Assembly: GCF_001050475.1 (NCBI RefSeq)
Contig: NZ_CP012034.1
Location: forward strand, 434,001-498,000
Length of the DNA stretch: 64,000 nucleotides
Origin: Companilactobacillus ginsenosidimutans
Lineage (GTDB): Bacteria; Bacillota; Bacilli; Lactobacillales; Lactobacillaceae
Reading direction: 5' to 3'
In this document: in pieces, positions 1-64,000 of the stretch
Layout: the number at the start of each line of letters is the position of its first letter
How positions within the stretch are numbered: the stretch's first letter is position 1
Program-made: the position numbers and the translations under genes
Notes under the pieces: model-generated
What the model saw: only the letters and a program-made list of their open reading frames with translations
What the model was told of the DNA's origin: nothing
The model's database searches: none

Positions 1-1732
1 TCTTGGATTGAGAAACTTAACGATTCTAGACAAATCCATTCAGCTTATTTCTGAAACCACTGGTAAAGAGTTTAAACCTGAGCAAATTCCGCTAGATGAC
101 CAAGAGACTTTGAAATTGTTCCAAAGAGGTGATACCGATGGGGTTTTCCAATTTGAATCAGATGGTATCAAAAGCGTATTACGTCAATTAAAGCCGACTG
201 CATTTAATGATGTCGTTGCAACAAATGCGCTGTATCGTCCTGGTCCTATGCAAAATATTTCTACATTTATTGCTAGAAAGCACGGTCAGGAACCTGTTGA
301 ATATCCAGATCCTTCACTTGAAAAAATTCTTCGTCCAACCTATGGAATCCTAGTTTATCAAGAACAAGTTATGCAAGCATCGTCTGAAATGGCTGGATTC
401 TCACTTGCTGACGCCGATTTGTTACGTCGGGCAATTAGCAAGAAAAAGAAGAAACTGATGGACGAGAATCACATCAAGTTTGTTGAGGGTGCGGTTAAGC
501 TAGGTCATGATAGAACCTCAGCAGAGAATGTATATGATTATATCGAGACTTTTGGTAATTATGGTTTCAATAAATCTCATTCAGTGGCTTATTCTATGAT
601 TGCTTTTTGGCTAGCATTCATTAAAGTACATTATCCAAGTATTTTCTTTACTTGTTTACTGAATTCTAATTTGAATAACGAGACTAAGACTGCAAGTTAT
701 GTTCAAGCAGCCAAGGATCGTGGAATTAAAATTGAGAATGTAGATATAAATAAAAGTGGTTATGATTTTCAAGTTTCTGGTGATTCAATCAGATTTGGCT
801 TTCTCAGTATCAAGGGGATGCGAAGAGATTTTTCTCAAGGAATTCTAAACGAGAGAGCTCAACACGGTCAATTTTCAAGCACATTAAATTTTTTGCAGCG
901 AGTAGATGTTAGATTTGTCAAAGATGATTACATCGAGCCACTAGTCTTAACTGGTGCGTTTGATGGATTCAATCGTAACCGTAAAGAGATGTTGTACGAC
1001 ATTCGGGATTTAGTTGAAAGCATTCAGTTGGCAGGTAATAATATTTCGTTGTTTGATGCACTAGAACCAAAGAAACATCAAATGGACGATTACACGCTAA
1101 CAGAAAAATTAAATCAAGAAAAAGAATTTTTGGGAATTTATGTTTCTGGACACCCAGTTGAGAAGTATCGACAAAAATTGCTTAACACTGATACAGTAAA
1201 AATTAGCCATTTAGGCAACTTTAAAGGTAGGAATGTCTACATTATTGGATTAGTCAAAAGTATGCGTGTAATCAGAACTAAGAAGGGTCAGCGAATGGCT
1301 TTTGCAACAGTTGAGGATGAAACCGGCTCAATTTCTGTGACAATTTTCCCGAGGATGTATCAAAAAATCGAGAATGATCCTATCGAAGGCCAAATAATGG
1401 TAATAATCGGTAATCCGAATGATGGACGCAGGGGTGATTTGGAGTTTATAGCAGATCAAATTAAAAATCCAAGTCAATATATGGTTACGTTACCTAAGAT
1501 TGTATTGTATCTTCGAGTACCGAAATACTTGGATGATTCGAATAAATTGACACAATTGTATGATTTGATTGAAACGTCACCAGGAAAGACTCCGGTAATC
1601 GTTTATCGGGAGACAGAAAAACAAGCAGTTTTATTAAAATCTAATCGATGGATTAATTTTAGTGACGATATTAAGTTGAAATTGACTACTTTTTTGGGAG
1701 AAAAGAACGTTTTCCTAAAAAAAGGTGACTAA
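1..1732 (+). CDS. dnaE: DNA polymerase III subunit alpha, 3' part (5' end outside window)
   Basis: This is the C-terminal half (about 577 residues) of the replicative polymerase alpha subunit. The frame is open from base 2, so the start lies upstream and the TTG at base 8 is not the real start. Visible family landmarks are a YRPGPM motif near residue 80, a KSHSVAYSMIAFWLAF segment near residue 200, a SGHPVEKY segment near residue 380, and an OB-fold around residues 405-475 (VYIIGLVKSMRVI, then a FATVEDETGSISVTIFP-like strand set). The N-terminal PHP domain and the catalytic aspartates are not in the window. It ends in TAA about 100 bp before pfkA. The dnaE-pfkA-pyk order is usual in lactobacilli and bacilli. 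The call is secure; only the start is missing. Confidence 0.96.
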   Translation, partial: LGLRNLTILDKSIQLISETTGKEFKPEQIPLDDQETLKLFQRGDTDGVFQFESDGIKSVLRQLKPTAFNDVVATNALYRPGPMQNISTFIARKHGQEPVEYPDPSLEKILRPTYGILVYQEQVMQASSEMAGFSLADADLLRRAISKKKKKLMDENHIKFVEGAVKLGHDRTSAENVYDYIETFGNYGFNKSHSVAYSMIAFWLAFIKVHYPSIFFTCLLNSNLNNETKTASYVQAAKDRGIKIENVDINKSGYDFQVSGDSIRFGFLSIKGMRRDFSQGILNERAQHGQFSSTLNFLQRVDVRFVKDDYIEPLVLTGAFDGFNRNRKEMLYDIRDLVESIQLAGNNISLFDALEPKKHQMDDYTLTEKLNQEKEFLGIYVSGHPVEKYRQKLLNTDTVKISHLGNFKGRNVYIIGLVKSMRVIRTKKGQRMAFATVEDETGSISVTIFPRMYQKIENDPIEGQIMVIIGNPNDGRRGDLEFIADQIKNPSQYMVTLPKIVLYLRVPKYLDDSNKLTQLYDLIETSPGKTPVIVYRETEKQAVLLKSNRWINFSDDIKLKLTTFLGEKNVFLKKGD

Positions 1733-1739
1733 TTTCTGA

Positions 1740-1786
1740 TTAAAACGTTTTCAGCTCTACAAAGAATGTGAAAAAAATGTTATATT
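1740..1786 (+). promoter_or_regulatory. pfkA promoter with CcpA cre site
   Basis: TTAAAACGTTTTCA (1740-1753) differs from the cre consensus TGWAANCGNTNWCA at one position. An extended -10 (TG-T-TATATT, ending at 1786) follows, with a poor -35 (TACAAA, 1758-1763). The cre centre lies about 45 bp before the expected start of transcription, a position typical of CcpA activation. The las operon (pfk-pyk-ldh) of Lactococcus is known to be activated by CcpA. The site is seen in the sequence; the activation is inferred. Confidence 0.6.
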
Positions 1787-1832
1787 TTATTAGGTTTTGT
1801 TTTAGAAACAAATAAATTTGGAGTGTGAATAA

Positions 1833-2792
<960 letters not shown>

Positions 2793-2833
2793 TTTAGTTG
2801 TAAAAACTAAAAAAATTTGAAAAGAGGATTCTA

Positions 2834-4603
2834 ATGAAAAGAACTAAAATCGTAAGTACACTTGGACCCGCAAGTAATGATGTCGAAACAATTACAAAAT
2901 TAATCGAGGCCGGCGCTAACATTTTCCGTTTCAACTTCTCACATGGTGATCATGAAGAACATTTATCACGTATGAAGATGGTTCATGAAGCAGAAAAAAT
3001 TACTGGCAAGACTGTTGGTATTGTTCTAGATACTAAGGGTGCTGAAATTCGTACTACACCTCAAGAAGGTAACAAGTTCGAAGCAAAAATTGGTCAAACA
3101 ATCCGTATTTCAATGGATGATTCATTGACTGGTAACCCTGAAAGAATTGCTGTTACATATCCAGGTCTATACGACGATACACATGTTGGTGGTCACGTAT
3201 TAATCGATGATGGTCTTGTTGACTTGAAGATTACTGAAAAAGATGACGAACATCGTGAATTAGTTACAGAAGTACAAAACGACGGTATGATTGGTTCAAG
3301 AAAAGGTGTTAACGCTCCTGGTGTTGAAATCCGTCTCCCTGGTATCACAGAAAAAGATGCCTCAGATATTCGTTTTGGTTGTGACAATGGAATCAACTTC
3401 ATCTCAGCTTCATTTGTTCGTAAAGCTCAAGATGTTCTTGATATTCGTGAAATCCTTGAAGAAAAACACTGTGAATATGTACAAATCTTCCCTAAGATCG
3501 AATCACAAGAAGGTATCGACAATATCGATTCAATCTTGCAAGTATCTGACGGTTTAATGGTTGCTCGTGGTGACATGGGTGTTGAAATTCCATTTGAAAA
3601 CGTTCCATTTGTACAAAAGAGTTTGATCAAGAAGTGTAATGCTCTTGGTAAACCAGTTATCACAGCTACACAAATGCTTGACTCAATGCAAGAAAACCCA
3701 CGTCCTACACGTGCCGAAGTTACTGATGTTGCTAACTCTGTTCTTGATGGTACAGATGCAACTATGCTTTCTGGTGAAAGTGCTAATGGTGATTACCCTG
3801 TTGAAGCTGTTGCTGCAATGGCTAACATTGACGAACGTACTGAACAACAACTTGATCAAAACAATCAACTTGCTATCCAACGTTTCGAAGATTACAAGGG
3901 CTCAAACATCACAGAATCAATCGGTGAAGCCGTTGTTAGAACTGCTGAAGAATTAAACATCAACACAATCGTTGCTGCTACTTCTTCAGGTTACACAGCA
4001 CGTATGATTTCTAAATATCGTCCAAGTGCCGATATCTTAGCTATCACATTTGATGAATTGACACAACGTGGTTTAACAGTTAACTGGGGTGTTGATCCTA
4101 TCGTTACTGAAAGACCAGAAAACACTGATGAAATGTTCGAATTAGCTGCTAAGAAAGCTCAAGAACTTGGCTTTGCTAAAGAAGGAGATTTGATTCTTAT
4201 CGTTGCTGGTGTTCCAGTTGGTGAATCAGGTGCTACAAACGTTATGAAGGTTCAATTAATTGGTTCTAAACTAGTTAAGGGCCAAGGTGTTGGTGAAGAA
4301 GCAGTTATTGGTAAGACTGTAATTGCTCACTCAGCACAAGAAGCTAACGAAAAAGTTTCAGAAGGTGACATCCTTGTTACAGAAATGACTGACAAAGATT
4401 ACCTTCCTGCACTTGAAAAAGCTAGTGCCGTTGTTGTTGAAAACGGTGGTTTGACATCACACGCAGCTGTTGTTGGTATTGCTATGGGACTTCCTGTTGT
4501 TGTTGGCGCTAAAGACGCAACATCACTTATCTCAGATGGCGAAACAGTTACAGTTGATTCAAGACGTGGTGTAGTTTACAAAGGTGCTTCACGTTCACTT
4601 TAA
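2834..4603 (+). CDS. pyk: Pyruvate kinase with C-terminal PEP-utiliser-like domain
   Basis: Pyruvate kinase converts PEP and ADP to pyruvate and ATP. At 589 aa it is about 110 residues longer than the E. coli type. The extra C-terminal domain, with TSHAAVVGIAMGLPVVVG near residues 540-557, resembles the mobile phosphohistidine domain of PEP-utilising enzymes and is the usual form in bacilli and lactobacilli. Catalytic core landmarks are KRTKIVSTLGPAS at the N-terminus, DTKGAEIRT, PKIESQEGIDN, ARGDMGVEIPFENVP and GKPVITATQMLDSM. AGAGG precedes the ATG at a good distance. It is the second gene of the pfkA operon and is closed by a strong terminator at 4629-4667. No lactate dehydrogenase gene follows, unlike the lactococcal las operon. 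Confidence 0.98.
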   Translation: MKRTKIVSTLGPASNDVETITKLIEAGANIFRFNFSHGDHEEHLSRMKMVHEAEKITGKTVGIVLDTKGAEIRTTPQEGNKFEAKIGQTIRISMDDSLTGNPERIAVTYPGLYDDTHVGGHVLIDDGLVDLKITEKDDEHRELVTEVQNDGMIGSRKGVNAPGVEIRLPGITEKDASDIRFGCDNGINFISASFVRKAQDVLDIREILEEKHCEYVQIFPKIESQEGIDNIDSILQVSDGLMVARGDMGVEIPFENVPFVQKSLIKKCNALGKPVITATQMLDSMQENPRPTRAEVTDVANSVLDGTDATMLSGESANGDYPVEAVAAMANIDERTEQQLDQNNQLAIQRFEDYKGSNITESIGEAVVRTAEELNINTIVAATSSGYTARMISKYRPSADILAITFDELTQRGLTVNWGVDPIVTERPENTDEMFELAAKKAQELGFAKEGDLILIVAGVPVGESGATNVMKVQLIGSKLVKGQGVGEEAVIGKTVIAHSAQEANEKVSEGDILVTEMTDKDYLPALEKASAVVVENGGLTSHAAVVGIAMGLPVVVGAKDATSLISDGETVTVDSRRGVVYKGASRSL

Positions 4604-4628
4604 TATTTAAATTTAATTGTAATAAAAT

Positions 4629-4667
4629 AAACTGAAAGAGACTGACGAGTCTTTTTCAGTTTTTTTT
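4629..4667 (+). terminator. Intrinsic terminator of the pfkA-pyk operon
   Basis: AAACTGAAAGAGACT and AGTCTTTTTCAGTTT form a 15-bp stem with one wobble around a short loop, followed by a T-run. It lies 26 bp after the pyk stop. Confidence 0.88.
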
Positions 4668-4685
4668 GTGGTATGATTTTTTTAT

Positions 4686-4699
4686 TGAAAACGTTTTGA
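4686..4699 (+). promoter_or_regulatory. cre-like site at the DUF4931 gene start
   Basis: TGAAAACGTTTTGA differs from the cre consensus only at the penultimate base. It lies just after a -10-like TATGAT (4672-4677) and overlaps the first bases of the ribosome binding site GAGGTG. This is where bound CcpA would block transcription. Confidence 0.5.
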
Positions 4700-4709
4700 G
4701 GTGAAGCAC

Positions 4710-5513
4710 TTGTCAAATAAGGATGTGCTTGTTTTTGAAATAGAGCAAGCTAAAGGAAAGCCAGAAAATATTCACCATGCTTCAGGTTACTGCCCATTTT
4801 GTGATACTGAGCATTTAGAGAATATCATTGATCAAAAGGAGGATATGATTTGGTTAGAGAATAAGTACAAAACTCTAAGTGATACAAATCAAACAGTTTT
4901 AATTGAATCTAGTGATCATAATGCTGATATTTCTACGTATACGTCTAAGAAGAATCTCGAAGTTTTTGAATATATTTATCAGTGTTGGAATAAAATGATT
5001 CAAAGTAAGAAATATAACAGTGTTCTGATGTATAAAAATTTTGGTCCGTTGTCAGGCGGGAGCTTACGTCATCCCCATTTCCAAATTATCGGTTTGGATG
5101 AAGTGAATGGGTATAAGCATGTTGAAGCGGAAAACTTTAATGGCATGAAAGTTTATAAGTCTGATCGAATTGAATTGAATATTTCAAAAAAGCCAATTAT
5201 GGGATTTGTCGAATTTAATATTGTCATTACAGATGCGAAGTATATTGATGATTTGGCAGAATTTGCCAGAGTGACAGTCAAATACGTACTTGACGATTTT
5301 TACGGTGGTAAATTTGATTCATATAATATTTTCTTTTATAAGCAATATTCAAAAATTATATGTAAAGTAGTTCCAAGATATGTTGTATCTCCATATTTTG
5401 TAGGTTATAGACTTTCTCAAAGAGATGGTGACAAACAGGTTAGGGGAATTGCTGAAGTTCTCCTAACACGTTTACAAGAGCATGCACAATGTAATGAAAT
5501 ATCCGAAAAATAA
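4710..5513 (+). CDS. DUF4931 (HIT-like / GalT-like) protein
   Basis: A protein of about 267 aa that resembles the C-terminal half of galactose-1-phosphate uridylyltransferase and the HIT superfamily. CPFC near residue 30 looks like a zinc pair, and GGSLRHPHFQI (near residue 130) carries the H-x-H-x-Q nucleotide-transfer motif. The family I recognise is DUF4931, whose substrate is unknown to me; nucleotidyl or adenylyl transfer is only an inference from the motif. A GTG at 4701 is in frame, but GAGGTG (4698-4703) sits 6 bp before the TTG at 4710, so I chose the TTG. It is a single gene with its own -10 and cre-like site, ended by the shared terminator at 5519-5552. Confidence 0.75.
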   Translation: MSNKDVLVFEIEQAKGKPENIHHASGYCPFCDTEHLENIIDQKEDMIWLENKYKTLSDTNQTVLIESSDHNADISTYTSKKNLEVFEYIYQCWNKMIQSKKYNSVLMYKNFGPLSGGSLRHPHFQIIGLDEVNGYKHVEAENFNGMKVYKSDRIELNISKKPIMGFVEFNIVITDAKYIDDLAEFARVTVKYVLDDFYGGKFDSYNIFFYKQYSKIICKVVPRYVVSPYFVGYRLSQRDGDKQVRGIAEVLLTRLQEHAQCNEISEK

Positions 5514-5518
5514 TAAAA

Positions 5519-5552
5519 AAATAAGGCACATCCGCCTGGATGTGCCTTATTT
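5519..5552. terminator. Bidirectional terminator between convergent genes
   Basis: AAATAAGGCACATCC and GGATGTGCCTTATTT form a perfect 15-bp stem with a four-base loop. A-rich sequence on the left and T-rich sequence on the right allow it to serve both the DUF4931 gene and the alcohol dehydrogenase on the other strand. Confidence 0.88.
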
Positions 5553-5562
5553 AGTGTCAAAT

Positions 5563-6684
5563 TTAGTTTTCTGGTTGATAATCTTTATCAATAACTAGAA
5601 CTGGTTTAATTGTCTTACCACTAACTGAATCTGCATCGGCTTCGTTAATTTGATCGAAGTCATAGAATTTTTCAGTTAAGTCGAATGGGAATGAACCCAT
5701 TTGATAGAATTTGATTAAACGAGGGATATCAACTTGAGGAATTGCATCACCCATATTAACACCAACAACTTTTTTATCGTCAACACAGAGGTCATTCCAT
5801 GTGCTTAAGTCAATGTTATTTGGAGTAACAGCGATACATGCGCTAGTTCCACCTTGTGTAAGTGCAGTAATAGAATCTTCCATAACTTGCTTTACACCAG
5901 TTGTGTCAACGGCCCAGTCAACACCTAGACCACCTGTGATTTTCTTGATTGCTTCAACAGCATTTTCATTTTTACTGTTTACAACATCTGTAGCTCCTAA
6001 TTTCTTAGCGAGTTCAAGACGTGAGTCAACAATATCAACAGCGATAACATTAACACAACCTGAAATCTTACCAGCCATCATAGCAGCTAGACCAACAGCA
6101 CCTGTACCAAATACGGCAATTGTATCACCAGGTCTTGGTTGAAGAGTATTGAATACTGTACCAGAACCAGTAACATATCCACAGCCTAAAGGTCCAAGCT
6201 TACGTAGATCAAGATTCTTAGGAACTTTAACGGCATTTCTCTTATTGATTACTGTGTGAGTAGTGAAAGAAGATTGGTTGAACATATCACTAACATGGTG
6301 ACCATCTTCAGTAAAATGATCTGAACCATCAGGACGAGTACCTGAAAGGTTAGATGCGGCATATTTACGACATTGTGTAGGAATACCTTTTAGACACTTG
6401 TCACATTCACCACACGAATAGAAGGACATGATAATGTGGTCACCTGGTTTAAAGTTTGTTACATTTTTACCAACTTTTTCAACAATTCCTGAACCTTCGT
6501 GTCCAAGAACAACAGGGAAACTAAATGCTGCGTCACCTTTTCTGAGAGCTTCATCTGAGTGACAAATACCTGAAGCTACAACTTTTACTTGAAGACCATC
6601 ATCTTCAACGCCTGCTAACTCAACATCATCCTTAATAACAAAAGGATCATTAACCTTGTCTACAACTGCTGCTTTAATTTTCAT
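5563..6684 (-). CDS. Zinc-dependent alcohol dehydrogenase, candidate L-lactaldehyde reductase
   Basis: Medium-chain, NAD(P)-dependent alcohol dehydrogenase of 373 aa. It has the catalytic zinc ligands in SGICHSDEA and GHEGSGIVEKVG, the structural zinc cluster CGECDKCLKGIPTQC near residue 95, and the Rossmann motif GTGAVGLAAMMAG near residue 195. MKIKAAVV at 6684 is the start: GAGGTGG lies 9 bp upstream, and the longer frame to 6702 has no such site. A promoter (6743-6771) and a cre-like site lie just upstream. That site is nearly identical to the one before the rhamnose transporter, and the divergent-side neighbour is the rhamnose regulator. Reduction of L-lactaldehyde, the RhaD product, to propane-1,2-diol is therefore an attractive inferred role. 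A general aryl or short-chain alcohol dehydrogenase is the alternative. Confidence 0.85.
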   Translation of the reverse strand: MKIKAAVVDKVNDPFVIKDDVELAGVEDDGLQVKVVASGICHSDEALRKGDAAFSFPVVLGHEGSGIVEKVGKNVTNFKPGDHIIMSFYSCGECDKCLKGIPTQCRKYAASNLSGTRPDGSDHFTEDGHHVSDMFNQSSFTTHTVINKRNAVKVPKNLDLRKLGPLGCGYVTGSGTVFNTLQPRPGDTIAVFGTGAVGLAAMMAGKISGCVNVIAVDIVDSRLELAKKLGATDVVNSKNENAVEAIKKITGGLGVDWAVDTTGVKQVMEDSITALTQGGTSACIAVTPNNIDLSTWNDLCVDDKKVVGVNMGDAIPQVDIPRLIKFYQMGSFPFDLTEKFYDFDQINEADADSVSGKTIKPVLVIDKDYQPEN

Positions 6685-6718
6685 AATATAATTCCACCTC
6701 AAAATTTTAATTAAATTA

Positions 6719-6736
6719 TGGTATCGCTTTCTTCAG
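6719..6736 (-). promoter_or_regulatory. cre-like operator before the alcohol dehydrogenase
   Basis: Read on the minus strand, AGAAAGCGATACCA fits the looser cre form TGNNARCGNTNNCA with one mismatch. The 18-bp stretch TGGTATCGCTTTCTTCAG (plus strand) recurs at 7843-7860 with two changes. It lies just after the -10, where a bound repressor would block initiation or elongation. Confidence 0.55.
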
Positions 6737-6742
6737 TTGTGT

Positions 6743-6771
6743 ATTATTTCACATTTTTCCAGAAAATGCAA
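6743..6771 (-). promoter_or_regulatory. Alcohol dehydrogenase promoter
   Basis: On the minus strand a -35 TTGCAT (6771-6766) is followed by a 17-bp spacer and a -10 AATAAT (6748-6743). The gene start is about 60 bp downstream. Confidence 0.5.
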
Positions 6772-6782
6772 ACCAGTTTTCC

Positions 6783-7751
6783 CTATTTTCTTTCATCACC
6801 AGGCATAGTTAAGTAGTAGGATTTATATTTTTTATAAAAACTAGTTCCGTTTTTCATCCCTATTTTCTCGATTATTTCAGAAATTGGAAGGGTAGTTGTA
6901 GTAATTAAACTGTGTGCTTGAATTAAACGTTGGCTGGTGACTAATGTACTAAATGATTTGCCAGACTCTTTTTTAATAAAATTACTGAGATAGTTCTTAT
7001 TGTAGCCATACTTTTTAGCCAAAGTCGTTAGATCGATATCTTGATAGTTTTCTGAGATGTCTCTTAGAATTCGAATCATTAGTTGTTGTTGGGGATTCTT
7101 TTTATCAGTTGGGACATGATAATGACGGACTAGCTTGGTTAATAGAATGGATAAGTATGATTTGATTATTGTGTCCGAGAATTCACGCTTGAAATAATAC
7201 TCAGAAATTATTTGTTCCATGGTATCTTGTATATCTGAATCAACGTTATTGTTGAAGACAATATATTTCAGAGAATTCTTTTCCCCAGAGGCACTGTTAA
7301 GCAAGAAGTCATATAAGACCGAGTTACTTCTGCGCATATCATCTAAAAAATTGATACTGATAGATTGGTCTCTAAATAACAAGTTAATTAGTATGTCATT
7401 TTCGTTCAACCTACTGATGGAATGCGTACATCCAACATCTAATAACAGTAAGTCACCCTTGTTTAGATGTACATTGTGACCATCAACTATTTGATCACAA
7501 GATCCACTCAACATATAATTCATTTCAAGAAACTGATGTGTATGCTCTGGATATGGGGCAAAACGTAAATGCTTACTAATATAGACATTTCTATTTCTGA
7601 AAAAGTAATTGTTTAATACCTTATAGTTCCTAGTCGAACTTTGTTTGTTAATAGCTTTAATTGGCAGGTCTTCAACGTGTAGGCCTGTTTTTAATTGTTC
7701 ATTTTCTACTAATTCATGTTGCTTCAAACGACTTAATACTCGTGAATTCAT
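6783..7751 (-). CDS. rhaR: AraC-family transcriptional regulator, probable rhamnose activator
   Basis: A 322-aa regulator with an N-terminal cupin sugar-sensing domain (PYPEHTHQFLEMNYMLSG and LNKGDLLLLDVGCTHSI) and a C-terminal AraC double helix-turn-helix (LTTLAKKYGYNKNYLSNFIK, then LPISEIIEKIGMKNGTSFYK). The start is the ATG at 7751, with AGGAGG 7 bp upstream. The frame runs on to 7838 but that part has no ribosome binding site. It is divergent from the transporter and the rha genes across 133 bp, the usual arrangement for a pathway activator. Control of rhamnose genes is inferred from position. RhaR is the name used for the regulator in lactobacillar rhamnose clusters. Confidence 0.82.
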   Translation of the reverse strand: MNSRVLSRLKQHELVENEQLKTGLHVEDLPIKAINKQSSTRNYKVLNNYFFRNRNVYISKHLRFAPYPEHTHQFLEMNYMLSGSCDQIVDGHNVHLNKGDLLLLDVGCTHSISRLNENDILINLLFRDQSISINFLDDMRRSNSVLYDFLLNSASGEKNSLKYIVFNNNVDSDIQDTMEQIISEYYFKREFSDTIIKSYLSILLTKLVRHYHVPTDKKNPQQQLMIRILRDISENYQDIDLTTLAKKYGYNKNYLSNFIKKESGKSFSTLVTSQRLIQAHSLITTTTLPISEIIEKIGMKNGTSFYKKYKSYYLTMPGDERK

Positions 7752-7798
7752 TAACATGCCTCCTGTAAATTTGTTACTAAACAACTGTTCAACTGCCA

Positions 7799-7860
7799 TT
7801 GTACCACGAGTATGAAAACGGTTATATTTATCTCGCAAACGTTGGTAACGCTTTCTTCAA
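7799..7860 (+). promoter_or_regulatory. Rhamnose operon promoter with cre-like sites
   Basis: A -35 TTGTAC (7799-7804) is followed by an 18-bp spacer and a -10 TATATT (7823-7828). TGGTAACGCTTTCTTCAA (7843-7860) lies just after the predicted start and matches the site before the alcohol dehydrogenase. A second cre-like TGAAAACGGTTATA (7813-7826) overlaps the -10. Activation by RhaR and repression by CcpA are inferred. Confidence 0.55.
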
Positions 7861-7884
7861 AAATCGTAACAATGGGGTGTATTT

Positions 7885-9195
7885 ATGGCTGATTCAAAAA
7901 AGAGTTCCTTAAAGTCAACCTTTACAGTTTCGTTAACGAACTTCCTTGATTCAGGATGTATCGTTGCCGGAGCCAGCGGGTTAACTTTATGGACGAAGGA
8001 ATTTAATTTATCCAGTTTCCAAGTTGGATTGTTGGGTGCTTTAAGTGCTAATGCGTTTGGCGCAGCAATTGGTGCCTTGTTCGGTGGTCATCTGTCAGAT
8101 AAGTATGGACGTAAAGTTATTTATACTTGGGACATGTTGATTTATATGTTAGGTGCATTGATCGTTATGTTTTCATTTAATTTCCCAATGCTTCTATTAG
8201 GATTTACGATTACCGGAATTGCTGTTGGTGCTGGTGTTCCTGCATCATGGACATACATTTCCGAGACTTCTGGAAGTAACAGTCGTGCAAAGAATATTGG
8301 TATTTCACAATTTGCTTGGTCAATGGGACCAGCAATTATCTTCGCACTAGGTGTTGCATTTTCACCATTAGGTTTATTAGGTAACAGAATTTTATTTGGA
8401 GTATTGTTCGTTGTCGCTTTAATTGCTTGAATTCTTCAAAGAAAACTTCACGAGTCAGAAGAATGGGAAGAGCAAAAAGCTAAGGAACAGTTAACAGGTG
8501 AGAAACCACATCCTTACAAAGATCTATTTTCAAGTGCAGTAAGTGTTAAATCACTATTATTCTTAGTCGGTGTATATATGTTCTGGAACTTAGTAGCAAG
8601 TGCTATGGGATTCTTTATGCCATATGTATACGAAACAGCTGGTGGATTAACAAATCTACAAGCTAACTTGTTACAATCTATTCTTTGGATATTTACCGCT
8701 GTTGCTACATACTTTGGATTTGCTAAGTATGGAGACAAAGTTAACCACAGAATCTTCTACTTTGTTGGTTCAGCAATGGGAGTTGTTTCATGGATCGTTC
8801 TTGCATTTACAGGTATGAGTTGGACTAGCCTTTGGATTTTCGTTGCAGTTTGGGGTATTTCAGCTGGTATCGGTGCACAAGCATGGTACGCATTGTGGGC
8901 AACAGAATTATTCCCAACTAAATATCGTGCAGGTTCACAAGGTGTTATGTTCTTCGTTGTACGTGCTTCAGCAGGTGTCTGGTCAATTATTTTCCCAACT
9001 ATTTTATCAACTATGGGATTCAAGGCAGCCGGAATGTTCATGATAGCATTGCTTCTTATTTCACTAGTAATCGGAACAATTTGGACTCCCCAAACACGTG
9101 GTAAGTCATTGGATGAAATCACCGATGAGAGATATAACCACAAAGGTTCAGTGGATGCTAACTTAAGTGATAACTCTTCAGGAAAGAAGGCTTAA
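7885..9195 (+). pseudogene. MFS sugar (rhamnose) transporter, interrupted by in-frame TGA
   Basis: The frame encodes a 12-helix major facilitator of the sugar porter type. It has the loop signature GGHLSDKYGRK between helices 2 and 3 (near residue 70) and the C-terminal PQTRGKSLDEI signature. A TGA at 8428-8430 (codon 182, inside a membrane helix ...ALIA-stop-ILQRKL...) cuts it, yet the same frame continues without any other stop or shift to TAA at 9193-9195. Read through, the protein would be 436 residues, the normal family length. TGG to TGA is the simplest origin, since tryptophan suits the position. The ATG at 7885 follows GGGGTG. It is the first gene of the rha operon, 3 bp before rhaB. 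A truncated 181-aa product would not transport, so rhamnose uptake is probably lost unless the stop is read through. Confidence 0.85.
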
Positions 9196-9198
9196 TTC

Positions 9199-10563
9199 AT
9201 GCCAAAAGCATATGTAGCAGTTGATATTGGAGCCTCAAGCGGACGTTTGATGCTCGGTACATTAGAAAATAAAAAATTAAAGCTGCAAGAAATACATCGT
9301 TTTAAAAATGGATTTTCCAAAGAGAACGGTCATGATCGTTGGGCAATCGATTCAATTCTTGATGAGATATTTAAGGGCCTTGAAAAAGTTAAGGCTGCTG
9401 GATATGACGATGTTGACTTAGGTATTGATACTTGGGCTGTTGATTACGTATTAGTTGGTATGGATGGAGAAAAGATTCAAAACCCAATTAGCTATCGTGA
9501 TTCTCGGACAAAGGATGCAATGAAAGAATTAACATCTGATTTACCTAAGAGTTACATTTACAAAAAAACTGGAATTCAATTTTTAAACTTTAATACTTTG
9601 TATCAACTATATGAGGAGAGTCATAAAGATCTTGAAAAGACAGACAAGATCATGATGATTCCAGATTATATAGGTTATGTTTTGACAGGTAATGCGGTTA
9701 CGGAAGTCACAAATGCTTCAACGACACAAATGTTGAATTTGCGTGAAGGATTATTCGATGAGAATTTGCTTGATAAAGTTAATGTTTCTCAAGATCAATT
9801 CCCAAGACTTGTTGAGTCAGGAACGATTTTAGGAAATATCAGACACAAGTGGCACATGCTTTATGACTTGCCGGAAACTGAAGTTGTTACCGTGGCGACC
9901 CATGATACTGCGTCTGCAGTACTTGGTGCACCGGGTGAAGGTGACAATTGGGCATTCTTAAGCTCAGGTACTTGGTCATTACTTGGGACTGAATTGAATG
10001 TGCCAGAAAATGGTGAATTAGCATTTAAAGGAAATTACACAAATGAGTGGGGTGCTTATGGTACCTATCGTTTCCTCAAGAACATCATGGGATTGTGGAT
10101 GATTCAATGTCTCAAACATGAATTAAATGATGAGTATAGTTTTGCTGATTTGGCACAACTCGCCGGAGAAGTTACACCATTTCAACAATTTATCGATGTT
10201 AATGATGACAGATTTACCAATCCAGATAGCATGATTGATGAAATTAAAGATTACTGTCGCGAGAAGAATCAAAAAGTTCCTGAAGCTCCTGGAGAATTAG
10301 CAATGGCTATTTATTCCAATTTGGCATTATATTACGCCAATGAGATTCAAGAGCTAAATAAGATTCTTGATTGTAAACTTCAAGCATTAAACATCGTTGG
10401 TGGTGGTTCAAACGTCAAACTATTGAATCAATTGACAAGTACTTTAACCGATTTGCCTGTTTACGCCGGTCCAAGTGAGGCAACCGCAATTGGTAATTTG
10501 ATCGTTCAAATGATTACTAAAAATGATGTTAACAATATTGCTGAAGGTAGAAAGCTTATTTGA
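9199..10563 (+). CDS. rhaB: L-rhamnulokinase, C-terminally truncated by TGA
   Basis: A FGGY-family kinase that phosphorylates L-rhamnulose to L-rhamnulose 1-phosphate. Motifs include [15 protein letters not shown] at the N-terminus, [33 protein letters not shown] and [15 protein letters not shown]. The frame stops at a TGA (10561-10563) after 454 aa. The same frame then continues for 35 codons to a TGA at 10669-10671, which overlaps the rhaM start as ATGA. Read through, the protein would be 490 residues, about the E. coli RhaB length of 489. The original stop was therefore very probably the coupled ATGA, and the earlier TGA is a nonsense change. The missing tail is the last part of the second FGGY domain; activity of the short form is uncertain. 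Confidence 0.88.
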
Positions 10564-10667
10564 GATTCATTCGGAGTAAAAACTTTCCTTCCTGAAAGCA
10601 ATAAATATGGAAATATTCTTGAAAAATATCAAGAGTTTCTAAAAAACGGTGGAAGGGAAACAGTTCA

Positions 10668-10982
10668 ATGAAAAGATTAGGTCAAGTGATGTATTTACAT
10701 AAAGATCAATATGCTGAATATGAGAAGAGACACAACAATCTATTCCCTGATATGAGAAAAGCTTTAAAAGAAGCCGGTGCTCACAACTATTCGATCTTTT
10801 TAAATAAGGAAAACGGAATGTTGTTTGCATATTTGGAAGTTGATGATATTCAAAAATACAATGACATAGCTAAAACTGATGCTGCCAAGAAATGGTGGGC
10901 ATATATGGAGCCTTTGATGGATACAAATCCAGATAAGAGTCCTGTAACTGTTGATCTGGATGAACTTTTCCACTTAGATTAA
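10668..10982 (+). CDS. rhaM: L-rhamnose mutarotase
   Basis: A 104-aa mutarotase that interconverts the alpha and beta anomers of L-rhamnose for RhaA. The family pattern is clear: EYEKRHNNLFPDM with the active-site histidine near residue 22, HNYSIFLNKENGMLFAYLE in the middle, and AKKWWAYMEPLMDTNPD near the C-terminus. Its ATG overlaps the ancestral stop of rhaB (ATGA), which indicates translational coupling in the intact operon. GGAAGGG lies upstream. It is intact. Confidence 0.94.
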   Translation: MKRLGQVMYLHKDQYAEYEKRHNNLFPDMRKALKEAGAHNYSIFLNKENGMLFAYLEVDDIQKYNDIAKTDAAKKWWAYMEPLMDTNPDKSPVTVDLDELFHLD

Positions 10983-11013
10983 ATATTTTGAAAATTAATT
11001 GGAGGAAATACTA

Positions 11014-12294
11014 ATGACAAAATCAGAAACTGTTGAACAAGCATATAAGGTTGCTAAAGAACGATATGCTGAATTAGGTGTTGATACAGATGCAGCTTTA
11101 AAAGAATTAAAGAAAGTTAAATTGTCAGTACATTGCTGGCAAGGGGATGATATTCATGGATTCTTATTCCCTAACCAAGAATTAACAGGTGGTATTGGTG
11201 TCAGTGGTAATTATCCTGGTATTGCTAGAACACCAGATGAGTTGTCAGGTGATTTGAGTGAAGCTCTTTCACTAATTCCTGGTCAACACAAAGTTCAACT
11301 ACACGCTATTTACGCTGTAACTGATAAAAAGAAAGATTTAACCGATCTTGAACCAGAAGATTTCAGTTACTGGGTAGATTGGGCTAAGAAAGAAAAAGTT
11401 GGTTTGGATATGAATGGTACATTCTTCTCACATCCAATGGTTAAAGATAACTTTACATTGGCAAGTCCTGATAAGGATGTTCGTGACTTCTGGATTGAAC
11501 ATGGTAAGAGATCACGTACTATTGCCAACTACTTTGGTAAAGAATTAGGTCAACAATCAGTTAATAACTTCTGGATTCCAGATGGATTCAAGGATAACCC
11601 TATCGACAAAGCAGATCCACGTCTTCGTTTAATCGATTCACTTGATGAAATCATCAAGAAACCTTATGACGAAAAGAATACAATCGAAGCCTTTGAAGGT
11701 AAGTTGTTTGGTACAGGTATTGAATCATACACTGTAGGTTCACATTTGTTCTACAACAACTACGCAATTAGCAGAAATAAGCTATGGACAATTGATGCTG
11801 GACACTGGCACCCAACAGAAGATGTCTCTGATAAATTTTCAGCATTCCTACCATTTGGTAAAGGACTTATGCTTCACGTTTCACGTCCAGTTCGTTGGGA
11901 TAGTGATCACGTTGTTATCTTCGATGAAGCTCTTGTACGTATTGCTCGTTCACTTGTTCGTGATAATGAACTCAGCAAGACAAATATTGGACTTGATTTC
12001 TTCGATGCAACAATTAACCGTGTTGCAGCTTGGGTAATCGGTGCACGTGCTACACAAAAGGCATTGTTACAAGCAATGCTTGAACCAATCGAACAGTTGA
12101 AGAAAGCTGAATTAAACTTTGACTTCACAACAAGATTGGCAGAAACAGAAGAACTTAAATCATATCCATTTGGTGCTGTTTGGGATGAATTCTGTCTCCA
12201 AAATGATGTACCAGTTGGCACTGATTGGTTAAACAATATTCACCAATATGAAAAAGATGTTCAATTTAAACGTTCAAATCTAATTAATGCTTAG
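11014..12294 (+). CDS. rhaA: L-rhamnose isomerase
   Basis: A 426-aa isomerase converting L-rhamnose to L-rhamnulose. Recognised by VHCWQGDDIHGF near residue 45, GLDMNGTFFSHP near 130, IPDGFKD, the metal-binding IDAGHWHPTEDVSDKFSA segment around residues 255-272, and HVSRPVRWDSDHV. The ATG at 11014 follows GGAGGA by 7 bp; the longer frame from 10999 starts inside that ribosome binding site and is wrong. It is the fourth gene of the operon and is intact, as are rhaM and rhaD, in contrast to the transporter and rhaB. Confidence 0.97.
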   Translation: MTKSETVEQAYKVAKERYAELGVDTDAALKELKKVKLSVHCWQGDDIHGFLFPNQELTGGIGVSGNYPGIARTPDELSGDLSEALSLIPGQHKVQLHAIYAVTDKKKDLTDLEPEDFSYWVDWAKKEKVGLDMNGTFFSHPMVKDNFTLASPDKDVRDFWIEHGKRSRTIANYFGKELGQQSVNNFWIPDGFKDNPIDKADPRLRLIDSLDEIIKKPYDEKNTIEAFEGKLFGTGIESYTVGSHLFYNNYAISRNKLWTIDAGHWHPTEDVSDKFSAFLPFGKGLMLHVSRPVRWDSDHVVIFDEALVRIARSLVRDNELSKTNIGLDFFDATINRVAAWVIGARATQKALLQAMLEPIEQLKKAELNFDFTTRLAETEELKSYPFGAVWDEFCLQNDVPVGTDWLNNIHQYEKDVQFKRSNLINA

Positions 12295-12324
12295 TTAAAA
12301 ATAGAAGGGGAGCAAAAATTTATT

Positions 12325-13155
12325 ATGAAATTTATCGATTCAAAATACGTTGAAAAGATGTCAGAAATCACCAATGAATTATACAAACACGGCTGGGATG
12401 AAAGAAATGGTGGAAACGTCAGTCTTAGATTAACTCAAGAAGAAGTGGATCAATTTGATGACTTGAAGGGTACCATTCGAAATATTCCTATCAAGTTTGA
12501 TGCATCCCCTCTAGCAGGACAATATTATCTAGTAACAGGTACAGGGCGTTACTTCAAGAATGTTCACAACTATCCAGAACGTGATGCTGGATTAGTACGT
12601 ATCACTGACGAAGGAAACTCAGTTGATTTGATTTGGGGATTCAACGATGGCGGACAACCAACAAGTGAATTTCCAGCTCACTTAATGACACATATTGCTC
12701 GTCAAAAAGTAGATTCAGATCAAAGAGTTGTAATGCACTGTCACCCAACTAACTGGGTAGCATTGTCATTCACACATGAATTAGATGAAGCAAGTGTCAG
12801 CCGCTTATTGTGGAAGATGCAAGCAGAATCATTAGTTGTATTCCCAGAAGGTGTAGGAATTATCCCTTACATGACTCCAGGAACAAACGAAATTGGACAA
12901 GCAACTGCTGATAAAATGAATGAATTTAGAGTTGTTATGTGGCCACACCACGGAATCTTCGCTTGTGGTGATAGTATGGATGAAGTATATGGCTTGATTG
13001 AAACTGTTGAAAAAGCTTGCATGATTTACACTGCTATTCAATCACAAGGTGGAAATATTGAACAAAGTATTACTGACGATGATTTGCGTGATTTGGCTAA
13101 GTCATTTGGCGTAACACCTAATCCTGATTTCTTATCGATGGAAACAGTTAAATAG
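12325..13155 (+). CDS. rhaD: L-rhamnulose-1-phosphate aldolase
   Basis: A 276-aa class II, zinc-dependent aldolase that cleaves L-rhamnulose 1-phosphate to dihydroxyacetone phosphate and L-lactaldehyde. Visible features are the phosphate site [11 protein letters not shown] near residue 30, the catalytic-glutamate region [10 protein letters not shown] near 112, the zinc histidines in MHCHPTNW near 140, and [20 protein letters not shown] near 210 with the third histidine. It is the last gene of the rha operon, with a terminator about 17 bp downstream. L-lactaldehyde would need a reductase; the zinc alcohol dehydrogenase at 5563-6684 is the local candidate. Confidence 0.97.
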
Positions 13156-13171
13156 GTTTATATATAGTAGG

Positions 13172-13204
13172 GAAAGGCGAAAACTTGTTTTTCGTCTTTT
13201 TTTG
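13172..13204 (+). terminator. Terminator of the rha operon
   Basis: AAAGGCGAAAA and TTTTTCGTCTTT pair with one wobble around CTTG and run into a T-tract. Confidence 0.75.
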
Positions 13205-13219
13205 TTGGGGAAATATGCC

Positions 13220-13262
13220 GTCGCAAGAGCTGAGAAATATTCTTCGGCTGTGCGGGACGGTC
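13220..13262 (-). repeat. One half of a palindromic repeat copy split by the IS110 element
   Basis: The 23-bp GTCGCAAGAGCTGAGAAATA-TTC at 13220-13242 is the exact inverse of 14938-14960. The adjoining bases up to 13262 resemble the ACGTTCCAGCC segment of the repeat copy at 15283-15476. On the minus strand this is the 3' outer arm of a third copy whose other half lies at 14845-14960. Confidence 0.6.
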
Positions 13263-13400
13263 AGAGCCTCAGTGCGGTCTCGGACCTCGGTTCCTACGAT
13301 TAGTCAAGTAGGATATCTAAAAATGAGTGTATAACAAATAGTACTTCATAACTTGCATTTTAAATTATGGAGGTAAGTGTTAATATTCAATTTAGAGATA

Positions 13401-14618
13401 TCAGTTTATCTCTGTGGACTTCGAGTCCGTATATGCGTAAGCATATTTCTCTCTATGTTCGATCATAGAGAATAGACATTTCAGTGTCTTGTTCATACAA
13501 GCTACTGTGGCAACCTTATCCTTCTTGGGAACGGGTTGCTTTTTTAGTTTGTAATAGTAATCCACAATATGATTAGGTGCCGCTGATTGTTGTTTGATCA
13601 TGTTTCTTACTGCGATGAATAGTAGTTCTCGTGCTTTAGGATTCCCTCGTTTGTTTATATGATCCTTTCGCAAATACTGACCTGATTGATATCTAATAAG
13701 ATCTATCCCTACGTATGCATTCAGTTGATTCGCATTATCGAATCTAGTGAAGTCACCTATCTCACCCAATAACATAGCGGCTGTCATCTGGCCGATACCT
13801 GGCATTGAAGAAATAATCTCAAAGTCAGGAAGTTTCTTTGCCATCTCAATCATTTGCTTTTTCAACTTGTTCTTTTGGATAGTCAAATTGATTAATAGAC
13901 GCGAATAATATTGAACTTCTTGCACTTGAATATCGTCTACATGTACTGCAGGGGAACTGTTCTTAGCAAGACGTAATAATTTATCTGCATATTTTAAAGC
14001 ATTGTCTTTTGATATGAACTTATTGGTCTCGCCTATTAAAGCATTCTTTAGTTTTGTCCTTGAAAGCCCTGAAATCAAATCGGGATGAGGAAATGTATTT
14101 ATTGTAATCAGTGCTAGAAACGATGTTTTCTTGGCAAAGAAATGCTCTATCTCCGGGAAAGTCTGCTGGATTTCATTATGTAATTGTAAATTATACAACT
14201 TACGAGAATTCTCAACTTTCTCATAGAACCGACTCAGTTCTCTTAGTTTTAAATATTTTTCATCTTGAAATTGAACCAACCGATAGTGATTATTAAAAGC
14301 ACTCAATGCAATTTTATGTGCATCTTTATCATCGGTTTTAACCCGACGTAAATTCTCGGTTTTAAGATGTAGCTCAAGAGGATTTAGAAGGGCATATGGA
14401 ATTTTGTTCTCTCTGCAGAATCTCTCAATGGGACGGGAATATATACCTGTCGCCTCAAAGTAGAATGTTGGATTGGTTGCACATTTAACGGTGGCACGTA
14501 ATCTATCAAAGCCTAACTTGTTGTGTTGAAAATTAAATTCAGTAACACAGCTATCATTACGTTAATAGACACAATAGCTGTGTCCTTTGGAAACATCTAA
14601 AGCAATTATATCTGACAT
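13401..14618 (-). pseudogene. IS110-family transposase with an early TAA
   Basis: From the ATG at 14618 (GAAAGGTGATA upstream) the frame encodes a 405-codon IS110-type DEDD transposase. It shows MSDIIALDVSKG at the N-terminus, FEATGIYSRP, KTDDKDAHKIA, and a C-terminal Tnp domain with MPGIGQMTAAMLLGEIGDF, then GIDLIRYQSGQ (probable catalytic serine) and KRGNPKARELLF. Codon 19 is TAA (14564-14562), after ...HSYCVY. The rest is open to a TGA at 13403-13401. The 301-residue frame starting at 14306 lacks the N-terminal catalytic aspartate and would be inactive. It is the only non-rha gene in the window ending in TGA, in keeping with foreign origin. Confidence 0.85.
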
Positions 14619-14796
14619 GATTATCACCTTTCTAAAGCTGTCCGTATCAACACTTCTGATCTCATTTCCTATACACGGACTCGAAGTCCCACAGCCTAAA
14701 ACCTGATTAGAGAAATGAAGATAACGGAGACCATTTTTGAATGCGGACTATTATGTCCCGAGGCCCATGATCGGTCTTAGCTTTACCTTCAGTGTA
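14619..14796 (-). ncRNA. Possible bridge-RNA-bearing leader of the IS110 element
   Basis: About 180 bp of non-coding DNA lie between an upstream terminator (14797-14833) and the transposase start. IS110 elements carry a structured bridge RNA in a non-coding end that guides recombination. This leader holds the hairpin GGACTTCGAGTCC (14677-14689) and a GGAC/GTCC hairpin near 14750. No loop complementarity to a target could be established, so this is inference from family knowledge. Confidence 0.3.
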
Positions 14797-14833
14797 CAAA
14801 AAAGTTCTGAGTAAAGAATATTTACTCAGAACT
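14797..14833 (-). terminator. Leftward terminator shielding the IS element
   Basis: AGTTCTGAGTAAA (14803-14815) and TTTACTCAGAACT (14821-14833) form a perfect 13-bp stem. On the minus strand it runs into TTTTTTG, so it stops transcription entering the IS from the right. Confidence 0.75.
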
Positions 14834-14844
14834 AATCTTAGGTT

Positions 14845-14960
14845 GTTTTGGAGCCTTTCGAAGTTCGCGAAAGTCTTCAAACTCGCCCGGTGGTGTAAGG
14901 GTGGCTTTTCCGCCCTAACGCCACTTTCACTGCCTTCGAATATTTCTCAGCTCTTGCGAC
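14845..14960 (-). repeat. Second half of the palindromic repeat copy split by the IS110 element
   Basis: Read on the minus strand: outer arm 14960-14938, a hairpin GGCGTTAGGGCGG / CCACCCTTACACC (about 14922-14889), then a hairpin TTTGAAGACTTTCG / CGAAAGGCTCCAAA (14881-14846). The last closely matches the TTTGGAGACTTTTC / GAAAAGGCTCCAAA hairpin of the copy at 15283-15476. The other outer arm is at 13220-13242, beyond the IS. A 71-codon plus-strand frame covers this stretch but looks spurious. Confidence 0.6.
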
Positions 14961-15282
14961 TGGTGTTGTTTAATAAAGAAATTTATCTCGTGGTTAGTTT
15001 TGAATAACAATGGTATTGATATTGATTTAATTCGCACTTAATTTATCAGATGGATTAATTCCATGAACATTTGTATCGATAAAAGTGAACAATTGGTGCA
15101 AGTAATGAATTTGTTGAGTATTTGAAAATTGCTAATACAGTATGTAATGTCCATCAATTTACAATGTTCTCTTAACTCATTGTTCGTTAATCATTGAACG
15201 TAAAATATGGAGGAGCACTCTAACAAGTGAATAAAATATTGATGTAACACTGCGTATACGGAAAAAGACACCAACTTATCAA
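14961..15282. other. Intergenic stretch with a possible gene remnant
   Basis: No intact gene is visible. On the minus strand a 34-codon open stretch (15131 to a TAA at 15027) reads like a real protein tail, with HYLHQLFTFIDTNVHGINPS before the stop. It has no start and is closed upstream by TAG. I could not assign it to a family. GGAGCACT occurs at 15212 and again at 15283, where the next repeat begins. Confidence 0.3.
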
Positions 15283-15476
15283 GGAGCACTATCGTAGATG
15301 GAGAACGGAAATAGATTTTTGGCTCAGTGGCCAAATTATACTAAGTCGAGTGAACTTCTCGACTTAGTATAAGGTGCAGTTTGGAGACTTTTCGCCCTTT
15401 GAAAAGGCTCCAAATGTACCGGCGACGTTCCAGCCTAAAAAAATCTATTTCCGTTCGGAATCGGCAATAGTGCTCC
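15283..15476 (+). repeat. Palindromic structured repeat, copy 1
   Basis: A 194-bp unit able to fold end to end. The outer arm GGAGCACTAT (15283-15292) pairs with 15467-15476. An 18-bp perfect stem GAACGGAAATAGATTTTT (15303-15320) pairs with 15439-15456. Inside lie hairpin A, a perfect 15-bp stem (15336-15350 with 15358-15372, loop TGAACTT), and hairpin B (15380-15393 with 15401-15414, loop GCCCTTT). The same layout, with other stem sequences, occurs inverted at 58843-59017, and a related interrupted copy spans 13220-14960. No coding frame fits. It could be a mobile palindrome or a structured RNA. Confidence 0.8.
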
Positions 15477-15589
15477 ACCCCCCAAAAAAACCACTAATTA
15501 TTAATATCTCCTAACATTTATGTTAAATCGAGAAATGAACCAAATTTACTGTTAAAATAGAGTAGCAAATTATAGAAAACTGGTGAATT

Positions 15590-16456
15590 ATGGAAACTTC
15601 AGACTTGTATGGTAAAGTGCTATCCGGTACTGTTACTGACTTAAATAAAGAAGAAGCATTTGTTCAAATTGAGGGAATTACATTTGCTTTGGACTTAAGT
15701 GAACTCGATGAACTTCCTGAATTAGGGGATGAAATCGGTGGTTTTGTTTATGAAACTCAAAGCCATAAAAATAAAATTACTACTGTGATGCCAAAGGTTA
15801 TGGAAGGTATTTGGGATTATGCCGAAGTTAAGGATGTTCGTTCTGACTTGGGTGTATTTGTTGATGCGGGTCTTCCGGACAAAGATATCGTTGTGTCACT
15901 TGATGAATTACCACTAGAACATTCAGAATGGCCTAAAAAAGGCGATCAAGTTATGGTTGAATTAGAAGTTGATCACAAGGGTCGTCTCTGGGGTAAGTTG
16001 GCTGATATCAATTTATATACACAACTGGCTAGAAGTGCTAGTGATAATGAAAAAAACCGTGATGAAACTGGTCATGTTATTGCTATTCGTGATTCTGGAA
16101 CGTTTGTTATGACCGACAGTTATTTCATGGGATTCATTTATACTAGTGAACAAGACGGACCATTAAGAATAGGTAAGGAAGTAAAAACCAGAGTTATTGG
16201 TTCAAGTCACAGACGACTCAATCTATCAATGCGTCCTCGTGCGTTTGAAGAAATTACACCAGATGCGGAAATGATTATGGCAGTATTAGAACATGCGCGT
16301 GATAATAAGATTCCTTATACTGACAAAAGTGATCCTCAAGATATTAAGGACTATTTTGGAATTAGTAAAGGTAGTTTTAAACGTGCACTTGGTAATTTAA
16401 TGAAACAAAGAAAAATCGAACAAAAAGATGGATACACATATTTAAAAAAGTCGTAG
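15590..16456 (+). CDS. cvfB: S1-like RNA-binding protein CvfB
   Basis: A 288-aa protein of the CvfB/YitL family: tandem S1-type OB folds (residues about 5-65, 70-140 and 145-215) followed by a C-terminal winged helix around residues 220-285 (DYFGISKGSFKRALGNLMKQRKIEQKDGYTYL). In Staphylococcus CvfB binds RNA and affects virulence gene expression; its role in lactobacilli is not settled. The ATG follows CTGGTGA, and a TTAAAAT -10-like box lies about 35 bp upstream. It stands directly upstream of xerD, as in other lactobacilli. Confidence 0.9.
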   Translation: METSDLYGKVLSGTVTDLNKEEAFVQIEGITFALDLSELDELPELGDEIGGFVYETQSHKNKITTVMPKVMEGIWDYAEVKDVRSDLGVFVDAGLPDKDIVVSLDELPLEHSEWPKKGDQVMVELEVDHKGRLWGKLADINLYTQLARSASDNEKNRDETGHVIAIRDSGTFVMTDSYFMGFIYTSEQDGPLRIGKEVKTRVIGSSHRRLNLSMRPRAFEEITPDAEMIMAVLEHARDNKIPYTDKSDPQDIKDYFGISKGSFKRALGNLMKQRKIEQKDGYTYLKKS

Positions 16457-16467
16457 GTATGATTTGA

Positions 16468-17388
16468 GTGAGTGAAAAGGTACAAGTAAACTGCCAATAT
16501 ATGAAAGATATAATCAGTGACTATTCGAGGTATTTGAGACTTGATAGGGGATTGTCTCAAAATACAATTTTGTCTTATCGACAAGATTTACTAGAGTTCA
16601 GCCATTATTTGGAAAAAGATGGGATGAAAAAATATCCGGAAGATCATTTTCAGATTACTAATTTTTTTGCGTTCCAGGATCAAGCTGGAAAGTCAAAAAC
16701 GAGTGAGATTAGAATTTTTTCAACATTAAGAAAATTTTATCAGTGGATGGAATTAATGGGAAACATCAATGTTAATCCAATGACTGAATTAGATGCTCCA
16801 AAAAAAGCACAACATTTACCAGTTGTTCTATCAATGGAAGAAGTTGTCTCTTTAATCGAGTCACCAGATATTAGTAAACCACTTGGAATCAGAGATCGAG
16901 CCATTTTTGAAGTGATGTATGCGACTGGTTTGCGTGTTAGTGAATTGATCAACTTGACAATGGATGATCTTCATCTTGATCTGGGGTTAATAAAAACTGT
17001 CGGTAAAGGTGATAAGGAAAGATTGTTGCCAATTGGTGATACAGCTATTAATTGGCTCAAAAAGTATTTCACAGATACTCGTAACGATTTAGTTCAGAGG
17101 TATGGACAAAAGACACAAGTCTTTTTAAATTTCCGTGGGCAACATTTGACTAGACAATCCATTTGGCGAATGATCAAAAAATATATAAATCAAGTTGGAA
17201 TCACTAAAGACGTGACCCCTCATACCTTGAGACATTCATTTGCTACTAATTTATTAGCCAATGGTGCTGACTTAAGGGTTGTTCAAGAATTACTAGGTCA
17301 CTCGGATATATCAACGACACAAATATATACGCATATCAATCAAACAAGAATGAAACAAGTGTACGAGCAAGCGCATCCCCGGGCTTAG
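16468..17388 (+). CDS. xerD: Tyrosine recombinase XerD
   Basis: A tyrosine site-specific recombinase that, with XerC, resolves chromosome dimers at dif. It has an N-terminal SAM-like core-binding domain (YLRLDRGLSQNTILSYRQDL) and a catalytic domain with arginine in ATGLRVSELINL, lysine in GKGDKERLLPIG, HTLRHSFATNLL with the H-x-x-R pair, GHSDIS with histidine, and the nucleophile in TTQIYTH. The start is uncertain: the GTG at 16468 has weak TAGGT upstream. The ATG at 16501 gives a more canonical N-terminus (MKDIISDYSRYL) but lacks a well-spaced ribosome binding site. It is followed 9 bp later by ribT. Confidence 0.94.
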   Translation: MSEKVQVNCQYMKDIISDYSRYLRLDRGLSQNTILSYRQDLLEFSHYLEKDGMKKYPEDHFQITNFFAFQDQAGKSKTSEIRIFSTLRKFYQWMELMGNINVNPMTELDAPKKAQHLPVVLSMEEVVSLIESPDISKPLGIRDRAIFEVMYATGLRVSELINLTMDDLHLDLGLIKTVGKGDKERLLPIGDTAINWLKKYFTDTRNDLVQRYGQKTQVFLNFRGQHLTRQSIWRMIKKYINQVGITKDVTPHTLRHSFATNLLANGADLRVVQELLGHSDISTTQIYTHINQTRMKQVYEQAHPRA

Positions 17389-17397
17389 GAGGTAAAA

Positions 17398-17781
17398 ATG
17401 TTAACCAAATATAATAAAGATGAAAATAAAAAGATTACCATGGGATTCATGTCTTATATTTCTGAATTAAAAGATATGAATAATCTGGAAAAAGAACTGA
17501 ATTTATATGATAAAGACGAGAATCGCCAGTTATATTTATGGAAAAGTAATGTGGAGGATTACTCAGGAATAGTCGCATTATCTTTTTCAACCAAAACTGT
17601 ATTTATCGATTATATTTCATTAACTCCTTCGTACCGCTCACAAACTAATACTTTCAAGATATTTGATGATATCAAACGAAAATTTCCAAAATATACCATT
17701 CTTGGTAGTTTTAGTTTAGTAGACCAACTTAGACTTTGGTCAGAAAAAAATAACCAATCAGAAGAAACGGAATCTGACTAA
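17398..17781 (+). CDS. ribT: RibT-like GNAT protein
   Basis: A 127-aa protein resembling Bacillus RibT, a GNAT-fold acetyltransferase of unclear substrate that was named from the riboflavin operon. It shares the N-terminal KKITMGFMSYI segment, DENRQLYLWK near residue 40 and a beta-strand pair before SLTPSYRS. The cofactor-binding R/Q-x-x-G/A loop is degenerate here (SYRSQTNTFK). In lactobacilli ribT sits between xerD and scpA although no other riboflavin biosynthesis gene is present. AGGAGG overlaps the end of xerD, 5 bp before the ATG. The stop directly abuts the scpA start. Confidence 0.75.
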   Translation: MLTKYNKDENKKITMGFMSYISELKDMNNLEKELNLYDKDENRQLYLWKSNVEDYSGIVALSFSTKTVFIDYISLTPSYRSQTNTFKIFDDIKRKFPKYTILGSFSLVDQLRLWSEKNNQSEETESD

Positions 17782-18507
17782 ATGGAAAAATTGAAATTAG
17801 TATTAACTGATTTTGAGGGTCCAATTGATTTATTATTACATTTAATCAAAGAATCAAAGATAGACATTTATGACATCCCTATTGCTGATATTACTCAACA
17901 ATACTTGGACTACTTAAATAATATGAAAGTGCTGCAGCTCGATATCGCTGGTGATTATCTGGTTATGGCATCTACTTTGATGTCCATTAAGAGTAAACTT
18001 TTGTTACCAAAGGCTCCGGATGAGATAGATGAAAATATTGATGTCGAAGATCCTCGTGATGCGTTAGTATCACAGTTGTTAACCTATCAAACCTTCAAAC
18101 ATGTTGCAGAATATTTTGAAGAAAAAGAAGCCTCTAGAAGTAAGCTACATGATAAAGAACCCAGTGTTCCTAAAACACAATTGGAACAGTTTTTGTTGCC
18201 AGGTTCTGTCGCAATTTCTGATTTGGCTAGTGTTTATTCAGAATTACTACAAAACCAAATCAAGCACGGTCCCAAAACCGAAATGGTTGAAAATGAAACT
18301 ATTTCAATTGAGGCAGCTCAAGAATCGATTTTATCGAAATTATCTAAACACAGACGAATTACATTTAAATCATTACTCAAAATTGGACATGGGGTTGAAG
18401 AAGTGGTTACCGACTTTATGGCGATTTTGGAGATGGTTCGTAATCAACAAATAATCGCTCATCAAGAGAGCCTTGAGAGTGAGTTAATTATTGAATTGAG
18501 GAATTAA
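17782..18507 (+). CDS. scpA: Segregation and condensation protein A
   Basis: The kleisin subunit (241 aa) of the SMC-ScpA-ScpB condensin, which organises and segregates chromosomes. The N-terminus LVLTDFEGPIDLLLHLIKESKIDIYDIPIADITQQYL is the family hallmark that binds the SMC neck. A linker with ENIDVEDPRDALVSQLL follows, and a C-terminal winged helix (SKHRRITFKSLLKIG near residue 190) contacts the SMC cap. It begins at the base after the ribT stop and is followed 2 bp later by scpB, which fits co-expression. Confidence 0.96.
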   Translation: MEKLKLVLTDFEGPIDLLLHLIKESKIDIYDIPIADITQQYLDYLNNMKVLQLDIAGDYLVMASTLMSIKSKLLLPKAPDEIDENIDVEDPRDALVSQLLTYQTFKHVAEYFEEKEASRSKLHDKEPSVPKTQLEQFLLPGSVAISDLASVYSELLQNQIKHGPKTEMVENETISIEAAQESILSKLSKHRRITFKSLLKIGHGVEEVVTDFMAILEMVRNQQIIAHQESLESELIIELRN

Positions 18508-18509
18508 TA

Positions 18510-19085
18510 GTGTATCAAGCAGAAATTATGGCATTATTATTTGTTGCCGGAGATCAAGGTGTAAGTGAAAGTGATCTTGCTGGACTAATTGAAATAGATA
18601 AATCAGCAATTAGACAAAATTTAGAACAGTTAGAGATTAAGCTTACAAACGATAAGTCATCAGGAATAAAATTAGTTAACTATAATAAAATCTATAAACT
18701 GGTTACTAAGAGTGAATATGCTGATATTCTGACTAGATTTTTCAAATCTGGATTAGGAACAAAACTTAGTCAGGCTGCGCTAGAAGTGTTGTCAATTGTT
18801 GCATATAAGCAACCTATTACAAGAATTGAAATTGATGATATTCGTGGAGTTCAAAGCTCGGGAAGCGTCAATACTTTGGTGGCTCGAAAACTTATTAAAG
18901 AAAATGGTAAAAAGGATGTTCCTGGACACCCTAATTTGTATGTTGTGACAGATTATTTCTTTAATTATTTTGGCATTAAAAGCCTCGATGAAATGCCTAA
19001 GATTGAAAACTTTGAGACTCCTCAAGGTAATATTGATTTGTTTGATAATGTTGGTGACACTAATTCAGATGATCAACAAGAATAA
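18510..19085 (+). CDS. scpB: Segregation and condensation protein B
   Basis: A 191-aa ScpB with two winged-helix domains that binds ScpA as a dimer in the condensin complex. Typical segments are ALLFVAGDQGVSESDLA at the N-terminus, LSQAALEVLSIVAYKQPITR near residue 90 and DDIRGVQSSGSVNTLVARKLI. The start is GTG at 18510, with GAGG in the tail of scpA. A GC hairpin with a T-run follows at 19100-19130. Confidence 0.95.
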   Translation: MYQAEIMALLFVAGDQGVSESDLAGLIEIDKSAIRQNLEQLEIKLTNDKSSGIKLVNYNKIYKLVTKSEYADILTRFFKSGLGTKLSQAALEVLSIVAYKQPITRIEIDDIRGVQSSGSVNTLVARKLIKENGKKDVPGHPNLYVVTDYFFNYFGIKSLDEMPKIENFETPQGNIDLFDNVGDTNSDDQQE

Positions 19086-19099
19086 ATTTTATAAAAGTG

Positions 19100-19130
19100 C
19101 GCGACATTCAGTCTTGGATGTGGCGTTTTT
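19100..19130 (+). terminator. Probable terminator after scpB
   Basis: GCGACATTC and GGATGTGGC pair with one internal mismatch and one wobble, followed by GTTTTT. rluB lies about 100 bp further on and would need its own promoter. Confidence 0.5.
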
Positions 19131-19228
19131 AAGTTGGTGGGAATTGTTGCACTAGTAGATTGCAATCTATACAATGAAACAGAAGAGAAATTAAGTTAAA
19201 TTATAAATTTCCGTTGAGGGGTAAATAA

Positions 19229-19957
19229 ATGAATACAGAAAAAGTTCGCTTACAAAAGGCGATGTCTGATGCCGGAGTTGCATCCAGAAGGAAATCCGAG
19301 CAAATGATTGCTGATGGCGAAGTAGTTGTTAATGGAAAAGTTGTCAGAGAGATGGGCGTCAAGGTCGATAGTCACGATAAGATTGAGGTTAATGGTGTTC
19401 CGATAAGATCTGAGAAAAAACGTTACATTTTGATGTACAAGCCTAGAGGCGTCATCTCGGCCGTTAAAGATGACAAGGATCGTAAGGTTATTACCGATTT
19501 GCTAAAAGAAGACGTTCCTGAACGTGTGTATCCAATTGGAAGACTAGATTATGATACTTCGGGGATTATTCTCTTGACTAACGATGGGGATTTTGCGAAC
19601 AAACTAATGCATCCTAAGTATCATGTTGACAAGGTCTATGTCGCAAAAGTTCAGGGATTTTTATCAACTGAAGAGATCAAAAAGGTTGAAGCTGGTATCA
19701 AATTTAAAGATTATACTTCAGCACCAGCTAAATTACGTGTGATGTCAAAAGATACTAAAAAGAATACTTCGATTGTTCGACTGACAATTCATGAAGGCCA
19801 CAATCATCAAGTAAAAAACATGTTCCAAGCCGTTGGACATCCAGTGTCAAAACTTGCTCGTGAGCAATATGGATTCTTGAATTTGGAAGGCTTAGTTTCT
19901 GGAAGATATCGTAACTTAACACGTCAAGAAGTTGCTCTGTTGAAGGAAAGAAAGTAA
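19229..19957 (+). CDS. rluB: 23S rRNA pseudouridine synthase RluB-type
   Basis: A 242-aa pseudouridine synthase of the RsuA/RluB class. An N-terminal S4 RNA-binding domain (RLQKAMSDAGVASRRKSEQMIADGEVVVNG) is followed by the catalytic domain with the aspartate in PIGRLDYDTSGIILLTNDGDFANKL near residue 105. The EGHNHQVKNMFQAVGHPVSKL block is also typical. Assignment to the RluB position (U2605 of 23S rRNA) rests on length and the usual place after scpB. GAGGGG precedes the ATG. Confidence 0.9.
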   Translation: MNTEKVRLQKAMSDAGVASRRKSEQMIADGEVVVNGKVVREMGVKVDSHDKIEVNGVPIRSEKKRYILMYKPRGVISAVKDDKDRKVITDLLKEDVPERVYPIGRLDYDTSGIILLTNDGDFANKLMHPKYHVDKVYVAKVQGFLSTEEIKKVEAGIKFKDYTSAPAKLRVMSKDTKKNTSIVRLTIHEGHNHQVKNMFQAVGHPVSKLAREQYGFLNLEGLVSGRYRNLTRQEVALLKERK

Positions 19958-19990
19958 TCTGATATAGTGAAGTTATTAATTAAATAGTTG

Positions 19991-20103
19991 GTTTTCAGGG
20001 CAGGGTGTAATTCCCGACCGGCGGTACAGTCCGCTACCCAGTTTTTACTGGTTGAATAGGTGAAACTCCTATACCGATAGTTAAAGTCTAGATGGAAGAA
20101 AAC
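19991..20103 (+). promoter_or_regulatory. FMN riboswitch (RFN element)
   Basis: The conserved RFN core is present: CAGGGCAGGGTGTAATTCCC, GACCGGCGGTA, AGTCCGC and ATACCGATAGTTAAAGTC with GATGGAAGAA at the end. Stem P1 is GTTTTC (19991-19996) with GAAAAC (20098-20103). The 3' arm of P1 can instead pair within AAAACAGA/TCTGTTTT (20099-20118), the likely switching helix. FMN binding should lower ribU expression. Confidence 0.93.
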
Positions 20104-20178
20104 AGAGGAAGGTCTGTTTTGGTACGCCCAAAATGGGTCTTTTTTTCTTCGGGGATCAACGAGAGAGGTTGATTGTTA
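20104..20178 (+). terminator. Riboswitch expression platform of ribU
   Basis: After the aptamer a short hairpin CCCA-AAA-TGGG (20127-20136) is followed by TCTTTTTTTC, a weak intrinsic terminator. Further on ATCAAC/GTTGAT (20156-20174) forms a small hairpin that places the purine-rich GAGAGAG ribosome binding site in its loop. Both transcriptional and translational control are possible. Confidence 0.55.
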
Positions 20179-20732
20179 TGGGAAAAAGTACAACGAAGTT
20201 TCACAATTTAATTGGAGTTTCAATATTGTCAGCGTTAGCTGCCATTATTATGTTTTTCGAGTTTCCAGTATTAATTTGGTTACCATTTCTGAAAGTCGAT
20301 TTAAGCGATATTGTGACGCTTATTGGTTCATTAACATTTGGTCCAGTTGGCGGTACAGCAATTGCATTCATTAAAGCTTTGTGCCACTGGATCATCACTG
20401 GTCAAGGCGTCGCAGGGATGATAGGCGATTTTTCAAATTTTGTTGGTGGAGTTAGTTTATTAATTCCTTTTACTTATTTTTGGAAGCGTGACAAAAAAGT
20501 TATGGCAGTAGTTTCGAGTGTAATTACAATGACTATCATCATGTCATTACTCAACTTATTCGTCGTAATGCCTTTGTACATCAATGTTGTTGGTATGAAA
20601 CTAAATATGGGTATTCCGCAATATGTTGCTACCGGAGTTATTCCATTTAATATCATTAAGTCATTAATCGCTTGTGCAGGTACGATCATTGTTTATCCAA
20701 GACTGAAAGGTCATTTGAATTTTCAGTACTAA
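20178..20732 (+). CDS. ribU: Riboflavin ECF transporter substrate-binding subunit
   Basis: A 184-aa membrane S-component that captures riboflavin for the shared ECF ATPase module (encoded elsewhere). It has six predicted helices and the family segments PFLKVDLSDIVTLIGSLTFG near residue 40 and GVAGMIGDFSNFVGG near residue 85. The ATG at 20178 fits the AGAGG site; the longer frame from 20133 runs through the riboswitch platform and is wrong. The upstream FMN riboswitch confirms the substrate. No riboflavin biosynthesis operon is present here, so the cell may rely on uptake. Confidence 0.95.
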   Translation: MGKSTTKFHNLIGVSILSALAAIIMFFEFPVLIWLPFLKVDLSDIVTLIGSLTFGPVGGTAIAFIKALCHWIITGQGVAGMIGDFSNFVGGVSLLIPFTYFWKRDKKVMAVVSSVITMTIIMSLLNLFVVMPLYINVVGMKLNMGIPQYVATGVIPFNIIKSLIACAGTIIVYPRLKGHLNFQY

Positions 20733-20817
20733 TAAGGCATTTTTAACATTCTTTTAATAAAAAGTTTAACTTAATATGCTATCCTTAGTAGGATAGAAAT
20801 TAGGAGGTTGAATTTTA

Positions 20818-21852
20818 ATGCCCGAGAATAACAATAAAAATACTTCCGGTTCAAAAGTCCCTGCTTCAACAGAGGGTTTGAGTCGAAAGGGTTCAGTCAG
20901 CCCGGAGGATTTAAGAAAGTACAATTTAGTACCTTCAGATAGTGATACAACTCCAGCAAACACTGAAAGTGTTGTTGGTAAGGATGTAGGAACTAGTTCA
21001 GATTTTGTTAATAACGTTCCTCGTTCAAATCCCAATACGGCTAATCAAAACTCAGATGAAAACATCGATCATTTACAAGCAAGCAAACAAAATGACGAAA
21101 TGAAGACTGCAGCAGCAGTTGGTGCCGGAGTCGCAGCTGGTTCTGCTATGAGCAAGAATAATAACACTCAAGCTGACTCAACTACTTCACAACCAGATAC
21201 ACGTGAAGAGGCCGATGGTGGAAAGCCATGGGAAAACAAATTTGATTCTGATGAAGATGAATCAGGTCATGTTTCTCGTGCTGTAAGTAAAAGCAAACAG
21301 CGTGGTAATCACACATTAGTTGCTATCTTAGTCATCATTTTGATTGCATTAATGTTCATTCCCGTTACTTTGTATTTTGTCCGTGGTGACAACAATGGAA
21401 GTAATCTTGGTAGTGATCAAACTGAACAATCAGTTGAAAAGCAAGATAAAGATACTGCAAAAAAGTCAACTTCAAAGAAGAAGTCATCTACTAAAAAGAC
21501 AACTCCTAAGAAAAAGGCTAGTAGTACTAAGAAGAAATCTAGCAGTAAGTCAAGCTCAGGTACTGTAAACGAAAATACTGATAATAGTACAGCTGCTGAC
21601 CAATCTAACCAAGCTGCACAAACTGATAACTCAGCACAACAGACTCAAGATAGTTCTTCAACTGCTGCTTCTGATAATGCTTCTGGATCAGCATCTGGCT
21701 CTGGTCAAAGTGGTGCAAGTTATGCCACAGTTGGACAAGGTCAAGGTTGGTATCGTGTTGCGGTAAACAACGGACTTTCAATTGAACAACTTAAAGGATT
21801 GAATCCTGGTGTGACAAACTTAGCTCCAGGTACACAATTACGCATAAAATAA
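20818..21852 (+). CDS. Membrane-anchored LysM surface protein (SAG1386/EF1546-like)
   Basis: 344 aa in three parts: an acidic, disordered cytoplasmic N-terminus (residues 1-160); one membrane helix (LVAILVIILIALMFIPVTLYF, about 164-186) after a basic KSKQRGNH stop; and a long low-complexity Lys/Ser/Thr/Gln linker. It ends in a LysM-like domain (GWYRVAVNNGLSIEQLKGLN to LAPGTQLRI, residues 305-344) that would bind peptidoglycan. This plan matches the SAG1386/EF1546 family of surface proteins next to cmk in streptococci and enterococci; its function is unknown to me. AGGAGG lies 8 bp before the ATG, and a terminator follows. Confidence 0.8.
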   Translation: MPENNNKNTSGSKVPASTEGLSRKGSVSPEDLRKYNLVPSDSDTTPANTESVVGKDVGTSSDFVNNVPRSNPNTANQNSDENIDHLQASKQNDEMKTAAAVGAGVAAGSAMSKNNNTQADSTTSQPDTREEADGGKPWENKFDSDEDESGHVSRAVSKSKQRGNHTLVAILVIILIALMFIPVTLYFVRGDNNGSNLGSDQTEQSVEKQDKDTAKKSTSKKKSSTKKTTPKKKASSTKKKSSSKSSSGTVNENTDNSTAADQSNQAAQTDNSAQQTQDSSSTAASDNASGSASGSGQSGASYATVGQGQGWYRVAVNNGLSIEQLKGLNPGVTNLAPGTQLRIK

Positions 21853-21859
21853 TGTAAAA

Positions 21860-21888
21860 TGAAAGACAGGTGATTTCCTGTCTTTTTT
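21860..21888 (+). terminator. Terminator after the LysM gene
   Basis: AAAGACAGG and CCTGTCTTT pair around TGATTT with T-rich sequence after. Confidence 0.85.
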
Positions 21889-21915
21889 ATTTTTTTTAAG
21901 TAGGTGTAAATAATT

Positions 21916-22575
21916 ATGCAAATAGCAATCGATGGACCAGCATCAGCTGGAAAAAGTACAATCGCAAAATTAATAGCCAAAAACCTTAATTTCGTGTATT
22001 GTGACACTGGAGCAATGTATCGTGCAGTGACGTTACTTGCAAAAAACCATAAAATAGATTATGGTGATGTGTCTGGAATTTTAGATTTAATGAACAAACA
22101 TAGCATCAAGTTCCTTAATACTGATAAGGGTCAAGATGTATTATTAGATGATGTAAATGTCTCCAATGAAATTCGTAGTGAGGTAATTACGAATAACGTT
22201 TCCCAAGTATCAGCCATCAAAGAAGTTCGTGAGCAATTGGTTGAAATGCAAAGAAAACTTGCTAATGATGCAAATATTGTTATGGACGGAAGAGATATTG
22301 GAACTACAGTTTTACCTGATGCAGAAGTCAAAATATTTTTGATTGCTAGTGTAAAAGTTAGAGCTGAACGTAGATATAAAGAAAATGTTGAACGTGGAAT
22401 TAATACTTCTCTAAAAATTTTGGAGGATGAAATTGAAGCGCGAGATTATAAAGATTCTCATCGTAAAATTTCACCCCTTAAAAAGGCTGAAGACGCAATC
22501 GAAGTTGATACTTCAGATATGAGTATTGAACAAGTGGTAAATAAAGTTTCAGAAATTGTAAATTCAAAGAAATAA
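21916..22575 (+). CDS. cmk: Cytidylate kinase
   Basis: A 219-aa CMP/dCMP kinase. P-loop IDGPASAGKSTIAKLIAK (residues 4-21), YCDTGAMYRAVTL, MDGRDIGTTVLPDAEVKIFL near residue 118 and RAERRYKENVERG identify it. The ATG follows GTAGGTG. In most lactobacilli an S1-type gene (rpsA/ypfD) sits between cmk and der; here der starts only 12 bp after cmk. Confidence 0.97.
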   Translation: MQIAIDGPASAGKSTIAKLIAKNLNFVYCDTGAMYRAVTLLAKNHKIDYGDVSGILDLMNKHSIKFLNTDKGQDVLLDDVNVSNEIRSEVITNNVSQVSAIKEVREQLVEMQRKLANDANIVMDGRDIGTTVLPDAEVKIFLIASVKVRAERRYKENVERGINTSLKILEDEIEARDYKDSHRKISPLKKAEDAIEVDTSDMSIEQVVNKVSEIVNSKK

Positions 22576-22587
22576 GGAGGCATGCAT

Positions 22588-23901
22588 ATGGCCGTTCCAG
22601 TAGTAGCTTTAGTAGGTAGACCAAACGTTGGTAAATCAACGATTTTTAATCGAATTATCAATGAAAGACTATCAATTGTCGAGGACACTCCAGGTGTTAC
22701 TCGTGACAGAATCTATGCCCGAGCAAGTTGGCTGGGTAAAGAATTCAGACTTATCGATACCGGTGGTATTGATATGTCAGATGAACCAATGACAGTACAA
22801 ATTAAGAATCAGGCTGAAATTGCTATTGATGAAGCAGACGTCATCGTCTTTATCGTTAATGGTCAAAACAGTGTAACCAAAGAAGATGAAGATGTTGCTA
22901 AGATCCTTTATCGTACAAAAAAGCCAGTTATTTTAGCAGTTAATAAGGCTGATAATCCTGAGCAACGTCAAACAATTTATGACTTCTATTCTCTTGGGTT
23001 CGGCGATCCAAATCCAGTATCAGGTTCACAGGGAACTGGTTTAGGTGACTTGCTGGATGAAGTGGTAAAGGCGTTTCCAACTGAGGACACTCACGAAGTT
23101 GACGATTCAATCAAGTTCAGTTTTATTGGTCGTCCTAACGTTGGTAAATCATCATTGGTAAATGCCATTTTGGGTGACGATCGTGTTATCGTTTCTAATA
23201 TGGAAGGTACAACTCGTGATGCTATTGATACAAAGTATTACGATGAGCGTTTAGAAAAAGAATTCACTATGATCGATACGGCTGGTATTAGAAAACGTGG
23301 TAAAGTTTACGAAAATACTGAGAAGTATTCAGTACTCCGTGCGTTAAGTGCCATCGATAAATCAGATGTAGTTTGTGTTGTTCTTAATGCTGAAGAGGGT
23401 ATTCGTGAACAAGATAAGCGAGTTGCAGGATATGCACACAACGCCGGTAAGGGTGTAATTATTGTCGTTAATAAGTGGGATGCTTTGAAAAAAGATACTC
23501 ACACGATGCGGGACTTTGAGAACCAAATACGTGATCAATTTCAATATTTGTCATACGCACCAATTCTATTTACATCTGCCATTAAGGGTCAACGATTAGA
23601 AAAGATTCCAGAATTGGTTACAAAAGTTTATGATAACCGTCATCGTAGAATTCAATCTGCAATGCTAAATGATTTATTGTTGAGAGCAACTTCAATTGCA
23701 CCAACTCCTGTAGTTAATGGTAAAAGATTGAGAATTTACTACATGACTCAAGTTGCAATTCAACCACCAACATTTGTTGTTTTTGTTAATGACAATGAAT
23801 TATTACATTTCTCATACGAAAGATTCTTGATTAATCAATTAAGAGATACATTTGATTTTGAAGGAACACCAATCAAGATTTTACCAAGAAAGCGTAAGTA
23901 G
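22588..23901 (+). CDS. der: Ribosome biogenesis GTPase Der (EngA)
   Basis: A 437-aa tandem GTPase needed for assembly of the 50S subunit. The two P-loops are [14 protein letters not shown] (residue 10 on) and [14 protein letters not shown] (near 182). The two DTxG motifs are LIDTGGID and [16 protein letters not shown] and NKWD give base specificity, and a KH-like domain ends the protein ([19 protein letters not shown]). The ATG at 22588 is 7 bp after AGGAGG; the in-frame ATG at 22582 is too close to it. Confidence 0.97.
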
Positions 23902-23982
23902 CAGTATTTGAGTGGATATTCAGAAAATTGATGAAAATATTAATAAAAATACTTAATTTTGGAGCTTTTGGCGGTTAAACGC

Positions 23983-24011
23983 TTGTCTAATGCCCATTGC
24001 TATGGTATTTT
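23983..24011 (+). promoter_or_regulatory. hup promoter
   Basis: -35 TTGTCT, 17-bp spacer, -10 TATTTT. The gene starts 78 bp downstream behind a very strong CCGGAGG ribosome binding site. Confidence 0.5.
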
Positions 24012-24089
24012 TGTTATTGGAATGATGAACACCACGTCAATTGTTCATAGTTTCTAAAAAAATTTTTTTATCTCCGGAGGTTATCACAT

Positions 24090-24365
24090 ATGGCAAACAA
24101 AGCAGAACTTATCGATAGTGTTGCTACTAAAACAGGATTGACAAAGAAAGACGCTACTTCAGCAGTAGACGCAGTATTTGAATCAATTCAAGAAAACTTA
24201 TCAGAAGGAAACAAAGTACAATTAATTGGCTTTGGTAACTTCGAAGTTCGTCAACGTGCTGCACGTAAAGGACGTAACCCACAAACAGGTGAAGAAATTA
24301 AGATTCCTGCAAGCAAAGTACCTGCATTCAAACCAGGTAAAGCATTGAAGGATTCAGTTAAATAG
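24090..24365 (+). CDS. hup: DNA-binding protein HU
   Basis: A 91-aa histone-like protein that bends and compacts DNA as a dimer. Family features are [49 protein letters not shown] with the proline-bearing beta arm, and [14 protein letters not shown] at the end. It has its own promoter and terminator (24381-24403) and sits after der as in other Firmicutes. Confidence 0.98.
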
Positions 24366-24380
24366 TATTATTTCTTGGGG

Positions 24381-24403
24381 GCGGTCGTATGACCGCTTTT
24401 TTT
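24381..24403 (+). terminator. hup terminator
   Basis: GCGGTC-GTAT-GACCGC followed by seven T. Confidence 0.92.
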
Positions 24404-24435
24404 ATTGAAAACTTTTTTATTTTGGAGGAGACAAA

Positions 24436-25683
24436 ATGAGCAAAGCAGATGAAGTTATTGAAACAATTGACGCCGGTGATTTTACAGATGTGGATGGATT
24501 AATCCAAGAATCACTTGAACAAGATGATGATCAAACAAAATTCTCATTAGCTGAAACATTATTGAGCCGAGGGTTGTCTGTTCAGGCCAAAGTGGTATAT
24601 CAGCATTTATTAGAACTATATCCTGATGAAGGACAAATTTTATCAAGATTGGCAGAAATTGCAGTTTCAGATGGAAATTCTGATCAAGCACTTAATTATA
24701 TTTCGGAGATTGAGCCTGATTCTCCTTCATATGCTGAAAATTTGCTAGTCTCAGCTGATATTTATCAATCTCAAGGAATGTACGAGGTTAGTGAACAAAA
24801 GCTGTTAGAGGGCGTACGTAAGTATCCTGAAGAAGATGTTTTTAGATTTGCGATTGCTGAATTGTATTTTGATGAAAATAAATTTGCTAAAGCCATCGTA
24901 TTCTACAATTTCTTATTGGATGATGGAATTGAAGAATATTCAGGTATTTCTCTGAAGTTGCGTAAATCCAGTTCGTTAGCGGGAATGGGCAAGTATGAAG
25001 AGGCAATTACTGAATTTGAACAATTGAATGCAATTGAATTAAACGAAGATGCCCAATATCAATTAGGATTTTTGTATAATCAAGTTAAGAACTATAATAA
25101 ATCTATTGCAACTCTTGAGAAACTCTTGGATGTTAACCGCGATTATCCAACTGCTTATGTTGTTTTGGCTGATGATTATTTAAATATTAAAAATAATGAA
25201 CAAGCTTTCAAGTATGCACAATTAGGATTAAACCTAAATGAACTAGACGAAAGATTGTATGAGACCGCTTTTGATGCGGGTGTTTCTGAGAATCCCGAAG
25301 AGGCACTCAACATTATTAACAAAGGTATTAAATCAGTTGAACATCCCTTAACTTTAATTATCAGATTGAGTGATTTCTATATTACTCATGGTCAATATAA
25401 AAATAATCTTGATTTGTTAGAGAGTGTTGATATTAACAATAATCCAAAGCTAATTTGGAATTTAGCAAAGTCATATTATGAAACTGATGATTTGTCCAAG
25501 GCTCAAGAAAATATTGGTTTGGTCTTTGACGAGTATAAAGATAACCTGGACTTTTTGAATGATATGATCGATATTTTGAGAAGCACCGGTGATAAGCCAG
25601 CACTAAAAGCAGCATTAAAACTATACTTACGTCAAAATCCTGATGACGAAGATATGCAAAATCTATTAGATCAAATGGGGTAA
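24436..25683 (+). CDS. Tetratricopeptide repeat protein
   Basis: A 415-aa soluble protein made of TPR-like helical pairs throughout (for example ALNYISEIEPDSPSYAENLL, KAIVFYNFLLDDGIEEYSG, YNKSIATLEKLLDVNRDYPT). No signal peptide or enzymatic motif is visible. A TPR gene at this place between hup and cca is common in lactobacilli and bacilli (YpiA-type). It probably serves as a protein-interaction scaffold; the partner is unknown. GGAGGAG precedes the ATG. cca follows 4 bp later, so they form an operon. Confidence 0.85.
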   Translation: MSKADEVIETIDAGDFTDVDGLIQESLEQDDDQTKFSLAETLLSRGLSVQAKVVYQHLLELYPDEGQILSRLAEIAVSDGNSDQALNYISEIEPDSPSYAENLLVSADIYQSQGMYEVSEQKLLEGVRKYPEEDVFRFAIAELYFDENKFAKAIVFYNFLLDDGIEEYSGISLKLRKSSSLAGMGKYEEAITEFEQLNAIELNEDAQYQLGFLYNQVKNYNKSIATLEKLLDVNRDYPTAYVVLADDYLNIKNNEQAFKYAQLGLNLNELDERLYETAFDAGVSENPEEALNIINKGIKSVEHPLTLIIRLSDFYITHGQYKNNLDLLESVDINNNPKLIWNLAKSYYETDDLSKAQENIGLVFDEYKDNLDFLNDMIDILRSTGDKPALKAALKLYLRQNPDDEDMQNLLDQMG

Positions 25684-25687
25684 TTAA

Positions 25688-26887
25688 ATGCGACTTAAAG
25701 AACTTCCTTTAGACTTTCAACAGGCACTGCCTATCTTAAAAATGATTGAGGATGCTGGCTACGAAGCGTACTTCGTAGGTGGTAGTGTTAGAGACCACAT
25801 TTTAGGTCTCCCAATCCACGATGTTGATATCGCCACTAGTGCCTATCCAGAGGAAATTAAGTCAATATTTAAACACACGATCGATACAGGTATTAAACAT
25901 GGAACCGTAACTGTTTTGATGGGGGATAATTCATATGAAATTACAACATTCAGAACAGAGTCTGGTTATCAGGATTATAGAAGGCCAGACAAAGTAACTT
26001 TTGTAAGGTCGCTTACGGATGATTTGAAACGACGTGACTTCACGATTAATGCTTTAGCAGTTGACCATAATGGTAATGTTGTGGACAAATTTGATGGGCT
26101 TACTGATTTGAAGAATCATTTGATAAAAGCAGTTGGGGTTGCGGATGAAAGATTTCATGAAGATGCTTTAAGAATGATGCGTGCAGTTAGGTTTCAATCA
26201 CAATTGAATTTCTCGATTGAAGATAAGACAGAACGTGCTATTGCTGATAACGCACATTTGCTATCAAAAATTGCGGTCGAACGTGTTCATGAAGAGTTTG
26301 TAAAAATGTTTTTTGGACAGTCTTGGAAAAATGGATTGTCAGATTTCTTGAGATTAAACTTATATGAATACTGTCCTGGATTTAAAGATAATTTACATGA
26401 ACTTTCAAAACTAGTTAAAGCACCAAACGTCAAAATGATTGATGAAACCATGATTTGGACAGCAATCGGATATGTTTTGGACCTTCATGGGGAAGAGCTT
26501 AATCATTTCTTACGTCAGTGGAAAGTTTCAAACAAAATCAGGGAAGATTGTCTATTAACAGAAAATCAATTAATTAATTTCAAGAATAAAGATTTTGATG
26601 TATGGAAAATATATAAACTTGGAATTACTAACATACCCCGTGTTGAGGCTCTTTGTGAGCTATTCAATGTCAAAATAAATATTGAGCAAATTGATAATAT
26701 AGTTTCAGAAATTCCGATAAAAAATTCACATTCTATGAAAATTACAGGAAAAGATGTCATTGATATCTTAGATATCAAACCAGGCCCTCAAATCGGTGAA
26801 TACATGGATATACTTGAAAAAGCCGTCGTTACGCAAACGGTTACAAATACCTATAAAGATTTACAAAGATATTTGTTAATATTGTAA
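25688..26887 (+). CDS. cca: CCA tRNA nucleotidyltransferase
   Basis: A 399-aa class II nucleotidyltransferase adding CCA to tRNA 3' ends without a template. The head carries YFVGGSVRDHILGLPIHDVDIATSA with the two catalytic aspartates. RRDFTINALAVDHNG and DEDAL/RMMRAVRFQSQLNF mark the neck, and EDKT--ERAIADNA follows. The body and tail are helical and less conserved. It follows the TPR gene closely. Assignment secure. Confidence 0.96.
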   Translation: MRLKELPLDFQQALPILKMIEDAGYEAYFVGGSVRDHILGLPIHDVDIATSAYPEEIKSIFKHTIDTGIKHGTVTVLMGDNSYEITTFRTESGYQDYRRPDKVTFVRSLTDDLKRRDFTINALAVDHNGNVVDKFDGLTDLKNHLIKAVGVADERFHEDALRMMRAVRFQSQLNFSIEDKTERAIADNAHLLSKIAVERVHEEFVKMFFGQSWKNGLSDFLRLNLYEYCPGFKDNLHELSKLVKAPNVKMIDETMIWTAIGYVLDLHGEELNHFLRQWKVSNKIREDCLLTENQLINFKNKDFDVWKIYKLGITNIPRVEALCELFNVKINIEQIDNIVSEIPIKNSHSMKITGKDVIDILDIKPGPQIGEYMDILEKAVVTQTVTNTYKDLQRYLLIL

Positions 26888-26902
26888 CAACCGTGGTATC
26901 AT
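26873..26902 (+). promoter_or_regulatory. Promoter of the gene at 26942
   Basis: -35 TTGTTA, 18-bp spacer, -10 TATCAT. It overlaps the last codons of cca. Confidence 0.5.
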
Positions 26903-26941
26903 AACTGTGTTAAGTATTTTAGTATTCGAAAGGGTGGTAAC

Positions 26942-27406
26942 ATGAGCAAACACGTATTTAAAGAGCTAAAGTTCTATTTTAGAAATGAAGATACATGGAC
27001 AGTAAACCATGGTGAAATGAGTGATGTCTGGATCTCACGTGTTACAACTAGTTTTGGTCGTATCAGTGGTGGACGTATGCAAGAAATTCACCCATGTAAG
27101 AGTTTTAGAATTGAGATTCTTCCTGAAGCTGACTATATTAAAGATACAGATGTATCAACAGCTGCAATGGCTGATGGTATGTTTAACCGTTTAATGAAAT
27201 ATCAAGATATTGAAAAATTTGATATTATTTTCGGCGAAGATGAAGATAAAGAACCAATGCAAATTTATTTACCATTTAAACAAAAGGATGCTGCTGGATT
27301 GGATAATGCCTATCAATCATCAGCTATTTCAAAGAAAAATGGTAAGTTGTATCTAACTGTAAATAAAGATTCAACTGTTTATGATATCTATAAAGATGAA
27401 CTTTAA
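26942..27406 (+). CDS. Conserved hypothetical protein
   Basis: A 154-aa soluble acidic protein I cannot assign to a family. It has no membrane segment or signal. Aromatic and glycine-rich beta-strand patterns (FYFRNEDTWTVNHGEMSDVWI, VTTSFGRISGGRMQEIHP) suggest a small beta-rich fold. It has its own promoter and terminator, and AAAGGGTGG lies before the ATG, so it is a separate single-gene transcript between cca and the ABC-F gene. Confidence 0.7.
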   Translation: MSKHVFKELKFYFRNEDTWTVNHGEMSDVWISRVTTSFGRISGGRMQEIHPCKSFRIEILPEADYIKDTDVSTAAMADGMFNRLMKYQDIEKFDIIFGEDEDKEPMQIYLPFKQKDAAGLDNAYQSSAISKKNGKLYLTVNKDSTVYDIYKDEL

Positions 27407-27416
27407 TCTTTAAATT

Positions 27417-27444
27417 AAGTCTCTTCGTAAGAAGAGGCTTTTTT
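27417..27444 (+). terminator. Terminator after the hypothetical gene
   Basis: AAGTCTCTTC-GTAA-GAAGAGGCTT with one wobble, followed by a T-run. Confidence 0.88.
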
Positions 27445-27500
27445 CTTTGCCTGATTTCGACTAAAATATTAAGTAACTTTGGAAATACGTGGTGAATTAT

Positions 27501-29399
27501 TTGAAAACATTAAATGTATCGAATGCATCAAAGAATTTCGGTGAAAGAACACTTTTTAAAAACGTTACTTTTACCATTAATGAAAATGATCGAATTGGAC
27601 TACTGGGTTTAAATGGTGTTGGTAAAACAACTTTACTTGATGGAATGGTTAATCAAGAGGATTTGAATACCATCGATATCGAGAAGCCAAAGGATTACAA
27701 GATCAATTATTTGAAGCAGCAGCCAGAACTTGATGAAAATCTATCCGTTACCGATGCTGTATTTGCGGGCGAAAGTGCGCAATTCAAATTGATCCGAAAA
27801 TACGAAGCATCATTGAATGAGTTCAATACTCATTCTGATGATAAAAAGATTCAGTCACGTTTTTTTGATTTACAGGAAAAAATGAATGCTGCTGATGCTT
27901 GGCAAATGGAATCTGATGTCAAATCAATTCTGAACAAATTAGGAATTACTGAATTAGATAAGAAAGTTGCCGACTTATCCGGTGGACAACAAAGACGTGT
28001 TGCATTAGCACAAACGTTGATTTCTGATGCTGATCTCTTAATTTTGGATGAGCCAACCAACCATTTGGATTATCAAGCAATTGACTGGCTTGAGGGCTAT
28101 TTGAACAAGTTCAAGGGTTCTGTAATGTTTGTTACCCATGATCGTTATTTTTTGAATAAGGTTGCTAATCGTATATTTGAATTAGAACATCAAAATGTAA
28201 CTGAATATGATGGTAATTACGAAAAATATCTTTCTCAAAAGGCAGCAAATGAAGCAACCATGGCTGCGGTCCAACATCATAAGACCCAGATGTATAAAAA
28301 AGAACTTGATTGGATGCGTGCTGGCGTTAAAGCCCGTGGTACTAAACAACAAGCAAGAATTGACCGTTTCAATGATTTGAAAGACGATCTTTCTGATAAG
28401 CGAGAAGAGCAAGGTGAAATGTCAATTGATATTGCTCAACAACGATTGGGAAATGATGTGTTCAAAATTGATAATGCCAATTTAAAATTTGATGATAAAG
28501 ATATTATTGATGATTTTAGTTATCTTGTTAGTCGCGGGGATCGAATTGGAATAACTGGTTCAAATGGATCAGGTAAAACAACCTTTTTAAATGCAATTGC
28601 TGGAGAAGTTCCACTTGATTCAGGTACTATTAAGACTGGTCAAACTGTTAAACTTGGTTATTATACACAGTACACTCAGAATATGGATTCTGATAAACGT
28701 GTCATTCGTTATCTAGAAGGCATTGGACAAAATGTACACAATAATGATGGAGAGAAAATGTCAGCCTCACAATTGCTGGATACCTTCAAGTTTGATCACC
28801 AAATGCAAGGTGCCTTTATCAGAGAATTATCTGGTGGGGAAAAAAGACGATTGTACTTATTGGCAATATTAATTACGCAGCCTAATGTGTTGCTTCTTGA
28901 TGAGCCAACTAACAATTTGGATATTGAAACATTAACAATTTTAGAAAATTATCTTGAGGACTTTAAAGGAACAGTTTTGGCAGTTTCTCATGATAGATAT
29001 TTCCTTGATAAAGTTGCTGGCAAGTTATTAATATTCCAAGGTAATGGGAAAATTGTTGAGAGTTATGATTCATATTCTGGCTATCTTGAAGAAATGAATA
29101 AAAAAGAGCAAGAAAGACATCAACAAACAAAGGAACGCAAATCAGAGAATGCTGCTGAAGCTAAATCTGAAAATAGTTCCGAAAAAACTAAACTTACTTA
29201 TGCGGAACAAATGGAATTAAAAAAATTAGAGCCTCAAATTGAGAAGCTTGATGATGAAATTTCCAAATTAGAAGCACAAGTAAATGATGACAGCAACGAT
29301 TATACGAAGCTAATGGATTTCCAAAAGCAACTTGACGAAGCTAACAAAAAAGGTGACGAGTTGATGGAACGCTGGGAATATTTAAGCCAATTCGTTTAG
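27501..29399 (+). CDS. ABC-F family ATPase (Uup-like)
   Basis: About 632 aa with two ABC ATPase domains and no membrane part, the ABC-F plan of ribosome-associated ATPases. Walker A motifs are GLNGVGKTT and GSNGSGKTT, signatures [13 protein letters not shown] and [13 protein letters not shown], Walker [13 protein letters not shown] and [12 protein letters not shown]. The inter-domain linker is short, and a C-terminal coiled coil follows ([20 protein letters not shown] to the end), the Uup feature. TTG at 27501 is the likely start, with GGTGA 5 bp upstream; a GTG at 27489 has no site. It is followed 8 bp later by thyA. Confidence 0.88.
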
Positions 29400-29407
29400 G
29401 AGAAAAA

Positions 29408-30358
29408 ATGAATAACGAACAACAATATTTAGATTTATTAAAATATGTTTTAGATAATGGTCATAAAAAGGACGATCGTACTGGAACGGGAACAATTAGT
29501 GTATTTGGCTATCAGGCAAGATTTAACCTTGCTAAGTCCTTTCCACTATTAACAACCAAAAAAGTTCCGTTTGGGCTCATTAAAAGTGAATTATTGTGGT
29601 TCTTGCATGGTGACACCAACATCCGTTTCTTGTTACAACATAAAAATCATATTTGGGATGAGTGGGCATTCAAAAAGTATATTGAAAGCAGCGACTATTC
29701 AGGCCCAGATATGACAGATTTTGGTCGTCGAAGTCTTGTAGATGAAGAGTTTAATAAGCAATATAAAGAAGAAAAATCGAAGTTTGACGATTTGATTTTG
29801 ACTGATGATAAATTTTCAAAGCAATATGGTGACCTAGGGTTTGTTTATGGAGCACAATGGAGACACTGGCAGACCCGTGAAGGTGGATTTATCGATCAAA
29901 TCAAAAACGTGATCGATCAAATCAAAAATACACCTGATTCAAGACGAATGATTGTTAGTGCCTGGAATCCTGAAGATGTACCAACAATGGCGCTACCTCC
30001 TTGTCATACAATGTTTCAATTTTACGTAAATGATGGCAAATTATCATGTCAGCTTTACCAAAGAAGTGCTGATTTGTTTTTAGGCGTTCCGTTTAATATT
30101 GCTAGTTACGCATTATTGACACATTTAATTGCTAGAGAAACTGGACTAGAAGTCGGTGAATTTGTTCATACATTTGGAGATGCACATATTTACTTAAACC
30201 ATTTGGATCAAGTAAAAGAACAATTATCAAGAATCCCAAATGAAGGTCCACAGCTGAAAATAAATACAGATAAAAGCATTTTTGACCTAGACGTTAAAGA
30301 TATAACTCTAGAAGGATATGATCCAAAACCCGCCATTAAGGCTCCTGTGGCAGTTTAA
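29408..30358 (+). CDS. thyA: Thymidylate synthase
   Basis: A 316-aa ThyA converting dUMP to dTMP with methylene-tetrahydrofolate. Landmarks are [59 protein letters not shown], the nucleophile in [13 protein letters not shown], and [20 protein letters not shown]. It contains the about 50-residue insertion seen in the long Lactobacillus-type enzyme (around residues 90-140). GGAG precedes the ATG. dfrA follows, pairing dTMP synthesis with folate regeneration. Confidence 0.98.
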
Positions 30359-30377
30359 AATAAATGAGGTAATTTAG

Positions 30378-30875
30378 ATGATTGGATTTGTTTGGGCGGA
30401 AGATGATTTAGGAAATATTGGTATAAATGGTCACTTACCATGGAAACTTCCCAACGATATGAAACGATTTAAAGACGTCACCACTGGAAATACTATTGTT
30501 ATGGGAAGAAAAACCTATGAGAGTTTTCCAAATGGTCCTTTGCCAAATCGTAAGAATATTGTTATATCACGTGATTCAAGCTACCGAGTTCAAAAGCCTG
30601 CATTATTGGTGAATACTAAACAACAGTTGCTTGATATGATTACACCTGATGAACAAGTTATGATAATTGGCGGTAAAACTATTTTTGAAATGTTCAAAGA
30701 TAATGTTGATACTTTGTTTGTCACCAAAATTCATCATAGCTTTGACGGTGACACCAAAATGATTGAGATAAACTATAATGAATTTAAATTAATCGAAAAA
30801 AAAGAAGGCATTATGGACGATAAGAATATCTATCCATATACCTTCGAAACTTTCAAACGTTTAACCAACGTATAA
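30378..30875 (+). CDS. dfrA: Dihydrofolate reductase
   Basis: A 165-aa enzyme that regenerates tetrahydrofolate used by ThyA. It shows GFVWAEDDLGNIGINGHLPW, LPNDMKRFKDVTTGNTIVMGRKTYES, NIVISRD and VMIIGGKTIFEMF. TGAGGT is upstream of the ATG. The last 15 bp overlap the 3' end of the convergent hemolysin III-like gene. Confidence 0.97.
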   Translation: MIGFVWAEDDLGNIGINGHLPWKLPNDMKRFKDVTTGNTIVMGRKTYESFPNGPLPNRKNIVISRDSSYRVQKPALLVNTKQQLLDMITPDEQVMIIGGKTIFEMFKDNVDTLFVTKIHHSFDGDTKMIEINYNEFKLIEKKEGIMDDKNIYPYTFETFKRLTNV

Positions 30876-31550
30876 ATATACTGAGAAAAACATGAGTGCT
30901 GTTCCTAACATGACAAAGATATGCCATATTACGTGAACAAATCGCATGTTTTTTACTAAGTAGACACATGCTCCAAGAGTAAAAGCAATACCACCAAAGA
31001 TAAGCAGCCAAGTTCCGACTGCGCCAATGGCGTGAAATAAAGGCTTCATTGCAATAATGATTGCCCAACCCATTAAGACATAAAGCAATGTTTCAAAATA
31101 TTTGAAACGACCCACATTGAAGATTTTATAAAGAATTCCACCAATTGCTAACGCCCAGATGATTGATAATAATGTAATCGCAAATGGTGTGCTTTTGAGT
31201 GCGACTAGGCAATATGGTGTATAAGTTCCAGCAATCATTAAGAAAATGGAACTATGATCAAATATTTGGAAAACGCCTTTTGCTTTTGTAAAATATAAGC
31301 TATGAAATAAGGTTGAACTTAAATATAAGAAAAACAATGTAAATGCATAAATGGAGAATGCTGTAATTGTTAAGGGGTCACCAGTTTTAGCACCCTTAAT
31401 TAATAGAAATACTGCAGCGAATACTGCCAGGATTATTCCAATACCATGAGTAACGGCGCTGAATATTTCATTCAGTATTAAATACGTCCGCGAAAACTTT
31501 GTGGTTTGCGAATTTTTTGTTACTTCATTTTTGCTCAAAATGTAAACCAA
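30861..31550 (-). CDS. trhA: Hemolysin III / TrhA-type membrane protein
   Basis: A 229-aa protein with seven predicted helices of the hemolysin III (PAQR-like) family. It carries the conserved NEIFSAVTHGIGIILA, SSTLFHSL, IFDHSSIFLMIAGTYTPYCL and HAIGAVGTW-like segments with the metal-binding histidines. In Bacillus and E. coli related proteins affect membrane fatty-acid and energy homeostasis; a haemolytic role is not implied. The start is uncertain: the frame begins at a TTG (31550) with no good ribosome binding site. It converges on dfrA with a 15-bp overlap and no hairpin between. Confidence 0.85.
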   Translation of the reverse strand: MVYILSKNEVTKNSQTTKFSRTYLILNEIFSAVTHGIGIILAVFAAVFLLIKGAKTGDPLTITAFSIYAFTLFFLYLSSTLFHSLYFTKAKGVFQIFDHSSIFLMIAGTYTPYCLVALKSTPFAITLLSIIWALAIGGILYKIFNVGRFKYFETLLYVLMGWAIIIAMKPLFHAIGAVGTWLLIFGGIAFTLGACVYLVKNMRFVHVIWHIFVMLGTALMFFSVYLYVG

Positions 31551-31591
31551 CTTTCAAATTGTTTAAGTACAGTATAATACTTATCGTAAAG

Positions 31592-31621
31592 TTAATACAT
31601 TATTACTAAATCTGGTATAAT
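31592..31621 (+). promoter_or_regulatory. degV-family gene promoter
   Basis: A -10 TATAAT (31616-31621) with a weak -35 TTAATA (31592-31597) and an 18-bp spacer. The gene starts 43 bp further on. Confidence 0.5.
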
Positions 31622-31663
31622 TTAAACAATTAGATTAAGGAAACCCTATGAAAGAGGGAGAAT

Positions 31664-32506
31664 ATGAGCAAGGTTAAAATTATCACTGATTCTTCAGTTC
31701 AGTTAACTGAAGAGGAAATTAAAGAAAACAATATTGGTATTGTTCCTTTGACTATCGAGATCGATGGTAATACATACACTGATGGTGTTGATATTTCAAG
31801 AGAAGAATTCGTTAAGAAGATGGACAGTTCCAAAGAATTACCTAAGACTTCCCAACCATCAATTGGTACGTTTATGGAAGTTGTTGATGCTGTTCCTGAT
31901 GACTACACAGATATTTTGTCATTAAACATGACTGAGGCAATTAGTGGGACGATAAATGCTGCACGCCAAATTAGTGACATGACTGATAGAAATTTTGAAG
32001 CAATTGATACCGAATATACTGATCGTGCATTAGCATTTCAAGTGCTTGAAGCAGCTAAGTTAGCAAAAGAGGGCAAATCAGTTGACGAAATTAAGTCAGC
32101 AATTAATAATATTCGTGATCACACCTATTTGTATATGGGAGTGACGAGTATTGAAAATATTTTGCGTGGCGGTCGCTTGAGTCGATTTGCCGGAACATTA
32201 TCAACACTTCTGAATTTAAATTTAGTTTTGGTTTTGAAAAACAACAGTTTAGACGTAGTAAAACGTGGCCGTGGTCGTAAAACAATCGAAAAATATATGA
32301 AGAACGTTATGGCTGAGGTTAAAGAATTAAAAAACATTAAAGCAATTGGCATCTCGTATGTTGATAATATGGATTATGTTAATGAATTGAAGGCTCAACT
32401 TGAAGAAATTGTACCTGATGTTCCACTACTCATTAGAGTGACAAGTCCGGTTATTGCTACTCACGCTGGTTCGGGTGCATTTGCCATTGAATTTTATACC
32501 GCATAA
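31664..32506 (+). CDS. DegV family fatty-acid-binding protein
   Basis: A 280-aa DegV protein. This family binds fatty acids, and its FakB members present them to the kinase FakA for incorporation into phospholipids. Visible are KIITDSSVQLTEEEI, PLTIEIDGNTYTDGVDIS, the loop KTSQPSIGTF with the conserved serine, MTEAISGTINAARQ and the C-terminal THAGSGAFAIEFY. GAGGGAG precedes the ATG. It is a single gene with a terminator. Confidence 0.92.
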   Translation: MSKVKIITDSSVQLTEEEIKENNIGIVPLTIEIDGNTYTDGVDISREEFVKKMDSSKELPKTSQPSIGTFMEVVDAVPDDYTDILSLNMTEAISGTINAARQISDMTDRNFEAIDTEYTDRALAFQVLEAAKLAKEGKSVDEIKSAINNIRDHTYLYMGVTSIENILRGGRLSRFAGTLSTLLNLNLVLVLKNNSLDVVKRGRGRKTIEKYMKNVMAEVKELKNIKAIGISYVDNMDYVNELKAQLEEIVPDVPLLIRVTSPVIATHAGSGAFAIEFYTA

Positions 32507-32533
32507 AGCTGATGTTTAACATCAGCTTTTTTT
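32506..32533 (+). terminator. Terminator after degV
   Basis: AAGCTGATG-TTTAA-CATCAGCTT followed by T. Confidence 0.9.
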
Positions 32534-32549
32534 GAAAGTTGGATTAATT

Positions 32550-33422
32550 ATGAAGAAGAAAACAGTTTGGATCATTTCAACGATAGTTATTTTATTGTTG
32601 GTAGTTGCCGGGGGAGGTTACTATTTTGTAAAAACCCACAGTGAATCTGTCCAAACCACCCAAGAAAAAGACACTACCACAAAAAAAGTTAAGAAAATCA
32701 GCATTAAAAAGAAAGTTGTACCCAAGAAAAAAGATATTAGCATCGTCGCCATTGGTGATTCATTAACGGAAGGTATTGGCGATTCCAAGTCAGTTGGTGG
32801 AGGTTATGTTACTCGACTAAAAAAAGAAGTTGGTTCAAAATATAAAGTTAAGGCAACCTCAGCAAATTTTGGTGTTTCTGGAAATACAAGTAGCCAAATT
32901 ATTGACCGAATATCTTTTGATCAAAAAATCCATAAAGCCTTGCCCGATGCAGACATTATTACCGTTACCGTCGGTGGAAATGATTTTATGCATCTGCTAA
33001 AGAAAAAAGGCATGGATTTAACAGGAAAAGATATTGCTACAGAACAACAAGCTTTTGATCAAAGACTCGGAGTCTTATTAGCAGATATCAGACATTATAA
33101 TGCTTCAGCACCAATTTATTTAATTGGAATATATAATCCCTTTAGTATTTATTTATCTAATGTCAAAGATGCTCAAACTGCCTTTGTCAATTGGGGGAAG
33201 GGCTCTGCTCAAGTTGCCAGTTCCGTCAATGATACTTACTATGTTGACATTAATAACCTATATCAAACTAATTATGCAGATAAAAAGGCACAAAAGACGG
33301 GTATCAATCCCTACCTATCAAATGATGACCATTTTCACCCAAATGCAAAGGGTTATGATATGATGACTGCTAAAGTTTTTGATGAGATACAAAATACCAA
33401 GAAAGAATGGTTATATAAGTAA
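32550..33422 (+). CDS. Membrane-anchored SGNH/GDSL hydrolase (YpmR-like)
   Basis: A 290-aa extracellular hydrolase. The N-terminal helix (TVWIISTIVILLLVVAGGGYYF) acts as anchor or signal, then comes a Lys-rich linker. The SGNH blocks are GDSLTEGIG (catalytic Ser), SANFGVSGNTS (Gly), VTVGGNDF (Asn) and DDHFHPNAKGYD (Asp/His pair). The substrate, a lipid or acyl ester, is unknown. It matches ypmR, which also precedes ypmS in Bacillus. The ATG at 32550 is chosen over the upstream frame start, which lies in the terminator. Confidence 0.85.
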   Translation: MKKKTVWIISTIVILLLVVAGGGYYFVKTHSESVQTTQEKDTTTKKVKKISIKKKVVPKKKDISIVAIGDSLTEGIGDSKSVGGGYVTRLKKEVGSKYKVKATSANFGVSGNTSSQIIDRISFDQKIHKALPDADIITVTVGGNDFMHLLKKKGMDLTGKDIATEQQAFDQRLGVLLADIRHYNASAPIYLIGIYNPFSIYLSNVKDAQTAFVNWGKGSAQVASSVNDTYYVDINNLYQTNYADKKAQKTGINPYLSNDDHFHPNAKGYDMMTAKVFDEIQNTKKEWLYK

Positions 33423-33425
33423 TAT

Positions 33426-34028
33426 ATGAAAAAGAAAAATTATTGGATGTACGCTTTTATTGTTTTATTTGCATTAATTATTGTTTTTACTGGTTTTATC
33501 GGTGCCAAAATATTCTCTGCACCAAATGAGACTTATAAAGTCACTTCTAAAATTGAGGATAAAGATCAAAAGGTATTCACTGTTAACATGAATAAGAAGC
33601 AGGCAAATGAAATGTCTGCCTACTATTTGGAACACACCTTAAATAATGGTAAAGCTGAATATCAATTTAATTTGAAAAAGGACGCGGTTTTGTCTGGTCA
33701 AATTGGATTTTTAGGATCAAAGATTCATTTTGATCTGGAAATGGAACCTTATGCAAAAACCAATGGGGATGTACTTTTAAAAGCAAAAAAAATTAAAGTT
33801 GGAGCTTTATCGCTACCAATCAAATTTGTAATGAACTATGCTAAAAATAGTTTTAAAATTCCTACTTGGGTTGACGTAAACAGTAAGGATAAAACAATCC
33901 TCTTGAAGTTTACAAAGTTTACAACCAAAGAAGGATATAGTATCAGAGCTAGACAATTAGATTTGAAGCACGATAAATTAGTTTTTGATGTCATGAACAA
34001 GAAAATGACGGATAATGAAGATAAATAG
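33426..34028 (+). CDS. YpmS family membrane-anchored protein (DUF2140)
   Basis: A 200-aa protein with an N-terminal membrane helix (YWMYAFIVLFALIIVFTGFIGAKIF) and an extracellular beta-rich domain. The pattern TVNMNKKQANEMSAYYLEH to DLEMEPYAKTNGDVLLKAKKI fits DUF2140/YpmS. Function unknown. It lies 3 bp after the SGNH hydrolase, so the two probably work together at the cell surface. Confidence 0.82.
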   Translation: MKKKNYWMYAFIVLFALIIVFTGFIGAKIFSAPNETYKVTSKIEDKDQKVFTVNMNKKQANEMSAYYLEHTLNNGKAEYQFNLKKDAVLSGQIGFLGSKIHFDLEMEPYAKTNGDVLLKAKKIKVGALSLPIKFVMNYAKNSFKIPTWVDVNSKDKTILLKFTKFTTKEGYSIRARQLDLKHDKLVFDVMNKKMTDNEDK

Positions 34029-34037
34029 AGGTACGAA

Positions 34038-34262
34038 ATGAGAAGGAGCTTTTACCAATTTCTGATGACACTTCGAAATCCTGAAAGTGTAGAACCCGAG
34101 GCAGAGTTTGCTAATAACGCCTTTCGTGATCAATCATTTCCAAAGCAAGAAGAGGATTACGAAAAATTATCAGAATACTTAGAATTAAATGCTGGATACT
34201 TGCCAGCGATGACAATTTTTGACGAAGCGTATGCTAAATATAAAGACACAGACAGAAAATAG
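34038..34262 (+). CDS. YozE family protein (UPF0346)
   Basis: A 74-aa protein of the YozE SAM-like family: [20 protein letters not shown], a hydrophilic middle, and ASRYLE-like [22 protein letters not shown]. The fold is a small helical bundle of unknown function. It lies 9 bp after ypmS and directly before rbgA. Confidence 0.9.
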
Positions 34263-34271
34263 GTGATAAGT

Positions 34272-35123
34272 ATGGTCCTACAATGGTATCCCGGTCATAT
34301 GAACAAGGCCAAAAACCAAGTTCAAGAACGTTTGAAAGTAGTCGACATCGTGCTAGAAATCGTCGATGCAAGGCTACCATATTCATCAAGAAATCCAATT
34401 TTGGAACAAATTATTAATCAGAAAAAACATATTATTATTTTGAATAAAGCTGATTTGGCTGATCCTAAGCTGACCAATGATTGGATCTTGAACTATAAGC
34501 AAGAAGGTACCGCATCAATTGAATCCGATGCCAAACATAATAAATTGGCAAAGTTGAATTCACTAATCAGATCTGAGCTTGCTGATAAAATTGATAAATA
34601 TGAACGTAATGGCGTGAAAAATTATCAAATTAAAGCAATGTGTGTTGGAATTCCTAATGTCGGTAAATCAACAATTTTAAATAAAATGGTTGGTAAGAAT
34701 GTTGCTGTTACTGGTAACAAACCAGGAGTTACTAAAAATCAAAATTGGTTAAAGACTAACTATGGTATTGATTTACTCGATACTCCCGGTATTTTATGGC
34801 CAAAAATCACTGATCCCAAGGTAGGAATGAAATTAGCATTGTCAGGTGCAATCAAAGATAAAATTTATCCGCCAGATGATGTGGCAATTTTTGCATTGAA
34901 CTTTTTACAGACGAATTATTTGGACAGAATTATGTCTGTCTATGATCTGGATAAGTCGGATGTAAATAATCATACAACTGCAGAATTGTTGATGAATTTG
35001 ACTAAAAAATTTGGATATAAAGAAGACTATGATCGCGCTGCACGACGCGTAATCATGGATGTACGTAATTTGAAATTTGGAAGAATTACCTTTGATATTC
35101 CTGGAGAGTTTTATGAAGAATAG
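34272..35123 (+). CDS. rbgA: Ribosome biogenesis GTPase RbgA (YlqF)
   Basis: A 283-aa circularly permuted GTPase for late 50S assembly. It begins VLQWYPGHMNKAKNQVQE. The motif order is G4 (LNKADLAD near 62), then G1 ([14 protein letters not shown] near 128), then G3 (DTPGILWP near 173), which is diagnostic. The ATG at 34272 has AGGTGAT upstream; the GTG at 34263 overlaps that site. rnhB overlaps its last 11 bp. Confidence 0.96.
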   Translation: MVLQWYPGHMNKAKNQVQERLKVVDIVLEIVDARLPYSSRNPILEQIINQKKHIIILNKADLADPKLTNDWILNYKQEGTASIESDAKHNKLAKLNSLIRSELADKIDKYERNGVKNYQIKAMCVGIPNVGKSTILNKMVGKNVAVTGNKPGVTKNQNWLKTNYGIDLLDTPGILWPKITDPKVGMKLALSGAIKDKIYPPDDVAIFALNFLQTNYLDRIMSVYDLDKSDVNNHTTAELLMNLTKKFGYKEDYDRAARRVIMDVRNLKFGRITFDIPGEFYEE

Positions 35124-35883
35124 TTTGACTGTTAATGATGTCAAAGATATTTTGAGATCTCATCCCTCAGAATCAGAGTTGGAATCTTTGAAAAGCGATT
35201 CGAGAAAAGGTGTCCAAAAGTTACTTGGACAATATTACAAAGCTAAAGAAAAACAAGCCTTGTTGCTTGAAAAATTTGAACTTAAGGAACGTCTTGAATT
35301 GCCTTTCTGGGATCGCAATTTATTTGTTGCAGGTGTCGACGAGGTCGGACGTGGACCATTAGCAGGTCCAGTTGTCACAGCAGCTGTGGTTTTGCCCCAT
35401 GATAATACGTTGTATGAGGTGGATGATTCAAAAAAACTCAGCAGTCAAAAACGCAGTGAATTGTATCGCCAAATTTGTTCTCAAGCTATTGATATCAGTG
35501 TTGCTGTTGGATCTCCACACCTAATTGATAAAGAAAATATTTATCATGCAACTGAATTAGTAATGGGCGATGCAATTAATAATTTGTACCTGAAACCAGA
35601 TCATATTTTAGTTGATGCAATGACTATACCAGTTGATATTCCTCAAACTAAATTGATTAAAGGTGATTCAAAATCTTTGTCAATTGGGGCAGCTAGTATT
35701 GTTGCTAAAGTTGCCAGAGATAGGTTGATGATGGAGTATGATCGGTTATATCCAGAATTTGGGTTTGCACATAATGATGGATATGGTACGAAGGAACACT
35801 TACAAGCATTAGAAAAATTTGGAAAAACACCGATTCATCGTGAAAGCTTTTCACCAGTGAAAGATATTTTAAAGTCATATTAA
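35113..35883 (+). CDS. rnhB: Ribonuclease HII
   Basis: A 256-aa enzyme that removes ribonucleotides and RNA-DNA hybrids from the genome. An N-terminal helical region (SLTVNDVKDILRS) is followed by the catalytic core VAGVDEVGRGPLAGPVVTAAVVLP with D and E, DDSKKLSSQKR, LVDAMTIP and KGDSKSLSIGAASIVAKVARDR. The ATG at 35113 gives the Bacillus-like N-terminus and overlaps the rbgA end; the frame from 35077 is too early. Confidence 0.96.
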   Translation: MKNSLTVNDVKDILRSHPSESELESLKSDSRKGVQKLLGQYYKAKEKQALLLEKFELKERLELPFWDRNLFVAGVDEVGRGPLAGPVVTAAVVLPHDNTLYEVDDSKKLSSQKRSELYRQICSQAIDISVAVGSPHLIDKENIYHATELVMGDAINNLYLKPDHILVDAMTIPVDIPQTKLIKGDSKSLSIGAASIVAKVARDRLMMEYDRLYPEFGFAHNDGYGTKEHLQALEKFGKTPIHRESFSPVKDILKSY

Positions 35884-35884
35884 C

Positions 35885-35922
35885 TACCACTTGCGTAATT
35901 TATTTTACGAGGTGGTTTTTTT
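35885..35922 (+). terminator. rnhB terminator whose 3' arm is the dprA ribosome binding site
   Basis: ACCACTT-(bulged G)-CGTAA (35886-35898) pairs with TTACGAGGTGGT (35905-35916), followed by seven T that run straight into the dprA ATG at 35923. The only ribosome binding site for dprA, GAGGTGG (35909-35915), lies inside the stem. Folding would both end transcription and hide that site. Confidence 0.8.
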
Positions 35923-36741
35923 ATGGGAAAAATGCATGACTTTTTGATTCGTTGTCGGATGACACAGATGGTTTCAAATAAACACTTATTACATATTATT
36001 AAGCTTTCTTTTTCGAGCCCAAATATAGAATCTGCAGGACTAGCATATTTGCATCGAGAGCTGGAACCAGAGAAATTTAACCAGTTTCTTCTATTATTAA
36101 GCAAAGCAGATAGCTCAAACATTTTAGCAATAAATTATTTGGATGATTATTACCCAGAACAATTGCGAAATATTTATAATCCGCCGGCAATTCTGTTTTA
36201 TCGTGGAAATAAAAATTTGCTTTTAACTTCATGTTTGGCTATTGTTGGTTCTAGGAATGCAACTAGTTATAGTCATGGCTGTGTTCAAGGACTAGTTCCA
36301 AAGTTAGTAGACCGATACACAATCGTGAGTGGTTTAGCCAGAGGAGTCGATTCATGGGCTCATATGGCAGCCTTAAATAATTCAGGTAAAACAATTGCTG
36401 TAATTGGTAGCTCATTGGAAATTTCTTATCCTAAAGAAAATCAGCAATTACAGAATACGATTGGCCAACAAGGATTGCTTCTGAGTGAATATCCGCCCGG
36501 GAGTAAAATTAATCGTTGGCATTTTCCACAGAGGAATCGTATAATTGCTGGACTTTGTCAGAAAGTTGTTGTTACTGAGGCTAAGTTACGTAGTGGTGCG
36601 TTAATTACTGCTGAATTAGCACTGGATTCCAATCGTGACGTTTATGCTATTCCTGGTCGAATTGATTCAAGTCCGTCTGCTGGATGTAATAAACTCATAC
36701 AAGAAGGTGCAATTCCGTTAATTAATTTTAATGAAATTTAG
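35923..36741 (+). CDS. dprA: DNA processing protein DprA
   Basis: A 272-aa loader of RecA onto incoming single-stranded DNA during transformation. The Rossmann-like core is clear: LAIVGSRNATSYS, VSGLARGVDSWAHMAALNNSG, TIAVIGSSLEISYPKEN, LLSEYPPG, FPQRNRIIAGL, VTEAKLRSGALITAELAL, and VYAIPGRIDSSPSAGCNKLI. An N-terminal helical domain precedes it. Spacing from the embedded GAGGTGG (7 bp) supports the ATG at 35923. Expression seems limited by the terminator it starts from. Confidence 0.95.
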   Translation: MGKMHDFLIRCRMTQMVSNKHLLHIIKLSFSSPNIESAGLAYLHRELEPEKFNQFLLLLSKADSSNILAINYLDDYYPEQLRNIYNPPAILFYRGNKNLLLTSCLAIVGSRNATSYSHGCVQGLVPKLVDRYTIVSGLARGVDSWAHMAALNNSGKTIAVIGSSLEISYPKENQQLQNTIGQQGLLLSEYPPGSKINRWHFPQRNRIIAGLCQKVVVTEAKLRSGALITAELALDSNRDVYAIPGRIDSSPSAGCNKLIQEGAIPLINFNEI

Positions 36742-36781
36742 CAAACGCTTTCGAAAATATCAAATTAAATGTATTATTTGA

Positions 36782-36810
36782 TTGACAAAACAAAAATTCA
36801 TATTTAATAT
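36782..36810 (+). promoter_or_regulatory. topA promoter
   Basis: A consensus -35 TTGACA (36782-36787), 17-bp spacer, -10 TAATAT (36805-36810). An imperfect cre-like AGCAAACGCTTTCG lies about 35 bp upstream at the end of dprA; I give that little weight. Confidence 0.6.
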
Positions 36811-36861
36811 TAGTTCAGTTTTTTAATTGAACTTTAGTTATTCAGAAAGGAGCACGTCTAC

Positions 36862-38943
36862 GTGCCAACATCAAAAAATCTGGTGATTGTTGAGTCACCA
36901 TCTAAAGCAAAAACTATCGAGAAATATCTTGGTAGAAATTATCACGTTGTCGCAAGTTTAGGTCACGTGCGTGATCTACCAAAGAGTCAAATGGGTGTCG
37001 ATGTTGACCACAATTATGAACCAAAATATATTTCAATTCGTGGTAAAGGCCCTGTTATTAAAGATTTAAAAAAAGAAGCAAAGAAAGCTAAAAGAGTTTA
37101 TCTCGCAGCCGATCCGGATCGTGAAGGCGAGGCAATTGCCTGGCATGTTTCCCATTTACTTGGATTAGATGTAGATGGAAAGAACCGAGTTGTCTTTAAC
37201 GAAATTACTAAAGATACTGTAAAACAAGCTTTTAAGAGTCCAAGAAGTATTGATATGAACCTTGTCGATGCACAACAAGCAAGACGTGTATTGGACAGAT
37301 TAGTTGGTTATTCAATTTCTCCTATTTTATGGGCAAAAGTTAAAAAGGGATTGAGTGCTGGTCGTGTGCAATCAATCGCTTTGAAGTTAGTTATCGAACG
37401 TGAGAATTCAATTAAGAAATTCGTTCCAGAAGAATATTGGACGATTGAATCAACATTCAAACATAAGAAGAGTAAGTTTAAGGCCAACTTTTATGGTGTA
37501 AATCATAAAAAGGTTGAGCTCAAAAATAATGATAAAGTTCAAGAGATCTTAGGACAGATCGATAAGAAAGATGATTTCGATGTCGAGAAAGTTACTAAGA
37601 AGGAACGTAAAAGATTCCCTGCTGCACCTTTTACAACTAGTTCATTACAACAAGAAGCCAACCGTAAGCTTAATTTTAAAACTAGAAAAACTATGATGAT
37701 TGCCCAACAGTTATATGAAGGAATTAACCTTGGTCGTAAAGAAGGAACTGTTGGTTTAATCACTTATATGCGTACTGATTCAAAACGTATTTCAAAAATT
37801 GCACAAGCAGAAGCATCTAAGTTCATCCATGAAGAATATGGCGAACCATTTGCAGCTGTAAAGATGAGAAACGATAAGAACCAAGAAGGTGCACAAGATG
37901 CCCATGAAGCTATCCGTCCATCTTCTGTTTACCGCACTCCTAAATCATTGAAAGAGATTTTGAGTCGTGATCAATATCGTTTGTATGACTTGATATGGTC
38001 AAGATTCACAGCAAGTCAAATGACACCTGCTGTGTTCGACACTATGACAGTTGATATTACTCAAAATAATGTAATGTTCCGTGCTAACGGATCAAAATTG
38101 AAGTTTGAAGGTTATCAAAAGGTTTATCAAAGTACTGCTGAAAATGGCAAGAAGGATAATATTTTACCTGACATTAACGAGGGTGATAAGGTTCAACTTC
38201 AATCAAATGATCCATCACAACATTTCACTCAGCCACCAGCACGTTACACTGAAGCTTCATTAGTTAAAGCTTTGGAAGAAAACGGTGTTGGCCGTCCATC
38301 AACTTATGCACCAACAATTGATACAATTCAAAGACGTTATTACGTCAAATTGAATGGTAAAAGTTTTGAGCCAACTGAACTCGGTGGAATTGTTGATAAT
38401 CTAATTCAAGACTACTTCCCTGATATCGTTAACGTTGATTTCACGGCCAATCTTGAGGATGAACTTGATCATATCGAAGAGGGTAAAGAAGACTGGGTCA
38501 AAGTTGTTGATCGCTACTATCGTCCATTTGAAAAAGAACTCAAGTCTGCTGAAGATACCATTGAAAAAGTCCAAATTAAAGATGAACCTGCGGGAATCGA
38601 TTGTGATATTTGTGGGGCACCAATGGTAATCAAGCTTGGTAGATATGGTAAATTTTATGCATGTTCACGTTTCCCAGATTGTCGTAATACTAAGCCAATC
38701 GTTAAGGAAATTGGTGTTACATGTCCCGTATGTAAAAAAGGCCAAGTTATCGAAAGAAAATCAAAGAAGAATCGTATCTTCTATGGTTGTTCTAGATATC
38801 CTGACTGTGACTTTGTATCATGGGATAAGCCAATTGGCAGAAATTGTCCTAAGGACCAACATTATTTGGTTGAAAAGAAGGTCAAGGGTGGCCGTCAAGT
38901 CATCTGTCCTAATGGAGACTACGAAGAAGCAGTTCAAAAATAA
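36862..38943 (+). CDS. topA: DNA topoisomerase I
   Basis: A 693-aa type IA topoisomerase that relaxes negative supercoils. The TOPRIM domain is [19 protein letters not shown] with [12 protein letters not shown] near residue 80, and the active tyrosine is in [14 protein letters not shown] near residue 305. C-terminal zinc fingers follow: [22 protein letters not shown]4-[17 protein letters not shown] CSRYPDC, and a third degenerate one ([10 protein letters not shown] ... CPNGDY). The start is GTG at 36862, with AAAGGAG upstream. Its TAA overlaps the xerC ATG (TAATG). Confidence 0.97.
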
Positions 38944-39842
38944 TGATTGAACAAGATTTGGTAGACAAGTTTGTCGATTATTTAGTTGTTAATCGGCATT
39001 ATTCTGATGATACAAAGAAATCATATTTAGAGGATATAAAGAATTTCATCGAATCCCTGAATGAAAATGGCGGGTTCCAAGGTTTTACTCCTGTAGACCG
39101 ATTTGATGTTGAGACTTACTTAACATTTATGGATGAAAAAAAATATTCTGATGATACGATTGCTCGACGTATTTCATCATTACGTTCGTTTTATAATTTT
39201 CTAGTGAGAAATAATTTTGTAAAAAATAATCCATTCGAACTAGTTCAATTGAGACGAAAAGGAAGAAAACTACCACGATTCTTTTATGAAAAAGAGATGG
39301 AACAACTATTTGAAGCTGTAAAAGGCGATGATCTCCTTTCACAAAGGAACTCAGCTTTGTTAGAATTGTTATATGCGACAGGGATGCGTGTCAGTGAATG
39401 TGCAAATCTGACAATTTCGCAATTGGACTTTAATAATGGAATTGTTTTGATTCACGGTAAAGGTGATAAGGACCGCTACGTTCCGTTTGGAGAGTATTCA
39501 CAATCGGCTCTACGCAAGTACTTAGATGACGCTAGGATGAAAATAATGACAAAGTATGAAGAACAACATGACTTTGTATTTATTAATAATCATGGTAAGC
39601 AAATTACCAGTCGTGGGATTGAATATATTCTGGACAAGATTATTAAGAAAACTAGTCTGACAGCCGATATTCATCCGCATATGATTCGACATACTTTTGC
39701 CACTCATTTGTTGGATAATGGAGCTGATTTGAGAACTGTACAAGAAATGTTAGGTCACTCAAGTTTATCGACAACACAAATCTATACGCATGTAACAATG
39801 GAACATTTACAAAAAGACTATAAAAAATATTTTCCAAGATAG
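38943..39842 (+). CDS. xerC: Tyrosine recombinase XerC
   Basis: A 299-aa partner of XerD in chromosome dimer resolution (CodV in Bacillus). The core-binding domain (YLVVNRHYSDDTKKSYLEDI) precedes a catalytic domain with ATGMRVSECANL, GKGDKDRYVPFG, HPHMIRHTFATHLL, GHSSLS and TTQIYTH, so all of R, K, H, R, H and Y are present. The ATG overlaps the topA stop. In Bacillus and many lactobacilli trmFO lies between topA and xerC; it is absent here. Confidence 0.95.
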   Translation: MIEQDLVDKFVDYLVVNRHYSDDTKKSYLEDIKNFIESLNENGGFQGFTPVDRFDVETYLTFMDEKKYSDDTIARRISSLRSFYNFLVRNNFVKNNPFELVQLRRKGRKLPRFFYEKEMEQLFEAVKGDDLLSQRNSALLELLYATGMRVSECANLTISQLDFNNGIVLIHGKGDKDRYVPFGEYSQSALRKYLDDARMKIMTKYEEQHDFVFINNHGKQITSRGIEYILDKIIKKTSLTADIHPHMIRHTFATHLLDNGADLRTVQEMLGHSSLSTTQIYTHVTMEHLQKDYKKYFPR

Positions 39843-39857
39843 AGAGGATATACTTTT

Positions 39858-40382
39858 ATGACAACTATTTTAGCTGTAAAGCATAACGGAAAGACTGCAA
39901 TTGCTGGTGACGGACAAGTCACTCTTAGTGAAAAATTCATTATGAAGGGTTCTGCTCACAAAATCAGACGTATCTTTGATGATCAAGTCATTATCGGATT
40001 CGCTGGTGGTGTCGCTGATGCTATGACACTTCAAGATTGGCTTGAAAAGAAGTTAAAAGCTTATTCAGGTAATTTGAAGCGTGCTGCTGTTGAATTGGCG
40101 CAAGATTGGAGAAAAGATCCACAACTTCAAAAACTTGAAGCAATGTTAATTGCCTTGGATAAAGATAATGTTTTGTTAATTTCAGGTAGTGGTGAAGTTA
40201 TCGAACCTGATGAAGATGTTATTTCAATCGGTTCAGGTGGTAACTTTGCTCAAGCAGCTGCAGTTGCTATGCAAAGACATGCTAAGGATATGACTGCTGA
40301 AGAAATTGCACGTGAGGGTGTAAGTATTGCTTCAGGAATCGATATTTTTACAAACCAAAATATCATTACAGACAAATTCTAG
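39858..40382 (+). CDS. hslV: ATP-dependent protease subunit HslV (ClpQ)
   Basis: A 174-aa proteasome-like peptidase. After removal of the initiator methionine the N-terminal threonine (M-TTILAVKHNGKTAIAGDGQVTL) is the nucleophile. GFAGGVADAMTLQDWLE and ISIGSGGNFAQAAA are family blocks. AGAGAGG is upstream. It is followed 13 bp later by its ATPase hslU. Confidence 0.97.
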   Translation: MTTILAVKHNGKTAIAGDGQVTLSEKFIMKGSAHKIRRIFDDQVIIGFAGGVADAMTLQDWLEKKLKAYSGNLKRAAVELAQDWRKDPQLQKLEAMLIALDKDNVLLISGSGEVIEPDEDVISIGSGGNFAQAAAVAMQRHAKDMTAEEIAREGVSIASGIDIFTNQNIITDKF

Positions 40383-40395
40383 AGGAGATTCATAG

Positions 40396-41835
40396 ATGGA
40401 TAACTTAACTCCAAAACAAATAGTTGAACAATTAGACAAATTTATTATTGGACAAGACGAGGCTAAAAAATCTGTTGCGATTGCTTTGTACAACCGCTAT
40501 CGTCGTATGCAAGTTCCTGATAAGATGCAACAAGAAATCACTCCTAAAAACCTATTAATGATTGGACCTACTGGTGTTGGTAAAACTGAAATTGCCAGAA
40601 GATTAGCAAAAATCGTTAAGGCACCTTTTGTAAAAGTTGAAGCTACTAAATTTACAGAAGTTGGTTATGTAGGCCGTGATGTTGAGTCAATGGTTCGTGA
40701 CTTGGTTGATGTTGCTGTAACCATGGAAGAAAAGGAAAAATTTGACGAAATCAGACCAGAGGTTAGCCGTAAAGTTGACAAAAAATTAGTTAAATTACTT
40801 GTTCCCGCAATTAAAAAAGAACAAAAACAAGAAAATGGCATGAACGATTTTATGTCAATGTTAACCAACATGGGTAACTCAAGTAATTTGGGTGACATGT
40901 TAAGACCTGGTACACAAGCTGGTAATGATGACCCTGATGAAGGTCGTGACGTTACTGATGATGTTGCCAATAAACGATTAAGTGTTAAAGAACAACTTGA
41001 TCAAGGACTTCTTGAAGACAAGGAAGTTACTATCCAAGTTGAGGAATCACGCAAAGCTAATCCTATGAATGACCAAATGGCAAACATGGGTATTGATATG
41101 AGTAGTATGATGGATTCAATCATTCCAAAGAAAATGATTTCTCGAACACTTCCTGTTAAAGACGCTCGTGAAGCATTGATTCAAGAAGAATCAGCTAAAC
41201 GTGTTGATCATGATGAAATTTATCAAGCAGCTATCGAAAAGACTGAAAATAAAGGAATTATCTTTATTGATGAGTTTGATAAAATTACTGCTGGTGATAA
41301 GAAGACATCTGGTGAGGTTTCACGTGAAGGTGTTCAACGTGACATTTTGCCTATTGTTGAAGGTTCTCAGATCAATACTAAATATGGTGCTGTTCGTACA
41401 GACCATATTCTATTCATTGGTTCTGGTGCTTTCGCTGAGAGTAAACCAAGTGATTTGATTGCTGAACTTCAAGGTCGTTTCCCAATTCGAGTTGAACTTA
41501 AGGACTTAACTGAAGATGACTTTATTCAAATCCTTACAAAACCTGATAATGCTTTAACTAAACAATACGTGGCTTTAACTAAGGCTGATGGCATTAACTT
41601 AGTATTTACTAAAGAAGCCGTTGAAGAAATTGCTAAAGTGGCATTTGATTTGAATAATACTAATCAAAATATTGGTGCAAGAAGACTATCAACAGTACTA
41701 GAAAAACTCTTAGCCGATATTTTATTTGAAGGTCCAGATATGCAAATGGGAGACATTACAATTACACGTGAATATGTTAAGGAACAAGTCGGTAAGATTG
41801 TTTCTGATACTGATCTTTCACGCTATATCCTATAG
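40396..41835 (+). CDS. hslU: HslUV protease ATPase subunit HslU (ClpY)
   Basis: A 479-aa AAA+ unfoldase feeding HslV. Walker A is IGPTGVGKTEIARRLAK (near residue 60), followed by the pore GYVGRDVESMVRDL. A long I-domain runs from about 110 to 245, then Walker B GIIFIDEFDKI, sensor RTDHILFIGSGAF and the C-terminal QNIGARRLSTVLEKLL. GAGGAG precedes the ATG. In Bacillus codY follows; here an aldose epimerase gene follows and no codY is seen. Confidence 0.97.
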   Translation: MDNLTPKQIVEQLDKFIIGQDEAKKSVAIALYNRYRRMQVPDKMQQEITPKNLLMIGPTGVGKTEIARRLAKIVKAPFVKVEATKFTEVGYVGRDVESMVRDLVDVAVTMEEKEKFDEIRPEVSRKVDKKLVKLLVPAIKKEQKQENGMNDFMSMLTNMGNSSNLGDMLRPGTQAGNDDPDEGRDVTDDVANKRLSVKEQLDQGLLEDKEVTIQVEESRKANPMNDQMANMGIDMSSMMDSIIPKKMISRTLPVKDAREALIQEESAKRVDHDEIYQAAIEKTENKGIIFIDEFDKITAGDKKTSGEVSREGVQRDILPIVEGSQINTKYGAVRTDHILFIGSGAFAESKPSDLIAELQGRFPIRVELKDLTEDDFIQILTKPDNALTKQYVALTKADGINLVFTKEAVEEIAKVAFDLNNTNQNIGARRLSTVLEKLLADILFEGPDMQMGDITITREYVKEQVGKIVSDTDLSRYIL

Positions 41836-41846
41836 AGGTGAAAAAC

Positions 41847-42722
41847 ATGGAAGTCTATTCGATTCAGAATGATTTTTTAAGTATAAAAGTAAAATCATCC
41901 GGTGCAGAGATTATTAGTATTCAGAATCAAGCTAATCAAGAACTTATTTGGCAAGCTGATCCTGAAGTGTGGAATCGACACGCACCAGTACTCTTTCCAA
42001 TTGTGGGTAGACTTAATGGAGATCATTATTATTACAATGATCAAAAATTTCAAATGTCTCAACACGGATTTGCTCGTGATAAAGACTTTGAAATTGAGTC
42101 TCAAACTGATAGTAAACTCATTTTGAGTTTAGAAGATGATCAAGAGTCATACTCAGTTTATCCATTTCACTTCAAACTTCAGGTAATTTATCAATTGGTG
42201 AAGGATACATTACAAGTTAGTTATATTGTTAAAAATAAAGATTCGGAGCAGACAATGTATTTTGCTGTTGGTGCTCATCCTGGATTTGCAGTTCCTTTTG
42301 TAAAGGGACTGTCTTACGAAGATTTTAAAGTTAGTCTAACTCCTAAAGCTGCTCGCTCTAGAATTAGTTTAAAAGATGCTAATATTGATCTGAGCCAAGA
42401 AAAAAGGGTGGATAATCAAGATTTTAATTTAACCCATGAAGAATTTGTGGACGATGCGATTATTTACAGTCTTAGTGAACCAACAGTCATCACTATCAGT
42501 AGCGATAAAACTGATCATAAGATCAATTTAGATACGGGTAACGCAAAGTTTGTTGGTATCTGGTCTCAGTATCCTACTCAAGGCGATTTTGTTTGTATTG
42601 AGCCCTGGTGGGGTATTGCGGACAAAATCGATACTGACCATCAATTAACTACTAAATACGGAATCAATACACTTGATCCTGAAGATAAGTTTGAAGCTTA
42701 CTACAGTATTTCATTTAAATAG
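41847..42722 (+). CDS. Aldose 1-epimerase family protein (LacX-like)
   Basis: A 291-aa galactose-mutarotase-fold protein. WNRHAPVLFPIVGRLNGDHYYYN, SQHGFARDKDFEIES with the first histidine, VGAHPGFAVPF with the second, and FVCIEPWWGIADK with the catalytic glutamate agree with the LacX-type branch. The sugar is unknown. The ATG at 41847 follows AGAGGTG; the GTG at 41838 is part of that site. It directly follows hslU and ends at a bidirectional terminator. Confidence 0.85.
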   Translation: MEVYSIQNDFLSIKVKSSGAEIISIQNQANQELIWQADPEVWNRHAPVLFPIVGRLNGDHYYYNDQKFQMSQHGFARDKDFEIESQTDSKLILSLEDDQESYSVYPFHFKLQVIYQLVKDTLQVSYIVKNKDSEQTMYFAVGAHPGFAVPFVKGLSYEDFKVSLTPKAARSRISLKDANIDLSQEKRVDNQDFNLTHEEFVDDAIIYSLSEPTVITISSDKTDHKINLDTGNAKFVGIWSQYPTQGDFVCIEPWWGIADKIDTDHQLTTKYGINTLDPEDKFEAYYSISFK

Positions 42723-42727
42723 CAAAA

Positions 42728-42757
42728 TAAAAAAACGACCTTAATGGTCGTTTTTAT
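42728..42757. terminator. Bidirectional terminator between the epimerase gene and plsY
   Basis: AAAAACGACC-TTAAT-GGTCGTTTTT; the minus-strand plsY stop codon (42743-42741) lies in its loop. Confidence 0.9.
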
Positions 42758-43385
42758 TTTGAGATTTATTTTTCTGTTGACGCTGATATGCCAAACCAAT
42801 TGAAACCAAATTCTCTTTACCCTTCAGTAATCGTTTGATATTAGGGATGTGTTTGACATAAATAATTATTGTTACCACACAGGCAACTGACGTTAATATC
42901 CAATCATGTAAGAAGAGTGAAGCAAGTGTAAAGACAACTATGGTTATTAAACTTGCGACACTGACCATACTGGTTAGATAAACTATAAGTGCAAAACAAG
43001 CAAAGCAAACTAAGAAAAGTATTGGACTGTAAGCTAATAAAATTCCGGCACTAGTTGCAACTGCTTTTCCACCTTTGAATTTTAGAAAGATAGAAAATAC
43101 ATGCCCAATGACTGCGAATAAACCTACAAACAACATCCAAGGACGATCTAAACCAATGAATATCGGTAAGAATGCTCCTAATGTTCCCTTAAGAATATCC
43201 GCAAATAGTACTCCAGTACCAGCGATTGGTCCAAAAACTCGATAGGCATTGGTTGTACCAACATTACCACTACCGAAGTCAAAAATATTTTTGCGGAAGA
43301 AAACTTTTCCCACAATGTATGCCGTAGGGAATGAACCAATCAGGTATGCTAGAATTATACAGATGAAGAGTTTAGCTAAAAACAT
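42741..43385 (-). CDS. plsY: Acyl-phosphate:glycerol-3-phosphate acyltransferase PlsY
   Basis: A 214-aa membrane enzyme that starts phospholipid synthesis by acylating glycerol 3-phosphate. The three conserved loops are visible: YLIGSFPTAYIVGKVFF, GSGNVGTTNAYRVFG and HVFSIFLKFKGGKAVATS near residue 100. Five membrane helices are predicted, and the tail is basic. It is divergent from parE, with which it is classically paired. GAGAG lies 8 bp before the ATG. Confidence 0.96.
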   Translation of the reverse strand: MFLAKLFICIILAYLIGSFPTAYIVGKVFFRKNIFDFGSGNVGTTNAYRVFGPIAGTGVLFADILKGTLGAFLPIFIGLDRPWMLFVGLFAVIGHVFSIFLKFKGGKAVATSAGILLAYSPILFLVCFACFALIVYLTSMVSVASLITIVVFTLASLFLHDWILTSVACVVTIIIYVKHIPNIKRLLKGKENLVSIGLAYQRQQKNKSQNKNDH

Positions 43386-43534
43386 ATGATCACGCTCTCA
43401 TTCTAATTTTATCTAAGTATAGGTCCTTTGAACTATTTTAACCATTACTATTGTTAATAATAACTGTTTTTTGATTAAAAATTTAGATAATTGTGAATCA
43501 TTACCAAAAATTAGATTTCTTTTTGAACATATGT

Positions 43535-43564
43535 TTGCTTTACTTTTGAATATCCATGATATAA
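43535..43564 (+). promoter_or_regulatory. parE promoter
   Basis: -35-like TTGCTT (43535-43540), 18-bp spacer, consensus -10 TATAAT (43559-43564). The rest of the 222-bp divergent region is AT-rich and shows nothing else I can name. Confidence 0.55.
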
Positions 43565-43607
43565 TTAACAACTGTTATCAAGCTAATTTAAAAAAGGAAT
43601 GATTTAA

Positions 43608-45608
43608 ATGCCTAAATCATCATATGATGATTCTTCGATTCAAATCCTTGAAGGATTAGAAGCTGTTCGTAAACGTCCAGGTATGTACATTGGTTCAACC
43701 GATACTCGTGGACTACACCACTTGGTTTATGAAATTGTCGACAATGCTGTCGATGAAGCTCTATCTGGATTTGGTAAGGAAATAAATGTATCAATTAATC
43801 ATGATGGAAGTATTACTGTTGTCGACCACGGTCGTGGTATGCCAACGGGGATGCATTCATCTGGAAAACCAACGATTGAAGTTATCTTAACTGTACTTCA
43901 CGCTGGTGGTAAATTCTCCGAAAATAGTTACAAGACATCTGGTGGACTACATGGTGTTGGTTCTTCAGTTGTAAATGCTTTATCCGAATGGATGACTGTC
44001 CGTGTTGTTCGTGATGGAAAAGTTTACGAAGAAAGATTTGAAAAAGGTGGCCATCCAGTTGGAACACTTAAGATGACTGGAAAGACTAAAGAATCTAGTG
44101 GTACTACTATTAGTTTCAAGCCTGATTCAACAATTTTTCAAACTACAAAATTCAATTTTGACACACTTGCTGAAAGATTACGTGAGTCAGCTTTCTTACT
44201 CAAGGGAGTTAAATTCACAATTACTGACAAGCGAGGAGAAGAACCTCGTGAAGAAATATTCCATTATGAAGATGGTATTCAGTCATTCGTTAAGTACTTG
44301 AATGAGGATAAAGATACTCTTGGAAATATTTTTTACATTGAGGGTGACAATTCTCAAATTGAGATTGAATTTTCTGGTCAATACAATGATGGATATTCTG
44401 AGAATATTATCTCGTTCGTTAATAATGTTCGTACTGCTGATGGTGGTACTCATGAAGCCGGAATGAAGTCTGGATTGACTAAGGCTTTCAATGATTATGC
44501 TCGTAAAGTTGGTCTTTTAAAGGAAAATAGTAAGAATCTTGAAGGTAGCGATGTCCGAGAGGGACTTTCTGCGATCATTTCAGTTCGGATACCTGAGGAG
44601 ATACTTCAATTTGAAGGTCAGACGAAGGGTAAACTTGGCACTCCTCAAGCACGTGCGGCTGTTGATCAGCTTGTATATGAGCAGATGAGCTTTTATTTGA
44701 TGGAGAATGGGGAACAGGCCCAAACATTAGTTAAAAAGGCTCTAAAGGCGCGTGAGGCACGTAATGCAGCACGTAAAGCTAGAGAATCTACTCGTAATGG
44801 TAAGAAAAACAAGAAAACAGATGGCCTACTATCTGGTAAACTAACGCCAGCTCAATCAAAAGACGCCAAGAAAAATGAAATTTTCTTAGTCGAGGGTGAT
44901 TCTGCCGGTGGTTCAGCAAAGCAAGGACGAGATCGTAAGTTCCAAGCAATTCTTCCATTGCGTGGTAAAGTATTAAATACTCAAAAAGCTAAACTAGAAG
45001 ATATTTATAAAAACGAAGAAATTAATACAATGATCTATACAATTGGTGCCGGTGTCGGTGCTGATTTTAAATTGGAAGACCGGAATTATGACAAAGTTAT
45101 TATTATGACCGATGCTGATGATGATGGATCGCATATCCAAATCTTGCTATTAACATTTTTCTACAGATATATGCGTCCATTGGTGGAATCTGGACATGTT
45201 TATATTGCTTTACCACCACTTTACAAAGTTCAAAAGGGACGTGGTGCTAAAACCAAAATTGAATATTGTTGGACTCCTGATGAATTGGCAAAGACTATCA
45301 AAAAAGTTGGTAAGGGTTACGACTTGCAACGTTTTAAAGGTCTTGGTGAAATGAATGCTGATCAATTATGGCAAACAACTATGGATCCAGAAACAAGAAT
45401 TTTAATTCGTGTAAATATTGATGATGCTGCTCTTGCAGAACGTCGTGTTACAACACTGATGGGTGATAAAGTTAAGCCTAGACGTGACTGGATTGAAAAA
45501 AATGTCCGCTTCAATGGTACTGAAGAGGGCGACAACATTTTGGAAAAAGTCGATGATACTGATCATATGGACAGCAAAATTGTTGATGATTTATTGAATA
45601 AGGAATAG
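43608..45608 (+). CDS. parE: DNA topoisomerase IV subunit B
   Basis: A 666-aa ATPase subunit of topoisomerase IV, which decatenates daughter chromosomes. The GHKL ATPase domain shows EIVDNAVDEAL, VVDHGRGMPTG and GGLHGVGSSVVNAL. The TOPRIM part shows LVEGDSAGGSAKQGRDRKFQ, MTDADDDGSHI and RFKGLGEMNADQLW. The pairing with a ParC-type A subunit and the neighbouring plsY mark it as ParE, not GyrB. GGAATG precedes the ATG. Confidence 0.95.
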   Translation: MPKSSYDDSSIQILEGLEAVRKRPGMYIGSTDTRGLHHLVYEIVDNAVDEALSGFGKEINVSINHDGSITVVDHGRGMPTGMHSSGKPTIEVILTVLHAGGKFSENSYKTSGGLHGVGSSVVNALSEWMTVRVVRDGKVYEERFEKGGHPVGTLKMTGKTKESSGTTISFKPDSTIFQTTKFNFDTLAERLRESAFLLKGVKFTITDKRGEEPREEIFHYEDGIQSFVKYLNEDKDTLGNIFYIEGDNSQIEIEFSGQYNDGYSENIISFVNNVRTADGGTHEAGMKSGLTKAFNDYARKVGLLKENSKNLEGSDVREGLSAIISVRIPEEILQFEGQTKGKLGTPQARAAVDQLVYEQMSFYLMENGEQAQTLVKKALKAREARNAARKARESTRNGKKNKKTDGLLSGKLTPAQSKDAKKNEIFLVEGDSAGGSAKQGRDRKFQAILPLRGKVLNTQKAKLEDIYKNEEINTMIYTIGAGVGADFKLEDRNYDKVIIMTDADDDGSHIQILLLTFFYRYMRPLVESGHVYIALPPLYKVQKGRGAKTKIEYCWTPDELAKTIKKVGKGYDLQRFKGLGEMNADQLWQTTMDPETRILIRVNIDDAALAERRVTTLMGDKVKPRRDWIEKNVRFNGTEEGDNILEKVDDTDHMDSKIVDDLLNKE

Positions 45609-45618
45609 GTGATAAATA

Positions 45619-48072
45619 TTGGCTAAAAATTCTCCTAAAATTCAAGACATCCCATTAGAAAAAATTATGGGTGATCGTTTTGAGAGATATTCAAAGTCTA
45701 TTATTCAGGAAAGAGCTCTACCTGATATACGTGACGGATTAAAACCTGTACAGCGAAGAATTTTATATTCAATGTACTTAGATGGAAATACTTATGACAA
45801 GGGATTCAGAAAATCGGCTAAAGGTGTCGGTAATGTCATGGGTAACTTCCATCCGCACGGTGACTCATCAATTTATGAAGCTATGGTCAGACTTTCTCAA
45901 GATTGGAAATTGCGTGCACCTTTAATTGAAATGCACGGTAACAATGGTTCAATGGATGGGGATCCCCCAGCTGCCATGCGTTATACTGAAGCTCGTCTAA
46001 GTAAAATTTCCGCTGAAATGTTGCGTGATATTAACAAGGACACTGTCGACGAAGAATGGAACTTTGATGATACTGAAAAAGAACCTAAGGTATTACCAGC
46101 TAGATTTCCAAATTTGTTAGTCAATGGTGCTACAGGTATTTCTGCGGGGTATGCTACCGAGATTCCACCACATAATTTGGGTGAAGTTATTGAAGCAACC
46201 ATTAAATTGATTGATGATCCAGATGCAACACTTGATGATTTAATGAAAATCGTTAAGGGTCCTGATTTTCCAACTGGTGGAATTCTTCAAGGTGCGAGTG
46301 GCATTCGTGAAGCTTATGAAACCGGTCGTGGGAAAGTTTTTGTTAAATCAAAGACTTCTATTCAAGAGCTTCGTGGACACAAACAGCAAATCGTTATTAC
46401 GGAAATTCCCTACGAAGTTAATAAAGCTGTTTTAGTTAAAAAGATGGATGACGTTCGTGTTCTTAAAAAAGTTGATGGTATCGCTGAAGTTCGTGACGAA
46501 AGTGATCGTCAAGGATTGTCAATTGTTGTTGAGTTAAAGCGAGATGTTGATGCTCAAGGTATTTTGAATTACTTACTTAAAAATACCGATCTTCAAATTT
46601 CTTATAACTTTAACATGGTTGCTATTGCAGACATGCGTCCACAACAAGTTGGTTTAGTTAAAATGTTGACTGAATATGTAAAACATCAAGAAGATGTTGT
46701 TTTACGTCGTTCAAAATTTGATTTGGATAAAGCTAAGAAGCGCCTGCACATTGTTGAAGGTTTAATCAAAGCTTTATCAATACTTGATAAGGTTATCAAA
46801 ACTATCCGTGCAAGTAAGAACAAATCTGATGCTAAAAATAATTTGGTTAAAGAATATCAATTCACTGAGCCTCAAGCTGAAGCTATCGTCTCGTTACAAC
46901 TTTATCGTTTGACTAATACCGATGTAACAGAATTAGAAAAAGAAAACAGCGAATTAACTGCATTAATCAGCAAGTTGAATAAGATTATCAATAATCATTC
47001 AACTTTGATGAGTGTAATTAAAAAAGAGCTTCAAGAAGTGCAAAAAAACTATTCTGATGCTCGTAGAACTAAAATTGAAGCAAAGGTTGATGACATCAAA
47101 GTCGATACTAAAGTTATGGTTGCCAGTGAAGATGTTCATGTGTTAGTCAGTCATGATGGATATGTTAAGAGAAGTAGTCAAAGATCTTTTGCCGCTTCTG
47201 ATCCAGGTGACAACGGACTTAAGGATGAAGATTATCCGATTCTTGATGTTGAAGCTAATACTTTAAACCACTTATTTATCTTTACCGATAAAGGAAATCT
47301 GATTTATCGTCAGATTTTTGAATTGGAAGATAGTCGATGGAAAGATACTGGTTCTCATTTATCTCAAGAAGTTGGTTTAGGAACCGATGAATCAGTCTTA
47401 AAAGCCTTTATCTTTGAAGATTTAAAGCAAACTGGAACATTCTTAACCGGAACCAATGGTAACTATGTTAAGCAGATTGATTTTCAAGATTTGCTTCCTG
47501 GACGTACGTACAAGTCCAGAGCCAGCCGATTTATCAAACTTAAGGATGATGATACAACTGTATTAGACGTAGCTTATATTTCACCTGAAGAGGCTGATAA
47601 TAAATTAGTTTATGTCTTTACAGAACATTCATATGCTTCAGCATTTCCGATTAGTGAAGTGCCAGTCGTTGGTAGTAAGGCTGTCGGTGTTAAATTTGTA
47701 AGTTTAAAGGCTGATGATAAAATAGCTGGATACTTTATTGCTGACAAGGATAGTAAATCAGATAAAATTGCAATTTTGACTCAACGTGGATCATATAAGC
47801 AAATGAAATTATCTGAGATACCAGCAACAAGCCGTGCAAGACGTGGAGTGTTAACTCTACGTGAACTTAAACGGGAGCCACACCGTATTTTGTTAGTAAC
47901 TAAGACCAATGCATCAACTGAATTGCATGTAATCACTGATCAAAATAATGATATTTCAATTGATTTCTCCGCTCATAATGACGCGGATAGATATTCAAAT
48001 GGATCATTTATTTTAGACCCTTCAACTGATGGAAACCCAATCAGATTTGAAATAATCAATATTAATAATTAA
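45619..48072 (+). CDS. parC: DNA topoisomerase IV subunit A
   Basis: An 817-aa cleavage subunit. The start is TTG at 45619 with AGGTGAT upstream. The N-terminus shows [19 protein letters not shown], and the quinolone-determining region [20 protein letters not shown] includes the usual serine and glutamate, so no resistance change is visible. The active tyrosine lies in [13 protein letters not shown] near residue 120. The C-terminal beta-propeller has degenerate blades, as in Gram-positive ParC. Confidence 0.96.
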
Positions 48073-48150
48073 GGAAAGCTATAATTTTTTTATTATATAT
48101 AGTATTATTACTTCAATGGTTAGTTTTGATTGGTAAAGGGAGTGATCTTT

Positions 48151-49104
48151 ATGTTAGATGAAGATGCAAGACGAGTATTTAGTTCAAAAGCACTAAATTA
48201 TTTTGATGAGCTTTCAAAAAATATGAGTTATACGAAGACGGCCCAATCGTTGGGTATAACTCAACCTGCATTAACTCAGCAGATTAAAAAAATTGAGAAG
48301 GTCGTCGGAGCACCGCTGTTTTATAGCGTTGGTAAAAAAATTTATTTGACGGATGCTGGAACAATTCTACTTGATGCAACTCATCAAATTTTTGATGCAA
48401 TTAATACCGTCACCGACCAAATCCAACAAAAATCTTCCGATAGTACTGGAACTATTAGTATCGGGATTTTGGCTGCGGTTGAATCAAAGGTTATTGAAGA
48501 TTTTATAGTTGAGTTTAATCGTATTAATCCTAACGTCGAAATTGATTTGATGCTTTTGACGCGAAGTGAGATATGGGATGAAATTCAAAATAATAAAATA
48601 GATATTGCCATCATGTATTTGCCCGATAACATTATCAAAAATTGGAAATCTTATAAGTCAAAGAAGATTATTAATGATACGATAATGTTGGTACATAATG
48701 ATGAAAAAATTGCCAAAAAGGGTAAAGCAACTTATAAAGAAGCTATTGTAAATCCATGGGTTTCATATTTGCGTGGATATTACTTCACCGATTTGATGAT
48801 TGAAAAATTCAAAAATTCGTTGGTCGATGCGCCAAAAGTTGTTGCACGATTCTCATCACCATATCAGTTGTTGAAGTTTGTTCAAGATTCTGAAGGTGTC
48901 AATACAGGACTACCAATGAGTTTCTGTATTGCCCATGAAGATATTTTCAAATTTTATCAAACTCCACTGGAACCTGTAATTTCAAGTGAATTAACTTTTG
49001 TATATCGTGATGATAAGGATAAAATTCCTCGAATCAAACAATTTTTCAACGAGTGGGATAGTTTCATTGATAAGAAGAGCTATACCGATAGACTAAAATC
49101 TTAA
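48151..49104 (+). CDS. LysR-family transcriptional regulator
   Basis: A 317-aa regulator. The N-terminal winged helix is ALNYFDELSKNMSYTKTAQSLGITQPALTQQIKKIEKVVGAPLF; the C-terminal periplasmic-binding-like effector domain starts near residue 95 (GTISIGILAAVESKVIEDFI). The effector is unknown. The ATG at 48151 is 6 bp after GGGAGTG, and the frame upstream of it has no site. It stands alone between parC and ppaC, so its target cannot be read from a divergent gene. Confidence 0.9.
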   Translation: MLDEDARRVFSSKALNYFDELSKNMSYTKTAQSLGITQPALTQQIKKIEKVVGAPLFYSVGKKIYLTDAGTILLDATHQIFDAINTVTDQIQQKSSDSTGTISIGILAAVESKVIEDFIVEFNRINPNVEIDLMLLTRSEIWDEIQNNKIDIAIMYLPDNIIKNWKSYKSKKIINDTIMLVHNDEKIAKKGKATYKEAIVNPWVSYLRGYYFTDLMIEKFKNSLVDAPKVVARFSSPYQLLKFVQDSEGVNTGLPMSFCIAHEDIFKFYQTPLEPVISSELTFVYRDDKDKIPRIKQFFNEWDSFIDKKSYTDRLKS

Positions 49105-49127
49105 TTTGGAAAAGGAGTATTTAAGTA

Positions 49128-50057
49128 ATGGCACAAGAAAAACAATTAGTAGTTGGACACAAAAATCCTGATACAGATGCTGTTGTTGCAGCAATTGCAT
49201 TTTCACACTTTCAAAATGAGATGGGTATGAACACTGAACCCGTTGCTCAAGGTGAACCCAACAAAGAAACAAAGTTTGTATTCGATAAATTTGATTACAA
49301 ATATCCTAGAATTACTACTGTTGCCGACACAGACAAGGTTATGTTAGTAGATCACAACGAGGATCAACAAAGTTTCGACAACATTCATGATGTTGAAGTA
49401 ACTTATGTGATCGATCACCACAGAATTGCTAACTTTAACACAAACTTGCCATTGTACTACCGTGCAGAACCACTTGGCTGCACAAGTACAATTTTGTGGA
49501 AAATGTATAACGAAGAGAAAGTTGAAGTTCCTGGTAACATTGCCGGATTAATGGCCTCAGCAATTATCTCTGATACATTATTACTTAAATCACCAACTAC
49601 TACTGATGAAGATAAGGCTGCTTTGAAGAGCCTATCAGAAACAGCTGGAATTGATTACCAATCATGGGGCATGGAAATGCTTAAGGCTGGTACTGACTTG
49701 GATGATAAGTCAACACAAGACTTGATTGACATGGATGCCAAGAGTTTTGATATGAATGGTAAATCAGTTCGTATTGCTCAAGTAAATACTGTTGATGTTG
49801 ATCACACTCTCGAAAGAGAAGCTGATTTTGTAAAAGATATTACTAACGAGAATAGTAGTAATGGCTACAATTTGTTTGTCTTGTTAATTACTAACATCAT
49901 GACTAGTGACACAACAGGTATCATCATTGGTGATGACGACGCTATTGCAACTTTTGAAAGTGCCTTAAATACTAAGGTTTCAGACAACAAGGCAGCATTG
50001 CCTGGTGTCGTTTCACGTAAGAAGCAAATCGTTCCTCCATTGAACGAAAAGTTTTAG
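49128..50057 (+). CDS. ppaC: Manganese-dependent inorganic pyrophosphatase
   Basis: A 309-aa family II (DHH) pyrophosphatase that drives biosynthesis by hydrolysing pyrophosphate. Metal ligands lie in VVGHKNPDTDAVVAA, VDHNEDQQS and YVIDHHRIANF; the C-terminal DHHA2 domain ends in the substrate-binding RKKQIVPPL. AAGGAG precedes the ATG. A hairpin (50053-50083) overlaps the stop codon. Confidence 0.97.
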   Translation: MAQEKQLVVGHKNPDTDAVVAAIAFSHFQNEMGMNTEPVAQGEPNKETKFVFDKFDYKYPRITTVADTDKVMLVDHNEDQQSFDNIHDVEVTYVIDHHRIANFNTNLPLYYRAEPLGCTSTILWKMYNEEKVEVPGNIAGLMASAIISDTLLLKSPTTTDEDKAALKSLSETAGIDYQSWGMEMLKAGTDLDDKSTQDLIDMDAKSFDMNGKSVRIAQVNTVDVDHTLEREADFVKDITNENSSNGYNLFVLLITNIMTSDTTGIIIGDDDAIATFESALNTKVSDNKAALPGVVSRKKQIVPPLNEKF

Positions 50058-50083
50058 TAAAACCAGTCGAAAGTTTTACTAAA
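50053..50083 (+). terminator. Hairpin over the ppaC stop
   Basis: TTTAGTAAAAC and GTTTTACTAAA form a perfect 11-bp stem. Only a weak T-stretch (TTGTT) follows, so its action as a terminator is uncertain. Confidence 0.5.
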
Positions 50084-50084
50084 T

Positions 50085-50128
50085 TGTTAAACGTTTACAT
50101 TGAATTTGAGAAATCTGTTTAGTATAAT
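50085..50128 (+). promoter_or_regulatory. Promoter and cre-like site of the GRP sugar transporter
   Basis: GTTAAACGTTTACA (50087-50100) resembles cre, with a perfect right half. It touches the -35 TTGAAT (50100-50105), which is followed by a 17-bp spacer and a consensus -10 TATAAT (50123-50128). Confidence 0.6.
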
Positions 50129-50137
50129 CTATATATC

Positions 50138-50186
50138 ATTAAAACTGCTGGTGGTTTTTTGAAACCCCAGCAGTTTTAATTTTTTT
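50138..50186 (+). terminator. Leader terminator (attenuator) before the GRP sugar transporter
   Basis: A perfect 14-bp stem ATTAAAACTGCTGG (50138-50151) with 50167-50180 continues, after one bulged T, into GGTTT/AAACC. A run of seven T follows. It lies after the promoter and before the ATG at 50217, with no room for another promoter, so it must be passed for expression. Any antiterminator partner is not obvious. Confidence 0.75.
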
Positions 50187-50216
50187 ATGACTTTTATCGA
50201 ATAAAGGGGATATACT

Positions 50217-51107
50217 ATGAGCATTACAAACTTATTGATTGGCTTATGTCCAATGATTGGTTGGGGAGTTTTCCCAGTGCTTACTGGTTACTTTGGTGGT
50301 AAACCAGTAAATCAAATAATAGGTGCTACTTACGGAACTTTAATTGGTGCGATTGTTGTTGCCTTAGTGATGAGAACACCGATCGTAGGTGGAAAGGAAT
50401 TTCTATTTACGTTCTTATCAGGTGCCGGTTGGGCATTTGGACAAATTTTCGTTTTTTATGCATTTACCGAAATGGGTGTTTCAAGAACTATGCCCGTTTC
50501 AACTGGTTTCCAGTTGATTGGTGCCTCACTTTGGGGCGTGTTCGTCCTTGGTGAATGGGCTTCACCTCATGCAAAAATGCTTGGATTCTTCGCTATTTTC
50601 TTGATTATCTTGGGTGTATATTTAACAACTTATACTCAACACAAATCAAAATCAGCCGGTGGATCAACTGCGTTGAAGGGTGTTTTGCTTGTTTTAGTTG
50701 CTGAATCTGGTTACTTAGCATATTCAGCATTTCCTCAAGCTGTTCCACAAGTTAGTGGATTTGAAGCATTTCTACCTCAAGCATTAGGTATGGCGACTGT
50801 TGCTACAATTTTTGCGCTAGCAACAAAGAGTAATCGTGCATCGCGTCCATACAGAACTAGAAGTTCTTATACTAATATCATTGCTGGTTTCTTCTTTGCA
50901 TTTGCCGCACTGACATATTTAATCTCAGCTCAAAAATCAGTTAATGGTTTAGCTACTGGATTTACACTTTCACAAATGAACGTTATTCTAGCAACTCTTG
51001 GTGGAATTTATGTTCTACATGAAAGAAAAACAAGCAAAGAAATGTTTGCAGTCCTTAGTGGTCTTGCATTAGTTGTAATTGCTGGTGTTATAACAGCAAC
51101 TCTATAA
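50217..51107 (+). CDS. GRP-type sugar uptake protein (GlcU/RbsU-like)
   Basis: A 296-aa membrane protein of ten predicted helices from the glucose/ribose uptake (GRP) family. ILIGLCPMIGWGVFPV-like N-terminus, GKPVNQIIGATYGTLIGAIV, SGAGWAFGQIFVFYAFTEMGVSRTMPVSTGFQLIG and VFVLGEW are characteristic. It transports a monosaccharide, glucose or ribose, by proton symport; which one cannot be read. AAAGGGG precedes the ATG. The leader terminator and cre-like site suggest tight control. Confidence 0.88.
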   Translation: MSITNLLIGLCPMIGWGVFPVLTGYFGGKPVNQIIGATYGTLIGAIVVALVMRTPIVGGKEFLFTFLSGAGWAFGQIFVFYAFTEMGVSRTMPVSTGFQLIGASLWGVFVLGEWASPHAKMLGFFAIFLIILGVYLTTYTQHKSKSAGGSTALKGVLLVLVAESGYLAYSAFPQAVPQVSGFEAFLPQALGMATVATIFALATKSNRASRPYRTRSSYTNIIAGFFFAFAALTYLISAQKSVNGLATGFTLSQMNVILATLGGIYVLHERKTSKEMFAVLSGLALVVIAGVITATL

Positions 51108-51123
51108 ACATGAACATAAATCA

Positions 51124-51147
51124 AAGACATCGAAAGATGTCTTTTTT
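51124..51147 (+). terminator. Terminator after the GRP gene
   Basis: AAGACATC-GAAA-GATGTCTT followed by T. Confidence 0.9.
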
Positions 51148-51153
51148 GCTATC

Positions 51154-51308
51154 AAAAAAGCCAGCAGATTACGCAATCTGTTGGCTCTTTACTTCTATCC
51201 AATAATGTGGGGGATCTCAACATCAAATATTAGTGATGAGTCTAATATTTTTAAAGAATAAGAGATCTAAGGAGTGTCAAATAGGGAAATCACCAATACC
51301 TATCTGAC
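51154..51308 (-). ncRNA. Possible small RNA
   Basis: On the minus strand a weak promoter (-35 TTTAAC 51344-51339, 18-bp spacer, -10 TACTAT 51320-51315) would start a transcript near 51308. It would contain the hairpin TGTCAGATAGG...CCTATTTGACA and two long-range pairings (GAGATCT with its inverse, and AATATTAGA with TAATATT), and end at a strong terminator, AGCCAACAGATT-GCGT-AATCTGCTGGCT plus six T (51186-51154). No frame of note is present. Alternatively this is only the long 3' untranslated end of the LOG-family gene. Confidence 0.35.
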
Positions 51309-51356
51309 ATCTTTATAGTAATTCGTAGTTTAAATGTTGTTAAACTTTATGCATAT

Positions 51357-51929
51357 TTATTTATCTTTATATTGGCGACGCTTTGGAACAATATAATTAT
51401 TAATATAGTTATTAATGTTTTCAAGTGAATTAGTGAATAAGAGGTTGTTTTTAGACTTTTCATCTAAAAAACCATCATTTACCATTTGGTTATACATCAT
51501 AAGAAGCGGATCGTAGTAATGATTCACATTGAAGTATATACAAGGATTGTCGTTTTCACCTATTCGTGTCCATGAGAACGCATCTGACATCTCTTCCAAT
51601 GTTCCGGGACCACCTGGAAGTGCAATGCTTGCTATTGAGTTTTTGAGCATCAATTCTTTTCGAATATCGATTGTGTCTACAATATCAACTTTATTTATTT
51701 TCTGATGCGTGAGTTCTCGTCCAGCAAGGTCTTTAGTAATGATGCCATGCACATAGCCACCATCATCAAGGACAGTATTAGCAATCGTACCCATCAAGCC
51801 AAGGCGACCACCACCGTAAGTTAATCCATAACCATGTTTAACAATCCAATGTCCTAATTCAACTGCAGCATCAGTATAAATATGTTTGTTACCTGATGAA
51901 GCACCGCAGTATACAGCAATATTTTCCAT
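51357..51929 (-). CDS. LOG family protein (TIGR00730)
   Basis: A 190-aa Rossmann-fold protein of the LOG/lysine decarboxylase-like family, whose members hydrolyse nucleoside 5'-monophosphates to base and ribose 5-phosphate. It begins MENIAVYCGASSG and has GYGLTYGGGRLGLMGTIA and the PGGPGTLEEMSDAFSW motif near residue 100. The ATG at 51929 has GAGTGAG upstream; an earlier ATG at 51962 has no site. Confidence 0.85.
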   Translation of the reverse strand: MENIAVYCGASSGNKHIYTDAAVELGHWIVKHGYGLTYGGGRLGLMGTIANTVLDDGGYVHGIITKDLAGRELTHQKINKVDIVDTIDIRKELMLKNSIASIALPGGPGTLEEMSDAFSWTRIGENDNPCIYFNVNHYYDPLLMMYNQMVNDGFLDEKSKNNLLFTNSLENINNYINNYIVPKRRQYKDK

Positions 51930-51986
51930 AAGTTCACTCACTCTCTTGTTATTGTCAATCATAATACTTTTAAAATAAAACGGTAT

Positions 51987-52013
51987 AAAAAAAACAATAT
52001 CCGAGGATATTGT
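51987..52013 (-). terminator. Terminator of the secreted-protein gene
   Basis: On the minus strand ACAATATC-CTCG-GATATTGT is followed by seven or more T. Confidence 0.88.
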
Positions 52014-52020
52014 CTAAAGG

Positions 52021-52899
52021 TTATTGAACAATTGTTGTTCTAGAAGCAATAAGTTGACCATTGGAATATCTAATTTTTGCGTTACCATTATTTCCAATGA
52101 TTTTACTGCTAGATGCTAATTGACTTAATTGAGCTTGACTCATACCGTCAACTGTAAAGAAAATACTTTGAGTGTATGTGCCTGCTTTGAGTGTGTGTGG
52201 AAGGGTATTGATCTCTGTTTTTTTACCATCAATATAAACATTACTTACTGGAGAAATTTTTGTAGCTTTGTATGTTGCTCCTGTATCTTTGTCCGTAATA
52301 CTAAAAGTTGGTAGGGCAAAGGTATTTTGAAAGATACTTGGTGTTACAGATGATAAGTAAGTTGTAGAATCGTTGTAATCAACGTCAAGTTCGCTCATTG
52401 GTGCAGGAACATTAACAGTGATTGGTAATTCTTTTAATACTTGACCACTATTATAAATATTTAATACTTGTAATTTAAGATTTGCAGTACCACCATTGGC
52501 TTTCAAGTCAGGAACAACTGTAGATGCAAATGCTGCAAAATTATCATCGGCTGGGCTTAAACGATATTCGAAATATTTAGTCAAATAGTTATTTCGGGCA
52601 GAATATGCATAAGCGAGGTTAGATGAACCTAGCCAAGTCGTCATATCTTTTGATAAGAATTGATCATAAGTACGCCAGTATCCGTCTGTCTCTGAAGGTA
52701 GGTCATAACTTTGGATTGTTAAATTAGTTTGAATTCCATCGAGGTAGTTATTAACATAATCCATTGGTAACATTTGATTAGTGTCGGAAGTATCAGAAAC
52801 TGTTGCAGCTTTTGAATTTGAAACAGAAATTGAGCCAATTGCAATTAATGAAATACCAACTGCTAAGACAAGTTTTTTGAGTAGTTTATTTTTGAACAT
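52021..52899 (-). CDS. Secreted protein of unknown function
   Basis: 292 aa with a clear signal peptide: basic FKNKLLKKLV, hydrophobic LAVGISLIAIGSISV, and an AxA-type cleavage near SNSKAAT (residue 32). The mature part is rich in Ser, Thr, Asn and Tyr with beta-strand character, and has no LPXTG, LysM or SH3 anchor, so it is likely released or loosely wall-bound. I do not recognise the family. AAAGGAG precedes the ATG, and the gene has its own terminator. Confidence 0.75.
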   Translation of the reverse strand: MFKNKLLKKLVLAVGISLIAIGSISVSNSKAATVSDTSDTNQMLPMDYVNNYLDGIQTNLTIQSYDLPSETDGYWRTYDQFLSKDMTTWLGSSNLAYAYSARNNYLTKYFEYRLSPADDNFAAFASTVVPDLKANGGTANLKLQVLNIYNSGQVLKELPITVNVPAPMSELDVDYNDSTTYLSSVTPSIFQNTFALPTFSITDKDTGATYKATKISPVSNVYIDGKKTEINTLPHTLKAGTYTQSIFFTVDGMSQAQLSQLASSSKIIGNNGNAKIRYSNGQLIASRTTIVQ

Positions 52900-53002
52900 T
52901 CGGACGTACTCCTTTTGGGTAATTAATAATATTATTATAATTCAATCGAAACGAAATTTCTTTGTCTGTAAACAAATCTTATTGTTTTGAAATACAAATG
53001 TA

Positions 53003-53836
53003 TTATTCTCCTGTGAAATTTGTTTCACGAAGGAGACGACGATAATAGAGTAATGAAGCAGAGTCCATGTTGTTTATAAAATTCAATTGCGACTTCGAGG
53101 GTGATTTGTTAGTCAACAATAATAAAATATAAGTCGTGTAAAGTTTTTTGGGGGACAAATCTAATTTCGTGCAATCACTATCGGATTTGATATCTCGATG
53201 TAGGGCAGACACACTCAACAGCGGTGACTTTGCTCCTTTATTTCGACTCAAGAATAAGTCCTTGGTATTCCAATACGTTTGCCAAGGTAAAATAAATTCG
53301 TGGTATTCATCCAAAAACTTTTTTTCATTATCGTCGAAATTAAGTTTGTTGAACGTGAGATAAAAGTTTTCACTTAATGCATCCTGGTAGGTGAAGCCTT
53401 TAGAGATAATCAATATTAATAATCTGGTATAAATGTGAAGTCCAATATTATTTATGTATGATTCTAAATTTAAAAATACTTCTACTGGAAAACTTTCTTG
53501 TGTTGGGACAGTTAAACTATTAATTTCCATTGTTGGAAATTCTTTGTTTTTACCAATGGAAAATAAATACTTGAAGTAGATATTTAGATTGCTAAGAATT
53601 TTATTGATGGTACTGGGACTAAGGTGTAGTGAATTAATCAGAAAATCCTTATATTCGGTTACATCAGCAGAATGGATATCAGAAACTTTTTCTGACAATT
53701 TAAAGTCAGAATTATTTTCAACAAGATAATTAAAGAAGTCATCGAGAGATTTATTGTATTCTTCTTTGGCACGCGCAGATATTCGACGGGTATTCAAATA
53801 TGCTTTGAATCCTTCGTAGTATGGTATTTTTTTCAT
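53003..53836 (-). CDS. Xer-like tyrosine recombinase homologue without catalytic residues
   Basis: 277 aa. The N-terminal half is a core-binding domain of phage-integrase type (EEYNKSLDDFFNYLV, then DVTEYKDFLINSLHLSPSTI). The C-terminal half aligns by pattern with XerC, but key residues are changed: ISKGFTYQDAL stands where ATGMRVSEC carries the catalytic arginine, LSPKKLYTTYILLLL replaces HPHMIRHTFATHLL, and NNMDSASLLYYRR replaces GHSSLSTTQIYTH. Only a tyrosine may remain. It is therefore unlikely to recombine DNA; a DNA-binding or structural role is possible. The frame is intact, which argues against simple decay. Confidence 0.7.
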   Translation of the reverse strand: MKKIPYYEGFKAYLNTRRISARAKEEYNKSLDDFFNYLVENNSDFKLSEKVSDIHSADVTEYKDFLINSLHLSPSTINKILSNLNIYFKYLFSIGKNKEFPTMEINSLTVPTQESFPVEVFLNLESYINNIGLHIYTRLLILIISKGFTYQDALSENFYLTFNKLNFDDNEKKFLDEYHEFILPWQTYWNTKDLFLSRNKGAKSPLLSVSALHRDIKSDSDCTKLDLSPKKLYTTYILLLLTNKSPSKSQLNFINNMDSASLLYYRRLLRETNFTGE

Positions 53837-53901
53837 AATCTTTCCTAACTATGATTTAATAGTTATATTTTAGAGAACTAGACATATTTCTTCAAATTAA
53901 T

Positions 53902-53929
53902 AAAAAAGCAATATCCTAATGGATATTGC
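53902..53929 (-). terminator. Terminator of the mup/mur operon
   Basis: On the minus strand GCAATATCC-ATTA-GGATATTGC is followed by TTTTTTATT, just after the IIA gene. Confidence 0.9.
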
Positions 53930-53940
53930 AATATAAGTTA

Positions 53941-54426
53941 TTATTTTTGAATTTCAGCGGTTTGGACTACGTCACCGGCAGAAACATTTTTTTGTCTAAC
54001 ATCAGATAAACTTTTTACTTTGTCCATGTTTGAAACAATTACAATAACAGTTGTTTCTTTGTTTGACTGAGTTATTTTGTCCAAATCCATACTGGCAATT
54101 TGTTGACCAGCCGTAAGTGATTGACCTTCTTTCACGGTAACATCGAAAGGTTCACCATTCAATTCAACTGTATCCAAACCAAGATGAAGCATGATTTCCA
54201 ATCCTTCTTTGGATTCAATCATCATTGCATGTTTAGTAGGAAAGACGGATGATACGGTTCCCTCAACAGGAGAGACAACTGTTCCATCATTAGGCTCGAC
54301 TGCAAAACCATCTCCCATCATTTTTTTAGAAAAGACATCGTCTTTTACTTGATCGAGAGGAATTAGTTGACCATCAATTGGTGCAAACAAGTTTTCCTGC
54401 TTATTCTTTCTTGAAAATAATCCCAT
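53941..54426 (-). CDS. PTS IIA component, glucose family
   Basis: A 161-aa EIIA of the Crr type. It has VVSPVEGTVSSVFPTKHAMMI with the supporting His66 and LEIMLHLGLDTVEL with the phosphorylated His81. The IIBC gene in the same operon has no IIA domain, so this protein is its likely phosphoryl donor. It is the last gene of the operon, 3 bp after the regulator. Confidence 0.92.
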   Translation of the reverse strand: MGLFSRKNKQENLFAPIDGQLIPLDQVKDDVFSKKMMGDGFAVEPNDGTVVSPVEGTVSSVFPTKHAMMIESKEGLEIMLHLGLDTVELNGEPFDVTVKEGQSLTAGQQIASMDLDKITQSNKETTVIVIVSNMDKVKSLSDVRQKNVSAGDVVQTAEIQK

Positions 54427-54429
54427 AAT

Positions 54430-55284
54430 TTATCCCTTTCCGAATTTTTCGTGAATATATTCTTGTGATGTTTTAATAGCTTTAGCGTTTTCTTGGTAGT
54501 TTATCGAGAAATAATTGTAATAGAGTAAATCAATCGTATAAAGTTGCGAGATGAGTGATGTAGTTGCGGCACTTCGCAAATGAATATTTTCAGTATTGCC
54601 GTCAGTCGCCAAAACGATTGTTGATAATTTAGAAAGTGAGCTTGGCCTATCTTGAGTGATAGATATCAGCGGGATATTAATTTCGTTAGTTAATTTGGCA
54701 ATTTTTAAAACTTCTTGTGTCTCACCAGAATTTGAAATTAATATTACTGCAGTATTTTCAGATTTCGACAACAGAAGAGTAGTTAATAAGTGTGGATTTT
54801 CTGATAAAATAACAGTTTTTCCAATTCTCATAAATTTCTGCTGCAGATCTTCAGCCGCAATCATTGAAGCACCAATTCCAAAGACGACAATCTTATCTGT
54901 TCTTTCAAAAATTGAGACTGACTTTTTGATTGAGTCTTCAGATAACGATTTACCCGTGTTGTTCAAACTTTGATTTATTCTGAATGATAATTTTCTTTTT
55001 AGACTATCAATAGTGTCATCTGGAGCTAATTCTTTGTAAAGGTTCGATTCGATCCCAGATTCTGCCGAAAGTTGCAGCTTGAGCTGTGAGAATCCGCCAT
55101 CTCCACAAAATTTTTGACTGAAGCGAACTATTGATGCCGGACTAGTGGGTATCTTTGTTGCTAATTCTTGGACACTATCTTTAATGACATAATGAGGATA
55201 ATTTAAAATATAATCTGCAATGTTTTGCTCAGTTTTTGTAAATGAGTTTTGTGATTGCTTTATATTCAAAATCAAACTTTCCAT
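54430..55284 (-). CDS. RpiR-family regulator (MurR-like)
   Basis: 284 aa. The N-terminal RpiR helix-turn-helix is TKTEQNIADYILNYPHYVIKDSVQELATKIPTSPASIVRFSQKFCG; the C-terminal SIS domain starts near residue 125 (KIVVFGIGASMIAAEDLQQK, then ISNSGETQEVLKIAK) and would bind a phosphosugar such as MurNAc 6-phosphate. Its ATG shares one base with the IIBC stop (TAATG). A MurR-type role in this operon is inferred from position. Confidence 0.88.
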   Translation of the reverse strand: MESLILNIKQSQNSFTKTEQNIADYILNYPHYVIKDSVQELATKIPTSPASIVRFSQKFCGDGGFSQLKLQLSAESGIESNLYKELAPDDTIDSLKRKLSFRINQSLNNTGKSLSEDSIKKSVSIFERTDKIVVFGIGASMIAAEDLQQKFMRIGKTVILSENPHLLTTLLLSKSENTAVILISNSGETQEVLKIAKLTNEINIPLISITQDRPSSLSKLSTIVLATDGNTENIHLRSAATTSLISQLYTIDLLYYNYFSINYQENAKAIKTSQEYIHEKFGKG

Positions 55285-56762
55285 TAATCTAATGCAGTTG
55301 CCTTTCTAGCATCCTTTGGAACACCAAAGAAGTATGTGACGATAAATCCACCAGCATAAGCAGCTAATAGTCCGAAGATGTAACCCATGATATGTCCATT
55401 TGTAATCAATGGAATAAGTGCTAGTCCTGAAGGTCCAATAGCAATGGCACCAACGTTTCCAAATGCTCCAACAACTGCACCACCAATACCACCACCGATA
55501 CAGGCAGTAATAAATGGACGTCCAAGAGGTAGGGTAACACCATAAATCAATGGTTCACCAATACCTAAGAATCCAACAGGCAATGCACCTTTGATCATAT
55601 TGGTAAGTTTTTTATTTTTACGGCAACGAACCCATAATGCAAGAGCTGCACCAACTTGGCCGGCACCTGCCATAGCAAGAATTGGTAGCAGAAGTGTTGA
55701 ACCGGTTTTATCGATCATTTCAATATGGATAGGCGTAAGAATCTGGTGAAGACCTAACATAACCATTGGCAGGAAGAAGAGTCCTAGGATAAATCCGGAG
55801 AATGCGCCACCAACTTTTAGAACCCACATGATTGCACCAACTAACGAGTTGGAAACCACACCGGCTATTGGCATGACGATAAAGATTGTAAATACACCAA
55901 CGACTAGTAATGTCAAAAATGGGGTTACGATAATATCAATTGAGTCAGGAATAATTTTGTGTAAACGTTTTTCGACAATCGACAAAACCCAAACAGCAAA
56001 AATTACACCGATGATACCACCTTGTCCTGAAACTAAGGCTTTCCCATCAAAAATATTTTGCAATGGAACTTTTGGATCCACACCACCAAGTAGTGTGACA
56101 GCACCAATAATTCCACCTAAACCTGGAGTTGCACCAAATTCCTGGGCAGTATTAGTACCAACATAGACTGATAAATAAAGAAATAGTCCATTTTTGATAA
56201 CGTTTAGCACCGTAATAAATTCGCTCCAGTTATTACCAATAGTACCTGCAACCATTAAGTTAGAAAGAACAGCTGCAATACCACCAATTAAACCGGCACC
56301 AACGAAGGCTGGAATCAATGGGACAAAGATATTTGAAATTGATTTTAGAACTTCTTTGGTTTTTGAAGGCTTGATATTCTTTTTATGTTCAGCTTTTACC
56401 TCAGCGGCCTTTTCATAAACTTCCTGTTTGGCCTTTTGATGCTCTGATTTCTCAGTTTCAGAATTTGATGTATCAGGGATGTTTTCTGGAAAATCTTCAC
56501 CAAATTTAACACCCACTTGATCGACCATAACCTGAGCTACTTTATTAACGATACCAGGTCCAATTACGACTTGAAGGGTATCTTCCTCTACAACGCCCAA
56601 AACTCCATCAATGGCCTTTAATTGGTCCATATTGACCTGATTATAGTCACGAATGGTCATTCTAACTCTTGTCATACAATGAATTAACTTTTTGACATTG
56701 TTGGGTCCACCAACAGCAGCATAAATTTCTCGTGCTAATCTTTGTTCTTTCGGTTCTGACAT
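55284..56762 (-). CDS. murP: PTS N-acetylmuramic acid transporter, IIBC
   Basis: A 492-aa sugar permease of the glucose-sucrose family. The IIB domain has the phosphocysteine in [14 protein letters not shown] (near residue 28). A charged linker (about 95-135) leads to a IIC domain with ten helices and [18 protein letters not shown] near residue 390. No IIA domain is fused. The neighbouring murQ and mupG define the substrate as MurNAc or MurNAc-GlcNAc. GGGGGAA is upstream of the ATG. Confidence 0.9.
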
Positions 56763-56774
56763 GATTTATTCCCC

Positions 56775-57662
56775 CTAAATTGATTTTCTAACAAATCCTT
56801 GATTCTTTTGTAGTTGTTCTTTGGCTTTCTCAACATCTAATCCCGTTAAAATCATGATAATTGAAACTTTTACATCATTTCGAGCAATTTTTAGTGTCTC
56901 TGATGCCGTATCATAATCACATTCAGTTGCAGCAATGATAATTCTTTTTGCACGTTCAATTAGTTTTTCATTTGTAGGCTTAACATCAATCATCAAGTTT
57001 TCATATGCTTTTCCAGTTTTGATCATGGCAGTTGTTGAAAGCATATTTAAAATCAATTTTTGTGTAGTACCAGCTTTTAACCGTGTTGAACCGGTAAGGA
57101 TCTCTGGACCGGAAACGACTTCGATTGGATATTTAGCAACTTTTCCGATTTCTGAATTCTCGTTGCACGCGATACTAACAGTGGAAGCTAAAATTTCATT
57201 AGCGTACTTCAAACCACCGATTACATATGGTGTTCTACCGCTTGCGGCAATACCGACAACAGTATCTTTACTATTTAGATTGATATTTTCTAAATCTTCT
57301 TGTGCAAGTGTTAGTGAGTCTTCAGCGCCTTCAACTGCAACTGTCATCGCAGAAGGACCACCAGCTATCATTCCTTGAACCATTTCTGGTTTTGTTCCAA
57401 AAGTGGGTACACATTCTGCAGCATCTAACACGCCAAGACGGCCACTTGTCCCAGCACCAAGATAAATCAGTCTTCCACCAAGCTTAAAACTATGGATTAT
57501 TTGTTTCACAGCCGCATCTATTTGAGGAATTGATTTCCGTATTTGTTGAGGAACACGATGGTCTTCTTGATTCATTAGTTGAAGTATCTCAGTAGAAGTC
57601 ATCAAATCCAGATTCATTGATTTGGGATTTCGCTGCTCAGTAGTTAATTTCTGTAGATCCAT
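56775..57662 (-). CDS. murQ: N-acetylmuramic acid 6-phosphate etherase
   Basis: A 295-aa SIS-fold etherase that removes lactate from MurNAc 6-phosphate to give GlcNAc 6-phosphate. Signatures are TTEQRNPKSMNLDLMTSTEIL, RLIYLGAGTSGRLGVLDAAECVPTF with the catalytic glutamate, GIAASGRTPYVIGGLKYA and RLKAGTTQKLILNMLSTTAMI. The ATG overlaps the mupG stop (TAATG). Confidence 0.96.
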   Translation of the reverse strand: MDLQKLTTEQRNPKSMNLDLMTSTEILQLMNQEDHRVPQQIRKSIPQIDAAVKQIIHSFKLGGRLIYLGAGTSGRLGVLDAAECVPTFGTKPEMVQGMIAGGPSAMTVAVEGAEDSLTLAQEDLENINLNSKDTVVGIAASGRTPYVIGGLKYANEILASTVSIACNENSEIGKVAKYPIEVVSGPEILTGSTRLKAGTTQKLILNMLSTTAMIKTGKAYENLMIDVKPTNEKLIERAKRIIIAATECDYDTASETLKIARNDVKVSIIMILTGLDVEKAKEQLQKNQGFVRKSI

Positions 57663-58708
57663 TAATTTTCCATCCTCTCAAAATAGTTAAATTTGATTTT
57701 TTGGTTGGGACCAATTAGATCAATTAAATCCAAATCGCTTTTTGAAATATGTCCCAGGACATTTATACGATCGTCATTAGGTAGATTTCTTTTTGCAATT
57801 TGAATTTCACCCATGTACCGACCGTATCTTTTATTATCAGTAGTAATACTGCCTTTTGTACGCTCTACTGTATTTTGCGGAGTGATTGAGGCAAGTTTTA
57901 GCATACGAGATTCTTTGATCCTGACTACATCTCTTGCCGGATCCGGACGATTGCTGTATGTCATACGTTCCAAGCGTTCACGATTTGAATCATCGATTGG
58001 GCAATAGTTAAGAGACAATGTTTTTTGAATATAATATTCTTTAAACTTTTTACGATAATCCACTGATAAGTATGGGTCACCGATAATTACCTTATCAATT
58101 CCTAGTTTATCCAATTCAATAGAACTCGCTAACAGATTTTTATCTCGCTGCGATTCTAGGGTAGGTAAGCCAGAATGGATGGGACCTCGTAAATGTTTGT
58201 CTCCAGGTATAAATGCTTGAGTCTTAAATCCTAAGGATTTTAACCACTGATTTTTACTTTTAAACCAGTTGTCATCTAGTCCGGTTTCAGGGCGTGGGTA
58301 AAAGTTATGCCATGCCTCGATATTGTTAATTTCAACATTTGATTCTTGAAGCTGCTGATATAATGTTTTATCAATGGTTGATGCATTTAACGCAACTGGC
58401 ATTTCGGTACTAATATTTTTGATGTCCTCTGGAGTGAATCCATCGTCAAGGCGCAAAGTCAATTTTGATGATATATTCTGTGGCAGGTAACTCAGAGACG
58501 ACTTATCAACATCAACAACAACACTTAATCCATAGTATTCTGACAACTTCATCAAATCTTTCATCCGAGTTGTTTTAATTCTTGGATCATCCTCGGGTAT
58601 ATGTAATGAAGTAAATACTTCTCTAAAAGTATGCTCTGACATGCTTTTGAAGTACTTTTCGGTTTCGGAATCTATTGGGTCATTTAAGTAATATGAAAAC
58701 CCCAACAT
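57662..58708 (-). CDS. mupG: 6-phospho-N-acetylmuramidase MupG (DUF871)
   Basis: A 348-aa TIM-barrel protein of the DUF871 family. In Staphylococcus aureus MupG splits MurNAc-6-phosphate-GlcNAc, taken up by MurP, into GlcNAc and MurNAc 6-phosphate, the MurQ substrate. Family stretches include MLGFSYYLNDPIDSETEKYF, LSVVVDVDKSSLSYLP, NFYPRPETGLD and the C-terminal cyclophilin-like part with NLPNDDRINVLGHIS. The ATG at 58708 follows GGGGGTG by 10 bp; the longer frame to 58726 starts inside that site. It leads the operon, with the order mupG-murQ-murP-regulator as in S. aureus. Confidence 0.9.
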   Translation of the reverse strand: MLGFSYYLNDPIDSETEKYFKSMSEHTFREVFTSLHIPEDDPRIKTTRMKDLMKLSEYYGLSVVVDVDKSSLSYLPQNISSKLTLRLDDGFTPEDIKNISTEMPVALNASTIDKTLYQQLQESNVEINNIEAWHNFYPRPETGLDDNWFKSKNQWLKSLGFKTQAFIPGDKHLRGPIHSGLPTLESQRDKNLLASSIELDKLGIDKVIIGDPYLSVDYRKKFKEYYIQKTLSLNYCPIDDSNRERLERMTYSNRPDPARDVVRIKESRMLKLASITPQNTVERTKGSITTDNKRYGRYMGEIQIAKRNLPNDDRINVLGHISKSDLDLIDLIGPNQKIKFNYFERMEN

Positions 58709-58725
58709 AACTATTAACACCCCCA

Positions 58726-58775
58726 TGTAAGCGATTTAACAAAAATAGAATATACCCTTGGAAATATTATTTCAA
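58726..58775 (-). promoter_or_regulatory. mupG promoter with cre-like site
   Basis: On the minus strand a -35 TTGAAA (58775-58770), 17-bp spacer and -10 TATTCT (58752-58747). TGTAAGCGATTTAA (plus strand 58726-58739), one mismatch from cre, lies just after the start point, where CcpA would repress. Confidence 0.6.
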
Positions 58776-58842
58776 TGATTGGTTAAAAATGTGTTAAGTT
58801 GTGAAACAAAGTTTTTGGTGGAGGGTGGGTTTGTGGAGGTAG

Positions 58843-59017
58843 CTTCCCGATTCCGAAAGAAAAGCGATTTTTGGTCTGGAACGTAGCTGGCCCACTTTAA
58901 TGCTTTTACAAGGGCGAAAAGTCTTAAAGCTGGACCTTTTACTAAGCTGAGAAGTTCACTCGGCTAAGTAAAATATAGCTACTGAGACCAAATCGCTTTT
59001 CTTTCTCCATCTAAGCA
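58843..59017 (-). repeat. Palindromic structured repeat, copy 2
   Basis: Inverse orientation to copy 1. A perfect 16-bp stem GAAAGAAAAGCGATTT (58855-58870) pairs with 58990-59005. Inside, read on the minus strand, hairpin A is TTTTACTTAGCCGAG-TGAACTT-CTCAGCTTAGTAAAA, and hairpin B is CTTTAAGACTTTT ... AAAAGCATTAAAG. Loop and junction segments (GAGTGAACTTCTC, GACTTTTCGCCCTT, ACGTTCCAG, TTCGGAATCGG, AGATGGAGAA) are identical to copy 1, whereas the stems differ and still pair. The remainder of the 58776-59160 gap shows no gene. Confidence 0.8.
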
Positions 59018-59166
59018 ACTATACAAATTGTATGGGCTGGATTGTCTGACTATTTTTACTGGTAGAGATTATTGAGGTTTATTTTTACAATTAAGTATTC
59101 GAGCTTTTAAGTCTATAAGTTGAGAAGTTAGGGTGTGTTTAATAGAAAATAATCTATATAACCCAC

Positions 59167-59201
59167 AAAAAAAAGACGAAAACATTATTTATTCTCGTCT
59201 T
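59167..59201 (-). terminator. Terminator of the 2-hydroxyacid dehydrogenase gene
   Basis: On the minus strand AAGACGA and TCGTCTT pair across a loop of about 15 bases with weak inner pairing, followed by six T and a G. Confidence 0.8.
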
Positions 59202-59232
59202 AGTTACGTTTTAGCATTTTGCATTTAGTATA

Positions 59233-60138
59233 TTAAATTGCTGCATACATTTCTTTGATTGAAGCTACTGAAGCGTCCCATTTTTCTTGTTCGTGGCTTG
59301 TTAGGTCAAGGGGTAGAATATCTTCTACTCCGTCGGCACCGATTAGGGCAGGTTCACCGATGTATATGCCTTCTTTTTTGTTGAAGCAGGAAACTGGCAT
59401 TACTTTCTTACTGTCACTGAGGACTGTTTGTACGATTAGAGCAGCTTGATTGGCTATTCCGTAGCAAGTAAAGCCTTTCCCAAAGAAGATGTCTACTCCG
59501 TTTTGTTTTGCTTGGTTTTCGAGGTCATCTTGTTCTTTTTGATCAAGAGTTTCGCTCATTAATGTGTTACCAATTCTTACTTTTGTCCATGGAACGAATT
59601 GTGTCATTCCGTGTTCTCCAAAGACGTAACCATGAACGCTGTTTGCATGTACACCTAACTTATCGCTGACAGCTTGTTTCATTCTAGCTGTATCGAGTGA
59701 TGTACCTGTTCCAAACACATGATTCTTTGGTAATCCTGATAACTCTTGTAGATGTCTAGCAATTACGTCACAAGGATTAGTGATGTTAATTAAGATTCCA
59801 TTGAAGCCGGATTCTTTAATCTTTGGACCCCATTCTTCGGCAACTTTTTTGGTGTAATTCAATTCATCAAAACGGTTTCCACTACCTTGTTGCACAGCAA
59901 TTTTTCCCGCTGAGAAAATAATAATATCAGTATCTTTCAATTCAGATAAATCTGGACGGATAATTTCTACGTGTGAATTCAGTCCAACTTGGCCATCTTT
60001 TAAATCTTTATACTGGGCTGTAACGATTTTCTCATGTTTATCAAATAAAACTAATTCATCTACTAAATCTCGACTTACTAGAGTATAGGCTGTTGTACTA
60101 CCAACGTGACCTAATCCGATAATTGCAACTTTACTCAT
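59233..60138 (-). CDS. L-2-hydroxyisocaproate / L-lactate dehydrogenase family protein
   Basis: A 301-aa NAD-dependent L-2-hydroxyacid dehydrogenase. Rossmann KVAIIGLGHVGSTTAYTL, substrate loop QQGSGNRFDELNYTKKVAEEW, NITNPCDVI, FGTGTSLDTARMKQAVSDKL and the catalytic histidine in VFGEHGMTQFVPW are present. The long QQGSGNRFDE loop is closer to the Weissella L-hydroxyisocaproate dehydrogenase than to glycolytic LDH, so it probably reduces branched or aromatic 2-oxoacids from amino-acid breakdown. The ATG at 60138 follows GAGGGGTG. Confidence 0.85.
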   Translation of the reverse strand: MSKVAIIGLGHVGSTTAYTLVSRDLVDELVLFDKHEKIVTAQYKDLKDGQVGLNSHVEIIRPDLSELKDTDIIIFSAGKIAVQQGSGNRFDELNYTKKVAEEWGPKIKESGFNGILINITNPCDVIARHLQELSGLPKNHVFGTGTSLDTARMKQAVSDKLGVHANSVHGYVFGEHGMTQFVPWTKVRIGNTLMSETLDQKEQDDLENQAKQNGVDIFFGKGFTCYGIANQAALIVQTVLSDSKKVMPVSCFNKKEGIYIGEPALIGADGVEDILPLDLTSHEQEKWDASVASIKEMYAAI

Positions 60139-60297
60139 AAAAGCACCCCTCAAACATATTTATTATAAAACGATAAAAATATAGTGGTCTTATTTTAATA
60201 CAATGTCAACATCATTAGGGAAAAACTAATCTTATTTTGCAAAAAATGATGTTAATTTTAGATATAATTAAATAGTCGTATTGAAGAGGAACTTAAT

Positions 60298-61083
60298 ATG
60301 GGAAAATATAAAATTGCTTTCTTTGATGTTGATGGGACGTTAGCCACCAATACTGGTGCTGATGAATTGTCAATTTTGGAGCGAGTACCTGAGAGTACAA
60401 AATTTGCCATTGATCAATTAAAATCTTCTGGGATCCGTCCTGTCATTGCTACCGGAAGAAATCATGGGATGATTAAGGATCTTATTGATGCACTTGGGAT
60501 TGATAATGTGGTTGCCAACAACGGTCGTTTTGTACTTTACAACGGGAAAGTAATAGCACACGAATATTTTAGTGATCAGCAAGTTAATGATATTGTGGAT
60601 TATTTGTTGACGAATAACATTGAATTTTGTTATGAAACGGCCAACGTACTGTATAAAAATGATAGTTCTCGCTTTCATTCTGATAGCTCTATGGAAATCC
60701 GCAATATACCGGATGGTGAGATTCCTCAACAAGTTATTCAGATGATATTTAGAGCGGATGATTCAGATACTGAAATAGATCTTAATGTTCCTGGTATAAA
60801 AGCAGTTAAAGTTGGACCGACAGTTTATGATGTTACTGCTGATAAATCTAACAAAGCAGTTGGAATTGAAAAATATTTGAATATTGCAAATGTTGAATCT
60901 TCTCAGGTGATAGCTTTTGGTGATGAAGAAAACGACATCGAAATGTTTGAAAAAGTTGGCTATTCCGTAGCAATGGGAAATGCAAATCCTAAGGTTAAGC
61001 AAGTTGCAGATTTTGTAACGACTAACGTTGATAACAATGGAATCTTAAATGCTATACAGAAGTTAGAGTTAGTTTCTGAGTAA
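60298..61083 (+). CDS. Cof-type HAD-IIB phosphatase
   Basis: A 261-aa haloacid dehalogenase-like hydrolase. Motif I is FFDVDGTLATN (Asp10, Asp12), motif II VIATGRNHGM, a C2B cap spans about 85-180, and motif IV VIAFGDEENDIEMFEKVGYSVAMGNANPKVK precedes VTTNVDNNGI. It dephosphorylates some sugar phosphate or cofactor. A TATAAT -10 (60263-60268) and GAGGAAC precede the ATG. Its last 15 bp overlap the convergent acyltransferase gene. Confidence 0.9.
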   Translation: MGKYKIAFFDVDGTLATNTGADELSILERVPESTKFAIDQLKSSGIRPVIATGRNHGMIKDLIDALGIDNVVANNGRFVLYNGKVIAHEYFSDQQVNDIVDYLLTNNIEFCYETANVLYKNDSSRFHSDSSMEIRNIPDGEIPQQVIQMIFRADDSDTEIDLNVPGIKAVKVGPTVYDVTADKSNKAVGIEKYLNIANVESSQVIAFGDEENDIEMFEKVGYSVAMGNANPKVKQVADFVTTNVDNNGILNAIQKLELVSE

Positions 61084-62163
61084 CTTTTTACAGGTAGACC
61101 AAAAGTTGCTAAGAAGCAGAGCTGAAGTGAAGGATAATAAGGAAGTTGTTAAGTACGTTACAATAATTATTATCCATAAGTTTACGTTAGATGTTTGAAA
61201 GTTTAAAGTTTTCCAGACTATTACGAGCCAAAAGACATTGGATAAATATGCTCGATATGCATAGACACTTAAAAAATGAATTTTCGGTAATATCTTATTG
61301 TCTGCCTTTATTAAGTGGAATGCTAACGTAGCAATCAAGAGAATTATACAAGTATCATATGCGACCATGGATAATTTGTAATATGGTGCGTTCGATAAGT
61401 GTATTGGGGTGCCAAATTGGAATAGTTCGTAGTTAATAAGTATGACGGATAGCAATGCAGCTATAATTAGTATCCACCGGTATTTATGTAATAAAAGTTT
61501 GATGTTCCAGCGGTAATTTACGAATAACACTCCCAATAATCCATAAATAAAGAAGCTTAAAAATACCCGATCAAGCAAATACCATTGGTGTTTCATTTGG
61601 TCGATAAAAACATTGTGATAATAAAACTCGATCCAGATTATATAAATAACAAGTGAAATTACTAATAGTGTAAATGCTAATTTTCCCGAACGTTTGCTTA
61701 AATTAGAGATATACCAAAAGATTGGCATTAGTAAAATAAACTGTAACATCATGGTGTTATACCACAGGTGAGGTGCGGCATTGCCATTTATGAATTGCCA
61801 CAAAAATGATTTCCAGTCGGTGTAGTGATTGACCTGTTGAACCATTGGAAGAAAAATTAGATATATTAAGGTCCACCAAAAAGTGGGAACAATTAAGGCT
61901 GAGTATTGTTTTTTTGCGTAATTTGGATAGTCAGCTGCTGATGAATATGGGGTGGTTCTGATTGTTGAATACAAGATTCCAAAGATAAAAACTGGTGCTG
62001 TGAATTTAATGAAATTATAGATAATGCCGATTGCAATTTGATTATTGATTGAGGGATGTTTAGTCATAGCAAATGACAAAACTGATTGCAGAATAACTGC
62101 AGTACAGGCGATTATCTTCATAAAGTCACCTACATCTGTTTTTTGTGATGGACTATTTTTCAT
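61069..62163 (-). CDS. Acyltransferase 3 family membrane protein
   Basis: A 364-aa protein of about ten helices resembling OafA/WecH-type acyltransferases. FMKIIACTAVILQSVLSF near the N-terminus replaces the usual catalytic-histidine RxxAxxxVxxxH pattern, which is not clearly seen, and HLWYNTMMLQFILLMPIFWYI is a typical middle segment. It may acetylate a cell-wall polymer or surface sugar. The ATG at 62163 has GGAGGA 7 bp upstream. The 15-bp tail overlap with the HAD gene has no terminator. Confidence 0.8.
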   Translation of the reverse strand: MKNSPSQKTDVGDFMKIIACTAVILQSVLSFAMTKHPSINNQIAIGIIYNFIKFTAPVFIFGILYSTIRTTPYSSAADYPNYAKKQYSALIVPTFWWTLIYLIFLPMVQQVNHYTDWKSFLWQFINGNAAPHLWYNTMMLQFILLMPIFWYISNLSKRSGKLAFTLLVISLVIYIIWIEFYYHNVFIDQMKHQWYLLDRVFLSFFIYGLLGVLFVNYRWNIKLLLHKYRWILIIAALLSVILINYELFQFGTPIHLSNAPYYKLSMVAYDTCIILLIATLAFHLIKADNKILPKIHFLSVYAYRAYLSNVFWLVIVWKTLNFQTSNVNLWIIIIVTYLTTSLLSFTSALLLSNFWSTCKKLLRN

Positions 62164-62258
62164 ATATTTTCCTCCAATTTTAAAAAAATAAGTTTTCAAC
62201 TCAACTAATTTTCATGGTAAATGATATTCTAGAAGTACAGATATTTAAAGGAGTTTTC

Positions 62259-64000
62259 ATGCTTAGTAGTCCTAACGAAATTTTAAAAGATACATTTGGA
62301 TACGACGACTTTCGTCCTGGCCAATTGCAAATTATTCAAGACGTTCTTCAAGGAAAAAGAACTCTTGGAATTATGCCGACTGGCGGTGGCAAATCCATTT
62401 GTTACCAAATACCAGCATTAATGTTTTCTGGTGTGACATTAGTCGTTTCACCATTGATTTCATTGATGAAAGATCAAGTCGATAGTTTAAATGAAATGAA
62501 TATTCCTGCAACATTTATCAATAGTACACTTAATTATTCTGAAGCAAATGAACGGATGAGATATATTGAGTCCGGTGCCGTTAAACTTCTATACGTGGCT
62601 CCAGAGCGAATTGAGAACCCTGATTTTTATAATTGGTTAACGCATTTGCCAATTGATTTAATTGCTGTTGATGAAGCTCATGTGTTGTCATCTTGGGGTC
62701 ACGATTTTAGACCTAGTTATTTGAATGTTGTCCAACCATTAAATGAACTGCCAGGCAACCCACCTGTTTTGGCCTTAACTGCCACTGCTACTAATCGTGT
62801 ACAGGAAGATATCACGAGCATTTTGGATATTGACGATGCGAATGTTATTAAAACTGGATTTGAGAGAACAAATTTAGCTTTGAAAATTGAACGTGGTGTC
62901 AATAAACCAAGATATGTCTTGGAATACGTTCAATCGCATCAAGATCAATCAGGGATTATCTATGCTGGAAAACGTAAAGACGTTGAAAAAATTTACGATC
63001 ACCTAAAAGAGAAAGGCATCAAAGTTGGAAAGTACCACGCCGGCTTGAGTGATGATATGCGTCATGAAATGCAAGAAGCCTTTCTTTTCGATGAAATCGA
63101 TGTCATGGTTGCAACAAATGCTTTTGGAATGGGAATAAATACGACTAACGTTAGATATGTTATTCATTATTCAATTCCGGGTACTATTGAAAGTTATTAT
63201 CAAGAAGTAGGTAGGGCAGGGCGTGATGGATTGGCTGCCGAAGCCATTTTGCTGTATTCACCAGGTGATTTACAGTTACACCGTTTCTTTATTGAACAAT
63301 CAGATGCAGACGATGAGTATAAACAAAGTCTGATGGAAAAACTCAGAGAAATGAACCAGTATGCTAAGACTGAGCTTTGTTTAATGAACTATATTTTAAA
63401 GTATTTTGGTGAAACAAAAACTGAGCCTTGTGGGCATTGTTCTAATTGTCTTGACGAGAGACCAGCACATGATGTTACTGGCGATACACAAAAAGCTTTA
63501 AGTTGTGTTGTTAGAATGAATCAAAAGTATGGTAAGAAAACTGTCTCACGTGTGCTTGCTGGAAAGCCTGATGTGGCTAACGACTGGCGCAACTTTGGTG
63601 AATTAAGTACATTTGGTTTAATGCATAATGAAACTTTGAAATTTATTGAAGAATTTATTGATTTTCTAACTGCTAATGATTATTTGCGTACATCCGATGG
63701 GCCTTATCCGGTTCTTCAATTAACTGAAAAGGGAGTATTGGTTTTAAAGAGTAAGTTGTCAGTTGAAAGACGTGAGACAAGAATTACTCAAGCAAGCAGA
63801 TCGATCGTTGACGATGGTAATTTTGATACAAAGTTGTTCGAAAAGCTTCGTAAACTAAGACTTTCGTTGGCACATGCTGCAGATGTACCGCCATTTGTAA
63901 TTTTTTCTGATAAAACTTTACGTGATATGTGTAAGGTTATGCCCAAAACAAGTCAAGAATTTTTGAGTGTATCAGGTGTTGGACATGCAAAATTGGAAAG
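62259..64000 (+). CDS. recQ: ATP-dependent DNA helicase RecQ, 5' part
   Basis: 580 codons are visible; the 3' end is outside. SF2 helicase motifs: FRPGQLQIIQDVLQGKRTL, Walker A MPTGGGKSICYQIPAL, DEAH box AVDEAHVLSSWGHDFRPSY, LALTATAT, VATNAFGMGINTTNVRYVIHYSIP and QEVGRAGRDG. A RecQ zinc cluster follows (ELCLMNYIL, CGHCSNCLDE), then a winged helix and the start of an HRDC domain (LFEKLRKLRLSLAHAADVPPFVIFSDKTL). It acts in recombinational repair of stalled forks. AAAGGAG precedes the ATG. Confidence 0.96.
   Translation, partial: MLSSPNEILKDTFGYDDFRPGQLQIIQDVLQGKRTLGIMPTGGGKSICYQIPALMFSGVTLVVSPLISLMKDQVDSLNEMNIPATFINSTLNYSEANERMRYIESGAVKLLYVAPERIENPDFYNWLTHLPIDLIAVDEAHVLSSWGHDFRPSYLNVVQPLNELPGNPPVLALTATATNRVQEDITSILDIDDANVIKTGFERTNLALKIERGVNKPRYVLEYVQSHQDQSGIIYAGKRKDVEKIYDHLKEKGIKVGKYHAGLSDDMRHEMQEAFLFDEIDVMVATNAFGMGINTTNVRYVIHYSIPGTIESYYQEVGRAGRDGLAAEAILLYSPGDLQLHRFFIEQSDADDEYKQSLMEKLREMNQYAKTELCLMNYILKYFGETKTEPCGHCSNCLDERPAHDVTGDTQKALSCVVRMNQKYGKKTVSRVLAGKPDVANDWRNFGELSTFGLMHNETLKFIEEFIDFLTANDYLRTSDGPYPVLQLTEKGVLVLKSKLSVERRETRITQASRSIVDDGNFDTKLFEKLRKLRLSLAHAADVPPFVIFSDKTLRDMCKVMPKTSQEFLSVSGVGHAKLE

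Follow-up and report, generated by a model that had tools for sequence, protein, structure and literature searches.

The window, by which is meant the whole 64,000-nt stretch of Companilactobacillus ginsenosidimutans DNA that was analysed, contains two closely comparable units of a family of branched palindromes. Copy 1 occupies 175 nt of the forward strand (15294–15468), as judged from its fold and from a match of 181.8 bits to the covariance model R1 described below. It comprises a closing stem with a GGA/GGA mismatch, an inner stem, and a three-way junction from which hairpins A and B arise. Fold and alignment place the left side of the mismatch, a 3 × 3 internal loop in the outer stem, at 15300–15302 and the right side at 15457–15459. 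In the fold, the left strand of the closing stem (15303–15324) has its partner at 15432–15456, hairpin A, with the loop TGAACTT, spans 15336–15372, and hairpin B spans 15373–15420; these elements correspond to helices 2–3, 5–6, and 7, respectively, of the covariation test. Copy 2 lies on the reverse strand (58843–59014; R1 match of 172 bits, together with its folds) and, like copy 1, belongs to subfamily 1. The earlier note had described two palindromic units sharing one layout at these places, an observation that is confirmed but that proves to have been understated.

The interval 15283–15476 is made up of the family core and a short extra palindrome, GGAGCACTAT/ATAGTGCTCC, which was met only at copy 1. 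Folded as RNA, this interval reaches −101.3 kcal/mol (z −13.4), and 58815–59030, around copy 2, reaches −73.0 kcal/mol (z −6.7); in each case none of 200 shuffled sequences did as well. Folds of the two cores as single-stranded DNA are likewise far from random, with z values of −11.8 for copy 1 and −7.9 for copy 2.

A third unit, absent from the earlier note and belonging to subfamily 3, lies head to head with copy 1 across a spacer of 337 bp. It is on the reverse strand and is split: its 5′ part, at about 14851–14962, was read from the sequence and gives an R1 match of 36.5 bits at 14803–14956, and its 3′ part, also read from the sequence, is at 13217–13293. Between them, at the approximate limits 13294–14850 on the reverse strand, is an IS110-type element (PF02371) that entered the unit between two of its hairpins. 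The 301-aa transposase ORF of this element (13401–14306) scores 129.1 bits against NF033542, under that model's cut-off of 140. The window also holds an FMN riboswitch at 19987–20107 on the forward strand (RF00050, 109.4 bits), which is its only Rfam match at the gathering score; for copy 1, Rfam returned only two sub-threshold miRNA matches, and no Rfam family corresponds to the palindromes. The earlier note had likewise recognized no described motif in them.

The palindromes are far more numerous than the window alone would indicate. When copy 1 was searched against the genome at the DNA level, 49 rows were returned, of which about 30 approach the full length. Model R1 was built from 31 aligned copies from this genome, and a renewed search with it gave 123 rows at E ≤1. 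Sixteen rows were dropped, 15 as opposite-strand echoes of listed units or hairpins and one as a 36-nt match with an E value of 0.93. There remain about 107 family places in the 2.59-Mb genome; they include partial units and units split by insertion sequences, and two of the retained rows are weak (E values of 0.007 and 0.22). Analyses that required a length filter used 98 of the 107. The typical unit is some 150–200 nt long, contains no gene, and has a three- or four-way junction, two or three hairpins, and short conserved flanks. Several subfamilies can be recognized, in which the letters of the stems are unrelated while the layout is common to all.

The outer-stem patch could be parsed by a simple pattern in 92 of the units in this genome. 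It reads GGA/GGA in 33, GGA/GCA in eight, and GCA/GGA in four; about 15 more carry GCA/GGA one base further inward, and at least six are fully paired at this point (GGA/TCC in three, TCC/GGA in two, TTT/AAA in one). By a crude count, G-S-A occurs in both arms of 69 of the 107 units. The non-pairing GGA/GGA patch, which had been taken to be conserved, is thus common but not universal. The unpaired ends of the unit read YYAG on the 5′ side and CGGCA on the 3′ side; the 5′ tag is YYAG in 77 of the 107 units and GTAG in three.

The fold has been retained through extensive change of sequence, with pairing maintained by changes on both sides of the stems. In the alignment of 31 copies, 98.0% of 1718 paired cells hold standard pairs, as against 82.3% after shuffling, and double-sided changes are found at 42 of the 56 pairs, as against 24.0. 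The covariation score is 0.456, compared with 0.163 for shuffled alignments, and none of 500 shuffles attains any of the five measures. When partners are slid by one to three columns, only 35–51% of cells are paired; the structure was predicted from the same 31 sequences, which are related to one another, and is therefore favored over the slid versions, but the margin is very large. The covariation that had been noticed between two copies is thus borne out in 31.

Paired changes might instead originate in mutation, if template switching in DNA hairpins used one arm to rewrite the other and selection played no part. Units whose outer mismatch has been mended, from one side or the other, so that the palindrome is perfect (GGA/TCC in three and TCC/GGA in two of the 92) are of the kind that such copying would produce. 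Some units also cap imperfect inverted repeats, about 75–250 bp long, that their own flanks form. About four of these are clear by eye (G000:C1 2505520, 2295747, 1290033, and 2405250, loci L033, L011, L104, and L098), and a weaker one is seen at copy 1, where the alignment begins 30–50 nt out and is AT-rich. Set against mismatched controls, four of 98 units fall above the 99th percentile, where 1.0 would be expected, and three, copy 1 included, fall above the 99.9th, where 0.1 would be; copy 2 stands at the 85.7th. That each insertion duplicates the host flank in inverted form is accordingly not put forward as a rule. Copying alone would also erase the mismatch that G-S-A in both arms of so many units preserves, and it leaves the dispersal of the family unexplained. 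As the whole account of the paired changes, template switching seems very improbable, although it may operate besides selection.

Comparisons among genomes demonstrate that the family disperses in discrete pieces, either one unit at a time or as two inverted units joined head to head, and very similar copies occur at unrelated sites. In G254, a genome of another genus, seven units at different sites are 93.5–100% identical (mean 97.4), and pairwise homology starts 13–117 nt before the unit and stops 30–78 nt after it. Four units in G031 are 98.2–99.4% identical, and the same genome carries a 435-bp doublet at two sites (91.5% identical) that consists of an inverted unit, a spacer of about 50 bp, and a unit. 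Six units in G035 are 80–96% identical; their homology mostly starts 45–110 nt before the unit and ends 6–47 nt after it, and it extends 317 nt upstream where two loci have a doublet in common. The edges are less sharp in G021, since some pairs there show weak alignments (66–76%) that continue for several hundred bases.

The sites occupied in the window can be compared with their counterparts in other genomes. At the site of copy 2, the flanking homologous blocks are separated by 80 bp in G035 and by about 425 bp in C. ginsenosidimutans, and the homologous site in G030 has no unit. The extra DNA, about 345 bp at approximately 58811–59158, includes the unit, its 3′ tail, and some 140 bp on the 5′ side, and is missing in these two genomes of the same genus; its edges are inexact, and no target duplication can be defined. 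At copy 1 the corresponding interval is 94 bp in G032, 157 bp in G016, and 223 bp in G035, as against about 2,350 bp here, a stretch that contains the split third unit, the IS110-type insert, the spacer, and copy 1. In G007 this site holds a unit of another subfamily, as read from its sequence. Only copy 2 offers a clean empty site, because the region of copy 1 has received several other insertions.

Insertion sequences have repeatedly landed in the units. One IS3-type element, which encodes an OrfA with HTH domains and an OrfB with rve, has its left end inside four units, each time at an identical structural position on the 3′ side of the loop in the inner stem (L043 668–2310; L046 679; L098 1857; L120 1310, reverse strand). 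The sample is biased, in that the loci were fetched for containing units. Its IS3-family transposase, which lies downstream of a unit in L008, resembled an autonomous partner at first sight, but a left end that returns to a single structural position in all four shows the element to be an insertion. A second kind of insert, which contains the hairpin GTTGGCGTAGCCAAC, occupies a similar place in units at G000:C1 1908546 and 1155527 (L108 and L103) and at the right of L046. The use of repeats as landing sites has a parallel in IS1397, which targets the REP-type repeats of E. coli.

It might be supposed that the units are MITEs of an insertion sequence whose DDE transposase moves them by way of the doublet ends. 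At its two outer ends, the repeated doublet does carry sequences that are inverted relatives of each other (CTGCCG... / ...CGGAAT), and several types of insertion sequence are present. This origin is nonetheless quite unlikely: single units have shared edges of their own, those insertion sequences whose junctions were read are inserted into units, and neither a parent element with the doublet ends nor a resident insertion sequence with the ends of the unit was seen beside the fetched units.

Most units in the C. ginsenosidimutans genome are singles. Where neighbors lie within 1 kb of each other, however, all 18 pairs are arranged head to head. Some members of these pairs are partial; one, at 2194998, has kept nothing but its outer stem. 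This remnant (G000:C1 2194998–2195040, L101) is 43 nt long and forms a nearly perfect palindrome. Gene context, scored with ORFs of at least 90 aa, is convergent for 36 of the 107 units, same-direction for 55, divergent for 12, and undecided for four, and in 43 of the 107 the end lies no more than 50 bp from a facing gene. Just five of the 18 doublets are flanked by facing genes on both sides, so the head-to-head order cannot be put down to gene context alone.

These contexts bear on whether the unit acts as a transcribed structured RNA, which either spreads through an RNA intermediate or stabilizes or terminates neighboring transcripts. The fold and its covariation are as in an RNA family, and the 43 units that end close to a facing gene would suit a role in transcript stability or termination. 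With the structure held fixed, the 31-copy alignment contains 26 G-T and seven A-C cells, an excess in the direction expected of RNA, but the riboswitch control for this comparison lacked the expected bias. Single stem mismatches counted over 98 units in a strand-neutral way give the opposite balance, 69 G-T to 93 A-C, subject to the same failure of the control: in the FMN riboswitch it was the antisense strand that was richer in G-U (5.4% versus 4.1%). The two counts disagree, and the comparison has no force as a test of strand. The units have no fixed orientation relative to genes and no match in Rfam. Reverse transcriptase (PF00078) was detected in 11 of 46 genomes, uncorrelated with the units and not in the genome studied here (G000), which also speaks against a group II intron or retron derivative. 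An RNA function is thus judged unlikely, though less so than a MITE origin. The earlier note had left the choice between structured RNA and mobile palindrome; the conserved fold and the mobile palindrome are supported, and nothing marks the units as an RNA, given that they occur in every gene context. The findings that could have overturned that note did not appear: further copies are numerous, the covariation is strong, Rfam has no matching family, and beside the fetched units there was no sign of a parent insertion sequence.

We therefore favor, as the probable explanation, that the units are non-autonomous mobile DNA, a gene-free branched palindrome moved in trans by a candidate enzyme; the family looks like a parasitic DNA repeat. 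Because the fold is so strongly kept, the putative enzyme would be one that recognizes DNA or RNA by its shape. The molecule that folds may be single-stranded DNA, a cruciform, or RNA. When a strand is exposed, the unit would fold, and an enzyme supplied in trans could read the mismatches, the junction, and the unpaired ends (5′ YYAG and 3′ CGGCA). It might then cut the unit or doublet and join it elsewhere, as has been proposed for REPINs. Selection on recognition by the enzyme would maintain the fold while the letters of the stems drift, and copies would be expected to survive where they are least harmful, often just beyond the end of a facing gene.

Obvious candidates for such an enzyme were sought by domain. 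The Y1 transposase PF01797 is present in 18 of the 36 Companilactobacillus genomes and shows no correlation with the units: it occurs in G006, where R1 has no match, yet eight genomes with at least 43 scored R1 matches lack it. For want of correlation among these genomes, a REP/IS200-type Y1 transposase is rejected as the mover. The IS91-type Y2 transposase was found in none of 46 genomes, but no control genome was positive either.

The comparison with known kinds of repeat draws on PMC2267715, PMC3733652, PMC3116915, PMC3049150, and PMC3496567; among the matches listed in searches of the open-licence literature, none described this palindrome family. As the REP, BIME, and REPIN families are presented in PMC3733652 and PMC3116915, they too are high-copy intergenic palindromes with subfamilies of alternative paired letters, inverted doublets that replicate, a short terminal tag that stays unpaired, and internal mismatches. 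The inverted doublet as mobile unit, a feature of REPINs, is found here both in the 18 pairs of this genome and in the 435-bp doublet present twice in G031. REP and REPIN, however, are simple palindromes or hairpins of 20–40 bp, in contrast to a branched fold of 150–200 nt, and their tag is GTAG, which the present family carries so rarely beside YYAG. REPs and REPINs with a RAYT have a cognate Y1 transposase, whereas no PF01797 protein tracks the units among the 36 genomes of the genus. Unlike those of textbook REPINs, the head-to-head partners in this genome often belong, as read by eye, to different subfamilies. The family works like a REPIN or BIME but is not filed as one, because it departs from these in the size and form of the palindrome, in its usual tag, and in having no Y1 transposase that tracks it within the genus. 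GTAG repeats are known from Proteobacteria, Cyanobacteria, Chloroflexi, and the PVC group, according to PMC3733652. The main text of that paper is without the words Lactobacill and Firmicutes.

Among Gram-positive bacteria, the BOX, RUP, and SPRITE repeats of Streptococcus pneumoniae are structured and interspersed, have been judged parasitic, and have been proposed to depend on a mobiliser in trans, as stated in PMC3049150. On the description given there, the only basis of the comparison, BOX is modular (A, B, and C) and a parent insertion sequence has been proposed for it, whereas the present subfamilies differ as whole units and no parent was seen. PMC2267715 lists Efa-1 of Enterococcus faecalis (163 bp, 65 copies), described as two stem-loops lying side by side, along with bcr1 of the Bacillus cereus group (167 bp, 31 copies); both are intergenic. 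They too are set beside the family by description, as parallels in function, and an R1 search of 295 genomes of the order gave one marginal match (G260) outside the Lactobacillaceae.

The family is nearly universal in its genus. R1 matched 34 of 36 Companilactobacillus genomes, the exceptions being G006 and G034, and none of 24 others in the same search. At most 46 candidates were scored for each genome, so that copy numbers per genome are lower bounds. An order-wide search, with nine candidates scored per genome and stricter filters, found matches at 1e-4 in 13 of the 295 genomes: three of the same genus, nine of other genera of Lactobacillaceae, and the marginal one in G260. These results realize the earlier suggestion that further copies be looked for among Lactobacillaceae. 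It is possible, though we hold it only tentatively, that the units form a Lactobacillaceae-wide superfamily with a transposition system of its own, in which a protein not of the REP type would read the G-S-A-marked junction and move units and mixed doublets, and in which unrelated insertion sequences would land. If our reading is true, the genomes of well-studied food bacteria each carry up to about 100 copies of a repeat on which annotation is silent. The fold would point to a candidate enzyme that reads DNA or RNA shape, and so to a concrete problem to solve, and the units would lend themselves naturally to strain typing and to marking the landing sites of insertion sequences.

An exact 20-mer of the element was found in genome contigs of one Companilactobacillus record and one Clostridia MAG. 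In a C. mishanensis record the exact 20-mer is accompanied by a full-length R1 match (152.6 bits), and a stretch of 4001 bases from this record is 100% identical to G030, a genome of the same genus. In the Clostridia MAG (L168 6919–6938), the 20-mer is from the 3′ end of the element and is likely due to chance or contamination, because R1 finds no unit there. An 18-mer of the element had no match in viral contigs, and copy 1 had none among plasmids and phages; nor did L082 and L213 among plasmids, or L213 among phages. Relatives of the family are nevertheless carried by plasmids, namely pSF118-44 of Ligilactobacillus salivarius and pL1277-1 and pAWA2013_3 of Lactiplantibacillus plantarum (R1 scores of 63.6–105.1 bits). 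A 40-bp match in p3 of Lacticaseibacillus paracasei stops some 9 bp short of a gene for an IS5-type transposase. None of the nine matched plasmid records has an annotated feature under the match, in a gene table that is incomplete by its own account.

The preference for head-to-head order extends to other genomes. At 33 loci examined with R1, 14 of 16 neighbor pairs are head to head and the remaining two are tandem, a count that leaves out two opposite-strand echoes and the window. Two loci in G278, a genome of another genus, show a further arrangement (C4 201760–202481 and C5 138458–139048; L259 and L260): tandem runs of two to three units are followed by one that is inverted.
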